Positions 1 to 60,453 of a DNA stretch of 60,453 nt are shown here, piece after piece. The stretch lies in the NCBI RefSeq assembly GCF_000472665.1, contig NZ_AXAC01000030.1, positions 1-60,453 on the forward strand, given 5' to 3'. The position numbers were made by a program, and so were the translations under genes. The notes under the pieces were generated by a model. It worked only from the letters and a program-made list of their open reading frames with translations. It searched no databases and was not told the origin of the DNA. Numbering within the stretch: position 1 is the first letter of the stretch; each line of letters opens with the position of its first letter. Origin of the DNA: Acetobacterium malicum subsp. dehalogenans DSM 11527. Lineage in GTDB: Bacteria > Bacillota > Clostridia > Eubacteriales > Eubacteriaceae.

Positions 1-177
1 AAAAAAGAGAAGCTCTATAAAATTAATACCAAAAGTATGCCCATGGTTGAAGTCAAAACGATTGTTTACCGCTATATCCATTATTACAATCGACGACGAA
101 TTTACAGTACAAATAATGGCTATCCACCGCTGGTTTATCGGGGGCTTTTTATCGACAATCACCAGCTCGCTGCATAG
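1..177 (+). pseudogene. IS3-family transposase, C-terminal end (cut by window edge)
   Basis: Frame 1 reads open from base 1 to a TAG at 175-177. The last residues contain YIHYYNRRRIYSTNNGYPP followed by LVYRG, the typical end of the DDE integrase core of IS3-family OrfB transposases (YN..R......G.TP..YR). Only about 58 residues are in the window, so whether the element is intact cannot be judged. I could not place its right inverted repeat with confidence between the stop and the next gene at about 310. Confidence 0.7.
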
Positions 178-309
178 CATTTGAAGTTTTGATGATTGTT
201 ACCGACGATGAGGGCTGGCTATTCTATAGGGGCTTGGAAAATTCCTTGCGCGTTTTGACTGAACTATTATTGACAATTCCAGCAGGAGCAGCTGTCCTTC
301 GGGATTGAC
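178..309. other. junction between IS tail and truncated sensor kinase
   Basis: About 130 bases with no gene. From 274 to 309 the reading frame of the downstream kinase is already open (after a TGA at 271-273) and encodes a short segment (QFQQEQLSFGID) that looks like native protein. An AGGAG at about 283-287 is too far from the ATG at 310. This suggests that the kinase gene once extended upstream and was cut by an insertion or deletion here. Confidence 0.45.
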
Positions 310-2748
310 ATGGCAGGCTTTTTCTTATTCCTACTGTTTGGTGTGTATCATCTCCAGCTGTATCAGATGTGGAACAAGGATCCCACCTATTTGTACAGCG
401 GGGTGTACCTGGTACTGATGTCCTTGATCATCGTCACCAGTGCAGAAAAGCTTTTCATGAGGCTCCTGCCCGACATTCCTTTCCAGATTGCCTATATGCT
501 TCAGGATTTTTGTGTTTTCTCAAGTGTTCCGGTATTGATCTTATTTATCCGCTCCCTTGAGCCTGCGACCATGACAAAAAAGACGGCTACTCTTGTGATT
601 GCGCCGATTGTCCTCTATCTGTTTCTTGTGCTGGCAACACCCTATTCTTTTTATACCGGGATCAAGAGCGAAATGTCGGTTTATGAGAACCTACTCCTGT
701 TTATCATTGTCTTTCGTCTGCTTTATATCCTGCTTAAAAAACAGGACAACAGGATGCCGTTTAATGAATTTTCCTGTGTGGTGGCGAGTATTGCGTTTAT
801 TGCGGTCATGCTTTTTGATTCCTTGCTGTATCATACCGGCTATGTCAATACCAATTTTATGGGAAAGGTGAGCCTGCTGGGCTTTTTAATCGCATTAAAC
901 CTCCTGTTGGCGAGACGCTTTACCAATAAAACCAATGAGGTCGAAGCCTTATCGGAGGCATTAAAAAAGTCCAATGAAATAAAAGATGAGTTTCTGGTGC
1001 GGACGTCCCATGAACTGAAAACACCCCTACACGGAATCAACACGATATCCGATCATTTATTAAAAGAAAAAGCGTATCCTTTAACGGCAGAACAACAAGA
1101 AAATATAGCCTTTATCCAAAATTCCGCCATGAAGCTCTCCCTCCTGGTTAGTGATTTAAGTGATGCCATTAAACTGCACCATGATGATTTACAGCTTCAG
1201 ATGAGGACGATCGATCTCTATGTTATCATCCAGGTCGTGTTTCAACTGGTGTCCTTTGATATGAGCGGAAGGGCGATCCGGCTGGTGAATCGAGTCAGCC
1301 CCCTGACCTTTGTGGAAGCCGATGAAAACCGCCTGCGACAAATTTTATACAATCTGACGGTCAATGCCCTGAAGTATACTGAAAAAGGAGATATCACGGC
1401 GCAAGCAAAGCTGGAGGACGGGTATGTCGTTTTTACCCTATCCGATACCGGCAGGGGGATGCTCAAGGAACAATGGGAAGCGGTCTTTCAGGATCCCTAC
1501 CATAACCCGCAGCCCGAGGGTGCATCCGACCAGGGTCTGGGCCTTTATATCAGCAGACAGCTGGCAAGAAAAATGAATGGCGAGGTCTGGATCTCCCGTT
1601 CGGTCGTGGCCGAGGGAACCACCCTGTCCGTCCGTTTATCCCGGGGCAAGTTCCAAAACGCCAATCAGGCGGTGAAGCAGGCCGTGGTGAAACAGGAGCT
1701 TCATCCGCACGCTTTGCCATCACAGGCACAGAAGAAAAAGCTTCTGCTGGTGGATGATGAGCCGACCAATATTCGCATATTATCCCTGATGCTGGAGGAA
1801 GACTATGCGATTTTTACGGCCTGCCAGGGTGAGGAAGCGCTGAAGCTTCTGCAAAACCACACGGTGGATCTGGTGATTGCGGATATGATGATGCCTGGTA
1901 TGACGGGTATTGAGCTGACCGAGTGCATCCGGAAAACGCACTCGGTCATTGAGCTGCCCATTATCATTGCAAGCGTTTTGGACAGTGACAAGGAAATTGA
2001 ACTGGCCTATCAGGCAGGAGCCAATGATACGATTAAAAGGCCTTTTACAGCGGAAGAAATTCGATCCCGGGTCAGGAATCTCCTGCAATTGACCGATGCG
2101 GTGGAGAACGCATTTCGAAACGAAATCGCCTTCTTACAAGCCCAGATTAAACCCCATTTTATTTATAATGCGTTAAGCAATATTATTGCGCTCTGTTATG
2201 AAGATGGTGAAAGAGCGGCCGAACTCCTGTCCTTATTAAGCCGGTATTTAAGGCATGTTTTTCAGGCGGATCCCTCCCGCCACATGCTGCCGCTGCAGCA
2301 GGAGCTGGATCTGATCAAGGCCTATGTGGAAATCGAAAAACTGCGATTTGGCGACCGCCTCCGCTATGAAACCGGTATTGATCCGAGCGTGATGACAGAG
2401 GCGATTGCGGTTCCGGCACTGCTGATTCAACCATTGATCGAAAACGCCATTCGCCATGGGATTTTCGATAAGGTAGCCCCGGGCACCGTGTCTTTAAGGA
2501 TCACGGAAGTGGATGGTTTTATTCAGATTGTGGTGGCGGATGACGGGATCGGAATGCAACCCGATGCCGTCTATCAGATGATGCATCGTGAAGAGGGGAA
2601 GGGCGTCGGGATAAAAAACATCCGGAAACGGGTGGCGTCCATTCCTGACGCATCCTTTGTGATGTCATCAGAACCCGGAAAAGGGACGACATGCAGTCTC
2701 TTGTTGCCAAAGAACAGGCTGCAATTTTCCAGAGAGGAGGAGCGATAA
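310..2748 (+). CDS. 7TM hybrid sensor with two kinase modules (probably 5'-truncated)
   Basis: The 812-residue protein starts with about seven hydrophobic segments (residues 1-205), as in 7TMR-DISM sensors. A HisKA box follows with H234 in SHELKTPL, then a HATPase domain (N352, DTGRG near 379, GLGL near 409). A receiver domain at 477-592 has D525 as phosphoacceptor. The C-terminal half is a second, LytS-type kinase (H616 in QIKPHFIYN, HATPase to the end). 7TMR-DISM proteins normally carry an extracellular sensor domain before the first membrane segment; here the ATG sits right at membrane segment 1 and has no good ribosome binding site, so the 5' end is probably missing. It lies immediately upstream of a response regulator and is presumably its partner. 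Confidence 0.8.
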   Translation: MAGFFLFLLFGVYHLQLYQMWNKDPTYLYSGVYLVLMSLIIVTSAEKLFMRLLPDIPFQIAYMLQDFCVFSSVPVLILFIRSLEPATMTKKTATLVIAPIVLYLFLVLATPYSFYTGIKSEMSVYENLLLFIIVFRLLYILLKKQDNRMPFNEFSCVVASIAFIAVMLFDSLLYHTGYVNTNFMGKVSLLGFLIALNLLLARRFTNKTNEVEALSEALKKSNEIKDEFLVRTSHELKTPLHGINTISDHLLKEKAYPLTAEQQENIAFIQNSAMKLSLLVSDLSDAIKLHHDDLQLQMRTIDLYVIIQVVFQLVSFDMSGRAIRLVNRVSPLTFVEADENRLRQILYNLTVNALKYTEKGDITAQAKLEDGYVVFTLSDTGRGMLKEQWEAVFQDPYHNPQPEGASDQGLGLYISRQLARKMNGEVWISRSVVAEGTTLSVRLSRGKFQNANQAVKQAVVKQELHPHALPSQAQKKKLLLVDDEPTNIRILSLMLEEDYAIFTACQGEEALKLLQNHTVDLVIADMMMPGMTGIELTECIRKTHSVIELPIIIASVLDSDKEIELAYQAGANDTIKRPFTAEEIRSRVRNLLQLTDAVENAFRNEIAFLQAQIKPHFIYNALSNIIALCYEDGERAAELLSLLSRYLRHVFQADPSRHMLPLQQELDLIKAYVEIEKLRFGDRLRYETGIDPSVMTEAIAVPALLIQPLIENAIRHGIFDKVAPGTVSLRITEVDGFIQIVVADDGIGMQPDAVYQMMHREEGKGVGIKNIRKRVASIPDASFVMSSEPGKGTTCSLLLPKNRLQFSREEER

Positions 2749-3837
2749 TTGTTTTCAGTCATGATCGTCGAAGATGAAGGACATATTTTGAAGTATATGC
2801 AAAAAAAACTTGCAACATTTGACGAGTTTCAGGTCATCGGTGCCTTTGCCACACCTGAGGAAGCCCTGGCGGCTTTCGATGGCATCCAGCCGGAGGTGGT
2901 CTTTTTAGACATCGAAATGCCAAGAATGAATGGGATTGAATTGGCCAGAAGATTGCTTGACAGGAAACCCGACCTTCACATTATTTTCACCACCGCCTAC
3001 GGCCAGTATGCGGTCAATGCTTTTGAAGTGGAGGCTCTGGATTACCTGATGAAGCCCATTGTCGATGACGACATTGCACGGGTCATCAGGCGTCTCAAAA
3101 AAACCGCCAAAGGAAGCCAGCCGCACAAAGATGGTGGAGCAGGAACAATGCTTTTTCCGGTGCGCTGTTTTGGCTGCTTTGAGGTGCGGGATCATCAGCA
3201 ACAGGTGGTGGGATGGCCGACCAGAAAGGCTGAAGAATTATTCGCTTATTTTCTTGTTCATCAGGGTCGTCCTATCAGCAAGTGGGAGCTTTTAGAGCTT
3301 TTATGGAACGATATGGCCGAAGAACGGGGTCTTAATAATTTGTATAATACCATCTATCGCATCAAACAGGTACTCAAAAAGCTTTCCACACCGGCAACGA
3401 TCAAAAACATCAATGATGCGTATGTCCTGGAATCAGAGCACATATTGTCCGATCTGGGATACCTGCTGCTACTGCTGGAAAAAGAAAATAATGACCCTGT
3501 CCTGTCGGTAGAAGAAATAGTGGGGCTCGTTTTTTCGTACACGACGCCGCTGTTTGGCATGCGGGATTATCTCTGGAGTTTATCCATCCAAGAGTATGTG
3601 GCGGGACTCTATCGCACCTTATGCAGACGCCTGCTTGGCAATTACAGAGAGCAGGATCAGTTTCAGCCGGCCGAAGCGCTTGTGCGTCACTATGTCACGC
3701 AGGTTGTGGCGGACGAAACGATGATGGGGGAGTGGCTTGACATACTCGGAAAATGGAGCGGACATGAGAAAAAGGTGATACACTACCGCCGCTGGTTTCA
3801 TGAAAAATTAAAGCAGGAAGAGCTGAGGTCGCAATAA
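2749..3837 (+). CDS. response regulator, REC plus SARP/BTAD-like output
   Basis: Residues 1-120 form a receiver domain with acidic residues E8/D9, phosphoacceptor D54 in FLDIEMP and K in LMKP. Residues 135-230 form a winged-helix domain of the SARP type (FGCFEV, TRKAEELFAYFL, NLYNTIYRIKQVLKK), followed by a helical BTAD-like region to residue 362. The start is TTG at 2749 behind GGAGGAG with seven bases between; the gene begins directly after the kinase stop, so the two are co-transcribed. SARP-like regulators bind short direct repeats spaced one helical turn; two such repeats lie ahead of the next gene (see 3941-3974), which may be the target. Confidence 0.85.
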   Translation: MFSVMIVEDEGHILKYMQKKLATFDEFQVIGAFATPEEALAAFDGIQPEVVFLDIEMPRMNGIELARRLLDRKPDLHIIFTTAYGQYAVNAFEVEALDYLMKPIVDDDIARVIRRLKKTAKGSQPHKDGGAGTMLFPVRCFGCFEVRDHQQQVVGWPTRKAEELFAYFLVHQGRPISKWELLELLWNDMAEERGLNNLYNTIYRIKQVLKKLSTPATIKNINDAYVLESEHILSDLGYLLLLLEKENNDPVLSVEEIVGLVFSYTTPLFGMRDYLWSLSIQEYVAGLYRTLCRRLLGNYREQDQFQPAEALVRHYVTQVVADETMMGEWLDILGKWSGHEKKVIHYRRWFHEKLKQEELRSQ

Positions 3838-3887
3838 GGCTGCGAGACAATCATTAGGGACGGGCTTTATTGACAATTGCAGACAAA

Positions 3888-3921
3888 AAAAGAGTTTCTC
3901 CGGGGAGAACTCTTTTTTTTT
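3888..3921 (+). terminator. Rho-independent terminator of the two-component operon
   Basis: AAAGAGTTTCTC and GGAGAACTCTTT form a stem around a tiny CGG-containing loop, followed by a run of nine T. The run of A on the 5' side makes it potentially active in both directions. Confidence 0.85.
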
Positions 3922-3940
3922 GTGGAAATTTTATAAAACC

Positions 3941-3974
3941 TTGAGAGAATTTTGAGAGAAAGGCCTGTTACACT
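3941..3974 (+). promoter_or_regulatory. candidate SARP-type direct-repeat operator and extended -10
   Basis: TTGAGAG occurs at 3941-3947 and again at 3952-3958, exactly 11 bp apart. An extended -10 (TG at 3966-3967, TACACT at 3969-3974) follows ten bases after the second copy, and there is no good -35. SARP regulators are known to bind heptamer repeats with an 11-bp period just upstream of the -10. Assignment to the upstream REC-SARP protein is inference. Confidence 0.5.
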
Positions 3975-4100
3975 AAAAACCTGATTTGCAACGGAGGCGA
4001 CTCGGTCTGGCAATCTCAAGGCTGATCATAAAAGGATGAAGGGGGATAGAAAAGGTAGGCCTGGTCAATAGACTAAGACAACACAATGATTGCATAAACG

Positions 4101-4124
4101 AGCGTTTACATAAGCGTTCACATA
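4101..4124 (+). repeat. 12-bp tandem direct repeat before the surface-protein RBS
   Basis: AGCGTTTACATA (4101-4112) is followed directly by AGCGTTCACATA (4113-4124), one mismatch apart. The ribosome binding site AAGGAG begins two bases later. The position inside the presumed 5' UTR suits a regulatory site or a stability element; its function is unknown. Confidence 0.5.
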
Positions 4125-4136
4125 GAAGGAGATATG

Positions 4137-7100
4137 ATGAAAAAATTGATACTTGCACTGTTTCTTTTCTGTCTGATTGGTCCGATTCATTCAGTCGTTG
4201 CAGCCCCGGTTGGTGATGACATCCTGACGGTTCTTTCACGCGGCCATGTTCAGGATTTGGGCGATTTTCCACAGGACGGCTCCTGGGTTAAAAGCCCCGA
4301 TTACGTTGGCACCGTCGGGCAAAGCAAACGCATTGAAGGTTTTGAGCTGAAGCCCGGCATCGGTCTGCCATCGGATATACAGCTCTGCTACAACGTTCAT
4401 GTTCAAAATAAAGGATGGCTTTATGAGGAAGCTGATCCCACCACCTGGGCCAAAAATGGTGACTATGCCGGTACTCGGGGCGAGTCGCTACGGATTGAAG
4501 CCATTAAAATTGTCCTGCTGGATGCGTCCGGAAATAAGGCATCCGGTTACCATATCAGATACCAGGGACATATTCAGAACATCGGGGATCTACCTGTCGA
4601 TGCATCCCTCTGGTTTTATGACGGCGAACAATTGGGAACCGTCGGCAGTTCTCTGAGACTGGAAGCGTTAAAACTGGAGATCGTCAAAGATGATTCACCG
4701 ACTGTCGATTTAAGTGCCTACACGGGGCTGTTAACCCGGATTGACAGTCTGAATGAAGCGGATTATACTAAAGCACCCTGGAGCAGACTCCAGACGGAGT
4801 TGAAAAACAATGTCGTTACGGCGTTAAATACCCAGGACGAAATTGATGTCGCAGTCAAAACCATTACGATGGCGATGAGCCAGCTTGAGAACAGGACCCA
4901 GTCCATGGTCTATGACAAAGCGGGTACCTATGGCCCGGCAAGTGGCACAGAAACCATCAACCAGGATGTGATTATTACATCCCGTGATGTGACTCTTCAG
5001 AACCTGAAAATTGAGGGGGCTCTGATTATTGACGACGACGTGGGTGATGGGAATGTGACATTGAACAACATCTATGTGACTGGAGAGTTGCGGGTGCGTG
5101 GCGCTGGCCTGGACAGCATCCATATCAATGGCGGCGACTATCCTAAAATTATGGTGGAGCAGTCATTAGATGGTGGCGTCCGCATCGTGGGCACCAACCT
5201 TGAAGGAACCCAGATTGTTATCGGCGAGAATGCTGCCGGGGAAATCCTGATTCTGGATGGCGACTTTGATTCCGTGACCGTTGAGGCACCGGATGCGGTT
5301 GTGAAAACGCAGGGGCAGACCCACATTAAACACCTCGATGTCATGGCAAGCGCTCAAAATGCGACCATTGATCTGGGCAGCAGCACCACGGTCACCGACA
5401 TGGCATTAGCCGCACCCTCTAAAGTAACCGGAACAGGAACCGTGGTCAAAGCTGAGGTTACAGGGAATAATGTCGTTTTTGAAAAAGCCCCTGAAAGCTA
5501 TACCGTCGGTACCGGTGTGGTGGTACCACCCGTGTTCCCATCAGCACCACCACCAGGAGGCGGCGGTGGTGGTAATATCCCACCCGGAAAAATCAGCCTG
5601 AGTGTGGCGACGGCTCCCACGGTTACCCAGACAAAGATTTATAACGGCACCACGGGTACTGATGTGACGGATGTGACACTGGATGCGACGGCGATCACCG
5701 GGATTGCTGCTGGCGACAAAGTGAGTGTGAGTGCCACGGCGACCTACGCCGATAAAAACGCGGGGAATGGAAAAACCATTACGACGACCTACCGCCTCTC
5801 GGGTGAGCATGCGGGGAAATATAATGCGCCGGCTGACACCACCGTCAAGGATGGTGCGATCACCCCGCTGCAGCTGACGCTTTCAGGCGCTGCACCAACC
5901 GTGGCCACTACAAAAATATATGATGGCACGACCGCTACCGATATCACGGCTCAAGACGTGACCGTGAGCAATGCGATTAACGGTGACGCTGTCGCCGCCA
6001 CGGTTACGGCCACCTACGCCGATAAAAAGGTCGGGTCGGCTAAATCCGTCACCCTGACCTACAGACTGAGTGGCAAGGATGCCGACAATTATCAGGCACC
6101 GGCGGGTGATACGACCCAAAAATCTGCGATCACCCCGCTGCAGCTGACGCTTTCAGGCGTTGCACCAAGCGTGGCCACTACAAAAATATATGATGGCACG
6201 TCCGCTACCGATATCACGGCTCAAGACGTGACCGTGAGCAATGCGATTAACGGTGACGTTGTCGTCGCCACGGCCACGGCCACCTATGCCGATAAAAAGG
6301 TCGGTGAAAACAAAAATATTACCATGACCTACAGCCTGGACGGCAAGGATGCCGACAATTATCAGGCACCGGCGGGTGATACGACGCAAAAATCTGCGAT
6401 CACCCCGCTGCAGCTGACACTTTCAGGCGTTGCACCAAGCGTGGCCACTACAAAAGAATATGACGGCACGGCCGCAACTAATATCACGGCTCAAGATGTG
6501 TCCGTGAACAATGCGATTAACGGTGAGGATGTCAAGGTCACGACCACGGCGACCTACGCCGATAAACATGTTGGGCCGGCTAAACCCGTCACTCTGACCT
6601 ACAACTTAGACGGCAAGGATGCCGACAATTATCTGGCACCGACGGGTGATACGACCCAAAAATCTACGATCACCCCGCTGCAGTTGACGCTTTCAGACGC
6701 TGTACCAAGCGTGGCCACTACAAAAGAATATGACGGCACGACCGCGACCACGATCACGGATCAAACAGTAACCGTGAACAAGGTGAGTAGCGATGACCTT
6801 TTCGCCACGGCCACGGCTACCTATGCCGATGAAAAGGTCGGGTCGGATAAACCTGTCACCCTGACTTACAGCCTGAGCGGCGAGGATGCCGACAATTATC
6901 TGGCACCGGCGGGTGATACGACCCAAAAATCTGCGATCACCCCGCTGCAGTTGACGCTTTCAGGCACTGCACCAAGCGTGGCCACTACAAAAGAATATGA
7001 CGGCACGACCACAACCACAATCACGGATCAAGACGTGACCGTGAACAATGCGATTAACGGTGAGGATGTCAAGGCCACGGCCACGGCCACCTATGCCGAT

Positions 7101-9179
7101 AAACAGGTCGGGGCGGCTAAACCCGTCACCCTGACCTACAGCCTGAGCGGCGAGGATGCCGACAATTATCTGGCACCGGCGGCGGATACGACCCAAAAAT
7201 CTGCGATCACCCCGCTGCAGCTGACGCTTTCAGGCGCTGCACCAACCGTGGCCACTACAAAAATATATGACGGCACGACCACGACCACGATCACGGCTCA
7301 AGACGTGACCGTGAGCAATGCGATTAACGGAGAGGATGTCAAGGCCATGGCCACGGCCACCTATGCCGATAAAAAGGTCGAGGCGGCTAAACCCGTCACC
7401 CTGACCTACAGCCTGAGCGGCGAGGATGCCGACAATTATCTGGCACCGGTGGGTGATACGACCCAAAAATCTACGATCACCCCGAAACCGCTGACCATCG
7501 ACAATTCGAAGACGACGGTGGAGAATAAAACTTATGACGGAACCAAAACGGCTACAGTTATCGTGTGGCCGACAGTAGCCGTCAACGACATCATCGGGGG
7601 TGATCAGATCAGCTACCAGGGTGCAGCAACCTTTGCGGATGCCAATGCCGGGGTGAATAAACCGGTTACGATCACCGGCAGCCTGACGGGAGCAGATGCT
7701 ACAAACTACCAGCTCCCGACATCTGTTAACGCGACAGCCACGATCACCCCGGTGGAGATTAAGGTTGCCACGATGCTACAGGGGCTGAAGGCGAATGAGA
7801 AAGAGAAAGTGTATGATGGCAAAAGCACAGCCACCATGCAGGTTTGGTGGAACAATACGGATGCGCCGGAAATTGTTAGAGCTGCCATCGCATACTATAA
7901 GATCTCCATTAGTGTTACGGGGGACTACACCGACGACCAGGGCGTCCCCAAAAGCGCCGTTGGAGAGAATTATGCTATTGCCTGCCACTTTACACTCAGC
8001 GGAATAGATTCCGGGAACTTTATACTTGAGGGAGTGAGTGCGAACACGACCGGCGGCAAGATTACAAAAAAACCCTTAACCGTCTCTGCACCAACCGTGA
8101 CCACTACAAAACCATATGACGGGAATACAACGGCGGCAGTAACAGCAGGCGGTTTAATCGGAGTGATTGAAAGTGAGGACGTCACGGTAAGTGCAGTGGC
8201 AAATTATGATGTAGCAACTGTAGGAATAAATTCAACCATCACAGTCGTATACACACTAGCCGGAGCTGATGCCGGAAACTATGTTAAACCTGTAAATTAC
8301 ATCTTGCAAAATCAAGGCGCGATCACAGCAGCACCTGGGATAACCAGTGTAACGGTAGCGCCTAACGCAGCAACAGTCGCTCAAGGCCAAACACAACAAT
8401 TGATAGCTACAGTAGAGGCAGTAGGCGGAGCAGCAGAAACCGTTATCTGGACTAGCAGTGATACTGAGGGCAAAGTAACCGTAAGTGATACAGGCTTAGT
8501 AACGGTAGCAGAAGATGCAATAGCAGGTAACTATACGATTACCGCAACCTCGACCGTTGATCAAGCGAAATCAGGCACATCAACAATCACTGTAACAAAA
8601 AATAACGTGATGACGACAACCTATGGTGGTGGTTCATGGGCAGCCTGGCAACACGGGAACGCTGCCATTCCCATCAGCGCTATGACCCCGCCAGTAGGTG
8701 CTGATAACTTTAAACTCTTTTATATCAACATGAATACCAGCACCTATTACGGAAAAGGCGGTGACGGCAAAATTTATCAGTCCAACGACTTAAAGACGTG
8801 GACAGACTATAGCGGTACAGGGGTTTTAGCAAGTGATCGGTTCACAGATCCCGCCTATCAATTGATCGGCATTGCTAGTAGTGGTAGCCTTGTTGCCCAG
8901 GGTGCCGAGGGCAAAACATTATACTACTATGGAGGTAGTGGTCAATGGGGAGAAATGCCAGTGACGACACCAACGGATGCCTGGATTAACCCCATCTATT
9001 ATTATAATAATACGATAGAAATAGTGATTTATCAAAAAGCGAATGGAGAAGTATGGTGGGATGATACAGCGGGAAGTGCCTCCATGCAACTTGCCGCGAA
9101 GCCCCCCGCTCTGCCTGTTGGCTTTACCCAGTTCCTGTTTGCTTATGACGGAACTTCCTTGAGTATGCTTGCCTATTAA
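4137..9179 (+). CDS. giant secreted ChW- and YDG-repeat surface protein
   Basis: About 1680 residues. A signal peptide (KKLILALFLFCLIG..., cleavage near VVA-AP) is followed by three ChW repeats (about 34-185) with the G.W.../G.S.R.E... pattern, a helical FIVAR-like stretch (about 195-255), a beta-helix-like region (about 275-440), and a Pro/Gly hinge. Ten YDG-type beta repeats follow (IYDGT, EYDGT, ...TITPLQLTL), then a BIG2-like Ig domain (ITSVTVAPN...TWTSS-like) and an uncharacterised C-terminal domain rich in Tyr/Trp. No LPXTG motif is seen; ChW repeats probably hold it to the cell wall. The upstream ATG at 4134 is only two bases from AAGGAG, so the second ATG at 4137 is the better start. 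Likely role: adhesion or surface binding; ligand unknown. Confidence 0.8.
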   Translation: MKKLILALFLFCLIGPIHSVVAAPVGDDILTVLSRGHVQDLGDFPQDGSWVKSPDYVGTVGQSKRIEGFELKPGIGLPSDIQLCYNVHVQNKGWLYEEADPTTWAKNGDYAGTRGESLRIEAIKIVLLDASGNKASGYHIRYQGHIQNIGDLPVDASLWFYDGEQLGTVGSSLRLEALKLEIVKDDSPTVDLSAYTGLLTRIDSLNEADYTKAPWSRLQTELKNNVVTALNTQDEIDVAVKTITMAMSQLENRTQSMVYDKAGTYGPASGTETINQDVIITSRDVTLQNLKIEGALIIDDDVGDGNVTLNNIYVTGELRVRGAGLDSIHINGGDYPKIMVEQSLDGGVRIVGTNLEGTQIVIGENAAGEILILDGDFDSVTVEAPDAVVKTQGQTHIKHLDVMASAQNATIDLGSSTTVTDMALAAPSKVTGTGTVVKAEVTGNNVVFEKAPESYTVGTGVVVPPVFPSAPPPGGGGGGNIPPGKISLSVATAPTVTQTKIYNGTTGTDVTDVTLDATAITGIAAGDKVSVSATATYADKNAGNGKTITTTYRLSGEHAGKYNAPADTTVKDGAITPLQLTLSGAAPTVATTKIYDGTTATDITAQDVTVSNAINGDAVAATVTATYADKKVGSAKSVTLTYRLSGKDADNYQAPAGDTTQKSAITPLQLTLSGVAPSVATTKIYDGTSATDITAQDVTVSNAINGDVVVATATATYADKKVGENKNITMTYSLDGKDADNYQAPAGDTTQKSAITPLQLTLSGVAPSVATTKEYDGTAATNITAQDVSVNNAINGEDVKVTTTATYADKHVGPAKPVTLTYNLDGKDADNYLAPTGDTTQKSTITPLQLTLSDAVPSVATTKEYDGTTATTITDQTVTVNKVSSDDLFATATATYADEKVGSDKPVTLTYSLSGEDADNYLAPAGDTTQKSAITPLQLTLSGTAPSVATTKEYDGTTTTTITDQDVTVNNAINGEDVKATATATYADKQVGAAKPVTLTYSLSGEDADNYLAPAADTTQKSAITPLQLTLSGAAPTVATTKIYDGTTTTTITAQDVTVSNAINGEDVKAMATATYADKKVEAAKPVTLTYSLSGEDADNYLAPVGDTTQKSTITPKPLTIDNSKTTVENKTYDGTKTATVIVWPTVAVNDIIGGDQISYQGAATFADANAGVNKPVTITGSLTGADATNYQLPTSVNATATITPVEIKVATMLQGLKANEKEKVYDGKSTATMQVWWNNTDAPEIVRAAIAYYKISISVTGDYTDDQGVPKSAVGENYAIACHFTLSGIDSGNFILEGVSANTTGGKITKKPLTVSAPTVTTTKPYDGNTTAAVTAGGLIGVIESEDVTVSAVANYDVATVGINSTITVVYTLAGADAGNYVKPVNYILQNQGAITAAPGITSVTVAPNAATVAQGQTQQLIATVEAVGGAAETVIWTSSDTEGKVTVSDTGLVTVAEDAIAGNYTITATSTVDQAKSGTSTITVTKNNVMTTTYGGGSWAAWQHGNAAIPISAMTPPVGADNFKLFYINMNTSTYYGKGGDGKIYQSNDLKTWTDYSGTGVLASDRFTDPAYQLIGIASSGSLVAQGAEGKTLYYYGGSGQWGEMPVTTPTDAWINPIYYYNNTIEIVIYQKANGEVWWDDTAGSASMQLAAKPPALPVGFTQFLFAYDGTSLSMLAY
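5856..7472 (+). repeat. six near-identical 270-bp tandem units encoding YDG domains
   Basis: Units begin at 5856, 6126, 6396, 6666, 6933 and 7203, each starting at the CGATCACCCCGCTGCAG segment; lengths are 270 bp except one of 267. Flanking units (about 5586-5855 and 7473-8330) are related in protein but diverged in DNA. Such homogeneity points to recent duplication or gene conversion, and copy number may vary between strains. Confidence 0.9.
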
Positions 9180-9198
9180 ATAGCTGTATCAACAATGA

Positions 9199-9239
9199 AA
9201 GCGCCCCTGATTATCAATTAATCGAAATCAGGGGCGCTT
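9199..9239 (+). terminator. hairpin after the surface protein gene
   Basis: AAGCGCCCCTGATT pairs with AATCAGGGGCGCTT (14 bp, perfect). No long T run follows, so termination efficiency is uncertain, but the position 20 bases past the stop fits a terminator. Confidence 0.6.
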
Positions 9240-9496
9240 GTAATCAGCAATAATTGAAATGTCCGTGATGCACCACATTGGGGAATTATTCCCGCAAACC
9301 GTGTGAGCAAACCCGAGAAATAGGGAGTTGAGATGTGCAGTGATGATCGGACAGACCCGGATACGATTACAGAGTTCTTAGTTAAGTAAAGAATTGTCAT
9401 GAAGATTGCTAAGACGGATGCCCAAGAAAATGGCTGGAAATTCAAGGTGGTTCTGTCAAAGAAAAAAGCGTTGTATTAAAAACATTATCCTTAAGC
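9240..9496. other. intergenic stretch with a possible gene relic
   Basis: No convincing gene. On the plus strand a frame reads SDDRTDPDTITEFLVK, stop, then MKIAKTDAQENGWKFKVVL to a stop at about 9479. It looks like the end of a protein interrupted by one stop codon, so it may be a decayed gene fragment; I do not recognise the family. Confidence 0.3.
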
Positions 9497-9540
9497 ACAT
9501 TATATTAAAAGCATTATATTAAGTAGTGTTATATTAAAAC
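9497..9540. repeat. three imperfect copies of a 14-15-bp A+T-rich repeat
   Basis: CATTATATTAAAAG, CATTATATTAAGTAG and TGTTATATTAAAAC follow each other. No role is evident; it may be slippage-prone sequence. Confidence 0.5.
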
Positions 9541-9544
9541 AAAC

Positions 9545-9570
9545 AAAAGCGCAGGGCAACCTGCGCTTTT
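9545..9570 (-). terminator. terminator of metA (usable from both sides)
   Basis: AAAAGCGCAGG and CCTGCGCTTTT form an 11-bp stem with a four-base loop, ten bases beyond the metA stop on the minus strand. Confidence 0.75.
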
Positions 9571-9579
9571 CTAATGCCC

Positions 9580-10500
9580 TTAAAAGGCGGCATCCGATAA
9601 TTCAAACGGTGTTTCCTGGTAAACGTAGTAATTCAGCCAGTTACTGAATAACAGGTTGGCATGGCCCCGCCAGCGCACCACCGGAGGCTGGGTAGGATCA
9701 TCATCAGGATAATAGTTCATCGGGACATTAATCGGTTTGCCCTGGGAAACATCCCGGTCATATTCACCTTTTAATGTTTCGGGATCGTATTCGCTATGGC
9801 CGGTGACAAAAATTTGCCGGCCATTTTTGGCCATGGCGATATAAACCCCGGCATCGAGGGATGAGGCCATGACTTCCAGATCTGGATGAGCATCGATGAG
9901 TTCCCGATGGATACTGGTATGCCGGGAATGAGGCACATAAAAGGTATCATCAAAGCCCCTAAAGAGTTTGACATAGCCCTTCTCCAGATGGTGCTCAAAA
10001 ACACCAAAAGCTTTTTCTGGCAACAAATACTTTTGAATCCCATAATGATAATAAAGACCGGCCTGGGCACCCCAGCAAATGTGCAGGGTGGAAAAGACAT
10101 TGGTTTTACTCCAGTCCATAATCTGGGTGAGTTCATCCCAGTAGTCGACTTCTTCAAATTCCAGGGTTTCAATGGGGGCACCGGTGATAATGAGACCATC
10201 AAACCGCTGCGAGCGGATATCTTCAAAATAACAATAGAAGGAGCCCAGATGCTCGGATGAGGTGTTTTTACTCTCATAGGTTTTGGTTTGCAGCAGGGTC
10301 ACCTCAATTTGCAAGGGGGTATTTCCCAGCAACCGTAAAAGCTGGGTTTCGGTGGAAATTTTGGTCGGCATCAGGTTAAGGATGGCGATTTTCAAGGGCC
10401 GGATGTCCTGATGACTGGCGCGGTCGGCATCCATGACAAAGATATTTTCATTGGTCAGAATCTGACTGGCCGGCAGACTATTGGGTATTTTGATCGGCAT
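9580..10500 (-). CDS. metA: homoserine O-acetyltransferase, MetA family
   Basis: The 306-residue protein is full length for MetA, which acylates homoserine in methionine synthesis. The nucleophile C142 lies in HICWGAQAG; the catalytic His and Glu lie in VTGHSEYD. Residue 111 is Glu (TGAPIE), whereas succinyl-CoA-using enterobacterial enzymes have Gly there; Glu111 is known to go with acetyl-CoA preference, so I predict O-acetylhomoserine as product. This fits the neighbour metY, which uses O-acetylhomoserine. RBS GGAGG lies seven bases before the ATG. It is 30 bases downstream of metY and probably in the same transcript. Confidence 0.92.
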
Positions 10501-10530
10501 ATATTCACCTCCGGGTGATGTATTAAAAAA

Positions 10531-11814
10531 CTAAAGGGCTTTGGTTAACGCCTGGTCGAGATCGGCCAGGATATCGTCACTGTGTTCCAGACCGATGGAT
10601 AAACGGATCATATCTTCGGTGATTCCGGCGGCAATCAGGTCGTCTCCGGAAAGCTGCTGATGGGTGGTGGTGGCCGGATGGATCACCAGCGATTTAGCAT
10701 CAGCGACATTGGCCAGATGAGTAAACAGGGTCAGGCTGTCAATGAATTTCCGGGCGGATGCGATGCCGCCTTTAATGCCAAAGGTGAAAATTGAGCCAGG
10801 TCCTTTTTTAAAGTACTCATCGGAAAGCGCCTTGTAGGGGTTGTCCGGCAGAGCGGGGTAGTTTACCCAGGTAACTTGAGGATGATCGTTTAAAAAAGCG
10901 ACAACTTTTTGAGTGTTTTCGAGATGGCGATCGAGGCGCAGCGATAAGGTTTCCAGACCTTGCAACAGCAGGAAGGCATTAAACGGGCTGATGCAGGCAC
11001 CGGTATCCCGGAGCAACTGAACCCGGGCTTTGACAATAAAAGCCGCAGCACCAATATCGGTGGCGTAGGTAATGCCGTGATAGCTGGGATCCGGCGTGGT
11101 GAACACCGGGAAGCGGCCGCTGCCAGCCCAGTCAAAGGTGCCGCCGTCAACGATGATGCCACCAATGGTGGTGCCGTGTCCGCCAATAAATTTGGTAGCC
11201 GAATAAACGACGATGTCGGCGCCAAAATCCAGGGGTCTGAATAAATAAGGGGTGGCAAAGGTGTTGTCAACGATTAGCGGCAGACCGTTATCGTGGGCGA
11301 TTTGGGCCACGGCTTTAACATCGACAATATTAATGGCGGGATTCCCCAGCGATTCGATATAAATGGCCTTGGTATTTTCGTTGATGGCGGTGCGGAAATT
11401 TTCGGGGTCATCCGGGTTGACAAAGGTTGTTTTAATGCCGAGCCGGGGCAGCGTGGCGCTTAAGAGATTATAGGTACCGCCATAAAGGGTGGATGCGGCA
11501 ACCAGTTCGTCACCGGTGCCGGCGATATTGAGAATGGTAGCGGTAATGGCGGCCGAGCCGGAAGCAAAGGCCAGAGCGCCAACGCCGCCTTCCAGAAGCG
11601 CCATCCGTTCTTCCAGCACACTGGTGGTGGGATTCATGATCCGGGTATAGATATTGCCCGGTTCTTCCAAGCCAAAAAGCCGTTGGGCGTGTTCGCTGTT
11701 GTCAAAAACATAAGAGGTGGTCTGATAAATGGGGACCGCAACCGCATGGGTGGTGGGATCAGGGTTTTGACCGCCATGGAGCTGGAGCGTTTCAAATTTT
11801 CGGGTATCCTTCAT
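10531..11814 (-). CDS. metY: O-acetylhomoserine sulfhydrylase (PLP enzyme)
   Basis: The 427-residue protein belongs to the Cys/Met-metabolism PLP family and matches O-acetylhomoserine aminocarboxypropyltransferases in length and sequence ([20 protein letters not shown] near the start). The PLP lysine is K208 in [11 protein letters not shown]. It makes homocysteine from O-acetylhomoserine and sulfide, in one step after MetA. The start has AAGGAG eight bases upstream. It is the first gene of the metY-metA operon. Confidence 0.93.
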
Positions 11815-11875
11815 AATCGTATCTCCTTATATCATTATCAGTAAATTACATATCATTCCAGTAGGAATTATAAGC

Positions 11876-11905
11876 AATATAACATAAATGACCAGATCTT
11901 GTCAA
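11876..11905 (-). promoter_or_regulatory. metYA promoter
   Basis: On the minus strand TTGACA (11905-11900) and TATATT (11881-11876) are separated by 18 bp. The 5' UTR would be only about 50 nt, too short for a SAM riboswitch or T-box, which commonly control such genes in clostridia. ATTCC-AGTA-GGAAT (about 11857-11870) just behind the -10 could be an operator. Confidence 0.7.
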
Positions 11906-11954
11906 TACGTAAAGCAAAGAATGAAAAATTAACACTCTTTTAATAACTATTCGT

Positions 11955-11983
11955 TTGACATTGATAAAAATTAGGTCTATAAT
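11955..11983 (+). promoter_or_regulatory. aroF-tyrA leader promoter
   Basis: TTGACA at 11955-11960 and TATAAT at 11978-11983, spacer 17 bp: a perfect vegetative promoter, divergent from the metY promoter. Transcription would begin near 11990, giving a leader RNA of about 270 nt up to the terminator at 12232-12262. Confidence 0.85.
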
Positions 11984-12064
11984 AAATCAAAATACACGTT
12001 ACAATTCAACAAGGTTGTGGAGAAGTTCATTTTCTCAGCTGTAAGGTGTCCTGAGAGGAATATC

Positions 12065-12187
12065 ATGGAAGAGTTAAGAAGAAACTTAAATGAATATTAT
12101 TACGTTAACACCCAAAGCTATTGGTTCTTTAGCTTTGGTTACTTTGCGTGCAATAAATTAAGTTCCTTTGAGAATCCCAACCCATGA
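12065..12187 (+). CDS. aromatic-rich leader peptide (40 aa) of an attenuator
   Basis: ATG at 12065 has AGGA five bases upstream; the frame ends with TGA at 12185-12187. Residues 11-27 read YYYVNTQSYWFFSFGYF, i.e. ten aromatic residues (Tyr, Trp and Phe) in seventeen. The codons sit over a 9-bp hairpin (CCAAAGCTA 12112-12120 with TAGCTTTGG 12130-12138). A terminator follows 45 nt after the stop, and the downstream genes make aromatic amino acids. These are the classic parts of ribosome-mediated attenuation (as in pheL/trpL of enterobacteria), here apparently sensing all three aromatics. A ribosome stalled for lack of charged tRNA would disrupt the hairpin. It is too short for usual gene callers. 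Confidence 0.85.
   Translation: MEELRRNLNEYYYVNTQSYWFFSFGYFACNKLSSFENPNP
12112..12138 (+). promoter_or_regulatory. pause-type hairpin over the aromatic control codons
   Basis: Nine perfect base pairs with a nine-base loop, formed by the codons for Thr/Gln/Ser-Tyr on one side and Ser-Phe-Gly on the other. A possible antiterminator downstream is AAGTTCCT (12160-12167) with AGGAGGCTT (12232-12240), eight pairs with one bulge; this pairing is my suggestion and is not computed. Confidence 0.55.
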
Positions 12188-12231
12188 GAAATTTTTAGCG
12201 ATACAAGTGTATTGAATAAAAGTTGATTTTT

Positions 12232-12262
12232 AGGAGGCTTCTTAGGAGGCCTCCTTTTTTTT
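12232..12262 (+). terminator. attenuator terminator before aroF
   Basis: AGGAGGC (12232-12238) pairs with GCCTCCT (12249-12255), followed by eight T. It lies between the leader peptide and aroF, so it must be read through for expression. Confidence 0.85.
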
Positions 12263-12412
12263 CGAAAGGCAAAAGCTAAAGATCATGCTAGCAATTTAGC
12301 GGCTGCCTGCGAATCACGGGAAATCAGTAAGGTGGTTTCTGGTGGTCTTCGGTGCACAGAAGATAAAAAAATGGAGCTTAATAGTCAGTGATTAAAAATA
12401 ATGGAGGAAGAA

Positions 12413-13423
12413 ATGATAATAGTAGTTAAACCCAACACCAAAGAAGAAGATATTCAGAGATTAATCAAGATGATTGAAACTCAGGGATTAAACATTCATT
12501 ATTCAAAAGGTGTGGATCACACCATTCTAGGAATAGTAGGGGATACAACCTTGGCAGATGTGGAAAAAATCCGTTCGAATCGTATTGTGGAAAATGTGCT
12601 CAGAGTTCAGGAACCCTATAAAAAAGCCAATCGTCTTTTTCATCCGGATGACACCATTATTACTGTCAAAGGTCGAAAAGTCGGCGAGGGTACCATTAGC
12701 GTCATGGCTGGACCTTGCTCGGTGGAGAGTGAAGAGCAGATTGTCTCAATTGCCAAAAGTGTCAAGGAATCCGGAGCTACCTTTCTGCGGGGCGGCGCCT
12801 TCAAACCGCGAACCTCGCCGTATGCTTTCCAGGGCTTAGGATATGAAGGGCTGGAGTTATTAAAAATCGCCAGAAAAGAAACCGGACTGCCGATTGTCAG
12901 CGAACTGATGTCACTGGAACATCTGGAGGCCTTTGAAGATGTGGATATTATCCAGGTGGGGGCCAGAAATATGCAGAATTTTGATTTGCTCCGGGAATTG
13001 GGAAAAATTGACAAGCCGATCCTGCTGAAACGGGGGATGTCGTCGACGATGCAGGAATTTCTGATGTCGGCTGAATACATCATGAAAGAAGGAAATGATA
13101 AAGTCATCCTGTGTGAACGGGGAATCCGGACTTTTGAAACCGCCACCCGCAATACCCTTGATATCAGCTGTATCCCGGTGCTCAAACAAAAGAGTCACTT
13201 ACCCATTATTGTCGACCCCAGCCATGCCACCGGGTTGTCCTGGACGGTTGAAGCATTGACCAAGGCGGCCATCGCTGCCGGCGCTGATGGCGTGATGATT
13301 GAGGTTCATAACAATCCCGAAGAAGCCCTTTGCGATGGCGAACAGTCGATTACGCCGGAACAATTCCATAAAATCATGATCACGGTCAAAAAATACGCTG
13401 AATTTGAGAACAAGGTGATGTAA
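12413..13423 (+). CDS. aroF: 3-deoxy-7-phosphoheptulonate (DAHP) synthase
   Basis: This enzyme joins PEP and erythrose 4-phosphate, the first step of the shikimate pathway. It is of the type Ibeta seen in Thermotoga and Bacillus, with an N-terminal ferredoxin-like regulatory domain (residues 1-70) and a barrel beginning at MAGPCSVES. The metal and substrate motifs GGAFKPRTSPY, LKRGMSST, ILCERGIRTFE and IVDPSHATG are present. An upstream in-frame ATG at 12401 overlaps the ribosome binding site GGAGGA, so ATG 12413 (MIIVVKPNT) is the start, as in homologues; 336 residues. The regulatory domain suggests feedback control on top of the leader attenuation. It overlaps tyrA by one base. Confidence 0.95.
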   Translation: MIIVVKPNTKEEDIQRLIKMIETQGLNIHYSKGVDHTILGIVGDTTLADVEKIRSNRIVENVLRVQEPYKKANRLFHPDDTIITVKGRKVGEGTISVMAGPCSVESEEQIVSIAKSVKESGATFLRGGAFKPRTSPYAFQGLGYEGLELLKIARKETGLPIVSELMSLEHLEAFEDVDIIQVGARNMQNFDLLRELGKIDKPILLKRGMSSTMQEFLMSAEYIMKEGNDKVILCERGIRTFETATRNTLDISCIPVLKQKSHLPIIVDPSHATGLSWTVEALTKAAIAAGADGVMIEVHNNPEEALCDGEQSITPEQFHKIMITVKKYAEFENKVM

Positions 13424-14316
13424 TGAAAAAACGAGAAGACTCCATTGTTGGCTTTATTGGCCTGGGTCTGATGGGCGGAGCGCTGGCCATGGGACTCAGG
13501 AAACAGGGACCCAGGGAAATCTGGGGTTATGATTTAAACCCAGCGGTTATCAAAACCGCCCGGGCCCAGGGCGTGATTGATGAAGGGGTCTGGGATTCGG
13601 CGGGGCTGCAAAAAATGCTGCCCCAATGCGATCTGGTTTTTATCTGTTTGACCCCGATGGACACCCTGGCTTTTTTAGCTCTTTATATGGAAGACTTCAA
13701 ACCGGGAGCCGTTGTCACGGATATTATCGGGGTCAAAGAAGTGGTCTTTAAAAACCTTGGCAATCTGCTGCGCAAAGATATTGATTATATCCCCGGTCAT
13801 CCCATGGCCGGCAGTGAAAAAGAAGGTTTCGGTGGGGCCGATGACCGGATCTTTAAGAACCGGAATTATATTCTGACCCCCTTACCTACCAATCACCCCG
13901 AAAATATTGAGTTGATCCGTGAGATCGTTACCGATCTGGGGTTTAACCATATTGTTGAAACCACCACCGAAATTCACGACCAGAAAATAGCCTTCACTTC
14001 CCAACTCTGCCATGTGATTGCGGCGGCGCTGGTCGATTGCGAGGATGATCTGTCGATTACGGACTTTGAGGGTGGGAGCTTTGGTGATCTGACCCGGATT
14101 GCCATGATCAATGCGCCGATGTGGACCGAGTTGTTTATGTGCAATCGCAAAAATCTGCTCGATCAGATCGAGAAATTTGAAGCCAGTCTGGAAGCGATGA
14201 AGGAAATGATCCGTTTGGATGAAAAAGAAGAATTGATTAACCGGCTTAAATCAGTTCGCGAAAAACGAGTTGCCATGGGGGAGATTCGGGAGGCGAAAAA
14301 CTTAAAAAATCTGTGA
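13423..14316 (+). CDS. tyrA: prephenate dehydrogenase
   Basis: A 297-residue NAD(P)-dependent dehydrogenase making 4-hydroxyphenylpyruvate for tyrosine. Rossmann motif GLGLMGGALA lies at 11-22; HPMAGSEKEGF near residue 126 is the prephenate-binding signature. No C-terminal ACT domain is present, so tyrosine feedback through ACT is not expected. The start codon overlaps the aroF stop (TAATG), so translation is coupled. The rest of the aromatic pathway is not in the window. Confidence 0.93.
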   Translation: MKKREDSIVGFIGLGLMGGALAMGLRKQGPREIWGYDLNPAVIKTARAQGVIDEGVWDSAGLQKMLPQCDLVFICLTPMDTLAFLALYMEDFKPGAVVTDIIGVKEVVFKNLGNLLRKDIDYIPGHPMAGSEKEGFGGADDRIFKNRNYILTPLPTNHPENIELIREIVTDLGFNHIVETTTEIHDQKIAFTSQLCHVIAAALVDCEDDLSITDFEGGSFGDLTRIAMINAPMWTELFMCNRKNLLDQIEKFEASLEAMKEMIRLDEKEELINRLKSVREKRVAMGEIREAKNLKNL

Positions 14317-14374
14317 GTTTGCTTAAGAGATGCGGTGTGAAAACAGTTACATCAGCCTGAAAATGATTACGCTA

Positions 14375-14402
14375 TTGACTTAATTTAATATGGGAGTATA
14401 CT
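14375..14402 (+). promoter_or_regulatory. promoter of the FUSC-type gene
   Basis: TTGACT (14375-14380) and TATACT (14397-14402), spacer 16 bp, 90 bases before the start codon. Confidence 0.6.
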
Positions 14403-14491
14403 CTAGGTAAAGAAACATTTTGGATCACAATTTTTAGTGGGAACAAAATGATGAGGGTAAAAGTTAAATAAAAAATTGGAGCAAAAAGATC

Positions 14492-15103
14492 ATGAAATTA
14501 TGTCATCTGCCATCTGTTGGTATGAGAAACATAAAAACGGTACTGGCGGTATTCATCTGTGTGATGGTATTTGCAATGATGGGACCGGAGTTTAATCCAC
14601 TGTTTGCTGCAATTGCAGCGGTGCTTACCATGGGACCTAGCATTGAAAATTCCATCGAAACTGGCTGGAATCGGATATTGGGAACCATCTTTGGTGGAGC
14701 AGCGGGACTGCTGGGCATTTTTGCCGCTAACTCAATTCCTTATGAATTTGCCTACGTGGCCATTATCCCGCTGGGTATTATGGCACTTATCTATCTTTGT
14801 AATAATTTTAATAAGGCTGGTGCCATTGTTATTACCTGTGTGATGTTTCTCAGTGTCATGACTACTTATCCTCAGGACACGGGCAGCTACATGCTGGCAA
14901 TGTTAAGGCTGTTGGAAACAGCATTTGGGATTATCGTAGCGTTTTTAATCAATCGCTTTATCAAGGTTCCGGAATGCGACGAAAAGTCAGCCGATGAGGG
15001 ATCAGAAACTGAAAAAGAACTGGTCACCGGGGTAGATAAACCGGGCACTGACCATCAGAAGTTTAAAGTATCAAGTTTTTTGTATATGATATTCAAACCC
15101 TAG
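14492..15103 (+). CDS. FUSC/aromatic acid exporter family membrane protein
   Basis: A 203-residue protein with about five or six hydrophobic segments (residues 12-155) and a charged cytoplasmic tail. The beginning (MRNIKTVLAVFICVMVF, then FAAIAAVLTMGPSIENSIETG and GTIFGGAAG) matches the membrane half of FUSC/ArAE (DUF939-like) proteins, known as aromatic acid exporters. It has its own promoter behind aroF-tyrA. Export of surplus aromatic intermediates is a reasonable guess; substrate unproven. Confidence 0.7.
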   Translation: MKLCHLPSVGMRNIKTVLAVFICVMVFAMMGPEFNPLFAAIAAVLTMGPSIENSIETGWNRILGTIFGGAAGLLGIFAANSIPYEFAYVAIIPLGIMALIYLCNNFNKAGAIVITCVMFLSVMTTYPQDTGSYMLAMLRLLETAFGIIVAFLINRFIKVPECDEKSADEGSETEKELVTGVDKPGTDHQKFKVSSFLYMIFKP

Positions 15104-15177
15104 ATTTTACGTTTTTTCTGGATTTTTGTGACGTCTGGAATGACTAAAATATATAATTACCCCTCCCCTTAAAAAAG

Positions 15178-15208
15178 AGACCACCCTAATACCAGGTGGT
15201 CTTTTTTT
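15178..15208. terminator. bidirectional terminator between the FUSC gene and cblS
   Basis: AGACCACC and GGTGGTCT flank a nine-base loop, with T7 on the plus side and A6 (T6 on minus) on the other, so it serves both converging transcripts. Confidence 0.85.
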
Positions 15209-15219
15209 AGTAGCAAAAA

Positions 15220-15951
15220 TTATTTGAGATGGCCGATTACCGTCATTTTATCTCTGAAGACAGCAGCCAGTTCGGGTAAGGCCAAAGGCTTGATACTGGC
15301 AATTACGGTGGTAGCCGGACCGGCAGAATCCACCACATTCAGATCATTGGACACGGTTTGAAATTGGCACTGATGGATGGTGGCAAGATTGGTGGCCTCG
15401 TATAAAATCCCTTTGGAACCGCAGGGGATAATCTCATTTACCCCGGGATGTTCAACAAGGGTTTGAAGATCCTGATAATCGGCGATTTCCGGATCACCAT
15501 CGACAATGAGGGCGGCACCGAATTTAGGTTTACCAATGCAGATCACCACATCCCCGGACACCGAGGGGGTGATGCGCAACCGCTCAGCCATGCCCATCAC
15601 AAAAATACCAAAGCCGGTCATACAGGTTTTGAAATTTTCTTCAGTGGAACCGTTAATTGTCAGATCCCCGATGCCGGCCCGTTCCAGTTCTTCCCGAATG
15701 CCCGCAATTAGGGCTGCGCCGGTGGGCTCCATTTCCCCGACGATGGTGTTGGAAAGTCCGATAATCCGGGCGCCACAGGCCAGCAGCTCAAAAAGACATA
15801 CCCGGGCCGCAAAAATAGAAATGTATTTTGTGGCAACACACAATTCATCCCCAGGCTTCTCCCCGACACCGCCGCTACTGTCGCAGGCAGTGACCAGGAG
15901 GGCATCGGGAAGCTCAATGACCGACAGGTCACGGTATTGATAGGTTTTCAT
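15220..15951 (-). CDS. cblS: probable alpha-ribazole kinase CblS
   Basis: A 243-residue protein with the fold of AIR synthase/ThiL-type ATP enzymes (acidic VTACDSSGGVGEKPGD near the start, glycine-rich GDVVICIGKPKFG). CblS phosphorylates alpha-ribazole so that salvaged base-riboside can be built into cobamides. The assignment rests on its place directly behind a CblT-like transporter and a cobalamin riboswitch; the fold alone would be less specific. The start at 15951 has AGGAGG five bases upstream; a longer frame to 16014 has no such site. Confidence 0.75.
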   Translation of the reverse strand: MKTYQYRDLSVIELPDALLVTACDSSGGVGEKPGDELCVATKYISIFAARVCLFELLACGARIIGLSNTIVGEMEPTGAALIAGIREELERAGIGDLTINGSTEENFKTCMTGFGIFVMGMAERLRITPSVSGDVVICIGKPKFGAALIVDGDPEIADYQDLQTLVEHPGVNEIIPCGSKGILYEATNLATIHQCQFQTVSNDLNVVDSAGPATTVIASIKPLALPELAAVFRDKMTVIGHLK

Positions 15952-16049
15952 AAGATCCTCCTTTGGGGGATTGGCGGTCGTAATAACGAAAGTGTCGTGG
16001 GCTTGGCGAGCCATTTGGTTATCGCGGTAGCAGATTAAACCCTTGCCTG

Positions 16050-16583
16050 TTACACCTGGGTTGAGGTTACTGAAGCGACCTGATTTTTAACCGATAGCGG
16101 CAACGCTTTAAAAACAAGGGCGGCAATCAGGGCATTGATGCCACCCACCAGCGCCAGGGGAAACATCATCGCAATGACTCCGGGCCAGGTTAACATCGGG
16201 ACCAGCAGCGGTGAACAGAGCAACAACAGGATCGGGCCATTGCAGACGGCGGCAACGATAACGCTGACAATCAGGCCAACGACTTCGTTGGCGGCTTTTT
16301 TAACAAAAGCATAGCTATACCAGGTGGCCACCATGATCAGACCCATTCCCAGGCCAATGGCCAGATGAACGGGTACGGTCATCGGGAATCCTGAGGTAAG
16401 GGCGGTTAGAAGATGACCGATAACCGCAATAATTGCGCCAGCCACAGGTCCCATCAGCAGGGTGCCTAAAAAAGCCGGTAGTGAATCGAAGGCAATCGTG
16501 CCAAAAACTTTTAACTGCGCACCTACAAAAGAGAGGGCAATTAAGAGCGCCATAAAGACGAGTTGTCGGGTGTTAATTTTCAT
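16050..16583 (-). CDS. cblT: ECF-type substrate-binding membrane protein, probable alpha-ribazole transporter CblT
   Basis: A 177-residue protein with about six membrane segments and the charge pattern of ECF transporter S components (GPVAGAIIAVIGHLL, LAIGLGMG). It lies immediately downstream of a cobalamin riboswitch and before cblS, the arrangement described for cblT-cblS in Geobacillus and Listeria. No energising ATPases are adjacent. RBS AAGGAG precedes the ATG. Expected role: uptake of alpha-ribazole or a related cobamide precursor. Confidence 0.8.
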   Translation of the reverse strand: MKINTRQLVFMALLIALSFVGAQLKVFGTIAFDSLPAFLGTLLMGPVAGAIIAVIGHLLTALTSGFPMTVPVHLAIGLGMGLIMVATWYSYAFVKKAANEVVGLIVSVIVAAVCNGPILLLLCSPLLVPMLTWPGVIAMMFPLALVGGINALIAALVFKALPLSVKNQVASVTSTQV

Positions 16584-16655
16584 TGGTTACTCCTTGTAAT
16601 TTTATTATAAAGCATTTTGTAACGATAGTGAAGGTGAAATGAGGCCAAATTTAAA

Positions 16656-16685
16656 CAAAAAAAGCCCACATCCAATACAGATGTG
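16656..16685 (-). terminator. riboswitch-linked terminator before cblT
   Basis: On the minus strand CACATC-TGTATTG-GATGTG (extended by G-U pairs) is followed by T7. It lies between the cobalamin aptamer and cblT, as expected for transcription control. Confidence 0.75.
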
Positions 16686-16699
16686 AACTTTACCGTCGT

Positions 16700-16851
16700 C
16701 CAAATGGAATCATTTCTGGCAGGTCTCCTGAGTCCGTTTCATCGCAGTATTGTCCCTTCCCATGAGGTGGTGATGACAAGTGCTCAACGATACAGTGGTG
16801 GGTCCCTACAGGATTTTAACCTGTTTCCCTATTCTCCTTTTGCAAGGCACC
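16700..16851 (-). promoter_or_regulatory. cobalamin riboswitch
   Basis: Read on the minus strand, the element begins with GGTGCC, continues with AGGGAAACAGGTTAAAATCC and GGGACCCACCACTGT, and contains the B12 box ACTCAGGAGACCTGCC (16733-16718). All are hallmark parts of class I cobalamin riboswitches. Cobalamin binding should favour the terminator downstream and turn off cblT-cblS. Confidence 0.95.
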
Positions 16852-16876
16852 AAAAAAGCTTTATTTACATGGAAGA

Positions 16877-16906
16877 ATAATAGCACATTGGGAATCGATT
16901 TGTCAA
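16877..16906 (-). promoter_or_regulatory. promoter of the cobalamin riboswitch transcript
   Basis: Minus strand TTGACA (16906-16901) and TATTAT (16882-16877), spacer 18 bp, about 25 bases ahead of the aptamer. Confidence 0.75.
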
Positions 16907-17056
16907 ATTGAAATTGACCGGAGCTAATAATCATTGTAAGGAAAAAGTAAAGAAGAAATAGATAATCCTGGGATTGGGGGTAAATTCTGGTGTAAATCAA
17001 CCCCGAAAAAACCGGACCGACCCAAAATTCATGCCAAATATTCCAGCTATAATTCA

Positions 17057-17086
17057 TTGTATTAAACCCTTGGAGTATGATACAAT
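17057..17086 (+). promoter_or_regulatory. pabA-pabB-pabC promoter
   Basis: TTGTAT (17057-17062) and TACAAT (17081-17086), spacer 18 bp, about 30 bases before the pabA start. The 17.0-kb intergenic sequence shows nothing else. Confidence 0.55.
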
Positions 17087-17122
17087 ACTGCACAAAATGA
17101 TTAATACTAAGAGGTATAAAAA

Positions 17123-17710
17123 TTGATTCTAATGATCGACAACTATGATTCTTTCACCTATAATTTAGTCCAGTATCTGGAGGGACTGAACGAAACGGTG
17201 ATGGTAAAAAGAAATGATAAAATCACCCTGGACGAGATTGTCCAGCTGGCACCATCCATGATTGTTTTATCACCGGGGCCATGTACCCCCAACGAATCCG
17301 GCATCTGTCTGGATGTGGTCCACCGTTTTAAGGGTGAAATCCCAATCCTGGGTATTTGTCTGGGCCATCAGATCATCGGTCAGGCCTTTGGCTGTAAGAT
17401 TACTAAAGCCCTGGAGCCAGTCCATGGCAAAGTCCACGCCATCTCCCATGACAATACCGGAGTGTTTGGAGGACTCAATAATCCCCTGAAGGTGACGCGG
17501 TACCATTCTCTGGTAGTGGAAAATCACGAAATTCCGGACTTTTTTGAGATTACCGCCCGTACTGAGCAAAATGAGATCATGGGGATGCGACATAAAGACT
17601 ATCCGATCGAAGGGGTGCAGTTTCATCCTGAAGCGATTCTCACCGAAATGGGGATGGAATTATTGGACAACTTTTTTCAATCGACAAAAGAAAATGGTGC
17701 AAGATGCTAA
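17123..17710 (+). CDS. pabA: aminodeoxychorismate/anthranilate synthase glutamine amidotransferase
   Basis: A 195-residue class I glutamine amidotransferase: nucleophile Cys in GICLGHQ, His-Glu in VQFHPEA. It supplies ammonia to its partner. The start is TTG at 17123 (AGAGG eight bases upstream), giving MILMIDNYDSF as in homologues. The next gene overlaps by seven bases and is pabB-like, and pabC follows, so the folate role (p-aminobenzoate) is likely. It could also serve tryptophan synthesis, as in Bacillus. Confidence 0.9.
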   Translation: MILMIDNYDSFTYNLVQYLEGLNETVMVKRNDKITLDEIVQLAPSMIVLSPGPCTPNESGICLDVVHRFKGEIPILGICLGHQIIGQAFGCKITKALEPVHGKVHAISHDNTGVFGGLNNPLKVTRYHSLVVENHEIPDFFEITARTEQNEIMGMRHKDYPIEGVQFHPEAILTEMGMELLDNFFQSTKENGARC

Positions 17711-19074
17711 TACAAGAAATAAAAACCGACTTAACGAGTTTTGAAAGCTATCTTTTATTTAAAGATGAGCCCTACAGTTTCTTTCTGGACAGCGGAAGAG
17801 ACCCGGACAGCCTGGGACGTTATTCATTTATCGGCGGGAGTCCTTTTCTGGTTTTTACCAGCAAAGCCGATGCCATTACCATTAAAACTAAAACTACAAC
17901 GAAAACGGTTACCGGAGACCCTTTTGCAGAACTGCAAAAGTTACTAAAACAGTATAAAATGGATTATCCATCCCCGTTTCCTTTTATCGGCGGGGCGGTG
18001 GGTTATTTTGCCTATGATCTTTGTCATCATCTGGAAGAGTCCCCTCGTAGCGCTGTAGATGATGTGGGTATTCCCGATTGTTTTATGGGTTTCTATGATG
18101 GCATTGTGATCATCGATCATAAAGAAAATAAAACCTATGTGGCCGCCCTGGGAATTGAAGAAAATGAAGCGGATATTGTCAGCCGCTTGGCTGCAAAATT
18201 TGCCGGTGATCCCAAGGTCGCCATCCGTTCGGATTTTAAAATCAATGAAAATGTCGAATTCCGGGGTAATTTCACCAAACCGGAATATCTGAAAGCCCTG
18301 GATGCGGTTCATGAATACATTCTGGCCGGAGATATTTACCAGACCAATTTGACCCAGCGGTTTAACGCCGATCTACAGATTACGCCCCTGGAATTATACA
18401 GCGAACTGCGAAAAATCAACCCGGCTCCCTTTGCCAGCTATATCGATTTTGGCGAAGGTCAGATTGTTTCCAGTTCGCCGGAACGTTTTATTCTGGTTCA
18501 GGGTCGCAATATTGAAACCCGACCGATCAAGGGGACCATGCCCCGGGGCAAAACCGCTGCGGAAGATGCCGCCAACCGGGAGACCCTGGTCAACAGTGAA
18601 AAGGATAAAGCGGAACTGCTGATGATTGTTGATCTGGAACGGAACGATCTCGGCAAAATTGCCAAAACCGGCACCGTTAAGGTTCCGGAATTATTTAAGC
18701 TGGAAACGTATCAGACCGTGTTTCACCTGGTTTCAACCGTTACGGCTGAATTAAAAGACGATCTCGATGCCATCGACTGTGTCAAGGCGACCTTTCCCGG
18801 CGGTTCAATTACCGGTGCACCAAAGATCCGGGCGATGGAGATTATTGATGAGCTGGAGCCGACCCAGCGAAACATTTATACTGGTTCGATCGGCTATATT
18901 GGTTTCAACGGCGATCTGGATCTTAATATTGTCATCCGGACGATTGTCTGCAAGGATGGTAAAGGTTATTTTCAGGTCGGTGGCGGGATCGTCTGGGATT
19001 CCGACAACGAGTCTGAGTATCAGGAAACCTTCGATAAGGGTCGCGCCCTAATGGATGCGTTAAAACGATATTAA
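17704..19074 (+). CDS. pabB: aminodeoxychorismate synthase component I
   Basis: A 456-residue chorismate-binding enzyme. The motif PIKGTMPRGK carries the lysine that marks aminodeoxychorismate synthase, where anthranilate synthase has PIAGT. TFPGGSITGAPK and the C-terminal GGGIVWDS are the usual active-site segments. It converts chorismate and ammonia to 4-amino-4-deoxychorismate and forms a complex with PabA. The gene lies between pabA (overlapping) and pabC. Confidence 0.93.
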   Translation: MLIQEIKTDLTSFESYLLFKDEPYSFFLDSGRDPDSLGRYSFIGGSPFLVFTSKADAITIKTKTTTKTVTGDPFAELQKLLKQYKMDYPSPFPFIGGAVGYFAYDLCHHLEESPRSAVDDVGIPDCFMGFYDGIVIIDHKENKTYVAALGIEENEADIVSRLAAKFAGDPKVAIRSDFKINENVEFRGNFTKPEYLKALDAVHEYILAGDIYQTNLTQRFNADLQITPLELYSELRKINPAPFASYIDFGEGQIVSSSPERFILVQGRNIETRPIKGTMPRGKTAAEDAANRETLVNSEKDKAELLMIVDLERNDLGKIAKTGTVKVPELFKLETYQTVFHLVSTVTAELKDDLDAIDCVKATFPGGSITGAPKIRAMEIIDELEPTQRNIYTGSIGYIGFNGDLDLNIVIRTIVCKDGKGYFQVGGGIVWDSDNESEYQETFDKGRALMDALKRY

Positions 19075-19075
19075 A

Positions 19076-19885
19076 ATGGATTACGTCAGTTATAACGGAG
19101 AGATTTCAAAAAAAATCCAGATGCCTCTGGATCAGGGCTTTCTTTATGGCTATGGGGTGTTTGAAACCATCAACGTGGCCCAGGGTCAACCCGTGTTCTT
19201 TGAAGATCACATGGAACGGTTAAAGCAGAGTGCCCTGGTGATGAGCCTCAAGTTGACCAGCCATCCCGAGCAGATCTGGACCGACTGTTTGAAGGTCATC
19301 GCCAAAAATGAGATGGAGCGCAGCGGTCTGCGGGTCACCCTCAGTAAGGGGTTGACCGCCGATAATCTGTTGATCACGGCCCGGGAAAACCATTATGACC
19401 GCCAGATGTTTGAGCAGGGTGTGAAAATTTGCACCAGTGATGCGGTCCGCAATGAAACATCCCGGCTGGTGAGTATTAAGTCCAACAATTATCTCGAGAA
19501 TCTGCTGATCCTAAATGAAGCTAAGACTCGCGGTTTTTGTGAAGCGATTTTTTATAACACCCAGGGCTATCTGGCCGAAGGCTGTATGACCAATCTCTTT
19601 TTGATCAAAAACGGAACCGTCTACACCCCGGCGAGAGATTGCGGGCTGCTGGCCGGCATTATCCGAAACCGGGTAATCGAGCTGCTAAAAGCCAATCATA
19701 TCGCGATCGAAGAGGGGTATTACACTGGGGATCAATTGCGGGCAGCTGATGAAGTTTTTATCACCAATTCACTGATGGAAATCATGCCGGTGAAACAGGT
19801 CGATAAACAGTGTTACGGGATTGGCCCAGAAACTCTGACTGCCCGGATCGATGGGTTATTTCAACAAACCTGGGGTCAGAGTTAA
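19076..19885 (+). CDS. pabC: 4-amino-4-deoxychorismate lyase (class IV PLP enzyme)
   Basis: A 269-residue fold-type IV PLP protein, related to branched-chain aminotransferases. Features are LYGYGVFETI, SNNYLENLLILNEAK with the PLP region, and EVFITNSLMEIMPV near the end. Behind pabB with one base between, it should release pyruvate and p-aminobenzoate. A D-amino acid aminotransferase role is possible from sequence alone; context favours PabC. Confidence 0.85.
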   Translation: MDYVSYNGEISKKIQMPLDQGFLYGYGVFETINVAQGQPVFFEDHMERLKQSALVMSLKLTSHPEQIWTDCLKVIAKNEMERSGLRVTLSKGLTADNLLITARENHYDRQMFEQGVKICTSDAVRNETSRLVSIKSNNYLENLLILNEAKTRGFCEAIFYNTQGYLAEGCMTNLFLIKNGTVYTPARDCGLLAGIIRNRVIELLKANHIAIEEGYYTGDQLRAADEVFITNSLMEIMPVKQVDKQCYGIGPETLTARIDGLFQQTWGQS

Positions 19886-19929
19886 ATTATCTGTAATCTG
19901 AGTTAAGAATAAACGAAAAATTAAGCACC

Positions 19930-19969
19930 AGCCTTGCCATGAATGCAAAAATCCGTGGCAGGGCTTTTT
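19930..19969 (+). terminator. terminator of the pab operon
   Basis: AGCCTTGCCA pairs with TGGCAGGGCT (one G-U) across a 16-base loop, followed by T5. Confidence 0.75.
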
Positions 19970-20005
19970 GCGAGTGGTGATGAGCTGAATAAATTGAAAC
20001 AGGCT

Positions 20006-20035
20006 TTGTCAGTAAACGACAAACTGTGTTAAAAT
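20006..20035 (+). promoter_or_regulatory. promoter of the HD-cca-tatD operon
   Basis: TTGTCA (20006-20011) and TAAAAT (20030-20035), spacer 18 bp, about 105 bases before the HD gene. Confidence 0.55.
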
Positions 20036-20141
20036 ACACTTAATAAAAAGAAGATTATTGCTGACAGCAAGGCAATTTTTGTTCATTGATGATAAAGTGG
20101 CAATCAGCCGAATAATTTAGAAAGAAGGATGAGGAGATAAA

Positions 20142-20720
20142 ATGAGTACACAAATGGATCGAGAAAAAGCGTTGGCATTGTTGAAAGAATATAATGAAAG
20201 TGAATCCCTGGTCAATCATGGCCTAGCGGTTTCGGGCGTAATGGCACATTTTGCCAGACTGGAAGGGGAAGACCCCGACTATTGGGGGATTGTCGGGCTG
20301 CTTCACGATCTGGATTATGAAAAATATCCGGAGCAACATTGCGTTAAGGTGGTCGAAATACTGGAAGCCAATGATTATGAGAAAGCTTTTATTAACAGCG
20401 TCGTCAGTCATGGCTTTGGTCTCTGCGCAGATGTGGAACCCACCCATCAAATGGAAAAAATTCTCTATGCCACCGATGAACTGGCCGGGTTGATCACTGC
20501 CTGCGCCTATATGCGGCCCTCCAAAAGTGTCAATGACCTGGAACTGAAATCGGTGAAAAAGAAATTCAAAACCGCCAGTTTTGCCGCCGGGGTCAATCGC
20601 GAGGTGGTCACCAAAGGCGCCGAGATGGCCGGTTATTCCCTAGATGAGCTGATGCAGGAAACGATTATGGGAATGCGGGCCGTTGCCGATGACATCGGTC
20701 TGGGAAGTAATGAAGCTTAA
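20142..20720 (+). CDS. HD-domain phosphohydrolase-like protein
   Basis: A 192-residue protein of the HD/HDIG type. Metal ligands are visible as VNHGLAV, GLLHDLDYEKYPEQH and VVSHG, ending near LYATDELAGL. Family members hydrolyse nucleotides or phosphate esters, but the substrate here cannot be told. It shares an operon with cca and tatD; its end overlaps the cca start by 11 bases, which hints at RNA- or nucleotide-related housekeeping. Confidence 0.75.
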   Translation: MSTQMDREKALALLKEYNESESLVNHGLAVSGVMAHFARLEGEDPDYWGIVGLLHDLDYEKYPEQHCVKVVEILEANDYEKAFINSVVSHGFGLCADVEPTHQMEKILYATDELAGLITACAYMRPSKSVNDLELKSVKKKFKTASFAAGVNREVVTKGAEMAGYSLDELMQETIMGMRAVADDIGLGSNEA

Positions 20721-22044
20721 TCTCCCGGTTCCGGTAGAAAAGGCCTTTAAGCAACTGGAAAGCTGTGGATTCTGTGGATATCTGGTGGGCGGCTGTGTCC
20801 GGGATTATCTACTGAATACCCCACCGACAGACTTTGATATGACCACCGACGCTACCCCAGCGGAAATAATTGCGTGTTTCGCCGGCTGCCGGGTCGTTGA
20901 AACTGGTATCCGCCACGGTACCGTAACGGTCGTGATCGAGGAGATGGCGATCGAAATAACCACCCACCGGATCGAAGGCGAGTATTCGGACAGCCGTCAT
21001 CCGGATGCGGTGACGTTTACCAGAAACCTGGCCGATGACCTGGCCAGGCGGGATTTTACCATCAACGCGATGGCCTACCATCCCCAAAAAGGTCTGATTG
21101 ATCTTTATGGCGGAGCTGCTGATCTCAAAAAAAAGATCATCCGCGGGGTTGGTGATCCGCACCAAAGAATGGCTGAGGACGCCCTGCGAATGCTTCGGGG
21201 CCTGCGTTTTGGCGCGGTTCTGGGCTTTGCTCTGGAAGCCGAAACTGGCACCGCGATCCGGCAGAATTGTGGACAACTCCGTCATATTTCAGCGGAGCGG
21301 ATTGCTACTGAACTGAATAAATTAATCTGCGGCAAAAACGCCAAAGCGATCATTCTCGAAGAAACAGCGGTTTTAGGGGTGGTGATCCCGGAACTACTGC
21401 CGGCCAAAAACTTTGATCAGATGAATCCTCACCATTGCTATGATGTCTTGACCCATACGGCAGTGGCGATGGAAACCCTGGCGCCGGTGCCGCGGTTGCG
21501 GTGGGCCATGCTTTTTCACGACCTGGGAAAACCCCAGACCTTTACCCGGGATGATGCCGGCGTGGGCCATTTTAAAGGTCACAGTAAGGTATCGGAAGCG
21601 ATGGCCCGGCAGCGCTTAACCGACTTGCGGATTAGTAAAAATACCGTTGATCAGGTCTGTCTGCTGGTAAAATACCACGATACCTTGATTGAGGCCGATA
21701 AAACCAGCGTTAAGCGCTGGCTGAATTGCCTGACAGAGCCACTGTTTCGTGATCTGATTGCGATTAAGCGGGGTGATAACCTGGCTCAGGCCCCTGAGTA
21801 TCATGGACGGTTGGCGTCGCTGGAAAGACTGGCGGCACTGCTGGATCAGGTGATCGCCGAAAAGGCCTGTTTCGCGCTGAAAGATCTGGCCGTCAACGGT
21901 AATGATCTGATTGGCCTGGGGATAGAAAACGGGGCCGAAATTGGCCGGATTCTTAAACAACTGTTGGAAGGCGTCATCGAGGAAGCCTATCAAAACAAAA
22001 AAGATATTTTAATTGAAAAAGCAAAGGAGATGCATAGATGTTAA
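20710..22044 (+). CDS. cca: CCA-adding tRNA nucleotidyltransferase with HD domain
   Basis: About 444 residues. The nucleotidyltransferase head has GGCVRD, the metal aspartates in DFDMTTDA and RRDFTINAMA; a C-terminal HD domain has LFHDLGKP. It adds or repairs the tRNA 3' CCA. I prefer ATG 20710 (MKLNLPVP) with GGGAAG upstream over an in-frame ATG at 20683 lying deep inside the HD gene. It overlaps tatD by seven bases. Confidence 0.92.
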   Translation: MKLNLPVPVEKAFKQLESCGFCGYLVGGCVRDYLLNTPPTDFDMTTDATPAEIIACFAGCRVVETGIRHGTVTVVIEEMAIEITTHRIEGEYSDSRHPDAVTFTRNLADDLARRDFTINAMAYHPQKGLIDLYGGAADLKKKIIRGVGDPHQRMAEDALRMLRGLRFGAVLGFALEAETGTAIRQNCGQLRHISAERIATELNKLICGKNAKAIILEETAVLGVVIPELLPAKNFDQMNPHHCYDVLTHTAVAMETLAPVPRLRWAMLFHDLGKPQTFTRDDAGVGHFKGHSKVSEAMARQRLTDLRISKNTVDQVCLLVKYHDTLIEADKTSVKRWLNCLTEPLFRDLIAIKRGDNLAQAPEYHGRLASLERLAALLDQVIAEKACFALKDLAVNGNDLIGLGIENGAEIGRILKQLLEGVIEEAYQNKKDILIEKAKEMHRC

Positions 22045-22826
22045 TTGACAGCCATGCCCATATCGACGATCAAAAATTTAATGAGGACCGCGAAGCGGTG
22101 CTGGAAAACGCCCGGGCCGCCGGGGTGGAGCTGATAATCAATCCCGGCGCTGATGAGGCTTCCAGTTTCCGGGCCGTGGCAATGAGTGAAAAATACCCGA
22201 TGGTTTATGCTACCGTTGGGATTCACCCCCATGATGCCAAGGATTACGATGCCCACAAACACGATGCGCTGTTAACGGAATGGGCCAGCAAAGAAAAGGT
22301 GGTGGCCATCGGCGAAATCGGTCTGGACTACCACTATGACTATTCCCCCCGGGATGTCCAACAGGAAGTCTTTATTCGTCAGCTTATCATCGCCAAAGCG
22401 GTGGCGCTGCCGATTGTGATCCATAACCGGGAATCGATGGAGGATATGGTTAAGATCTTAAAGGAATACTTTACGCCGGAGTACGGCGGCATTATGCACA
22501 GTTACAGCGGTTCGGTGGAAATGGCAAAAGTCTTTCTGGACATGGGCTTCCATCTGTCGATTTCCGGACCGCTGACCTTCAGCAATGCCCGGAAACTGCC
22601 GGAAGTTGTTGCGATGATGCCATTGGACCGGTTGCTGATTGAAACGGACAGTCCCTATCTGACCCCCACTCCCCATCGGGGCAAACGGAACGAGCCAGCT
22701 TATGTGCGTTTTGTAGCTGCTGAAATTGCCCGGATCCGGGGGATCACGGTGGAAGCGGTGGCGGAGATTACGACTGCAAATGCTAAAAGAGTGTTCGGCA
22801 TCGCTGAAAAGACAATGGAAAGATAA
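22038..22826 (+). CDS. tatD: TatD-family metal-dependent deoxyribonuclease
   Basis: A 262-residue TIM-barrel hydrolase. Metal ligands are seen in DSHAHIDD, GEIGLDYHYD, VIHNRE, MHSYSG and ETDSPYL. TatD proteins trim DNA 3' ends and take part in repair and DNA breakdown. It is the last gene of the operon with cca. Confidence 0.92.
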   Translation: MLIDSHAHIDDQKFNEDREAVLENARAAGVELIINPGADEASSFRAVAMSEKYPMVYATVGIHPHDAKDYDAHKHDALLTEWASKEKVVAIGEIGLDYHYDYSPRDVQQEVFIRQLIIAKAVALPIVIHNRESMEDMVKILKEYFTPEYGGIMHSYSGSVEMAKVFLDMGFHLSISGPLTFSNARKLPEVVAMMPLDRLLIETDSPYLTPTPHRGKRNEPAYVRFVAAEIARIRGITVEAVAEITTANAKRVFGIAEKTMER

Positions 22827-22934
22827 AAACACTAAAAAACAATAAAAAATGCAAATCAACTGTTCATTTTCCTTGACAATCGAAATAAATTCAGATAAAA
22901 TGTTTAGCGTACCTTCGGGACAGAAAATGAATAA

Positions 22935-23009
22935 AGGGGTATCGCCAAGCGGTAAGGCAATGGACTCTGACTCCATCACTCGCAGGTTCGAATCCTGCTA
23001 CCTCTGCCA
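22935..23009 (+). tRNA. tRNA-Gln (CTG)
   Basis: The 75-nt cloverleaf has acceptor AGGGGTA/TACCTCT, anticodon stem ATGGA/TCCAT with loop CTCTGAC (anticodon CTG), T arm GCAGG-TTCGAAT-CCTGC and encoded CCA. The downstream A+T-rich island begins within 300 bases, so this tRNA may be an integration point, though I saw no repeated 3' end. Confidence 0.93.
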
Positions 23010-23022
23010 AAATGTACTTAAA

Positions 23023-23105
23023 TAGCCACAGATTGAATGTTGTCATCTGACTAACCTTAACGGTTTCCCAGAAGTTTCCACAGCATTTTATCTGTGGCTT
23101 TTTTT
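23023..23105 (+). terminator. long-loop terminator after tRNA-Gln
   Basis: AGCCACAGAT and ATCTGTGGCT are perfect complements about 60 bases apart, followed by T7. Confidence 0.6.
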
Positions 23106-23109
23106 CGTG

Positions 23110-23835
23110 CTTTTTTGACTGGCTTTTTCTCACATACAGTCCGTCAATCTTAGTGGCAGCCTGGACTTTTAGTGATTCAAAAACATGAATTGTATGTCCC
23201 CAATCATGTTTACCTGTCAGACTGGCCAGTGATCGCCAATAATGCTGGTGCGGATCTGTTTATCAGCATCCACCATAACGGTTAATCGGATCCAAGTTTG
23301 TCAACGACTTGTGCGCTCTGATAACTAGGTAATGATGCCGTCGGCTAGCAATGCTTTACTTGAATGATATTTACAACCGGCTAGAGCGACAACAGTGAGG
23401 TTTGATCGAAAGGGATAATTCTGACATGACTTATACGAATTGTCTGCTTTAATAATCTCTGAGGTTATGTTTGCTAGTTGTTCAGCTGACTGCGCGCTGT
23501 TCATATTTCATATTATGACGGTGCCGAATTGGAAGTTCTGAACATTCTGGATGGTATTTTTGTATATTTTTGATAGGTTAATTTATGACCACATTCGGGT
23601 GGTTGATTTTTTAATATTTAATTTACGTTCGTATGCTATTATTAACAGGAAATAGGGTATCTATATTCAAAAAAGAACTTTTTTCACGATCAGGTCAAGA
23701 ATGTTTCTTTACAAACTGTGTTTAAAGATGTAATATAGCTGTATATACAGATGCGTTGACGAAATTAGCGTATTTTATTATATTTGATGATTGCAAATGA
23801 TTACATTTCGAATTTGCTGATGAGAGGAAATAATA
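23110..23835. other. geneless island edge with an amidase relic
   Basis: No intact gene in about 720 bases. At 23235-23285 the plus strand encodes ANNAGADLFISIHHNG then a stop, the conserved AN..ADLFISIH.N motif of N-acetylmuramoyl-L-alanine amidases (Amidase_3). RLASDR just upstream in another frame fits the same family, so this is a frameshifted, decayed amidase. The rest becomes A+T-rich and shows no recognisable feature. Confidence 0.5.
23235..23285 (+). pseudogene. fragment of an N-acetylmuramoyl-L-alanine amidase
   Basis: Seventeen codons matching the zinc-ligand/catalytic neighbourhood of Amidase_3 enzymes; both flanks are out of frame or lost. Confidence 0.5.
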
Positions 23836-24585
23836 ATGAGTTCTCCGCAAATCATTACTTTTATTCATAATGTTTTAAATCAAAAACTAAATGAAATTGA
23901 AAACCATTTTAAGTCTGATATGATATATATCAACGGTCCGATTTCTGATGATTTGCTTGGCGTCTTTTTAGAATGTGTTGAAGAATTAATTGAAGATAAG
24001 AACGAAAAACACGACGGAAGACTATTAATTATGTTGACCACGACTGGTGGAAGTGCAGAAGTGGTCGAGAGGTTAGTTAATATTTGTAGAGCAAAATATA
24101 ATGAAGTTAATTTCTTAGTTCCTGATTATGCTTATAGTGCGGGTACAATATTTTGCATGAGTGGTGACTCGATATATATGGATTATTCGAGTGTTTTGGG
24201 ACCGATTGATCCTCAAGTAATGAATAAGGATGGAAAGTATGTAGCTGCGCTAGGTTATTTGGATAAGATGAGGGAATTTGTAGAAAAATCCCAAATTCAA
24301 CAATTAAGTGAGGCTGAGTTTTTAATGCTAAAAGAGATGGATTTAGCAGAATTAAGATCATTTGAACAAGCGGTTGAGCTAACTACCGATTTGCTAAAAG
24401 ATTGGTTAGTGAGGTATAAATTCAAAAATTGGGATAAACACAGTGATAATACTGATGTTACTGAAGAAGATAAGGTAGGGCGGGCGGTTGAAATTGCTCA
24501 GAAATTAGCAGATTATAAAGAATGGAAGACTCACGGGAGACCACTTAATATCGAAACACTAACTAATCTAAAATTAAGGGTCTAA
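23836..24585 (+). CDS. ClpP/SDH-type serine protease-like protein
   Basis: A 249-residue protein resembling the SDH_sah/ClpP-like family of serine proteases. The oxyanion segment is TTTGGSAEVVER, the likely nucleophile is Ser in PDYAYSAGTIFCMSGD, and VLGPIDPQ follows. There is no signal peptide or membrane segment, so it should act in the cytoplasm. It starts the first A+T-rich cluster, with AGAGGA upstream. ClpP-like proteases of this kind occur in mobile and defence-type loci; the target is unknown. Confidence 0.7.
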   Translation: MSSPQIITFIHNVLNQKLNEIENHFKSDMIYINGPISDDLLGVFLECVEELIEDKNEKHDGRLLIMLTTTGGSAEVVERLVNICRAKYNEVNFLVPDYAYSAGTIFCMSGDSIYMDYSSVLGPIDPQVMNKDGKYVAALGYLDKMREFVEKSQIQQLSEAEFLMLKEMDLAELRSFEQAVELTTDLLKDWLVRYKFKNWDKHSDNTDVTEEDKVGRAVEIAQKLADYKEWKTHGRPLNIETLTNLKLRV

Positions 24586-24621
24586 GATTATTCGAATGAT
24601 AATAATCTTAGACCCTTAATT
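24572..24621. terminator. 21-bp perfect inverted repeat covering the protease stop codon
   Basis: AATTAAGGGTCTAAGATTATT and its exact complement flank an eight-base loop. The left arm contains the last codons and the TAA. No T run follows; it could end transcripts, protect the 3' end or be a protein-binding site. Confidence 0.6.
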
Positions 24622-24701
24622 AGAGATTATTATAATTATGCTCAACAGTACATGGGATTGATTGGCTATGGTGGATTTATTCATACAAGGAGGCATATAT
24701 A

Positions 24702-24899
24702 ATGGGGATTACAAATGATATTGAAAAAATCATAAAAGAATTCGATAAAAATACTGATTATGCTAAAATGGAAATAAATCTTGGGAAAATACTAAAAGAA
24801 GAACATAAAAAATATATATTGTTTCCAGTTGATAAACCCAAGGAAATGATTTGTAGCTATCACTGTGAAAGAAGTAACTTACTAAGAAAAGAACTTTAA
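24702..24899 (+). CDS. small hypothetical protein
   Basis: 65 residues, acidic and helical at first, then CSYHCERSNLLRKEL. The AAGGAGG seven to eight bases before the ATG supports translation. I do not recognise it. It lies between the protease and the DUF3467-like gene. Confidence 0.5.
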   Translation: MGITNDIEKIIKEFDKNTDYAKMEINLGKILKEEHKKYILFPVDKPKEMICSYHCERSNLLRKEL

Positions 24900-24932
24900 C
24901 ATTTAATGTGATATTGAGGTAAAGGTGGTAAT

Positions 24933-25196
24933 ATGGGAACAAAAAGCAAAGATTTTTATACCAATAGTATAGGTATAAACTCAACCTTATTTGAGTTTTC
25001 AATTGATTTTGGGAGAGAAACAGTATACCAGAATGAAAATGGAGATATTGAGAAAACTTATGATAAAGTTGCGAAAATAAGAATGAGTCCTCAATTAGCT
25101 AAAGTTTTATCGGAAATACTTGCAGAGCATATAAATAATTTTGAAAATGAATTAGGTCCAATTTCTCAGATAAGAGGTGAGAAAAATGAAAATTGA
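24933..25196 (+). CDS. DUF3467-like protein
   Basis: 87 residues. The pattern of a beta-strand FEFSIDFGRE followed by VAKIRMSPQLAKVLSEILAEHINNFENELG fits the DUF3467 family (MSPQHAK...L...N...YE..FG). Function is unknown. RBS AAAGGTGG; the end overlaps the following gene by 11 bases, so they are coupled. Confidence 0.65.
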   Translation: MGTKSKDFYTNSIGINSTLFEFSIDFGRETVYQNENGDIEKTYDKVAKIRMSPQLAKVLSEILAEHINNFENELGPISQIRGEKNEN

Positions 25197-25470
25197 GAAT
25201 TTTCAACTAAAGCATGATAGTATTCCTGAAAGTATGCATAAAACGTCAACAAGTAAAAATCCTATTTTTTTAAGTAAGAACATGGATGAATTCTCGTTAT
25301 CGAAATCAAACTTTATGATAGGTGATAGTAAACTTGGGACAAGAAATACAAATAAACAAGCGCTTTTCATTCCAAAAGATAAAGCAGATAAGTTTATTAA
25401 TTCAAAACCCAAGAAAGATTTATTGGATAGACATCGCAGAATAGCGCAAATGTATTCAGAAGGAAAGTGA
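25186..25470 (+). CDS. hypothetical protein, possible partner of the GNAT protein
   Basis: 94 residues, basic and polar, with a C-terminal helical part (FIPKDKADKFINSKPKKDLLDRHRR has a break but stays charged). ATG 25186 is five bases after AGAGGTGA, better than the GTG at 25177. It lies eight bases before the GNAT gene. The size and place resemble an antitoxin or small adaptor, but there is no recognisable DNA-binding motif. Confidence 0.5.
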   Translation: MKIENFQLKHDSIPESMHKTSTSKNPIFLSKNMDEFSLSKSNFMIGDSKLGTRNTNKQALFIPKDKADKFINSKPKKDLLDRHRRIAQMYSEGK

Positions 25471-25478
25471 TTTAGATA

Positions 25479-26021
25479 TTGGAATTAGGATTCTCTAAAC
25501 AAATTAGATTAATATCAAGTGATCTTATTGAGGGGAATATAGGTTTTGATTGCGGAGATCAGGTATTTAATGAATATTTGTTTAAAAAAGCGATAAATGA
25601 TTTAGAAGCGGTTACATACCTTTTTCTTGATAATATGGATGAATCGAGGATTGTAGGGTATTTCTCTTTATCCTGCTCATGTATTGTAGTAGAGAGTAGT
25701 AAATCAAAAACACAATATCCAGCCGTTGAAATAAGCATGTTAGCATTAGACAAAAGATATCAGAAAAAAGTATATCAAAAAGAAGTATCGTCTGAAGATT
25801 GTTTGACATACAGCGATATTTTAATTTCGACTGCCATTGATACAGTTAGAGTTTTTACCGATAAAATTTGTGGCGCAACACATATTACATTGTATTCTTT
25901 AAACGATGAGAAGGCTTTGAAGTTTTACAAGCGAAATGGATTTGAAGATTATGCAGAATCTTTTTTTAAAAAAAGTAATTTTTTTTCGCAGAAATGTGTT
26001 CCTTTATTTCTTGAAATGTAA
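25479..26021 (+). CDS. GNAT-family acetyltransferase
   Basis: A 180-residue protein with the layout of GNAT toxins and N-acetyltransferases: FDCGDQVFNEYLFKKA near the start, a central VEISMLALDKRYQ strand, a helix with DILISTAIDTV and the end motif LYSLNDEKALKFYKRNGFE. It begins at TTG 25479 with GGAAAG upstream. It could be a tRNA-acetylating toxin of the TacT type or an ordinary acetyltransferase; the usual DUF1778 antitoxin is absent. Confidence 0.65.
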   Translation: MELGFSKQIRLISSDLIEGNIGFDCGDQVFNEYLFKKAINDLEAVTYLFLDNMDESRIVGYFSLSCSCIVVESSKSKTQYPAVEISMLALDKRYQKKVYQKEVSSEDCLTYSDILISTAIDTVRVFTDKICGATHITLYSLNDEKALKFYKRNGFEDYAESFFKKSNFFSQKCVPLFLEM

Positions 26022-26065
26022 AAATCTAATTTCTCCACATATTTTTTTAAATAAGCGAGAAGTAC

Positions 26066-26096
26066 AAATAGCAGATCTGTAACGGTCTGCTATTTT
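26066..26096. terminator. terminator after the GNAT gene
   Basis: AAATAGCAGA and TCTGCTATTT form a perfect 10-bp stem with a ten-base loop. Confidence 0.65.
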
Positions 26097-26226
26097 ATTA
26101 TTGATATCAATATAGAACGGATTTGTTATGAAAAAAATGCGCTTTTTATGAAATAGTAAGATGAATTTGGTAAGGAAGTTTATGTTTATTTTAATGATTG
26201 CAAAATTTGACCAGAGCGGCATAACC

Positions 26227-26296
26227 TTGATGGAGATTCTATAGCCTGACGACAGAATATTTGATGTGAATCTTGAAGTCCGTCTAGCTCCATCAA
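26227..26296 (+). other. possible structured RNA before the Fe-S gene
   Basis: TTGATGGAG (26227-26235) and CTCCATCAA (26288-26296) are exact complements. Inside, AGATTC/GAATCT and GACGAC/GTC-C-GTC offer further, partly exclusive pairings. It lies about 50 bases before the Fe-S gene. The rest of 26022-26347 holds only the terminator above. Confidence 0.35.
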
Positions 26297-26347
26297 TAGC
26301 GGTTGGTGTAAGATCAGTCATCATGGAGTATAAAAGGGGAATTAATT

Positions 26348-26557
26348 ATGTCAGATCAGAAAATCAGTGTTTTTGATATTTACGAATACCTGCCTCAAAC
26401 GAGTTGTAAGAACTGCGGTGAAAACAACTGTATGGCCTTTGCTGAAAAATTATTACAAGGAAAAAAAACCATCGGTGCGTGTTCGGCGCTCAGAATAGCA
26501 ATTAATGAAGAAAACCGCCAAGAAATTCAGAAATTAATGGATACAAATAGGGATTAG
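26348..26557 (+). CDS. small [4Fe-4S]-binding protein
   Basis: 69 residues with C-x2-C-x4-C-x16-C (CKNCGENNCMAFAEKLLQGKKTIGAC in parts), the pattern of the Fe-S domain (PF04060) found at the start of the corrinoid Fe-S protein of the CODH/ACS system and of RnfB-like proteins. It stands alone here, with GGGG upstream of the ATG. An electron-transfer or corrinoid-linked role is likely in an acetogen but not shown. Confidence 0.75.
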   Translation: MSDQKISVFDIYEYLPQTSCKNCGENNCMAFAEKLLQGKKTIGACSALRIAINEENRQEIQKLMDTNRD

Positions 26558-26689
26558 AGCAGACCGACAGTGACTCATTGTTTGTCTGCTCTTATCTTTT
26601 TATAGTATAATGTAAGCTAACAGAGAACAGGACGCCTGTTATGAAGCAAAGAATTACATGGCCTGAAGCAGGCATAAAATGGAGTGAAA

Positions 26690-27376
26690 ATGGAAGTCAC
26701 AAAAACTCGAATATTTATCGCCGATGTTAGGATCTTGAATGAGCCCCACCGCTTGGCTACAGCAATGCAAGTGGTCTCGCAAGCGCGGCGGGAAAAAGCC
26801 ACGCGGCTTAAAACACCGGGAGCTAAAGCTTTGTCAGTGGGCGCGGAAATGCTACTTCAACAAGCGCTGGAATGCGTCCATGGCATCAGTGGAACGCTGA
26901 GGATAGCACCAGGAGAAGATGGTAAACCGATGTTATCAGATTATCCGGACATTCATTTTAACCTGTCCCATTCGGGCCATTATGTGGTCTGTGGTCTCGG
27001 ATTCCAGCCGGTGGGGGTGGACATTCAAAAAATGGAGCGACCGAATCTAAAACTGGCCCGGCGATTTTTTGCTTCCTCAGAGGCTGATTGGCTCTTGGCA
27101 CTGCCGGCTGCAAAACAGACCCGAGGTTTTTATGATCTCTGGGCACTGAAGGAAGCCTATATGAAGTACACCGGCAAGGGATTCAAACTGCCATTGCACG
27201 CATTTCAGGTCGACTGTCAAAATGAATCAGCAATCAATCCGGGGGCTCTTATCGTAGTAGACGGTAACAGCATGGCGGTGGTGATAAAAAATTATCCCGA
27301 GCTGGAAAACTATGTTTTGTGGGGTGTCACTGATAGGATCGGTTTTCAGGAAAAATTAGAATGGATCAGCTTATAG
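26690..27376 (+). CDS. 4'-phosphopantetheinyl transferase (Sfp type)
   Basis: About 228 residues. FNLSHSGHYVVCGL, VGVDIQKMER and LWALKEAYMKYTGKG are the magnesium- and CoA-binding motifs of Sfp/AcpT enzymes that load carrier proteins. ATG 26690 is five bases after GGAG; a GTG at 26684 is less likely. No carrier protein or synthetase is near, so its substrate may be elsewhere in the genome. Confidence 0.88.
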   Translation: MEVTKTRIFIADVRILNEPHRLATAMQVVSQARREKATRLKTPGAKALSVGAEMLLQQALECVHGISGTLRIAPGEDGKPMLSDYPDIHFNLSHSGHYVVCGLGFQPVGVDIQKMERPNLKLARRFFASSEADWLLALPAAKQTRGFYDLWALKEAYMKYTGKGFKLPLHAFQVDCQNESAINPGALIVVDGNSMAVVIKNYPELENYVLWGVTDRIGFQEKLEWISL

Positions 27377-27386
27377 GGGGAATCAC

Positions 27387-27980
27387 GTGGAATCGAAGAC
27401 GAGTCTAAAAGAAAAACTTTTAACTGTATTTATCACCTTTTTTAAAATCGGCCTGTTCACCTTTGGCGGTGGCTATGCGATGATCCCGCTGATTGAGTAT
27501 GAAACGGTAGAGCGGCATCATTGGATTGACAGCAAGGATATTTTAGATATCTTTGCCATTGCCGAAGCGACCCCCGGAGTCATTGCCATCAATACGGCAA
27601 CCTTTGTCGGTTATAAGGTCGCCGGCTTCTGGGGCTCCCTGTCGGCCACTCTGGGGGTGGTGATCCCTTCATTCACGATTATCAGTATCATTGCCCTGTT
27701 TTTCCAGGAATTTCAAAGCCTTGAGTGGGTCGGCTACGCCTTTAAAGGTGTTCGGGCTGGCGTCATCGTTTTAATCCTGGGGGCTGTGGTTAAGATGGGC
27801 AAAAAGGGAGAATACACGCCGCTGACGGTGCTGATTTTAATCCTGGCCTTTGGGCTGGCTTCATTTACCGATATCAATGTCATTTATCTGTTGTTAGGTG
27901 GTGCCGTGACCGGTCTTTTTTATCAGCTCTGGCAGAATCGAAAAATTGCGAACGGGAAAAAAACCGGGGAGGATAAATAA
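27387..27980 (+). CDS. chromate transporter family protein, first half
   Basis: A 197-residue CHR protein with about six membrane segments and the motif FFKIGLFTFGGGYAMIPL at 17-34 and TPGVIAIN near 70. Half-size CHR proteins occur as pairs; the next gene is the other half and overlaps by one base. GTG start at 27387, eleven bases after the transferase stop. The family exports chromate; other anions are possible. Confidence 0.88.
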   Translation: MESKTSLKEKLLTVFITFFKIGLFTFGGGYAMIPLIEYETVERHHWIDSKDILDIFAIAEATPGVIAINTATFVGYKVAGFWGSLSATLGVVIPSFTIISIIALFFQEFQSLEWVGYAFKGVRAGVIVLILGAVVKMGKKGEYTPLTVLILILAFGLASFTDINVIYLLLGGAVTGLFYQLWQNRKIANGKKTGEDK

Positions 27981-28561
27981 TGTATCTGGAACTATTTATC
28001 ACTTTTTTCAAAATAGGCTTATTTACCATCGGCGGTGGTTACGCCATGATTCCGCTGATTCAGCAGGAAGTGGTGGCCCACGGCTGGTTGACGCTATTGG
28101 AACTGACCGATTTTATTGCTGTGGCAGAGTCCACCCCCGGGCCCTTTGCGGTGAATATTGCCACTTTTGTGGGAATGGAAATGGGTGGACTTCCAGGTGC
28201 GCTGGTAACAACCACAGCCGTGGTGCTACCCTCGTTTATCATTATTCTTTTCATCGCTAAAGCATTTACCAATTTTCAGCAGAATAAATGGGTTCAGGGA
28301 ACCCTTTATGGCATGCGGCCAGTGGTGATTGGTCTGATTGCCGCGGCGGTGCTGTTGCTGATGTCCACCGGGTTTATTGGCGAGGGGGCTGAAATTCACT
28401 CGGTGGGTGATTTTTTTGCCAGCCTTCAATATCTGGAAATTACTATTTTTATCATTGGCAGCTTTTTCTATTTCCGGTTTAAATTGCATCCGATCAAACT
28501 TATTTTGATTTCAGCCGGTTTGGGAATGTTGTTTTTTGGTGTAGTGCCAATGTTTTATTAA
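27980..28561 (+). CDS. chromate transporter family protein, second half
   Basis: 193 residues; FFKIGLFTIGGGYAMIPLIQ and STPGPFAVNIATFVG repeat the pattern of its upstream partner. Together the two genes match one full-length ChrA. The start overlaps the upstream stop (TAATG), consistent with a heterodimer made in equal amounts. Confidence 0.88.
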   Translation: MYLELFITFFKIGLFTIGGGYAMIPLIQQEVVAHGWLTLLELTDFIAVAESTPGPFAVNIATFVGMEMGGLPGALVTTTAVVLPSFIIILFIAKAFTNFQQNKWVQGTLYGMRPVVIGLIAAAVLLLMSTGFIGEGAEIHSVGDFFASLQYLEITIFIIGSFFYFRFKLHPIKLILISAGLGMLFFGVVPMFY

Positions 28562-28708
28562 TTGATAGGATCTATTTTTAAATAGGTCTTATTTTTTTGG
28601 GATGGATTAAAATGTAAGGAGCTTTGTTTGGGGAATCAGCTTAAACAATAATTAATCCGGTCGCCTCGTCACATAGATATCACAAAAGGATGATAAGCTA
28701 ATTAAAAA

Positions 28709-28728
28709 TGACACAAAGATGTCATAAT
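28709..28728 (+). promoter_or_regulatory. operator-like inverted repeat before the FMN-binding gene
   Basis: TGACA-CAAAGA-TGTCA at 28709-28724 overlaps a -10-like CATAAT (28723-28728). No clear -35 is seen. Confidence 0.35.
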
Positions 28729-28763
28729 CGTCTGCTATGATAAGAAAAAAAGGAGGAATTGAG

Positions 28764-29672
28764 ATGACCGTTATCATTAATGTATTAACTGCCTGGTTAA
28801 GCGTCATTTTTGCCGTTTTACTGGCAATCATCTATTTATTGCGAATTGTCAATAAGGGACAAAGAAAAAATAAATTCATCGCTAAAATTAACCGTAATCT
28901 GAGAAATTCACATAAAACAATGGGAATCGCTTTTGTAATCACCGCCTGTATCCATGGATTCTTTTCCTCGGGAGCCATTCTGTCATTTAATTTTGGGACC
29001 CTGTGCATGGCAATGGGAGTGCTGTTGGGACTAACTTATATGCTCAGAAAATTGTTTCCCCGAAAATGCACCTGGATCAAACCCCATCGCTGGTTAACGG
29101 TGGTGCTGATTGTCTTTCTGGGAATCCATCTCTGGGAAGTTGGCGGAATCATGGGTCCGGAAGCTTTTTTTAATAGTTCGTTAAAGGAAGTGGAGACTTC
29201 GGTGGCAAAATTGTATGGAACTGAAACGGTATCGGCTGCCGCTGTGAATAGTCAAACCGATCCAGTATCGTCTGAAGATTCTAGCACTGCCACGGCTGAA
29301 AGTACTCCAGCAACAACGACGGATTCAACCGTGACCGATACGGTGGTTACCAAGGCCAATCTATTTTTGGACAGTGTTGATTTGAGCGATGGTACCTATA
29401 TCGGTGTGGCTGAAGGTTATGGACCGGAGCTGACGGTCAGTGTCACAGTGGCTGAAAATGTGATTACCGCTGTTTCAGTGGTCTCTCACAACGAAAACAA
29501 TGTAAAATATTATGGCAAGGCCATTGATGCGGTGCCGGCAGCTATTATCGCCGCCCAGACCCCGGTGGTTGACACCATTTCCGGAGCAACCTATACATCA
29601 AACGGGATTATGCAGGCGGTCATTAACGCCCTGACACCAGCGGTCATTTCCGGGACCCTGCCCAGCCTGTAA
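28764..29672 (+). CDS. membrane-anchored FMN-binding protein
   Basis: About 302 residues. Four membrane helices (1-125) with His in NSHKTMGIAF, CIHGFF and PHRW resemble a ferric-reductase-like haem domain. A Ser/Thr-rich linker (150-205) leads to an FMN-binding domain ending SGATYTSNGI, where the Thr is the usual site of covalent FMN attachment by ApbE. The start is ATG 28764 behind GGAGG. The layout suggests transfer of electrons across the membrane to an outside flavin; acceptor unknown, no ApbE nearby. Confidence 0.75.
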   Translation: MTVIINVLTAWLSVIFAVLLAIIYLLRIVNKGQRKNKFIAKINRNLRNSHKTMGIAFVITACIHGFFSSGAILSFNFGTLCMAMGVLLGLTYMLRKLFPRKCTWIKPHRWLTVVLIVFLGIHLWEVGGIMGPEAFFNSSLKEVETSVAKLYGTETVSAAAVNSQTDPVSSEDSSTATAESTPATTTDSTVTDTVVTKANLFLDSVDLSDGTYIGVAEGYGPELTVSVTVAENVITAVSVVSHNENNVKYYGKAIDAVPAAIIAAQTPVVDTISGATYTSNGIMQAVINALTPAVISGTLPSL

Positions 29673-29700
29673 AATTTCGGCAGGAATTAAAGTTATCAAC

Positions 29701-29729
29701 TTGACAAAAATCTGAAATCAAGATATTAT
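29701..29729 (+). promoter_or_regulatory. PTS gene promoter
   Basis: TTGACA (29701-29706) and TATTAT (29724-29729), spacer 17 bp. An 8-bp perfect inverted repeat, AATTGAAA-CA-TTTCAATT, follows at about 29738-29755 and could be an operator or RNA hairpin. Confidence 0.75.
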
Positions 29730-29771
29730 TTTTAGATAATTGAAACATTTCAATTACGTTACTGAACGATT

Positions 29772-29832
29772 AGACGCCCATACCTGTAAATTTGCCAGCG
29801 CGGTCAATTTACAGGTATGGGTGTCTTTTTTA
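29772..29832 (+). terminator. strong terminator inside the PTS leader
   Basis: A 20-bp stem (one G-U pair) between GACGCCCATACC... and ...GGTATGGGTGTC is followed by T6. It lies between promoter and gene, so expression must depend on antitermination. I did not find a convincing BglG/GlcT-type RAT sequence. Confidence 0.8.
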
Positions 29833-29923
29833 TGAAAAAAAACTTCTTCAATATTTTGAAAGAAAAGGGGTAATACTATTTAAGAAGAAAAAATAGAAAA
29901 GACCGGAGAAAGAGGCGATTATT

Positions 29924-32149
29924 GTGAAAGATAAAATTTTTGGTGTGTTACAGCGAGTGGGGCGATCCTTCATGTTGCCCATTGCTTTGTTGCCGGTGGC
30001 CGGACTGCTATTGGGGATTGGTGGTTCATTTACTAATGTAACCATGCTCGAATCCTACAATCTGATGGGCGTTATGGGGCCGGGAACGATTGTAAATGAT
30101 ATTCTTAGTATCATGCTTGCGGCCGGTAATATTATCTTTGCCAATCTGCCCATCATCTTTGCTATGGGTGTTGCCATTGGGATGGCTAAACAAGAAAAAG
30201 CAGTGGCTGCGCTGGCCGGCGTAATTGGATTTTTAGTCATGCATGCGGTGATCGGGGCACTGATTACCATTACCGGAACCTATACCCCAGAAACCTTGCA
30301 AACTGCCAATGATCTGGCTAAGTTGGCCGCGGAGAAAAGCGGCAGCGCAATGGTTCCGATGATGGCGAACAAAATGTTGCCAAGCGGATCAATTGCTGAG
30401 GTGGTAGGAATTGCATCATTGCAAATGGGCGTATTTGGAGGAATTCTGGTTGGTTTGGTAACGGCCGCTCTACATAACCGCTTCTACAAGGTAGAATTCC
30501 CACCGGTGGTATCATTCTTTGGTGGCACTCGTTTTGTCCCTATTATTACGGCCCTGGTCTTTTTATTTATTGGTGGATTAATGTTCTTTTTGTGGCCATT
30601 TATTCAAAATGGCATTTATGCTATTGGCGGTCTGGTGGTGGCATCCGGATATTTTGGTACCTTCATCTATGGCTTTATCGAACGAGCATTGATTCCCTTT
30701 GGGTTGCATCATGTTTTTTATCTGCCTTTCTGGCAAACCGGATTGGGTGGATCAATGGTGGTGGACGGTGTTTTGGTTGAGGGGGCTCAAAACATCTTCT
30801 TTGCGCAATTGGCAAGCCCTGATGTCACTCACTTTTCAGTGGAAGCCACCCGTTTCATGTCGGGTAAATTCCCGTTTATGATTTTTGGATTGCCTGGGGC
30901 CGCTTTGGCCATGTATAAATGCGCCAAAACCAATAAACAAAAAGCAGTTGGGGGGTTATTGATATCGGCGGCGCTAACCGCTATGATCACTGGTATCACC
31001 GAGCCAATTGAGTTTACATTTTTATTTGTAGCCCCATTTTTATATGTTATCCATTGTATCTTTGCCGGCTTGTCTTATATGTTTATGCATATGCTGAATG
31101 TTGGGGTTGGGATGACCTTTTCAGGCGGAATTATTGACCTTACCCTGTTTGGCATTCTCCAGGGAAATGCCAAGACAAATTGGATATATATTGTTATCGT
31201 GGGAGCCGGTTATTTTATTCTCTATTATTTTTTATTTAAGATCTTAATCAACAAATTTAATCTCAAAACCCCGGGTCGTGAGGAGGAAGACGAGGAAACC
31301 AAGCTTTATACCCGGGCCGATTATGAGAAAGAAAAAAATAAAGGTAAGGATCAGAATCTTGGATCCAGTGATCCTGGATCGGCAATGATTGTCAACGGGT
31401 TAGGTGGAAAGACGAACATCAGTGATCTGGACTCATGCGCAACCCGGCTTCGGGTGACCGTGCTGGATGGGGAAAAGGTTGATGAAAAAATCCTCAAGCT
31501 TTCCGGAGCAGTGGGGGTCATCCAAAAAGGGAATGGGGTTCAGGTTATTTACGGACCGAAGGTCACCGTTATAAAATCAAAATTGGAAGAATATCTGGAA
31601 AGCTCGGAAAGTGACCTGGAAACAGTGATCCCAATCGATGAAAAATTGCCTGAAAAAGAGGTAATAACTGAAACGAAAGAAGCTAAAATAAAAACCCGGG
31701 AAATTTTTTCCGCACCTATCGATGGTGATTTACAGAGTATTACCGCAGCGCCGGATGAGGGCTTCAGCAGCAAAATGGTGGGGGACGGGATTGTCATATT
31801 TCCCACGGGCGATACCATCTATGCCCCCTGTGATGGCGATGTTACCCTAGTTTTTCCAACTAAACATGCCATCGGACTGACCAGTTTGGATGGCACCGAG
31901 ATACTTATTCATGTGGGGATTGATACCGTCAAACTGGAAGGGCAGGGATTTGATGTTTTTGTCAAAACCGGAGATAAGGTCAAAAAAGGAGATCTTCTGA
32001 TGAAGGTGGATATGGAATATCTGGCAGATCACGCCCCTTCAACAGCCATCCCGATTGTTGTTACTAATTTAACTGAAGAGCAAAAGATAACGATCATTAA
32101 GAGTGGTGTTATTAAAAGCAATGAAGAGGCTTTTGCCATTGAATCCTGA
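29924..32149 (+). CDS. PTS glucose/N-acetylglucosamine-type transporter, EIICBA
   Basis: A 741-residue three-domain PTS permease. EIIC covers 1-445 with GITEPIEF at 357-364. EIIB covers about 485-560 with phospho-Cys C505 in LDSCATRLR. EIIA covers about 592-735 with His647 and phospho-His662 in IHVGIDTVKL. It imports and phosphorylates a hexose; glucose or GlcNAc cannot be told apart here. GTG start, AGAGG eight bases upstream. Preceded by a leader terminator, so substrate-induced antitermination is likely. Confidence 0.9.
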   Translation: MKDKIFGVLQRVGRSFMLPIALLPVAGLLLGIGGSFTNVTMLESYNLMGVMGPGTIVNDILSIMLAAGNIIFANLPIIFAMGVAIGMAKQEKAVAALAGVIGFLVMHAVIGALITITGTYTPETLQTANDLAKLAAEKSGSAMVPMMANKMLPSGSIAEVVGIASLQMGVFGGILVGLVTAALHNRFYKVEFPPVVSFFGGTRFVPIITALVFLFIGGLMFFLWPFIQNGIYAIGGLVVASGYFGTFIYGFIERALIPFGLHHVFYLPFWQTGLGGSMVVDGVLVEGAQNIFFAQLASPDVTHFSVEATRFMSGKFPFMIFGLPGAALAMYKCAKTNKQKAVGGLLISAALTAMITGITEPIEFTFLFVAPFLYVIHCIFAGLSYMFMHMLNVGVGMTFSGGIIDLTLFGILQGNAKTNWIYIVIVGAGYFILYYFLFKILINKFNLKTPGREEEDEETKLYTRADYEKEKNKGKDQNLGSSDPGSAMIVNGLGGKTNISDLDSCATRLRVTVLDGEKVDEKILKLSGAVGVIQKGNGVQVIYGPKVTVIKSKLEEYLESSESDLETVIPIDEKLPEKEVITETKEAKIKTREIFSAPIDGDLQSITAAPDEGFSSKMVGDGIVIFPTGDTIYAPCDGDVTLVFPTKHAIGLTSLDGTEILIHVGIDTVKLEGQGFDVFVKTGDKVKKGDLLMKVDMEYLADHAPSTAIPIVVTNLTEEQKITIIKSGVIKSNEEAFAIES

Positions 32150-32305
32150 TCAGACTTATGGGTGCCAACGAATTTGCGCAAAGGATTGGACCGCTCACAG
32201 CGAAATAAATTTGTCAGCCCGCATGTTGCAGTCAGACCAAAAAATGACAGATGTCAGAGATTTGGTTTGGCATAACATGACTTATATCATACAGGAGGAA
32301 GAAAG

Positions 32306-32809
32306 ATGAAATTTGAGTTAAGAGATTGGAAACTGGATGATGCAGAAAATCTTGTGCGTTATGCCAATAACCCCAAGGTTGCCTGCTTCTTAAGAAACTC
32401 TTTTCCATCACCCTACACATTGGACGATGCCCACATGTTTATCGACCAGTGCATGCACCGTGATCAGACTAAACAGTCGATCAAAGCCATTGTCATTGAT
32501 AATGAGCCGATCGGTTCGGTGGGATTGTTGATTCAGGACGATGTCAGTTGTAAGACGGCCGAGTTGGGATACTGGTTGGGTGAACCATTCTGGGGAAAAG
32601 GGATTATGACCAAAGCCATTATTCAAACCTGTGAAAATGGATTCGCCAATTTTGATATTTTCAGAATTTACGGCCGACCTTTTGTGGATAATGTCGGCTC
32701 CCGGAAGGCCCTGGAAAAGGCCGGATTCCAACTGGAAGGAGTTTGTAAGAAAGCAATATTCAAGAACGGAAAGATCACCGACTATTGTATGTATGCCTTG
32801 ATTAAGTGA
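32306..32809 (+). CDS. GNAT acetyltransferase, RimJ/RimL type
   Basis: 167 residues. The acetyl-CoA loop is LGEPFWGKGIMTKAI and the end motif VDNVGSRKALEKAGFQLEG, typical of RimJ/RimL-like acetyltransferases with protein N-termini or small molecules as substrates. It follows the PTS gene by 156 bases that show nothing else. RBS AGGAGG. Confidence 0.85.
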   Translation: MKFELRDWKLDDAENLVRYANNPKVACFLRNSFPSPYTLDDAHMFIDQCMHRDQTKQSIKAIVIDNEPIGSVGLLIQDDVSCKTAELGYWLGEPFWGKGIMTKAIIQTCENGFANFDIFRIYGRPFVDNVGSRKALEKAGFQLEGVCKKAIFKNGKITDYCMYALIK

Positions 32810-32820
32810 AATAGCACAAT

Positions 32821-32865
32821 AAAAAAGATGCTGAGTGATGTAAAAATCATGCAGCATCTTTTTTT
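32821..32865. terminator. bidirectional terminator between GNAT and ferredoxin genes
   Basis: GATGCTG (32827-32833) and CAGCATC (32852-32858) with A6 before and T7 after. Confidence 0.85.
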
Positions 32866-32866
32866 A

Positions 32867-33079
32867 TCACATCATCCGGATCGCTTCCATCGGGCAGGCT
32901 TTGGCACAGCGGGTGCAACCGGTGCAGCGGTAGTATTCATCCAGCACGGGGTAGGCTTTCTGGTAGCGGTCGATATCGGTTTTACGCAGGGCGATGCAGC
33001 TCAGTGGACAATCACCAGAGCAGATACCGCAAGCCATGCAGAGCTCATAATCGATGACGGGTTTTTTCTTATCAGCCAT
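32867..33079 (-). CDS. 2[4Fe-4S] ferredoxin of the AOR operon
   Basis: 70 residues with CMACGICSGDCP and CTGCTRCAKACP, two classic cluster motifs. The start codon lies within the end of the AOR gene (eight-base overlap), so it is very probably the electron partner or small subunit of that oxidoreductase. Confidence 0.9.
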   Translation of the reverse strand: MADKKKPVIDYELCMACGICSGDCPLSCIALRKTDIDRYQKAYPVLDEYYRCTGCTRCAKACPMEAIRMM

Positions 33080-35087
33080 GGGTTACGCCCTCCATTTCCA
33101 GATCGCAGAAGCCCAGGTCCTCAAGGGCGGTTTTGGTGGGGATGCCGGTTTTTTTATCCCAGCCCATAAACTGGTAGTGAACACTCATCATGGCATCCAG
33201 ATCAAAACTTTTACCTTTTAGAGGTCCTGTTGTTAAGGGTGGGTTGCCGCTAAGACGTGGGTTCATTTTAAAATCGCGAGGGTTGATCCCTTCTCGGACA
33301 TTAAAGGCCTGGCGTAGGGTTTGCATCCGCAGACCGATGGTCATGTATTCGTTGGCGGTTTTCTGCCAGCCGGTGGCAGCGTTGAGATAGTCAAAAAGTT
33401 TAAAGTGATTCAGTCCGCTGACCAGCGCAAAAAAACAGCCGCCGGAGCCATCGAGAATCTGTTTGATACAGGCGTTGATCATTGATTTCAGGCCGACCTG
33501 ATTGTTAGCCTCGTACTCATCGTTTTTATCCTCACCCAGTTTAACCTTGGGCGCCCAGGTTACATCTTCCCAGATTCGCATATAGGTGTAATAACTGCCG
33601 GCACCAATGGTGTGGCGGCCGGGAGTCGGGTCACAGGAATAGTGGATGCCGAGGATCGGATCCAGCCGGGGATCATGCATACCCGGTTCCTGCCCACCGG
33701 CGTGGATCGCCAGCGGCGCGGATTCAAGGCCCAGGATAGCACTGGCTTTTTTAACGCCGTGCTGGAGAATGGCACCAAAGCCGACTCCGGCAATCATTTG
33801 TTCGACTAGGGTGACGATTGCTTCAGTATTGCCCCAGGTGAGATCCAGTCCACCGGTGACTTCCGGGCTTAACCAGCCTTTTTCGTAACATTCCATAGCA
33901 AAGGCGATGGTATTTCCAGCTGAAATACTGTCCATCCCGCCGCGGTTGAGGAGTTCGTTGATAATAAAAATGGAATCGCGATCTTTATTTAACAGCAGTG
34001 ACCCAAAAGCGGCGACGGTTTCGTATTCCGGTTTATGAGTGTGCGAAAAACGGCCTTTTGAGATGCCGTTGATATCGCAGACCCCGCCACAGCCAATCAC
34101 GCAGGAATAACAGTGATACTTTTTGGTTTCATGCTTTTGGATTTGGTCGGGATTCATATGACGGTACTTGCGATGGGGAAAATCGACCACTGAACCCTTC
34201 CAGTTTTTGACCGGGGTGTCGCCCATGGTCATACCCATGGTGTTGGTAAAGCCAGTACCCCATTTTTTGATGATGGCAGTGGATAACATCCCGTCAATGG
34301 GGATGGCCTTATCAGTCGCGACCATCGATTTTCCCATCATCGGCAGCATCGCCCCGCTGGCCAGTGAGGGCAGATTGGCGGCCTTGATTTTTCGGGCATA
34401 ATCCCGGCTGATCGCTTTGAGGGTCTGGGGATCCTGGGAACGGATCATTTTTGAACCAGCCAGGACCACGGCCTTCAGTTTTTTCGACCCCATCACGGTG
34501 CCGACTCCCGACCGGGCCGCCATCCGGCCGCCATCGTTGGAAATTCCGGCGATCAGCGACTGGTGTTCGCCGGCCGGGCCGATGGTGGCAATGGCCAACT
34601 TTTTGTTAGTCGTGACTTTCTGATTGATGGCGGCTTCGGTTGCCACCGTGTCCAGTCCCCAAAGATCACTGGCATCCAGAAGCTGGGGGCCGTTATTATC
34701 GATAAAAAGCATTTTGGGAGTTGGTGCCTGACCCTTAAAAAAGATACCGTCATAGCCGCTTTGCTTGAGCGCCGGCGAAAAGGTGCCGCCGCAATTGGCA
34801 TCGCCGAAACCACCGGTGAGGGGGGACTTACAGACGGCCAGCCAGCGTCCGGTCATAAAACTACCGGTACCGGTGAGGAGTCCGCTGACAAAGCCGAGGA
34901 TATTCTTCGGCCCCAGGGGATCGGCTCCCTGGGGGATATATTTATAAAGGATATAGGCGCCCAGGCCCACCCCGGAAAGAAAATGTTCGTAAATCACGTC
35001 GGGGATTTCAATTTCTTCAAAGGTGGAATCGGAAAGATCCACCATCAGTATTTTGCCGCAATAGCCTTTCAAAAAATTACCTCTCAT
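33072..35087 (-). CDS. aor: tungsten/molybdenum aldehyde:ferredoxin oxidoreductase
   Basis: 671 residues, full length. The N-terminal half binds the bis-pterin cofactor. The [4Fe-4S] cysteines are C326, C329 and C333 (CYSCVIGC) plus C551 in GSGGCFF. AOR enzymes interconvert aldehydes and carboxylic acids with ferredoxin. Here the operon also has a MoaD-like protein, a ferredoxin and an alcohol dehydrogenase, which would allow acid-to-alcohol reduction or the reverse. ATG overlaps the moaD stop (ATGA). An alternative TTG five codons on has a better-spaced AGAGG. Confidence 0.9.
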   Translation of the reverse strand: MRGNFLKGYCGKILMVDLSDSTFEEIEIPDVIYEHFLSGVGLGAYILYKYIPQGADPLGPKNILGFVSGLLTGTGSFMTGRWLAVCKSPLTGGFGDANCGGTFSPALKQSGYDGIFFKGQAPTPKMLFIDNNGPQLLDASDLWGLDTVATEAAINQKVTTNKKLAIATIGPAGEHQSLIAGISNDGGRMAARSGVGTVMGSKKLKAVVLAGSKMIRSQDPQTLKAISRDYARKIKAANLPSLASGAMLPMMGKSMVATDKAIPIDGMLSTAIIKKWGTGFTNTMGMTMGDTPVKNWKGSVVDFPHRKYRHMNPDQIQKHETKKYHCYSCVIGCGGVCDINGISKGRFSHTHKPEYETVAAFGSLLLNKDRDSIFIINELLNRGGMDSISAGNTIAFAMECYEKGWLSPEVTGGLDLTWGNTEAIVTLVEQMIAGVGFGAILQHGVKKASAILGLESAPLAIHAGGQEPGMHDPRLDPILGIHYSCDPTPGRHTIGAGSYYTYMRIWEDVTWAPKVKLGEDKNDEYEANNQVGLKSMINACIKQILDGSGGCFFALVSGLNHFKLFDYLNAATGWQKTANEYMTIGLRMQTLRQAFNVREGINPRDFKMNPRLSGNPPLTTGPLKGKSFDLDAMMSVHYQFMGWDKKTGIPTKTALEDLGFCDLEMEGVTHG

Positions 35088-35317
35088 CCTCCAGTAAGGG
35101 GGAGCATAAAACTGATCACATCTCCGTCTTTTAACTGGGTATTCAATTTCACCCGCTGGTAGTTGACCTGGCAGATCACCAGCGGCTGTAACACCAGGGG
35201 GATTTTCAGCCGTCGATAAACGCTGAACAGCCGGGTCCCGGGGGGCAGTACCATCATGCCATCCTCATCCAGAACAGTGAGGCTGGCAAAGGGTGGGGGA
35301 TAGACCTGAACCTTCAT
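35084..35317 (-). CDS. MoaD/ThiS-like small sulfur carrier
   Basis: 77 residues with the beta-grasp pattern and a C-terminal LPLTGG ending in the Gly-Gly used for thiocarboxylation. MoaD proteins supply sulfur for the pterin dithiolene. Its place in the aor operon suggests a version dedicated to that enzyme's cofactor. I start it at the ATG overlapping the adh stop (TAATG), rather than the longer frame. Confidence 0.85.
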   Translation of the reverse strand: MKVQVYPPPFASLTVLDEDGMMVLPPGTRLFSVYRRLKIPLVLQPLVICQVNYQRVKLNTQLKDGDVISFMLPLTGG

Positions 35318-36552
35318 TAAGCCTCGGGTGCCGTTTCCGGACAAAGCTGGGTCAGAATCTCACAGCATTCCTGATAATGCATAATCCGGGGCACCGGGTA
35401 GGTGGGGTTGCCTTCTTTAAGAATTCGTTTGGCCAGTTCAGGAATATCTTTTTCCTTCAGAGCATAAATGGTGGTGGGAATACCCATGTTGGCATTCATT
35501 GCTTTTATTTTTTCAATCAATAGCTCCGCTAGGGTTTCATCATCGTTCATGGCTTCACCCAGACCGGCATAAAAAGCCAGCTCAGCCAGTTTTTTCTGGG
35601 CTGCTTTTTTTGAAAAATCGAGCACATAAGGCAGAATAATCGCATTGGCCAAACCGTGGGGAACTCCATAAAAACCACCCATGGCATGGGCGATGGCATG
35701 GACGTAGCCGACATAGGCCCGGGTGAAGGCCAGTCCGGCATCAAAGGAGGCCTGGGCCATTTTCAGCCGCAGCTCAAGGTCCTGGCCATTATGGTAGGTG
35801 TCTTCCAGATTATTGATAATAATTTCGGTGGCATTGAGGGCTTTTTCTTTGACAAAGGCGGTATCATATTTTCCGATATAGGATTCCACCGCATGGGTCA
35901 GGGCGTCTATGCCGGTGGTGGCCGTCAGGGAGGGTGGCAGTCCGACCATCAGTTCGGGATCAAAAACTGTGGCCAGGGGCACCAGCTTAGGGTCGTTAAT
36001 GGCAAATTTAGCGTGATTTTTAACGTCGGTAATCACGGCGCAGATGGTTGCTTCGGAACCGGTTCCGGAGGTGGTGGGGATGGCGAAAAACGGCGGTAGT
36101 CGGCGGGTCAGTTTAAAAAGCCCGCGCATCTTTTCGATGCTTTTGCGGTTGGTGACCTTGGCGGCAATGATTTTGGCGCAGTCGATCGGAGAACCACCGC
36201 CGAAGGCCACCACGCCCTGGCAGTTGCTGCTGTAATACAGGGCCAAACCATCTTCGACATTTTCGAAGGTGGGGTTGGGCTGAACCTTGTCAAAAACAAT
36301 GGCATCGATGCCGTTGGTTTCCAGGGCACATAAAAAAGAATCCAGTAAACCCATGGAATAAAGGGGCTTGTCGGTGACAACCAGAACCTTGGTTACTCCC
36401 GATATCTTGATAACCTCGGGAAAACGCCGAACCATGCCAGGGCCCTGAAGAACTGGGGGAATCGGTAGCGGCAGCACCTGGGCGACTTGCTTCATCACTA
36501 ACTGGGAACTGCGGTAAGGAACGTCTTGAAAAATATTAAGTACTCTTTGCAT
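35317..36552 (-). CDS. iron-containing alcohol dehydrogenase
   Basis: A 411-residue group III dehydrogenase. NAD-binding GGGSPIDCAK lies near 110-119; metal ligands lie in ALTHAVESY and HAIAHAMGGFYGVPHGLANA. It heads the adh-moaD-aor-fdx operon (GGAGG before the ATG). It likely reduces the aldehyde made by AOR to an alcohol, or feeds AOR in the oxidative direction. Confidence 0.9.
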   Translation of the reverse strand: MQRVLNIFQDVPYRSSQLVMKQVAQVLPLPIPPVLQGPGMVRRFPEVIKISGVTKVLVVTDKPLYSMGLLDSFLCALETNGIDAIVFDKVQPNPTFENVEDGLALYYSSNCQGVVAFGGGSPIDCAKIIAAKVTNRKSIEKMRGLFKLTRRLPPFFAIPTTSGTGSEATICAVITDVKNHAKFAINDPKLVPLATVFDPELMVGLPPSLTATTGIDALTHAVESYIGKYDTAFVKEKALNATEIIINNLEDTYHNGQDLELRLKMAQASFDAGLAFTRAYVGYVHAIAHAMGGFYGVPHGLANAIILPYVLDFSKKAAQKKLAELAFYAGLGEAMNDDETLAELLIEKIKAMNANMGIPTTIYALKEKDIPELAKRILKEGNPTYPVPRIMHYQECCEILTQLCPETAPEA

Positions 36553-36628
36553 CAGGTAACCTCCATTTTGTTACGGTAGCATTGGATTAAATTGTTTATC
36601 GGATCATGGTAGCTTTGGACAACCCTGA

Positions 36629-37396
36629 TTAAGGATTATTCAACGGATTATGATGTCCCAGGTCGGCGTGATGACCTGAAGCTTCAGCATCCAGCTGTAG
36701 GCGCAAAATACCCAGATCCTCATGAACCCGGACCAGGGTAAGACCGGCATAGGCATCGCCGTTCCGGGTTAACTGATAGCAGCCTAATTCGGCTTTGTGA
36801 AGCCAGGCCAGGGCCTCCAATAAATCTTGGGGGACGCCCTGGCCCAGCAACAAACAATGGCCGATACGGTAAGCAATATTGGGATACTCCGGGCTGCTTG
36901 TGGCGGTGACCTGTTCAGCCTCGTTGAACCAAAAAAAGGCAATCGCCGGGTCTTTTGCCACAAAGTTACCATTATAATACATATCGCCAAGTTTATACAT
37001 GCCGTTGTGATGACCCATTTGGGCGGCTCTGGCAAAATAATAATAGGCTGTTTCATAATCGACGGGGATATCCCGGCCATAATAATGGCAATAACCCAGA
37101 TAATTGATAGCCAGCGGATTGTTTTGTGCAGCGGCTTTTTCAAACCAGTGTTTAGCCTGTTTAAAATTCTGGGGCAGATTAACCCCTTCATAGTACAGAC
37201 AACCCAGGGTTGCCATGGCGTGATCATGCCCCTGTTCAGCCAATTGGTAATAATAGTCCTTAACCCGTTGAAATACTTCCGGGGATAGATCCTGTTTGTT
37301 GGTTTTATAATAATAGAAATCAGCCAATTCCAGAATGGCGTTTTGATCGCCATTCTGGGCGAGAAAGTGCAATAAGTCAAGTTTATTATTGTTCAT
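36629..37396 (-). CDS. Sel1-like repeat protein
   Basis: 255 residues with about four or five Sel1 repeats (AMATLGCLYYEG, AINYLGYCHYYG, GMYKLGDMYYNG, IAYRIGHCLLLGQGV). Such helical repeats mediate protein contacts. No signal peptide. Neighbours give no clue to partners. RBS AAAGGA. Confidence 0.8.
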   Translation of the reverse strand: MNNNKLDLLHFLAQNGDQNAILELADFYYYKTNKQDLSPEVFQRVKDYYYQLAEQGHDHAMATLGCLYYEGVNLPQNFKQAKHWFEKAAAQNNPLAINYLGYCHYYGRDIPVDYETAYYYFARAAQMGHHNGMYKLGDMYYNGNFVAKDPAIAFFWFNEAEQVTATSSPEYPNIAYRIGHCLLLGQGVPQDLLEALAWLHKAELGCYQLTRNGDAYAGLTLVRVHEDLGILRLQLDAEASGHHADLGHHNPLNNP

Positions 37397-37544
37397 GAAT
37401 CATCCTTTTGCTTAAATGTTTTAATCATTATATCACAACTGAAAATAAAGAAATTAAAAGGCTGAATTTTAAGTTTTTTTAAAGATTTTTGATCAAAATG
37501 TCAATAAGCGATTATGCCGCTTCTGGAATAAGACTGGAATCCTA

Positions 37545-38396
37545 TTAAATATAGCTGTTGATTAAGGCTTGGACATCGCTTAGACGTACTGATTTATCGA
37601 TCAGAGGAACAGCATCAAATAGTTCAGGACGCTTATCGGCGTAGGTTGGTGCCTGTTCCTGATAGAGGATACCAATCGGGATGGTGTCGCCGAATTCCAT
37701 GGCTTTTTCGATGGCGGCCAGTTTATTGGTGGGGTCATAGCGATCATCCAGGGGTTTAACCCGCTGTTTGTAATAAGCAAAGGTGTTGGTTTTGTTAAAA
37801 CTGACACAGGGCTGGAGGATATCTACCAGGGCGTAGCCCGGATGCTTAATGGCCGCAGCCATGATCTGAGCGAGATGGCTTTTGTCACCAGAAAAGGAGC
37901 GGGCCACAAAGGTGGCACCAGCGGCAATGGCAATCAGAAGCGGATTAAAAGTGGCCCCCATATTACAGGTATTGGTTTTATGGGCCAGGTCGCAGGGATC
38001 AGAGGTAGGAGAGGGCTGGCCTTTGGTCAGTCCATAGATCTGGTTATCATGGACAAAATGGGTGATATCCACATTGCGGCGAATATTATGAAGAAAGTGA
38101 TTGCCTCCTTCGCCGTAAGAATCGCCGTCGCCACTATTGACAATTACCGTCAGATCATTGTTGGCAATTTTAATGGCAACCGCAGCCGGCAGGGAACGGC
38201 CATGAAGACCGCTGAAGCCATTGGCGGTGATGTATTGGTTTGTTTTGGCGGCCTGACCAATGCCGCCGACCAGAACAACTTGATGGGGTGGTGTTTCCAT
38301 CTGGTTCAAAACCCCGGTGAGGGTTTCGAGAATGGCGTAATTGCCGCAACCAGGGCACCAGGCCGTTTCATAGGTAGTGAATGTTGAGTTACTCAT
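37545..38396 (-). CDS. korB: 2-oxoacid:ferredoxin oxidoreductase, beta subunit
   Basis: About 283 residues. It has the cluster/TPP features of this subunit: WCPGCGNYAI, GIGQAA, GLHGRSLPAA and the TPP motif GDGDSYGEGGNHFLH. The start is ATG 38396 with GGGAGG upstream, one base after the alpha-subunit stop. Two-subunit type enzymes oxidise 2-oxoglutarate or related 2-oxoacids to acyl-CoA and reduced ferredoxin. Confidence 0.88.
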   Translation of the reverse strand: MSNSTFTTYETAWCPGCGNYAILETLTGVLNQMETPPHQVVLVGGIGQAAKTNQYITANGFSGLHGRSLPAAVAIKIANNDLTVIVNSGDGDSYGEGGNHFLHNIRRNVDITHFVHDNQIYGLTKGQPSPTSDPCDLAHKTNTCNMGATFNPLLIAIAAGATFVARSFSGDKSHLAQIMAAAIKHPGYALVDILQPCVSFNKTNTFAYYKQRVKPLDDRYDPTNKLAAIEKAMEFGDTIPIGILYQEQAPTYADKRPELFDAVPLIDKSVRLSDVQALINSYI

Positions 38397-38397
38397 G

Positions 38398-40074
38398 TTA
38401 GAAACCTCCCTTGAGATTTTTGATGCCGGTGAGAATATCATCTACGGATAATTGCCGGCCGTCATACTTCAGAATGCTATGTTCGCAGCTGATCAGAGCT
38501 TCTTCGCGAAGCAGCGCAGCCAGTTGGCCGGTGGCATTTTGCTCGACGTTGATTATTTCCATCACCTGGGCGGCAAAATGCTGGAGCTGTTGAGTGGGCA
38601 GGGGATAGATATCTCCGAAAAGCAGGGCACCGTAATTTTTTTCGGTCTGGTTGAGGATGTCAACGGCTTCTTTGATGGCACCGCTGGTGGAACCAAAACC
38701 AACCAGTAAGGACTGGCATTGATCAGCTCCCCAGAACTCCGGTTCAATCAGTTCCGCTTTCAAGCCTTCCAGCTTGTTCATTCGTTTTTTCACCATCTGA
38801 TTGCGGATGGTGGCAGATTCAGTAATCTGGCCCCATTCATCATGCTCATCACTGTCGACCCGCACCAGCGCTTCGGATTTGCCGGGGGTGCGCAGCGGCG
38901 AGATGCCATTTTCGGTGAGGGCATAACGACTGTAGCGCTGATCTGGGGTCAAATCCGTAACTTCCGGTTCACTGAAGCGGACAATTTCACTGGCATCAAG
39001 CATCGGGATGGTGGTGGTCGAATCAGCCAGATATTGATCACTTAAGAGGATTACCGGGAGCTGATATTTTTTAGCCAGGGCCAGGCTCCGGGCGGTCTGG
39101 TAGAAACAATCGGCGTGATCCCGCAGGGCAATAACCATCCGCGGGAATTCCCCCTGGGATGCCGAAATGACAAATTTCAGATCACTTTGTTCAGTCCGGG
39201 TAGGAAAGCCGGTGGCTGGTCCGGGGCGCTGGACGTCCACTGCCACCAGCGGAATTTCGGCAATACCGGTAAAGCCCAGGGCTTCGACCATCAGTGAAAA
39301 GCCGCCGCCGGAGGTGCCGGTCATCGCGGTGGCTCCGGCATAGGAAGCCCCAATGGCCATATTGATGGCGGCAATTTCGTCTTCGGCCTGTTCCACGGCA
39401 ATGGCCATGGTGCTGCTGTGGGTACTAAAAAAGTCCAGCAGGGTAGTCGATGGAGACATCGGGTAAGCCGAATAAAAACGGATTCCGGCCGCGACTGCCC
39501 CCAAACCGATGGCGGTATTACCCGACACCAGCAGATGGTCTGAAGTTTGCACCGGCTTAAAGCCGAACCGCGGTTCGGTTAGATCAAAACCCCGATGGAG
39601 GGCACTTAAGTTGATCTCGACCAGATCTTTCCGAAGGTTGGCTTTGAGAATGTCGGTGGCGTGCGCCAGGGAAAAACCGAAAATTTTAAGTAGTGCTCCA
39701 ATGGCCACACTGCTGATCACCTTGGGGTTTCCAAGTTCTTTAGCGACGTCCTTGAGGGGGAGCTTAAGAACCCGGGGATCATCAATGGCCAGGGCCTGGT
39801 CGCATAGAATAAAACCATCAGCCGATAACTGAGAGTAGTGTTCCCGATAGGTCGTTTCGTCGATGGCAAAAATACCATCGAGGTTATCCCGGTGGGCATG
39901 AAGGGGTTGATTAGCAAATCGGATCTGGGTAAAATTATGGCCACCCCGGACCCGGGACATAAAATCACGGATTGTAAAAAGATGACAACCCGATTGTTTC
40001 AGCATTTTTTCTAGAAGACCTGACATTGTTTCAATGCCATCTCCGGCGGCTCCGCCTAAAAGTATGTTATACAA
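38398..40074 (-). CDS. korA: 2-oxoacid:ferredoxin oxidoreductase, fused gamma-alpha subunit
   Basis: 558 residues: a gamma domain (1-190, GGAAGDGIET at the start) joined to an alpha domain (SGNTAIGLGAVAAGIRFYSAYPMSPST). It works with korB and probably a free ferredoxin, since no delta subunit is encoded. The exact oxoacid (2-oxoglutarate, branched-chain or aryl) cannot be read from sequence. AGGAGGG lies ten bases before the ATG. Confidence 0.88.
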   Translation of the reverse strand: MYNILLGGAAGDGIETMSGLLEKMLKQSGCHLFTIRDFMSRVRGGHNFTQIRFANQPLHAHRDNLDGIFAIDETTYREHYSQLSADGFILCDQALAIDDPRVLKLPLKDVAKELGNPKVISSVAIGALLKIFGFSLAHATDILKANLRKDLVEINLSALHRGFDLTEPRFGFKPVQTSDHLLVSGNTAIGLGAVAAGIRFYSAYPMSPSTTLLDFFSTHSSTMAIAVEQAEDEIAAINMAIGASYAGATAMTGTSGGGFSLMVEALGFTGIAEIPLVAVDVQRPGPATGFPTRTEQSDLKFVISASQGEFPRMVIALRDHADCFYQTARSLALAKKYQLPVILLSDQYLADSTTTIPMLDASEIVRFSEPEVTDLTPDQRYSRYALTENGISPLRTPGKSEALVRVDSDEHDEWGQITESATIRNQMVKKRMNKLEGLKAELIEPEFWGADQCQSLLVGFGSTSGAIKEAVDILNQTEKNYGALLFGDIYPLPTQQLQHFAAQVMEIINVEQNATGQLAALLREEALISCEHSILKYDGRQLSVDDILTGIKNLKGGF

Positions 40075-40178
40075 ACTGAACCCTCCTAATCAAATATAAT
40101 CGCCAAAGATAAACTTGGCATAATTAATACTTACCCAATTATTGCAAGTTTCATCTTTCTTAAAGAAATTATTTTTTC

Positions 40179-40207
40179 TTGTCAATTATAAATTAATAGG
40201 CTATAAT
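40179..40207 (+). promoter_or_regulatory. SRP RNA promoter
   Basis: TTGTCA (40179-40184) and TATAAT (40202-40207), spacer 17 bp; position +1 would be at or next to 40214, where the RNA begins. Confidence 0.85.
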
Positions 40208-40213
40208 AACAGG

Positions 40214-40481
40214 GTCGTGCTAGACGGAGAGTTAGCGGTGCTTTGTAACCTGCAATCCGCTGTAGCAGGGTTGAATTCCCCATCGAGGCGCCAAGGTTTG
40301 AGGTCTGCCAGAGGAAAGTGGCGTTGAGAGTTGGACCCTTCGCAATAGAAACTTATGAACCCCGTCAGGTCAGGAATGAAGCAGCGGTAAGTAAGACCTT
40401 CTATGTGCCGGAGGATCATCTGATTTGAGCTAACTGCCTGTGTAACGCTTGGAAGTTGGTAGTCGAAATGGGGTGCACGAC
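40214..40481 (+). ncRNA. ffs: signal recognition particle RNA, large Gram-positive type
   Basis: The ends GTCGTGC and GCACGAC pair. Near 40368-40392 lies the conserved domain IV sequence GTCAGGTCAGGAATGAAGC with the Ffh-binding internal loop. The length of about 268 nt and the Alu-like 5' part match the Bacillus/clostridial scRNA. It binds Ffh for membrane targeting of proteins. Confidence 0.95.
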
Positions 40482-40483
40482 AA

Positions 40484-40530
40484 AAAAGTCTATTGAATGT
40501 CAAACAGAGTTTGGTATTCAATAGACTTTT
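40484..40530 (+). terminator. terminator of SRP RNA
   Basis: AAAAAGTCTATTGAAT and ATTCAATAGACTTTTT form a 16-bp stem ending in T5. Confidence 0.85.
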
Positions 40531-40709
40531 TGCATTGGTGTAAAATCATGATACTTAATGGTCATCATGGAATAAAAATTAGGGATAATCTATATTTTAA
40601 CAAGGATTCTTGCTATAATGAAAAAAGTTCAATCATTATCCAAGTCGGATTCCGCTGTGGCGGAAAGAAGCATTAAGAAAGTTAAAATTTAGAATGTGAG
40701 GAAAAACCC

Positions 40710-41849
40710 ATGCGATTTTTTCAAGTGAAGCCAGCAATTTATTATGGGGAAGGTTCCCTGAAACAAATTGAGAAACATAATTTCAAAAATGTCTGTATTG
40801 CCACTGACCAGGGGATGGTCAAGTTTGGTTTATTAAAAAAATTAACCGACGAACTTGATGCCAAAGGCATTACCTACCACGTTTTTGCTGATATTGAGTC
40901 CGATCCGTCCACCGAAATTGTGGAAAAAGGGTTGATGCATATTATAATGAACAAGCCGGATGCCCTGATTGCCATCGGTGGTGGTTCGGTTATTGATGCG
41001 GCCAAGGCGATAATTTTTTATTGCGTTAACTTCAAACGGATCTTTTTTGAAGACCGCTATGTTCATAAACCAATGTTTATCGCCATTCCGACCACTGCCG
41101 GAACCGGCTCCGAGGTCACCGAATACGCCGTTATCACCGATAAACAGAAAAATACCAAGATTCCTTTAACCGATATCCTGATGATGCCGGATGAAGCGAT
41201 CCTTGATCCCCAACTGATTGAAAGCGTCCCGGCCGGCGCGACAGCGGCCACCGGAATGGATGTCATGACCCATGCCATTGAAGCCTTTATTTCCACCCAG
41301 AACAATCCTTTTGCCCGGTGTTATGCCAATAAAGCCGTGGAACTGGTCTTCCGCAGTCTGTACCCCAGTTATGTGAATGGCTCGGATCTGGAAGCCAAAG
41401 GCAGCATGCAGATTGCCTCCTGTATGGCCGGGATCGCCTTTAACAGCGCCGGTCTGGGAATCACCCACAGTATTGCCCATGCCTTCGGCGCGATGTTCCA
41501 TCTGCCCCACGGACTGGCCAATGCCATTGTCTTGCCTTATGTGATCCGTTTTAACGGTCAGGACGAAAAGGTGCAGCATCAATATGCCCGGTTGTTAAGC
41601 GGTTCTGGCATCTTAAACGTCTCCGGCAACGCCACCGAAACTCTGTATAACAGCGTGGTCGCCCTCAGTGCGTCATTAAATATCCCCGTTTCGCTAAAGG
41701 CTTTCGGGGTTTCCGAAGCCGATTATCTGGGTGCCCGGGAAGAAATGCTGGACAAGGCCATGGCCGATATCTGCACCACCACCAATCCGGTAGAAGTGAC
41801 TCGTGAGAAGCTTAAAGGCGTTATGGATCAGGCCTACTACGGCGTCTAA
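40710..41849 (+). CDS. iron-containing alcohol dehydrogenase (1,3-propanediol/butanol type)
   Basis: A 379-residue group III dehydrogenase distinct from the one in the aor operon. IAIGGGSVIDAAKA binds NAD(P); iron ligands lie in DVMTHAIEAF and HSIAHAFGAMFHLPHGLANA. It stands alone with a TATAAT at about 40613 and a small hairpin (TCCGC-TGTG-GCGGA) in the leader. The C-terminal part is usual. Substrate unknown; alcohols or diols are typical. Confidence 0.88.
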   Translation: MRFFQVKPAIYYGEGSLKQIEKHNFKNVCIATDQGMVKFGLLKKLTDELDAKGITYHVFADIESDPSTEIVEKGLMHIIMNKPDALIAIGGGSVIDAAKAIIFYCVNFKRIFFEDRYVHKPMFIAIPTTAGTGSEVTEYAVITDKQKNTKIPLTDILMMPDEAILDPQLIESVPAGATAATGMDVMTHAIEAFISTQNNPFARCYANKAVELVFRSLYPSYVNGSDLEAKGSMQIASCMAGIAFNSAGLGITHSIAHAFGAMFHLPHGLANAIVLPYVIRFNGQDEKVQHQYARLLSGSGILNVSGNATETLYNSVVALSASLNIPVSLKAFGVSEADYLGAREEMLDKAMADICTTTNPVEVTREKLKGVMDQAYYGV

Positions 41850-41880
41850 ATAAACAGTGGCAAATTAAGAACTACGAATT

Positions 41881-41927
41881 ACACCCGGTTGAAGACCATA
41901 AAAAGTCTTCAACCGGGTGTTCTTTTG
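41881..41927. terminator. terminator shared by adh and the LysR gene
   Basis: ACACCCGGTTGAAGAC and GTCTTCAACCGGGTGT form a perfect 16-bp stem, then TCTTTTGTTT. Confidence 0.85.
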
Positions 41928-41949
41928 TTTACAGCTATTCGATAACCGG

Positions 41950-42810
41950 TTAGGCTTCAATTAAGGGGATAATTTTGGTCAAAACAAAGGGATCGTCATA
42001 TTTATAGGTGTAATAGCTTTTGATGGTGGGTGTGTTAAAATCCAATAACGGAATTGAGATTAGCGAGTGATCCTCGAGATATTGGGAGATCAGACTTTTG
42101 GGTAAAAAACTGTAACCGGTGCCGTCTAATAAAAAGGGAATCAGTTTACTGCTGTTATCAATTTCGAATTTAAATTGATGATGGGGCGGGAATAATTCGC
42201 GGATGAATAGCCCAACTTTCTGAAGGGCAAAATTGCAGAAAAGATAATCAAGAGCGATCAGATCTTTCTGGGCAATGCCGCGAGCAAAAGCAGGATTGTT
42301 TTTGCTCGTCACCAGAATCAATTCATCTTCTTTAAAGGGCATACAGATATAACCGTTTTTGGTAAAAGGAATATAAGTAAAGGCGATGTCGATTAGACCG
42401 TCTTGAAGAAATGAAAGCACCTCAAAGGAATGATTGATGATGATTCTGGTGGCGGTATTTAAATCATTGGATAACACCGAATGGATAATGGGATATAGGT
42501 AATTTTCATAAATGGAATTGGTCGTGCCAAAACGAATCAGCTTGCGGCAAAAATCAGGGGCATTGATTTGTTCGATGGCAGCTTCCTCCAGTTCCAGGAG
42601 CCGTTTGGCGTAGCCTAAAAACAATTGCCCTTCGGCGGTTAGGGAAACCTGTTTTTTATCGCGTACAAACAGTTGTTTGCCAAGTGCTTTTTCCAGCTCA
42701 TTGATCCGGTTGGTGACGGTAGATTGGGCCACAAAAAGCAGTTTTGCGGTTTGGGTAAAATTTTTAGTGGATGATAGCTGAATAAAGGTTTTTAAATGCT
42801 GAGTATCCAT
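41950..42810 (-). CDS. LysR-family transcription regulator
   Basis: About 286 residues. The winged helix-turn-helix is at the start (TQHLKTFIQLSSTKNFTQTA, then AQSTVTNRINELEKALG), the effector domain follows. The start at 42810 has AGGAG six to seven bases upstream, better than a longer frame to 42828. Divergent from a broken methyltransferase gene, it may once have regulated that; no other target is evident. Confidence 0.88.
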   Translation of the reverse strand: MDTQHLKTFIQLSSTKNFTQTAKLLFVAQSTVTNRINELEKALGKQLFVRDKKQVSLTAEGQLFLGYAKRLLELEEAAIEQINAPDFCRKLIRFGTTNSIYENYLYPIIHSVLSNDLNTATRIIINHSFEVLSFLQDGLIDIAFTYIPFTKNGYICMPFKEDELILVTSKNNPAFARGIAQKDLIALDYLFCNFALQKVGLFIRELFPPHHQFKFEIDNSSKLIPFLLDGTGYSFLPKSLISQYLEDHSLISIPLLDFNTPTIKSYYTYKYDDPFVLTKIIPLIEA

Positions 42811-42930
42811 GTAAGCTCCTATGATCATAATTTCGAATTGATGAGATCAAAAAGATCTATTTCACAAATTATATAGTATCCGTTATAATAAAACAATCAA
42901 TTAAAATACACTTTTGGGGAGGTCGAAAAG

Positions 42931-43627
42931 ATGGAAGACTGGAATGTAACGCTGTATCGTCAATTTGAAAAAGAACGAGCACAACCGTCAGTAGATCTGG
43001 TAAACAGAATCGCCGGTGATTCATTTAAACGGATAATCGATATTGGCTGTGGATCGGGAATGAGTGCTCTGCCATTACGAAAACGATTCAAAGAAGCTGA
43101 AATTCTGGGTGCCGATTCGTCGCCATCAATGTTAACACAAGCAAGAGAAACCCTTAAGGATGTAACCTGGTTGGAACGTGATTGCAGCAAACCGCTGAAT
43201 GATTTAGGGGAATTTGATCTGATTTTTTCAAATGCCGCCCTGCAATGGTTTGAAGATCAGGCAAAAGTGATCAGGAATTTAAGTGAAGTTCTGATGCCGA
43301 CAGGAATATTGGCGGTTCAGATACCCTATTTCTCGGCCATGACCATTGCCGGATGCATTGCCGATGCTGTAAAGACCTATGATGGGGAGATTTTCAAGGA
43401 TTGAATTGTGGCAAACCAATTATTTTCATATGATGAACACACATGAAGACATTTTACAATTCTGTATGAGTACGGGGCTAAGACCCTATGCAAATCGATT
43501 TGCGGAGTCGCAGAAGGCGGAATTCTATAAAAAAGTATTGCAGGAAATCAAAAAAGGGTATAATGTTCAGAAAAACGGTAAGATTTTATTTGAGTTCAAG
43601 CGGATTTTTTTCATTGGGACAAAATAG
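42931..43627 (+). pseudogene. SAM methyltransferase like trans-aconitate methyltransferase, broken
   Basis: 42931-43404 encodes the N-terminal half (DIGCGSGMSAL at residue 37, LIFSNAALQW) and ends prematurely. From about 43390 another frame carries the proper C-terminus (RIELWQTNYFHMMNTHEDI ... RPYANRF ... FIGTK). Compared with Tam-type enzymes, about 40-50 residues between the halves are also missing. So there has been a frameshift and a deletion; the gene is probably dead. Confidence 0.8.
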
Positions 43628-43769
43628 TGAAGTGATGATTACCGGATGCGAACGTTAACGATAAAAAGTGTTTTAATATAAAGATCGGTCGGGGGCTTTG
43701 CGCAATCAAGAAGTATGAACGAAAGGTTGGCGTTGCCGAAAAAAATCTACCGGAAATGAGGAAGAAGAG

Positions 43770-44249
43770 ATGATCATGACACTAGTTTTTTATGGATTGG
43801 CCGCCATCGGATTAATTTTTTCCTTTGTGAAAAGCAAGGAAAATACCATTCTGGCATTAAAAAAGGCGTGGAAAGCCTTCGCCAATATAATGCCTCAATT
43901 TTTGGGGATTATTCTTTTAATTGGGGTCCTGCTCAGCATTTTGTCAGCACAGCAGATTTCCCAGCTGATTGGAGCGGATTCCGGCTGGGTTGGGGTTTTG
44001 ATTGCCGCCGTTATCGGTTCAATTACCTTGATCCCGGGTTTTGTCGCATTCCCGTTGGCGGCCGCGCTTTTGGAAAATGGAGCCGGAACGATGCAGATTG
44101 GAGCCTTTGTATCGACCCTGATGATGGTAGGGATTGTGACCATGCCCATGGAGTTTCTTTATTTCGGTAAAAAAGCAACAATCTTAAGAAATGGGATGGG
44201 CTTTGTTTTTTCGATTTTGGTTGCGGTTGTGATGGGGGTGTTGTTATGA
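43770..44249 (+). CDS. permease half-protein (PF03773/ArsP-like), first half
   Basis: 159 residues, about five membrane helices (PQFLGIILLIGVLLSIL, AAVIGSITLIPGFVAFPLAAALL). This resembles one half of the ArsP/DUF318 permease family; the next gene is the other half, overlapping by four bases. The family moves organoarsenicals or unknown solutes. GAGG upstream of ATG. Confidence 0.75.
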   Translation: MIMTLVFYGLAAIGLIFSFVKSKENTILALKKAWKAFANIMPQFLGIILLIGVLLSILSAQQISQLIGADSGWVGVLIAAVIGSITLIPGFVAFPLAAALLENGAGTMQIGAFVSTLMMVGIVTMPMEFLYFGKKATILRNGMGFVFSILVAVVMGVLL

Positions 44250-44800
44250 TGAATAAGAAAAGCATCGAAATATTGAAACGCTACCGTTTCCTCAGCGTGA
44301 TGATCCTCGTCACACTGATTATATTGGCAGTTAAGCCAGCTTTGGGGATAAAGATTTATGGTGCAGCGCTGGAAAATATTTTAGGGATGTTAGGAGTGTT
44401 GCCACCGATTTTTATTTTAATTGGATTATTGGATGTCTGGGTTAAAAAAGAAACGATGGTAAAATATATGGGCAAAGACTCGGGAATAGTAGGCATCCTG
44501 TTGGGCTTTTTTTTGGGATCAGCCGCAGCCGGTCCGCTCTACGGCGCTTTTCCGGTAGCCGGGGTATTTCTCAATAAGGGTAGCCGTTTGGCCAATGTAT
44601 GGATTATTGTCGGGGCCTGGGCCTCGATGAAAATACCGCTATTATTATTTGAAGTATCATCCTTGGGTATCAAATTTACCCTGATACGTTTTATAATGGA
44701 TGTGTTTGGGGTGCTGTTTATTGCTTTTGCCATGGAAAAAATCCTCACTGATGAGGATGAGCGTCAGATTTATGAACTGGCCCGAAAAATGAATCAATAA
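44246..44800 (+). CDS. permease half-protein (PF03773/ArsP-like), second half
   Basis: 184 residues with about five membrane helices. LGFFLGSAAAGPLYGAFPVA is the paired G-rich motif of this family. Together with the preceding gene it equals one full permease. The overlap (ATGATG inside the previous stop) supports coupled synthesis. Confidence 0.75.
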   Translation: MMNKKSIEILKRYRFLSVMILVTLIILAVKPALGIKIYGAALENILGMLGVLPPIFILIGLLDVWVKKETMVKYMGKDSGIVGILLGFFLGSAAAGPLYGAFPVAGVFLNKGSRLANVWIIVGAWASMKIPLLLFEVSSLGIKFTLIRFIMDVFGVLFIAFAMEKILTDEDERQIYELARKMNQ

Positions 44801-44825
44801 GTTATTATGGCATAGCGGCACAAAA

Positions 44826-44861
44826 AGACACCCATTCATTGGCTGAAGGGTGTCTCTTTAT
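44826..44861. terminator. terminator after the permease pair
   Basis: AGACACCC and GGGTGTCT with a 14-base loop, A-rich before and CTTTATTT after. Confidence 0.75.
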
Positions 44862-44894
44862 TTAGCAAAAAATTGCCGTAAAAGCTAAATATAA

Positions 44895-45200
44895 TTACAT
44901 AGAGGCAGCTAAGCCAAACAGCGCAACTAAAGCAACAATTGCAATGACCGCAAAGACGATGTTAATAATAATCAGCACCAGACCGATTGTTTTTCCGGTT
45001 TTAGCTTTTTTATTATCCGGATCAGCAGCCAGTTCTTTTTTGCCATAAACAAAAGCCATAATAGCAGTAACCAGACCAGCCAGACTGACAATCGATGCGA
45101 TGGTACTTAGTCCAACTGTTGTTAAAATAATGTTGACACCAATGCAGATTAAAGAAATCATGCCAAAGGTGAACCCCTTCATTCCATCTTCAAAACTCAT
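44895..45200 (-). CDS. small membrane protein, DUF4190-like
   Basis: 101 residues with three or four hydrophobic segments and a polar loop KKELAADPDNKKAKTGK, the layout of DUF4190-type proteins (a glycine-rich start, K.ALG....). Function unknown. AAGGAG precedes the ATG. Confidence 0.6.
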   Translation of the reverse strand: MSFEDGMKGFTFGMISLICIGVNIILTTVGLSTIASIVSLAGLVTAIMAFVYGKKELAADPDNKKAKTGKTIGLVLIIINIVFAVIAIVALVALFGLAASM

Positions 45201-45408
45201 AATGATACTCCTTCCCTATTTCAAAATTGTTTCTGAGTTGATTATACCCGAAAAGAACTTGGGTAAACGACTAATTTATTAGAAAAATCAAAATTTAACA
45301 AATTTTAACAGTTGGGAAACTACTCTACGGGGAGGTTTTTCAGCGACCTGACCAGGACCTTGTGATAGTCAGATCGCCGACAGACTGGATTAAAAAACAT
45401 TTTTCGGC

Positions 45409-45421
45409 TATAATGAAGCCA
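45409..45421 (+). promoter_or_regulatory. -10 hexamer six bases from a start codon (leaderless helicase mRNA?)
   Basis: TATAAT at 45409-45414 is followed after six bases by the ATG at 45421. There is no Shine-Dalgarno sequence and no other start in frame since the TAA at 45391. The -35 is weak (TGGATT, 17 bp upstream). Transcription may begin on the ATG itself. Confidence 0.45.
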
Positions 45422-47574
45422 TGAAAAATTTTGAGACATTTAAACAATCTTATCAAATAAAACTGAATCCCCAGCAGGAACAGGCGGTGGTTCGGACCCG
45501 GGGCCAAAGTCTGCTGCTGGCGGTGCCGGGCAGCGGCAAAACCACGGTGATCATCTGCCGGATTGCCTATCTGCTGAGGGTCGAGCGCATCGATCCGGGG
45601 GCGATCCTGACCCTGACTTTCAGCCGCATGGGGGCCCGGGATCTGAAAGCCCGTTACAGCAAAATGTTTGGCGAATCCCAGGCGGAAACCCTCCACTTCA
45701 GCACCATCCACAGTTTTGCTCTGGGGGTAATCCGATACTATGAACGGAGTTACCGGCGCCGCGCTCATTCCGTGCTGGCCAACACCACTCCGGTGATCCG
45801 GGAGCTGTACCGACAACTGTTTCAGGAGCATCCCGGAGAAATTGAGTTGGCGGAAATCTGTCAGCGGATTGGTTTCTGCAAAAACATGATGCTGACCGAG
45901 GCGGAAATAAAATTGCTGCCAAGTCTGGAGGTTGATTTCCTGCAAATCTATGAAGCTTACGAAAACCATAAACTCAAAGAACAGTTGATGGATTTTGATG
46001 ATATCTTGAAATATGCCTGGGGTCTCCTGAAAAAATATCCCGAGATGCTGGCCTTTTTTCAGAACAAATATCCCTATATTCATTTGGATGAAGCCCAGGA
46101 TACTTCAAAGATTCAGTTCAAAATCATTGAGTTGTTAACCGGGGAAACTGGAAACCTGTTTATGGTCGGGGATGAGGATCAGAGTATCTACGGTTTTCGG
46201 GGGGCCTTTCCTGAATCGTTGCTGACCTTTAAAGAAACCTGGCCCCAGGGTGAGGTCCTGTTAATGGAAACCAATTACCGCAGTACCCGGCAGATTGTCG
46301 ACAAGGCCAATGCCTTTATCAAGCTGAACCATGAGCGCTATCAAAAAGAAATGGTGGTGCCTGATAGTAATGCGTTTACCGGCGTGCCAATTGCCCGGGA
46401 ATGGGTAGAATCCAGTGAAGCCCAATACCAGCTGATTATCGCAGCGATTCGCCGGGAAGGTAAAGAAATTGCCGTGCTCTACCGCAACAATGAGTCAGCC
46501 ATTCCGCTGGTTGATCTGCTCGATGAGGCCGGGATCGCTTATCATATCAAGGAACACAATCCCCAGTTTTTTGGCCATTTTTTAATCAAGGATATTCGCC
46601 TCTTTCATCAGTTTGCCGATAATCCCGGGGATCTCGATTTATTTACCCAGGTTTACTATAAGATGGATGCGGCGATATCCCGGGATACCATTAAGCAGCT
46701 GGGTCAGCAGATGAAGTCCGGGGAAAATGCCTTTGATGCTTTGATCCGGATCAGCGGCGAACGGGCCTGGCAGGTTAAACGGCTCAAAGATCTCAAAGCC
46801 GGGTTCAAAAATCTCAAAACAGCGCCGCCCCAGAAAGGTATCGGGATGATTCTCGATGATCTGGGCTATCGGTCCTATCTGAATTTCCGGATCAGTTCCG
46901 GGCAATCCGAAGAAAATATTGAACAAAAGCTGGCAGTGCTGAAGATTCTTGGTGGTCGCGTCCCCAGTTTTTCGGCCTTTTTCGACAAACTGGAAATGCT
47001 GGCCGAAAAGCTGCAGGAACCGCAGACCAAAAAAGCGAAGATCCCCCGGGTAACCCTGTCCACCCTTCATTCCAGCAAGGGTCTGGAGTTTGAAAAGGTC
47101 TTTATCATTGATGCCACCGAAGGGCAGATCCCCAATGTTGCCAACGCCGCGGAAGATGCCAAGGCCTATGCTGAAGAAGTCCGGCTTTTTTATGTGGGGG
47201 CCACCCGGGCTAAACAGGAGCTGATTTTTCTGTGCGTCAAACACCGGGATAAGGATATCAAACCATCGCCGTTTATTTCCTATTTAATTGACGGCCTGCC
47301 CCGGAAGAAAACGCCGGTGGAAAAACCGGGGCTCCGGCACCGCGAGAGTTTTGGCCGTCAGCAGGGTAAATGGCAGGACTATCATGCCAGTGTTGCCAGC
47401 AGCGCCACCGTTGATCTGCAGGCCTATCAGCAAGGACGAGTGGTGATCCATCAGCGCTTTGGGGCGGGCACCATCCTGACCCGCAATGGCGATATAGCCT
47501 GTATCTTTTTTGAAACCGCCGGGGAAAAGAAAATGAATCTGGCCGTCTGTGTGGACAATGGTGTGATTAAATGA
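45421..47574 (+). CDS. UvrD/Rep-type DNA helicase
   Basis: 717 residues, superfamily 1A. Motifs: AVPGSGKTT (Walker A, near 36), LTFSRMGA, HLDEAQDTS, GDEDQSIYGFRGA, NYRST, STLHSSKGLEF and FYVGATRAK. A C-terminal domain (VVIHQRFGAGTI...) resembles the Tudor-like tail of PcrA. Roles in repair or RNA-polymerase-linked unwinding are usual. It is shorter in its 2B region than PcrA. The start is discussed at 45409. Confidence 0.9.
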   Translation: MKNFETFKQSYQIKLNPQQEQAVVRTRGQSLLLAVPGSGKTTVIICRIAYLLRVERIDPGAILTLTFSRMGARDLKARYSKMFGESQAETLHFSTIHSFALGVIRYYERSYRRRAHSVLANTTPVIRELYRQLFQEHPGEIELAEICQRIGFCKNMMLTEAEIKLLPSLEVDFLQIYEAYENHKLKEQLMDFDDILKYAWGLLKKYPEMLAFFQNKYPYIHLDEAQDTSKIQFKIIELLTGETGNLFMVGDEDQSIYGFRGAFPESLLTFKETWPQGEVLLMETNYRSTRQIVDKANAFIKLNHERYQKEMVVPDSNAFTGVPIAREWVESSEAQYQLIIAAIRREGKEIAVLYRNNESAIPLVDLLDEAGIAYHIKEHNPQFFGHFLIKDIRLFHQFADNPGDLDLFTQVYYKMDAAISRDTIKQLGQQMKSGENAFDALIRISGERAWQVKRLKDLKAGFKNLKTAPPQKGIGMILDDLGYRSYLNFRISSGQSEENIEQKLAVLKILGGRVPSFSAFFDKLEMLAEKLQEPQTKKAKIPRVTLSTLHSSKGLEFEKVFIIDATEGQIPNVANAAEDAKAYAEEVRLFYVGATRAKQELIFLCVKHRDKDIKPSPFISYLIDGLPRKKTPVEKPGLRHRESFGRQQGKWQDYHASVASSATVDLQAYQQGRVVIHQRFGAGTILTRNGDIACIFFETAGEKKMNLAVCVDNGVIK

Positions 47575-47580
47575 TGGGTC

Positions 47581-47609
47581 TTGACAAAAATAAAAATTAG
47601 GGCTATACT
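47581..47609 (+). promoter_or_regulatory. promoter of the T-box leader
   Basis: TTGACA (47581-47586) and TATACT (47604-47609), spacer 17 bp, seven bases after the helicase stop. Confidence 0.85.
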
Positions 47610-47619
47610 CAGAAAAAAC

Positions 47620-47902
47620 AAACCGGTGATGGTGGAGTAAAGTCAGCAGCGCATTTAAAGCGAGTCGGGGGTGGTGAGAGCCTGACAGGAAGCGGACTGG
47701 CATAATGGGCACCTGAGGGTGTGAGGAAAGGGCAAGGCCTGAGTATTTCACAACGTTTCATCAACGTTAAGGGATGGCAGATGTGATGGCATTTGCAGAT
47801 AAAGTGCACAGGCAAAAATTAGCCTGTGAATAAAGGTGGTACCGTGGGTTATTTTGACTCATCCTTTTATTGTTGTAGACAATAAGGGATGGGTCTTTTT
47901 TA
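47620..47902 (+). promoter_or_regulatory. T-box riboswitch before phenylacetate-CoA ligase
   Basis: The T-box core AAGGTGGTACCGTG is at 47833-47846. Upstream stem I has AGTA (loop E side) near 47636, the distal GGTGGTGAGAGCC, and AGTC/GACT closing above the specifier loop. On its 3' side TAATGGGCACC puts TGG plus one purine before the basal CACC, so Trp is my best reading of the specifier (GGC is an alternative). Uncharged tRNA should stabilise the antiterminator and switch the ligase on. Confidence 0.88.
47856..47902 (+). terminator. T-box-controlled terminator
   Basis: GACTCATCCTTTTATTG pairs with CAATAAGGGATGGGTC (with G-U pairs), then T6, overlapping the region after the T-box core as expected. 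Confidence 0.85.
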
Positions 47903-47927
47903 TTTTGAAAGAAAGAGGCACAAGCCA

Positions 47928-49157
47928 ATGGAAACATTAAAAAACTTACAAGGTCTGGTCAAGCGACTGGAAGAAAAAAGTCCTTTTTATCAGCAACGTT
48001 TTAAGGAAGCGGGGATTGTGGCGGACGATATTAAAACGATGGCGGATTTTGAGCAGCTGCCCTTCACCGATAAGGGCGATCTGCGCAATGCCTACCCCCT
48101 CGGTTTGCAGGCGGTGCCGGACAGCGAGGTGGTACGGATTCATTCTTCATCAGGAACCACCGGTCAGCCGGTGATCATTCCCTATACCGCCGGTGACGTG
48201 GCTGACTGGGCGGAAATGTTCGCCCGTTGTTATCAGTATGCCGGGATGACCGAGGAAGATCGGATCCAGATTACCCCCGGCTATGGTCTCTGGACTGCCG
48301 GCATCGGCTTTCAGGCTGGAGCCGAGAAAATGGGAGCCATGGCGATTCCGATGGGGCCGGGGAACACCCAGAAACAATTGCAGATGATGGTCGATTTAAA
48401 AGCTACGGTGCTGGCATCAACCTCATCCTATGCGCTGCTACTGGCCGAAGCGGTGGCCAACCAGAAGCTGGGCGATCAGATCCATTTAAAACGCGGCGTG
48501 ATCGGATCGGAACGCTGGGGCGACAAGATGCGTAGCCGAATTGCCGAAGAACTGGGGATTGAGCTGTTTGATATTTATGGCCTCACCGAAATCTATGGTC
48601 CCGGTATATCCATCGACTGCAGTGAACATGACGGACTTCATTACTGGTCCGATTATCTGTATTTTGAAATTCTCGACCAGGAAACATTAAAACCGGTACC
48701 GATGGGGGAATATGGCGAACTGGTGATTACGACTTTCCGGAAGGAGGGGGCACCGTTGTTGCGCTATCGGACCCATGATATCACCCGCTTTATTCCCGGT
48801 CCTTGTGCCTGTGGCTCCGTCCATCCCCGCCATGACCGGATCATTGGCCGCACTGACGACATGGTAAAGGTCAAGGGCGTTAATATTTATCCCGGTCAGA
48901 TCGATGAGCTTTTAAAAACCGTGGATGGAGTCAGCAGTGAATATCTGGTCACGGTGGATCATCAGGACGGCAAAGACTGTGTTTTCCTGGCTTTTGAAAT
49001 TCTCAACGGGGTGGATAAACAGGATATTGAGACCGCGGTGAAACGGCAGTTTAAATCCCGGGTGGGTTTGAGCGTTATTCCCATGGCCGGCCCGATTGGA
49101 TCGCTGCCCCGTTCCGAGAAAAAAAGCGTTCGGATCATCGATCGCCGCTTCAGTTGA
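47928..49157 (+). CDS. paaK: phenylacetate-CoA ligase-type aryl-CoA synthetase
   Basis: About 409 residues of the adenylate-forming PaaK family. IHSSSGTTGQPVIIPYT near 80 binds ATP; DIYGLTEIYGPG and GELVITT, YRTHD follow. ATG 47928 has AGAGG nine bases upstream; the longer frame from 47889 lies in the terminator. It makes aryl-acetyl-CoA from arylacetate. T-box control means it is turned on when an amino acid (likely Trp) is short, which fits salvage of aryl acids to amino acids by reductive carboxylation better than breakdown. Confidence 0.88.
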   Translation: METLKNLQGLVKRLEEKSPFYQQRFKEAGIVADDIKTMADFEQLPFTDKGDLRNAYPLGLQAVPDSEVVRIHSSSGTTGQPVIIPYTAGDVADWAEMFARCYQYAGMTEEDRIQITPGYGLWTAGIGFQAGAEKMGAMAIPMGPGNTQKQLQMMVDLKATVLASTSSYALLLAEAVANQKLGDQIHLKRGVIGSERWGDKMRSRIAEELGIELFDIYGLTEIYGPGISIDCSEHDGLHYWSDYLYFEILDQETLKPVPMGEYGELVITTFRKEGAPLLRYRTHDITRFIPGPCACGSVHPRHDRIIGRTDDMVKVKGVNIYPGQIDELLKTVDGVSSEYLVTVDHQDGKDCVFLAFEILNGVDKQDIETAVKRQFKSRVGLSVIPMAGPIGSLPRSEKKSVRIIDRRFS

Positions 49158-49230
49158 GTTTGCATCATTGGAAATGTCTGACCATCAGGCATTTGAAAAA
49201 AGCAGCATTTAAAAAATTTACCGGGAAAAA

Positions 49231-49259
49231 TTGATTTTTTATCTGGGATTGGTTATAAT
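49231..49259 (+). promoter_or_regulatory. promoter of the DUF6440-like gene
   Basis: TTGATT (49231-49236) and TATAAT (49254-49259), spacer 17 bp. Confidence 0.7.
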
Positions 49260-49299
49260 GAAATCGGCCACCTTGATTTAAGAGGAGAAAAGGATAAAA

Positions 49300-49494
49300 A
49301 TGAAAACAAAAAAGCAAAAGAAAAACCGATTTAAAATCGTCCTCAACGAACCCACCGGAGAGACTTCCGGGTGTAAAGTCATTGAAGATACTGAAACGGG
49401 AATCAACTATTTATACCATTTTGATGAATTTGGCGGCGGACTCACTGTACTGATTGATGAAGAAGGTGAACCCTTAATTGCCCCTGAAAAATAA
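49300..49494 (+). CDS. small DUF6440-like protein
   Basis: 64 residues. RFKIVLNEPTGETSG, then IEDTETGINYLYHFDEFGGGL and a Pro/Ile ending match the pattern of the DUF6440 family (DKETGVNYLF...GGLTPLLD..G.P). Function unknown. AGGAG precedes the ATG and it has its own promoter. Confidence 0.65.
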   Translation: MKTKKQKKNRFKIVLNEPTGETSGCKVIEDTETGINYLYHFDEFGGGLTVLIDEEGEPLIAPEK

Positions 49495-49653
49495 AATAGC
49501 ACCAGGCCCTGGAAGAGATTTTCTTTTTCAGGGCTTTTGTATGTAATTTATTCCTGGCAAAAGTTTATTTGCGGAAATTAGGTGTATAAACAAGAATAGG
49601 GGTACTGTGAGCTTCGCTGTCGATCAGTTTTGCAAGTGCCGGAGAAACAATAA

Positions 49654-50958
<1,305 letters not shown>

Positions 50959-50983
50959 AAAACAGAAATAAGGAAGTGAGACT

Positions 50984-52417
50984 ATGTACTTAAAAGGATT
51001 GGGCATCGCCTGCCATCCGCCGGTTTTGATACCGGAGGTTGGGGAAGGCCGAGAAAATGAAGCGGAAAAAACGATTCGGGGATTACGGGATCTGGCCCTG
51101 AAGGTGGCCGAAATCAAGCCGGAAGTGATTGTCTGCATTACGCCCCACGGCAACGTCTTCCGGGACGGGGTAGCGGTGGTTTATGAAAACCAGATGAAGG
51201 GTGATCTGCGAAATTTTGGACATCCCGAAATAACGATGGAAAAAGATTGCGACATGGGGCTTCTGGATGAGCTGAATATGGGCTTTGGAAAAAATAATTG
51301 TCACACCATTTTCTTGAATCATAAAATCGCCAAAGAATATAAAATCAGCCTCGACCTCGATCATGGGGTGCTGGTGCCCCTTTATTTTATCGAAAAATAC
51401 TATCGCACCTACAAAATCGTTCATATTACCATCGGCGAGCTGAGCCTGATTGAACTTTATAAAATGGGGAAGGTGATCCGGGAAGCCATTGAAGCCCGGG
51501 GCAAAGAAGCGATGATTCTGGCTTCGGCTGATCTTTCCCATTGTCTCAAGGATGAAGGGCCTTATGCTTTTAATCCGATGGGACCGCTGTTTGATGAAAA
51601 TATTGTCAACGGTATTAAAGATAAGAATTACTACTCCATTTTGACCGTTCCCCACCAGGTCTACGAACCGGCTGGCCAATGCGGTTTAAAACCGATTATT
51701 ATGGGATTGGGCGCCACCGACGGTCTGGATACCGAAGCCACGGTCTTTTCCTATGAAGGCCCTTTTGGGGTGGGGTACATGTCAGCTTTCATCGATTTGA
51801 CTGATCAGAAAATTCCCAGCCTGCTGGATCGCTATGAAGCCGATAAAATGCTTTCCTATAAAGAAAGGCGTTCCAACGAAAGTCCCTTTGTGGCTCTGGC
51901 CCGGGCCACCATCAATACCTGGGTGCAACGGGGCCGGAAGCTGAATTTTGATCATTACAAAAATCAGGTTGACATCGAAGCCGATGTGCTGGGCGAACTG
52001 GAAAACAATCAGGCCGGAGTTTTTGTCTCCCTCCATCAGCATGGCGAATTGCGTGGCTGTATTGGTACCACCGGACCAGTGACCGAAAATATCGCCCAGG
52101 AGATCATCCGCAATGCCATTGAGGCGTCAACCTATGATCCCCGCTTTATGCCGGTGGAAGAACAGGAACTGATGGATCTGGAAATCAAGGTCGATGTGCT
52201 GGGCGTCGCGGAACCGGTCAATAGTATCGCTGAACTGGATGCGAAGAAATACGGGGTCATTGTCGAGAAGGACCTCCACCGCGGTCTGTTGCTACCTGAT
52301 CTGGAGGGGGTCAATACCCCGGAAGAACAGATTGCCATCGCCAAAAGAAAAGCTGGCATCCCCGAAAGCGACAGCGATGTGATGCTGCAGCGCTTCCAGG
52401 TGATCCGGCATCAGTAA
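50984..52417 (+). CDS. fused Memo-AMMECR1 (AmmeMemoRadiSam B-A) protein
   Basis: 477 residues. The first 265 are a Memo/extradiol-dioxygenase-like domain (CHPPVLIPEVG, PHG, LDHGVLVPLYF, ASADLSH). The last 180 are AMMECR1 (FVALARATINTWV, GVFVSLHQHGELRGCIGTT). In many anaerobes these two and a radical SAM protein form the AmmeMemoRadiSam set. The radical SAM gene is not in the window. The biochemical product is unknown. Confidence 0.9.
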   Translation: MYLKGLGIACHPPVLIPEVGEGRENEAEKTIRGLRDLALKVAEIKPEVIVCITPHGNVFRDGVAVVYENQMKGDLRNFGHPEITMEKDCDMGLLDELNMGFGKNNCHTIFLNHKIAKEYKISLDLDHGVLVPLYFIEKYYRTYKIVHITIGELSLIELYKMGKVIREAIEARGKEAMILASADLSHCLKDEGPYAFNPMGPLFDENIVNGIKDKNYYSILTVPHQVYEPAGQCGLKPIIMGLGATDGLDTEATVFSYEGPFGVGYMSAFIDLTDQKIPSLLDRYEADKMLSYKERRSNESPFVALARATINTWVQRGRKLNFDHYKNQVDIEADVLGELENNQAGVFVSLHQHGELRGCIGTTGPVTENIAQEIIRNAIEASTYDPRFMPVEEQELMDLEIKVDVLGVAEPVNSIAELDAKKYGVIVEKDLHRGLLLPDLEGVNTPEEQIAIAKRKAGIPESDSDVMLQRFQVIRHQ

Positions 52418-52497
52418 GCGTTAAAAGCTGCTATTAAATAATATCAAAACTGCAGATCCGATCATAAGGTTATCGTTGTTCGATGTTTAGCAGTTGC

Positions 52498-53616
52498 CTA
52501 ATCAGCATTCTTGAGCAGTGCTAAAAGCTTGGAAAAGGCGACCGGCAGAGCCAGGTCATCAATCTGGGGCAGGGCTTTAAAGGCCGTTTGATGATCAGAT
52601 TGTGGTGCCCCCAGGGCGGAGATAAAATACGGGTGGGACGCTGTTTCGCTGACCATGCTGTCCAGATTAAAACGATAGACCGACATCTCCCAGATGATAT
52701 GGGAGAAAACGTGGCGGCTAGTGCCAATAAAAATAGGTTCATTAAGCTCGGGGAAATTTTCTCCGAGCTTTTTTTTGATATCCTGGCCGTTACCGACCGT
52801 GGTTTCGACAATCGGAAAGGACCACATCCCTGATAACAGACCGGCATCAGGCCGGCGTACAAAAAACAGGCAGCCGTTTTGGGTGACGATACCAACCTCC
52901 ATTTTTTGGGTGAGCTGCTTCGTTTTTTTCTTTTTCACCGGGAGTTGCCCGGTGGTTCCGGCAGTATGACTTTGACAGCCGCTGCGGATCGGGCAAAGCA
53001 GGCATTTGGGGCTTTGCGGGGTACAGATCAGGGCCCCCAGTTCCATCAATGCTTCATTAAAATCCCCGGCGGCTTCCGGCAGAATGCTTTCAATCCAGCG
53101 GGTCATCTGTTTTTTAGTTTTGGCATCACCGATATCAGCAAAGCTGTTGCAGAAACGGCTGATCACCCGGAGGACATTGCCATCCACCGCACTGACCGGC
53201 TCATTAAAGGCAATGCTGGCGATGGCACCGCCGGTATAGGGGCCAATCCCCGGGAGCTTGATCAGTTCGGCAAAGTTGTCCGGCATCAGGCCGTCATAGT
53301 CCGCAACAATGATGCGGGCCGCCTGATGAAGGTTGCGGGCCCGGGAATAATAACCCAATCCTTCCCAGGCTTTAATCACCTCATCAACGGGGGCCAGGGC
53401 CAGTGAAAAAACAGTGGGAAAGCTGTCTATAAATCGGTTATAAAAGGGTATTAATGTATCAATCTGGGTTTGCTGGGCCATAATTTCCGAGATCCAGATA
53501 AAATAGGGATCTCTGGTGCGGCGAAAGGGCAGATCCCGTTTGGCTTTTTCAAACCATTTGAGCAGATCAGTCTGCAATATTTCAACCAGCTGGTGATTTA
53601 TTTTTGTATCAAGCAT
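52498..53616 (-). CDS. mutY: A/G-specific adenine glycosylase MutY
   Basis: 372 residues. Helix-hairpin-helix LPGIGPYTGGAIAS with the catalytic Asp in SAVDGNVLRV; [4Fe-4S] cysteines C-x6-C-x2-C-x5-C (CTPQSPKCLLCPIRSGC); C-terminal NUDIX-like domain for recognising 8-oxoG. It removes A opposite 8-oxoguanine. GGAG precedes the ATG. Confidence 0.95.
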   Translation of the reverse strand: MLDTKINHQLVEILQTDLLKWFEKAKRDLPFRRTRDPYFIWISEIMAQQTQIDTLIPFYNRFIDSFPTVFSLALAPVDEVIKAWEGLGYYSRARNLHQAARIIVADYDGLMPDNFAELIKLPGIGPYTGGAIASIAFNEPVSAVDGNVLRVISRFCNSFADIGDAKTKKQMTRWIESILPEAAGDFNEALMELGALICTPQSPKCLLCPIRSGCQSHTAGTTGQLPVKKKKTKQLTQKMEVGIVTQNGCLFFVRRPDAGLLSGMWSFPIVETTVGNGQDIKKKLGENFPELNEPIFIGTSRHVFSHIIWEMSVYRFNLDSMVSETASHPYFISALGAPQSDHQTAFKALPQIDDLALPVAFSKLLALLKNAD

Positions 53617-53827
53617 AAGGTCTCCGTTCGTTTAAAATTCATTCATTTTAAAGCACAAGATGTAGTATAAAACAGTTTCCTAAAAACTAGCTTATCCGGG
53701 TAGAATCAATAAAAAATAGCCAGGACAAGAATTTACCCCAACCCCCATTATGGCATTAGAATGGGCTAAAACATGGTTTGTAATTGGGATGGTGTCACCA
53801 TTTGCACCCTCAAAAGCCACAAAAAAC

Positions 53828-53856
53828 TTGACATGGAATGGGTAGGATGGTAAACT
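53828..53856 (+). promoter_or_regulatory. promoter of the G5/3D protein
   Basis: TTGACA (53828-53833) and TAAACT (53851-53856), spacer 17 bp. The rest of the 53.6-53.9-kb gap shows no riboswitch I can identify. Confidence 0.7.
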
Positions 53857-53916
53857 TGCTGTAACAAACGTGTAACTTTTATTTATGCAATTTAGACAAA
53901 ATGAAAGGTATTATTT

Positions 53917-54993
53917 ATGAATAGAGAGAGAGAAACCGGTGGTTTTCTAAAGAAATATCCCGGCGTTAAGATCGGAATCATTGCCTTGATTTTGCTTCTC
54001 GTTGTGGGTGTTTCCAGTGCTTTTACCGTTGAAAAAGAAGTTCAGGTTAACTTCGAAGGCAAGGTATACACTGCCAATGGAAAATTGCTCGAATCCCTGG
54101 AGGAAGTTCTGATCGCTAATGATCTTCCGGTCAGTGACGAATATAAATACAGTACACCGTTGACAACCTTGTTCAAGGATGTCATTGATGTAACAATTGA
54201 AGAGAAAGTTTCCGGAAAGATTCTGGTTGATGGTAAAACGATTAGCTACTTGTCCGGTGGTGCAACGGTTGGCGATGTCTTGGAAGAAAATGGGGTCAAA
54301 CCCGATGAGGACGATAAGGTTGAACCGGGAAGTAACAGCCCGTTGACCGAAAAAACCGGCGATATCAAAGTAACCCGGATTTCTTATGTGGAATCAACTG
54401 GCATTAAAGATGTACCAATGAAGGCTACTATTGTGGAAAATCCCGAATTACCAGCCGGAACAAGAATTGTTGTTCAGGTCGGACAGAACGGAAAAGCCAA
54501 CAAAAAAGAAAAGATCCGTTATGAAAATGGCGTCGAAGTCAGCCGGGAAGTCATCACCTGTGAAGTGATCATGCCGGCAGTGGAAGAAATTATTGAAGTA
54601 GGACCTTCGACGACGATTGTCATGCCTGAAGCCGTTGAGGTTACATCGGTTACCGGAAATGTTAATGTCGAAAAAAGTGCGACTGGCGACGGTAGTACGT
54701 CGATCAATCAGGAAAGCGGTTTTAAAGGTAGCATGGTGGTCAGTGCCACCGCGTACACCGCCACCGGCAATAACACTGCGTCCGGAACTGTGCCGCAGTC
54801 TGGCCGAACGATTGCCACTTGGGGTGGAATACCCTTTGGAACTCAAGTTTATATTCCCGCTCTCGGAGGGATCTACACCGTTGAAGACCGGGGTGGAGCC
54901 GTCGGCTATGGCATTATCGATATTTATATGGATAGTGAAGAAGCGTGTGAGGCCTGGGGCAGACAGAACATTGAAATATACTTTGTCGAGTAA
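53917..54993 (+). CDS. DUF348/G5/3D-domain cell-wall protein (YabE-like)
   Basis: 358 residues. An N-terminal membrane anchor (20-40), two ubiquitin-like DUF348 modules (about 45-140), a G5 domain (about 145-225), a linker and a C-terminal 3D domain (ATAYTATG, GIIDIYM with conserved aspartates, AWGRQNIEIYFVE). This layout is that of YabE/Rpf-like cell-wall lytic or resuscitation factors. It acts outside the membrane on peptidoglycan. Confidence 0.85.
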   Translation: MNRERETGGFLKKYPGVKIGIIALILLLVVGVSSAFTVEKEVQVNFEGKVYTANGKLLESLEEVLIANDLPVSDEYKYSTPLTTLFKDVIDVTIEEKVSGKILVDGKTISYLSGGATVGDVLEENGVKPDEDDKVEPGSNSPLTEKTGDIKVTRISYVESTGIKDVPMKATIVENPELPAGTRIVVQVGQNGKANKKEKIRYENGVEVSREVITCEVIMPAVEEIIEVGPSTTIVMPEAVEVTSVTGNVNVEKSATGDGSTSINQESGFKGSMVVSATAYTATGNNTASGTVPQSGRTIATWGGIPFGTQVYIPALGGIYTVEDRGGAVGYGIIDIYMDSEEACEAWGRQNIEIYFVE

Positions 54994-55003
54994 AAAAAGT
55001 CAG

Positions 55004-55032
55004 GACGATGGGTAAAACCATCGTCTATTTTA
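55004..55032 (+). terminator. terminator after the 3D protein
   Basis: GACGATGG and CCATCGTC with a six-base loop, followed by TATTTT. Confidence 0.75.
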
Positions 55033-55206
55033 GTTCCTGAGTTTATCAATGACAGGCCTAGCGTCGGGGTGTGCCGGCGGTGCCTTAAATCCGTGATAAA
55101 GCCGCAAAAATGACTAGATCCCAGCCAGAAAACAAAGACGACGTTTACAGAAAAAAAGGACCACCAGTGATGTATTTCGAAAAAACATTATTCCTAAAAA
55201 ATACAC

Positions 55207-55236
55207 TTGTACTTTGTATACAAAGCTTGTTATACT
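55207..55236 (+). promoter_or_regulatory. ilvE promoter with 14-bp palindrome
   Basis: TTGTAC (55207-55212) and TATACT (55231-55236), spacer 18 bp. The spacer holds CTTTGTATACAAAG (55212-55225), a perfect palindrome. A repressor bound there would block RNA polymerase. The remaining intergenic sequence 55033-55200 holds nothing else I can name. Confidence 0.65.
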
Positions 55237-55287
55237 ACCTTCATACACGAAATAGCGCTTGTTTTGCTATGGAACTCGGAGGAAGAC

Positions 55288-56349
55288 ATGGAAATTAAAA
55301 TTGTTAAAACGGTAAACCCCAAGGACAAACCAGAAGAAGATTCGCTGATCTTCGGTGTGGAATTCACTGACTATATGTTTGAGATGGACTATACCGAAGG
55401 CGTTGGCTGGCATGATGCCGTTATTAAGCCTTATGGCCCCATAGAGATCATGCCGTCGGCAATGGTTCTCCATTATGCCCAGGAAGTGTTTGAAGGCTTA
55501 AAAGCCTATAAAACCCCCTCAGGTGAGGTTCAGCTGTTCAGACCCGATGAAAATTTCAAACGGATGAACCGCTCCAATGCCCGGATGTGTATTCCGCAAA
55601 TTGATGAAGTGTTTTTACTGGAAGCCCTGAAAGCATTGGTTAAGATGGATGAATCCTGGATTCCCAAGTCTCCAGGCACGTCGCTTTATATCCGTCCCTT
55701 TGTTTTTGCCACCGATCCCTTTATCGGGGTTCGGGTTTCCAAACGCTACAAATTTATGATTATCATGTCTCCAGTGGGATCTTACTATAAAGGTGGGATG
55801 GTACCCAGCCGGATTTACGTCGAATCGGAATATGCCCGGACCGTCCGGGGCGGGACTGGCGAAGCCAAGTGCGGTGGTAATTATGCCGGTGGTCTGGCGG
55901 CGCAGGAAAAGGTTCACGAGATGGGCTTTGAACAGATCTTATGGCTGGACGGCGAAAAAAGACAGTATATCGAAGAAGTGGGAACCAGTAATGTGTTCTT
56001 TTTAATGGACGGTGTTTTTGTGACCCCATCGCTGGAAGGGACCATCTTAAACGGCATCACCCGAAAAAGTGTCATCGAATTATTGAAACATTGGGGCGAA
56101 ACGGTAGAAGAACGTCGCATCACCATCGACGAGCTTTATGAAGCCTATCAACAGGGGAAAATTGCAGAAGCCTTTGCAACCGGCACAGCGGCCGTTATTT
56201 CGCCGATTGGCACGCTTGGGTGGAAAGATACGGAAATGACATTTAACGACGGCAAAATAGGCAAATACTCCCAAAAAATATATGATACCCTCTATGATGT
56301 CCAGACCGGCAACCTGGCAGATCCATTGAATTGGATTGTGAAATTATAA
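55288..56349 (+). CDS. ilvE: branched-chain amino acid aminotransferase
   Basis: About 353 residues, PLP fold type IV, group as in eukaryotes/Bacillus (YAQEVFEGLKAYKTP, EAKCGGNYAGGLAAQ with the PLP lysine in KCGGNYA, EVGTSNVFF, GTAAVISPIG). It transaminates Leu, Ile and Val. The start at 55288 follows GGAGG; the longer frame to 55207 includes the promoter. No other ilv gene is adjacent. Confidence 0.95.
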   Translation: MEIKIVKTVNPKDKPEEDSLIFGVEFTDYMFEMDYTEGVGWHDAVIKPYGPIEIMPSAMVLHYAQEVFEGLKAYKTPSGEVQLFRPDENFKRMNRSNARMCIPQIDEVFLLEALKALVKMDESWIPKSPGTSLYIRPFVFATDPFIGVRVSKRYKFMIIMSPVGSYYKGGMVPSRIYVESEYARTVRGGTGEAKCGGNYAGGLAAQEKVHEMGFEQILWLDGEKRQYIEEVGTSNVFFLMDGVFVTPSLEGTILNGITRKSVIELLKHWGETVEERRITIDELYEAYQQGKIAEAFATGTAAVISPIGTLGWKDTEMTFNDGKIGKYSQKIYDTLYDVQTGNLADPLNWIVKL

Positions 56350-56432
56350 AAATAAAAATTTTCAAAATAATTTAACAAACCACTTGACAATATGAGTTTT
56401 CACTGGTAATATTAGTCTTGCATTTTGAATTA

Positions 56433-56521
56433 CGAGAGGTACCGAAGTGGTCATAACGGGGCGGTCTTGAAAACCGTTAGGGTGCAAGCCCACGTGGGTT
56501 CGAATCCCACCCTCTCGGCCA
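56433..56521 (+). tRNA. tRNA-Ser (TGA)
   Basis: 89 nt with the long variable arm of class II tRNAs. Acceptor CGAGAGG/CCTCTCG, anticodon loop CTTGAAA (TGA), T arm GTGGG-TTCGAAT-CCCAC and encoded CCA. Confidence 0.93.
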
Positions 56522-56566
56522 TCAAATGCCAGAGAATTGAATAAACAATTATGCATTATTACCTTT

Positions 56567-56658
56567 GGAGAAGTACTCAAGTGGCTATAAGAGGTGCCCC
56601 TGCTAAGGGTATAGGCCGTTAACGCGGTGCGTGGGTTCAAATCCCACCTTCTCCGCCA
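56567..56658 (+). tRNA. tRNA-Ser (GCT)
   Basis: 92 nt class II tRNA. Acceptor GGAGAAG/CTTCTCC, anticodon loop with GCT (CTGCTAA), long variable arm, encoded CCA. Just downstream, base composition turns A+T-rich. Confidence 0.93.
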
Positions 56659-56692
56659 CCATGAACTACGCATCAACATTGATGTTAGATAG

Positions 56693-56722
56693 AACCTGTT
56701 ACGTAAAGTAGCAGGTTTTTTT
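56693..56722 (+). terminator. terminator after the tRNA-Ser pair
   Basis: AACCTGTTAC and GTAGCAGGTT (10 bp with one G-U), T7. Confidence 0.8.
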
Positions 56723-56855
56723 ACGTTTTTTTAAAGTGAGAAGAATAACTTTAATTATTTTGAATTTCTGATACAATTATTCTTAACGCTAATAAAATTG
56801 ATTGTAGCTCATCAAGATGGTAATTAAAAATTGAAATACATCAAGGAGTAGTAAA

Positions 56856-57752
56856 ATGGCTGAAATTAAATTATTCTCTGTACAAAATGGTGTTTCTGAG
56901 CTTCCTTCCACCTCTGTTACTTTAGAGAAGGAGCTTCAAATACTTATTGAAAAGAATATGCCAGCTTTCTTCGGAGTAACCTTTCTTAAAAGTGAGTTTC
57001 AAATAACGAATGGACGGATCGACAGCTTAGGAATTGACGAGAATAACTGTCCTGTTATTTTCGAATATAAGCGAAGTGTTAATGAAAATGTTATTAACCA
57101 AGGATTATTTTATCTTGACTGGCTGTTAGATCATATGGCGGATTTTAAATTACTGGTCATGGAGATTCTGGGCATAGAAAAAGCAAATGAAATTGACTGG
57201 AGTATTCCCTGCGTTATTTGTATTGCCAGCGACTTTACAAAGTTTGATGAACATGCAGTTAATCAAATGCAGAGAAATATAAAACTTGTGCGATATAAAA
57301 AATTTGGTAATGACTTAATACTATTTGAGCATCTTAATGCACCGATTGTTAAACCCATAATAGAGAACTTAGGTATCTCTTTACCTAAAAAAAGTGGAAC
57401 TGATAAAACATTTTTACAACAATATGAGGGCGCCCCCCAAAAACTACAAGATATTTATGGAACCATTAAAGACTATATTTTATCATTGGGAGACGATATA
57501 ACTGAAAATCAACTAAAGTTGTATGTTGCTTTCAAAAAAATAAAAAATTTTATTTGTGCTGAAATATATCAAAGCAAGATCTTGTTGCATATGAGGCTAA
57601 ACCCTGATGAAATAAATCTTGAGGATGGTTTCACAAGGGATATGACAGGAATTGGTCATTTTGGTACTGGTGATTTACAGATTCTTATTAAAACAGAAGC
57701 GGATTTTGAAAAAGCAAAGATAATTATTGATAAGGCATATAATAACAATTGA
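56856..57752 (+). CDS. DUF5655 protein with PD-(D/E)XK nuclease-like domain
   Basis: 298 residues. The N-terminal half carries D56 in GRIDSLGID and E70-x-K72 in VIFEYKRS, the core of a NucS-like PD-(D/E)XK nuclease fold. The C-terminal half (about 180-298: LQDIYGTIKDYI, KLYVAFKKIKNFICAEIY) matches DUF5655. Proteins of this pairing are common in accessory regions and may act on nucleic acid. A TIR protein follows 100 bases later. AAGGAG before the ATG. Confidence 0.75.
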   Translation: MAEIKLFSVQNGVSELPSTSVTLEKELQILIEKNMPAFFGVTFLKSEFQITNGRIDSLGIDENNCPVIFEYKRSVNENVINQGLFYLDWLLDHMADFKLLVMEILGIEKANEIDWSIPCVICIASDFTKFDEHAVNQMQRNIKLVRYKKFGNDLILFEHLNAPIVKPIIENLGISLPKKSGTDKTFLQQYEGAPQKLQDIYGTIKDYILSLGDDITENQLKLYVAFKKIKNFICAEIYQSKILLHMRLNPDEINLEDGFTRDMTGIGHFGTGDLQILIKTEADFEKAKIIIDKAYNNN

Positions 57753-57851
57753 AATGCAATATAAAACATTTTTTAATTTAGAGGAATAACCAGATGGGGA
57801 AAGAGAGATGTTGGTGTTTTAGATAATTGTGATATCAGCAGAAAGGGATAA

Positions 57852-59036
57852 ATGAATAATAAGCAGGATCTTCTAGAGTTGATTGAAAAAGCAGAATACA
57901 TTCCTTCATTATTCCACGGAGTAGTAGGTGGTAATGGAATTCCAACTTTTAATCAAGTATATGATGTGCTGGAATTCGAAAACTGGAAAGCAGATTTGCA
58001 GTTTCAATTACAGAAATTGCAAGAGAAATTTATTGAGGATCAGTTTTTATTGGATACATTAAATATATTAAATGATTTCTGGGAAGGTTGGAGAGATGAA
58101 CAACATTTTCGTGAATTGTCTAGCAAGTTAATAATTATTAAGAAAAACATAGAAGATTATTTTCCGGAAAAGGGTTTGGAAAGGATAGAACAAAAAAAAG
58201 GAGAAAAGATGTCAATGAAACCACCCAAAATATTCATTAGTCATTCTTCAAAAGATAAAAGATACATAAAAGCTTTGCATGAATTGTTCGAAGATATTGG
58301 GCTTGGTGAAACACAGATGTTTTGCTCGTCAATACCAGAATATGGTATCCCGCTAGGTGAAGACATCTATGAGTACTTAAGAACCCAATTTGATGAATTT
58401 AACTTACATGTTATTTTTGTCCTCTCAAAGAATTATTATGAAAGTGCAGCTTGCTTAAATGAAATGGGTGCAGCTTGGATTCTTCAGAATTCATATACGA
58501 CAATTCTGCTTCCTAAGTTTGAGTTTTCCAAGATAGCTGGTGCAGTTAACCCAAGAAAAATTGTTTTAAAGTTAGATAGCGATAAACATGAGGTTAAGAC
58601 GAGATTAAACCAGTTACGAGAAAATATTGTAACTGAATTTGAATTGCCTCGTAATAATGATTTAAAATGGGAACGCCATCGAGATGTATTTTTAGTTGAA
58701 ATCAAAAAAATTATGGAAGAAACTGATTTAGAAGTATCTAAAAGAGAAATGACCGATGATATTAACATAACACAAAAACTTTCAAAAGAGTCCATAGAAC
58801 TTCTGAAGAATGCAAGTCAAGATCCCAATGGAATGATTGTAAAAGTAAAATCATTGTTGGGACTGAGCGTTCAGACGAATGGATTGAACTTTGTTGAATC
58901 AAAGGAAGCACGAGAAGAGGCTCGATGGAAATCAGCATTAGAAGAACTTTACAATGATGATTTGGTAACGGCGAATCCAAAGCATGATGTTTTCACACTG
59001 ACAAAAAAAGGGTTTGAAGCGGCTGATAAGTTATGA
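57852..59036 (+). CDS. TIR-domain protein, defence-like
   Basis: 394 residues. A helical N-terminal part (1-120) is followed by a TIR domain (125-260: KIFISHSSKDKRY, MFCSS, YGIPLGEDI, and the catalytic E204 in ACLNEMGAAW). A C-terminal helical/winged part ends at 394. Bacterial TIR proteins with this glutamate break down NAD+ in anti-phage systems such as Thoeris-like or stand-alone abortive infection. Whether it acts with the DUF5655 gene is unknown. AAAGGG before the ATG. Confidence 0.8.
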   Translation: MNNKQDLLELIEKAEYIPSLFHGVVGGNGIPTFNQVYDVLEFENWKADLQFQLQKLQEKFIEDQFLLDTLNILNDFWEGWRDEQHFRELSSKLIIIKKNIEDYFPEKGLERIEQKKGEKMSMKPPKIFISHSSKDKRYIKALHELFEDIGLGETQMFCSSIPEYGIPLGEDIYEYLRTQFDEFNLHVIFVLSKNYYESAACLNEMGAAWILQNSYTTILLPKFEFSKIAGAVNPRKIVLKLDSDKHEVKTRLNQLRENIVTEFELPRNNDLKWERHRDVFLVEIKKIMEETDLEVSKREMTDDINITQKLSKESIELLKNASQDPNGMIVKVKSLLGLSVQTNGLNFVESKEAREEARWKSALEELYNDDLVTANPKHDVFTLTKKGFEAADKL

Positions 59037-59151
59037 ATATTATTGATCATAGAACTACATGGTTCAGAATGATTGGTGGAATAATAATTATGTAGAGGAA
59101 AAGACTTTTTAAGATTTCCTTTTGAAGTGATTATATGGAGGTGAAAAGATT

Positions 59152-59343
59152 ATGGCAAATAAAACGGGATCGCAACCATATATAATGTTTTGTCCAATTT
59201 GTAAAGGAGATTTAGTGAACATACCTAGAAATGAAATGAAGTCAAAAGGATATATAAGAAAAGATGGAACAGTGTCGCAGTTTACGCATACTTATGAATG
59301 TAAAGCCTATGGCAATACTTTTGAAATTAATCAGGATAGATGA
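59152..59343 (+). CDS. small zinc-ribbon-like protein missing one Cys
   Basis: 63 residues. CPICKGDL near the start and YECKAYGNTFEINQ at the end outline a zinc ribbon, but the last expected Cys (CKACGN) is Tyr (TAT for TGT). GGAGG precedes the ATG. It may be a damaged or altered protein. Confidence 0.5.
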   Translation: MANKTGSQPYIMFCPICKGDLVNIPRNEMKSKGYIRKDGTVSQFTHTYECKAYGNTFEINQDR

Positions 59344-59422
59344 TGGAAATTTATAATGAACGTCCAATATTTCATAAGTAATGGAAATGCTATTGAAATG
59401 GTTATAGTAAGGAGAAATAATA

Positions 59423-59899
59423 ATGACTAAAATAAAAATGGATAATGATATGATACCTATAGTAAACAAAATCAATTCGCTTAGTTACGATACCGTATGG
59501 TCGTGTTCAGGAACGGAAGCAGATCATCCAGATAAAGATATAACAGTGCTTAACAGTTTTATTGGGTTTTTGTGCAATAATATCTCGAACCAGCAAATGG
59601 AAAATTTGCATAATATTGCAAATGAGTGTGGGCTTTTTACAAAAATTAAACATAATTCGATTGATGGATTTGTGATGGATATATATATTCCTGTAATTGG
59701 AAAGGATGGATTCTGTGATTTGCTTAATGAACGTTTTCAAAAGAGAGTAAAGCCAAATACATGGGAAACTTATTATGAAATTAAAACCGAAAATGAAATT
59801 AAGAGACTTCATGGCGGTGTAATAGAGATTTCTGATGAGCAGAAATTAAAAATTTGGAATAATTTCTTATTACTATTGCAACCAAATGAGAATGTTTAG
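59423..59899 (+). CDS. hypothetical protein with SCSGTEADHP motif
   Basis: 158 residues, no signal peptide or membrane segment. INSLSYDTVWSCSGTEADHP near 18-37 resembles a motif seen in several phage/plasmid proteins of unknown function (...T..SCSGH). AAGGAG lies before the ATG. It is the last gene visible in the second A+T-rich cluster. Confidence 0.55.
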   Translation: MTKIKMDNDMIPIVNKINSLSYDTVWSCSGTEADHPDKDITVLNSFIGFLCNNISNQQMENLHNIANECGLFTKIKHNSIDGFVMDIYIPVIGKDGFCDLLNERFQKRVKPNTWETYYEIKTENEIKRLHGGVIEISDEQKLKIWNNFLLLLQPNENV

Positions 59900-60453
59900 A
59901 GATCGTTCAAATAATTTCATCAAAAATCTTTAGTGATTAAAACATCTTTTCAGAAAAAAATTATGAATCTTATTTACATAAGAATAACAAATAAGAAATG
60001 ATTTGATATAAATCACCCGACTGAAATGTTATTTTAATTTTGAAAAAAATATGGATTTAAAATAGCTTTGCTATTTTAAAACGTTGATTTTCTCTTAATA
60101 TTCAAAACAAACGTCAAAAATGGCCATTTGAACCGTTTAGAAAGATTAACTTTGAAAAAGAATTAATGTCACAATTCTATCTTCTTGAATAATAAAACGG
60201 TTTCGAAGACTATTGAATTTTAAGCTTTTTCATATGTGTGTGTTTTGACTAGTAATGAGATGAGATGAGATGAAAACAAGGTTGATAAAAAATCAAAGGG
60301 GCTGTCGGGAAATGACGATTTTAGCCCCTAATTAAAAAATTTAACGAAACCCGCATGATAAAATGGGATATTCTTATCCGGAATCATGCGGGTTATTGTT
60401 TTTTGCAGAATTATTTTATTTTGAGGCAGCACAAAAAGAAAGTCCCACTTTTT
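59900..60453. other. A+T-rich terminal stretch, possible mobile-element edge
   Basis: No gene found. At about 60298-60328 GGGGCT...AGCCCC forms an inverted repeat with GTCGGGAAA nearby, the sort of end seen in some insertion sequences. At 60348-60394 AACCCGCATGAT/ATCATGCGGGTT form a 12-bp stem followed by a T-rich run. Confidence 0.35.
60348..60404 (+). terminator. terminator-like hairpin near the window end
   Basis: A 12-bp perfect stem with a 23-base loop, then T6 at 60399-60404. Such hairpins often sit just inside insertion sequences to block read-through into the transposase. Confidence 0.5.

Follow-up and report, generated by a model that had tools for sequence, protein, structure and literature searches.

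The leader that precedes the aroF-tyrA operon of Acetobacterium malicum subsp. dehalogenans DSM 11527 is very probably a classical ribosome-mediated transcription attenuator, as judged from modelled RNA folds and from comparison with relatives. The computations gave an open reading frame under selection, a terminator, mutually exclusive pairings, a codon hairpin that recurs across families, and a link between the codon mix of the leader and the content of the operon behind it.

Leader reading frame and its conservation

The window, i.e. the whole stretch of 60,453 nucleotides that was analysed, carries a sigma-70 type promoter at 11955-11983 (forward strand, as all features below unless stated otherwise), which the first-pass annotation had called perfect and which indeed matches the consensus at 12 of 12 positions, with TTGACA at 11955-11960, a spacer of 17 bp and TATAAT at 11978-11983. 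The 40-residue reading frame with a ribosome-binding site, predicted by the same annotation, was confirmed at 12065-12187 (MEELRRNLNEYYYVNTQSYWFFSFGYFACNKLSSFENPNP), with the Shine-Dalgarno sequence GAGAGG at 12053-12058, six bases 5' of the start codon; the peptide ends in Pro-Asn-Pro, followed by the stop codon at 12185-12187. Residues 11-27 (12095-12145) comprise the putative control codons, where ten of seventeen residues are aromatic (5 Tyr, 4 Phe and 1 Trp), a density attained by only one of 2000 dinucleotide shuffles of 11984-12412. Domain matches bore out the assignment of the two genes downstream, namely aroF (12413-13423) for a DAHP synthase with a ferredoxin-like domain (PF00793 and PF18152; TIGR01361 over the cut-off) and tyrA (13423-14316) for prephenate dehydrogenase (PF02153 and PF20463).

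The leader was searched for in 61 genomes (E < 1e-7), 19 of which belong to the genus, and was found in 17 of these 19; the two others, G004 and G018, showed no match to the window-type DAHP synthase at 1e-60 either. Leader lengths were multiples of three in all 17 genomes, and pN/pS against the window ranged from 0 to 0.50 (two leaders without differences give no ratio), in agreement with purifying selection. At the ten core aromatic positions the only replacements were swaps between Tyr and Phe, except for one Phe codon deleted in three of the 17 genomes. Conservation of the aromatic codons and of the terminator in relatives, proposed earlier as a check, was thus found for both across the 17 genomes. 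Judged from the sequence, that is, from selection and lengths in these genomes, the ORF with its ribosome-binding site would qualify as the translated leader of an attenuator, and its cluster of codons for the amino acids of the operon is the aromatic run itself (10/17).

The first-pass annotation had proposed that phenylalanine, tyrosine and tryptophan are sensed at once. Phe and Tyr codons do dominate, but tryptophan is represented by one codon here, and the leader is mainly of a Phe and Tyr type. Among 82 representative leaders a Trp codon occurs in the 18-residue core of 34; given this rarity of Trp in leader cores, the signals are likely to be Phe and Tyr.

Mutually exclusive RNA structures and the proposed mechanism

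The segment 11990-12262 folds better than 200 of 200 dinucleotide shuffles (z -4.26), and folding it for both states, as had been suggested, predicted mutually exclusive terminator and antiterminator pairings. The strong terminator with eight T residues stood as described: it lies between the leader and the first gene at 12232-12262, with a 10-bp stem (12232-12241 with 12246-12255) and the T run at 12255-12262. Across the genus 98.2% of its alignment cells are paired and seven of ten pairs changed on both sides, a number that none of 500 shuffles reached.

Upstream of it, folding and alignment place a long codon hairpin, P1, at 12066-12179 (12066-12120 with 12130-12179), which in the model sequesters the 5' strand of the antiterminator, shares sequence with the control codons, and so supplies the competing upstream pairing of an attenuator. 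Its inner 9-bp hairpin, P1a (12112-12138), extends over Tyr19-Phe24 and is related to hairpins of other clostridial families. It had been described as lying exactly over the aromatic codons; in fact it covers Tyr19, Trp20, Phe21, Phe22 and Phe24, five of the ten, whereas the Tyr11-13 run stays outside. In the genus alignment 92.9% of P1 cells are paired, against 27-49% when the strands are slid, and the covariation score was reached by one of 500 shuffles; double-sided changes were seen in three of its 36 pairs (65/500 shuffles as high), and the pair types showed no excess (474/500 shuffles as high).

The second pairing option, formerly left as a reading by eye, could be written out as 12160-12176 with 12225-12240. 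The 5' strand (12160-12167 and 12170-12176) lies within the leader ORF and the 3' half of P1, the 3' strand shares 12232-12240 with the 5' arm of the terminator, and the pairs are 12160-12163/12237-12240, 12164-12167/12232-12235 and 12170-12176/12225-12231. Judged on the window alone, however, this pairing has an energy no better than chance, with 240 of 300 shuffles as good, a cognate rank of 0.40 and a shuffle p of 0.525. Across the genus 91.3% of its cells are paired (38-56% when slid), a single pair of the 15 shows changes on both sides, and the covariation score of 0.102 is below the shuffled mean of 0.127, perhaps because this strand also codes and pairs in P1. An alternative antiterminator favoured by the energy model, UGAGAA/UUCUUA, was rejected, since an alignment, read by eye, shows it broken in genome G013 and 12160-12176/12225-12240 kept.

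Exclusive pairing of antiterminator and terminator, which is at chance by energy in the window alone, emerged from family-wide statistics. A loop-limited duplex test, cognate versus non-cognate, was run on 56 leaders chosen to represent a set of 92 (string similarity below 0.55), and the segment around the leader stop paired better with its own terminator arm than did the segments of other leaders (mean rank 0.229, expectation 0.5, n = 56; KS p 8.5e-11), 19 of the 56 falling within the top 5%. A scan with RNAduplex, which allows long internal loops, was weak and was set aside (in 11 of 38 leaders no more than 15 of 300 shuffles did as well; median z -0.84). Furthermore, when a ribosome was stalled in silico in the middle of the aromatic run of 74 diverged leaders, pairing of the terminator 5' arm with upstream sequence rose from 0.563 to 0.714 (+0.151), whereas with shuffled upstream sequence it went from 0.580 to 0.534 (-0.046; p 1e-13 for the difference in gain). 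Changes beyond 0.1 were rises in 39 of the 74 leaders and falls in four. With no ribosome, upstream pairing of the arm in the 74 leaders was no higher than in shuffles (0.563 vs 0.580), and with the ribosome at the stop codon it was 0.356, partly because less sequence is then available.

In the window itself, with the polymerase just before the 3' arm of the terminator, folding gave 0.9 expected antiterminator pairs in the absence of a ribosome, P1 being formed, and 9.7-12.4 pairs when a ribosome occupied the aromatic codons. A ribosome placed at the stop codon left 9.8 terminator pairs and no antiterminator pair. Once the transcript is complete and at equilibrium, the terminator prevails in all states, also in the stalled ones (terminator 9.6-9.8 and antiterminator 0.6-4.8 pairs), and the attenuator model therefore needs the antiterminator to be formed first. 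Classical attenuators are thought to form the antiterminator before the terminator. All the parts of a classical attenuator that had been claimed are present and conserved, and, as predicted by the models, mutually exclusive.

From these structures we infer transcription start, stalling, dependence on charged tRNA, timing and effect size, as follows. RNA polymerase would start just past 11983, and a ribosome would translate the 40-codon leader behind it. Should charged tRNA-Tyr or tRNA-Phe fall short, the ribosome would stall within 12095-12145 and block P1, and the freed 12160-12176 would pair with 12225-12240 before the 3' arm of the terminator is made, so that aroF-tyrA is transcribed. With charged tRNAs plentiful, the ribosome would reach the stop codon at 12185-12187 and cover the antiterminator strand, allowing the terminator (12232-12255) to form; without translation P1 would hold this strand, and the terminator would form as well.

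A highly structured leader (z -4.26, as above) might also be expected of an unrecognised riboswitch or T-box-like element in which the ORF is incidental. That reading is extremely improbable: no Rfam family reached its gathering score in 11900-12420, where the best sub-threshold match had 25.9 of 45 bits and the covariance model of the T-box (RF00230) gave no match, and it runs against the purifying selection on the ORF, whose lengths are multiples of three, and against the position of the conserved hairpin in the aromatic codons of the ORF. Elsewhere in the same genome 13 T-box matches were found at E ≤ 0.01, nine of them over the cut-off, and by eye these precede genes for aminoacyl-tRNA synthetases, leuA, ilvC, trpE, a trpB and others. 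The TRAP protein (PF02081) had no match in this genome at E 0.01, while the Bacillus subtilis control was found.

It should be added that the window holds a T-box at 47617-47869, before a gene whose product, by eye, resembles phenylacetate-CoA ligase; another T-box of this genome (L195) stands ahead of a gene of similar kind. A cobalamin riboswitch lies on the reverse strand at 16701-16869, followed on that strand by a gene (16050-16583) whose product, by eye, resembles a component of an ECF-type transporter.

Between the terminator and aroF there is one more conserved hairpin, TCTTC-GGTGCACA-GAAGA (12346-12363), with a self-complementary GUGCAC loop. The loop reads GTGCAC in 19 of 20 genomes of the genus and of genus g5 taken together, and GTGCAT in G009; all five stem pairs change on both sides somewhere and 96% of cells are paired, which none of 500 shuffles equalled (16 of the 20 sequences). 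A search with a model of this hairpin, covering the genomes of the genus without g5, returned one match below E 1e-4 in each of 17 genomes, at the aroF operon. It is a possible loop-loop dimer or protein site and is not needed for the attenuator model.

Aromatic leaders across Clostridia

For the survey a leader was defined by a start codon with a Shine-Dalgarno sequence and at least six aromatic residues in 15, followed by a terminator of -8 kcal/mol or below before the gene. Among DAHP synthase loci of relatives, 39 of 49 had a leader and ten had none. In two further sets, which consist of best-scoring matches and are not random samples, leaders preceded 47 of 80 loci taken from genome contigs (27 without leader, five without terminator, one too short) and 36 of 110 loci from the class (68 without leader, four without terminator, two too short). 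The ORF criterion alone was also selective, as 44 of 79 genome-contig loci reached seven aromatic residues against five of 1580 shuffles. The aromatic leader had been thought unusual; it is not confined to the genus, and leader and terminator precede DAHP synthase in many other clostridial loci.

Aromatic genes of Firmicutes are usually described as being run by T-boxes or TRAP. Against this picture, among the best-scoring loci of the class a predicted leader-peptide attenuator stands before the pathway's entry enzyme in 36 of 78 genomes and 21 of 35 families, the case of family f26 (L176) being doubtful. T-boxes were found at nine of 40 leaderless DAHP synthase loci of the class (40 of 68 tested) and, on the gene strand, at none of 20 loci with a leader (20 of 36 tested), where one (L170) lay on the opposite strand.

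As to the curation of these sets, the doubtful matches G027 and L176 were kept in the survey; the row of L166 (G244), whose true leader is likely Phe-rich and in another frame, was replaced before the final count of composition; the leader of G054, with masked letters, was excluded from the composition and stall counts; and G055 was dropped for its doubtful terminator. In L293 (G026) and L053 (G032), two tandem DAHP synthase genes followed by tyrA stand behind one aromatic leader.

Across families the aromatic codons often lie in a similar hairpin. In an alignment of 25 of 29 examples (L164, L239, L243 and L260 were left out, the hairpin finder having settled on the wrong place), 81.8% of cells were paired against 21-43% when slid, and the covariation score of 0.329 exceeded the shuffled 0.216 (sd 0.023) and all of 500 shuffles; four pairs changed on both sides (106/500 shuffles as high), and one position, mostly G opposite G, was unpaired in 19 of the 25. 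At least five of six outer pairs were present in 20 of 75 representatives, whereas codon-shuffled leaders gave 6 on average and 12 at most; for at least four pairs the excess was weak (29 against a mean of 22.5 and a maximum of 30).

A 44-nt model of the codon hairpin, R1, had matches at E ≤ 0.05 in 95 of the 391 genomes of the class and gave 51 matches at E < 1e-4 in the 391 Clostridia genomes. The surroundings of 38 of these 51 were read (14 training loci and 24 others), and all 38 precede genes of the aromatic pathway. Of the best 30 matches, 28 stand before DAHP synthase, one before tyrA (L292) and one before aroB (L311); other sites include pheA in G127 (L322) and a chorismate mutase-shikimate kinase fusion (L320). 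Four of nine weaker matches (E 4e-4 to 0.012) also precede aromatic genes (L319, L327, L334 and L335), L334 (E 0.002) a gene for chorismate mutase/prephenate dehydratase, and for L317, L318, L325, L326 and L331 an aromatic-gene context was absent or unclear. In L327 (G138; E 0.001) the DAHP synthase behind the leader is of the other family, the TIGR00034 aroFGH type, and leader and enzyme type may thus not be tied.

Residues in the aromatic run recur across families, and this bears on whether the ribosome is stalled by the peptide itself, perhaps together with a free aromatic amino acid, and not through the charging of tRNA, the RNA switch being the same. TnaC is of this nascent-peptide arrest type. 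The motif [SGYF]AG[YFWSAK] occurs in 17 of 75 representatives, against a shuffled mean of 2.0 and maximum of 7, and the Pro-Asn-Pro-stop end of the window leader would suit such a sensor. Nevertheless, among the 19 leaders listed all 12 serines of the motif are encoded by AGC, and the hairpin pairs covary; the recurring residues fall on the codon hairpin and can be accounted for by RNA pairing, and the Ala-Gly motif was discarded as a sign of an arrest peptide. Since, moreover, the order and identity of Tyr and Phe vary and follow the downstream gene, and the C-terminal residues are not kept throughout the genus (the leaders of G014 and G005 end in NHEK), we consider an arrest sensor very unlikely.

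The codon mix was compared with operon content, read within about 3 kb, for 82 representatives of 133 leaders; of the 82, 13 were unclassified. A tendency towards Tyr is seen in leaders before tyrA, and one towards Phe in those before pheA or aroB/aroA: the share of Tyr in the aromatic core was 0.50 in 47 operons with tyrA and 0.26 in 22 pheA or aroB/aroA operons without it (Mann-Whitney p 1e-6, in counts that ignore shared ancestry), and Tyr equalled or outnumbered Phe in 29 of the 47 compared with one of the 22. Exceptions exist, as Phe outnumbers Tyr in 18 of the 47 tyrA representatives, and the leader of G060 is rich in Tyr with no tyrA nearby. The tendency also appears within one genus and one genome. 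In all three genomes of genus g5 the leader of a DAHP synthase-tyrA operon has six Tyr and three Phe, and that of a DAHP synthase-pheA operon nine Phe, one Trp and no Tyr; in G127 the pheA leader has seven Phe, one Trp and no Tyr, and the DAHP synthase-tyrA leader five Tyr, two Phe and one Trp.

These data also address translation-dependent termination devoid of specific sensing, in which aroF would be coupled to the general translation rate or to any starvation and the aromatic codons would reflect the history of the regulon. Mixed Tyr/Phe/Trp runs would presumably respond to several limitations, as such coupling would have it, but a codon mix that tracks the operon product down to a single genome makes it highly improbable. 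With the attenuator reading retained, we think it likely that these leaders form an undescribed clostridial RNA family, in which a homologous chassis of P1a, antiterminator and terminator has had its Tyr/Phe mix retuned by codon swaps after duplication or rearrangement of operons, and which precedes two DAHP synthase families, tyrA, pheA, aroB/aroA and the chorismate mutase-shikimate kinase fusion.

Leaders that vary in Tyr and Phe with operon content would offer a natural series for studying how two or three amino acids are weighed, with g5 and G127, each having two such operons, as matched pairs. They would also matter for the engineering of aromatic production in acetogens.

Comparison with known systems

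The mechanism of attenuation is known, and it is the clostridial family, its breadth and the retuning of its codons that appear undescribed in the searchable literature. Among the matches listed for open-licence papers, none dealt with aromatic leader peptides ahead of clostridial DAHP synthase genes, and the main text of a transcriptome paper on Eubacterium limosum contains neither 'leader peptide' nor 'attenuat' (PMC5651825).

The pheL and trpL leaders of E. coli resemble the window in three-state logic, with a protector hairpin, an antiterminator and a terminator, and differ in responding to one amino acid each; the Rfam families of amino acid leaders (Trp, Phe, His and Leu) gave no covariance-model match over the cut-off in the window leader. 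T-box leaders exert control by tRNA charging through direct binding of tRNA, and those before clostridial DAHP synthases share the gene and the dependence on tRNA charging with the window and differ from it in having no leader peptide. The pheA (pheL) and trp (trpL) attenuators of E. coli figure in passages of PMC11802643, and trp, ilv, leu and cys leaders of Actinobacteria in those of PMC1262725.

In bacteria nearer to the window, his attenuators have been predicted in a few Eubacteriales and Erysipelotrichales (passages of PMC9413887); these are likewise predicted leader-peptide attenuators of Firmicutes and differ in their His codons and his operon. The passages of PMC11109978 give uORF candidates before ilvB and fthC and none before aromatic genes. 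A predicted uORF with a terminator, uORFC-13-1, stands before aroF in Acholeplasma, with 24 representatives (PMC8632094); by its description it is like the window in this arrangement and in carrying Phe codon(s), and unlike it in being given for Acholeplasma and environmental sequences only, with at least one Phe codon and no Clostridia in the passages concerned.

The closest known system, likened here by description, is aroR-aroF of Corynebacterium glutamicum, which has in common with the window a leader peptide before DAHP synthase and ribosome-mediated attenuation. This attenuator was reportedly treated by Neshat et al. in 2014. According to the passages available, the aroR leader holds Phe-Tyr-Phe (PMC11802643; also PMC4046766 and PMC11525245), and aroF rises under limitation of Phe and not with Tyr (PMC11802643). 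It is a precedent against the earlier view that a multi-aromatic leader before DAHP synthase would be unusual, and, as far as these passages go, it differs from the leader of the window in belonging to another phylum, in the three aromatic residues named as compared with ten, and in responding to Phe but not to Tyr.
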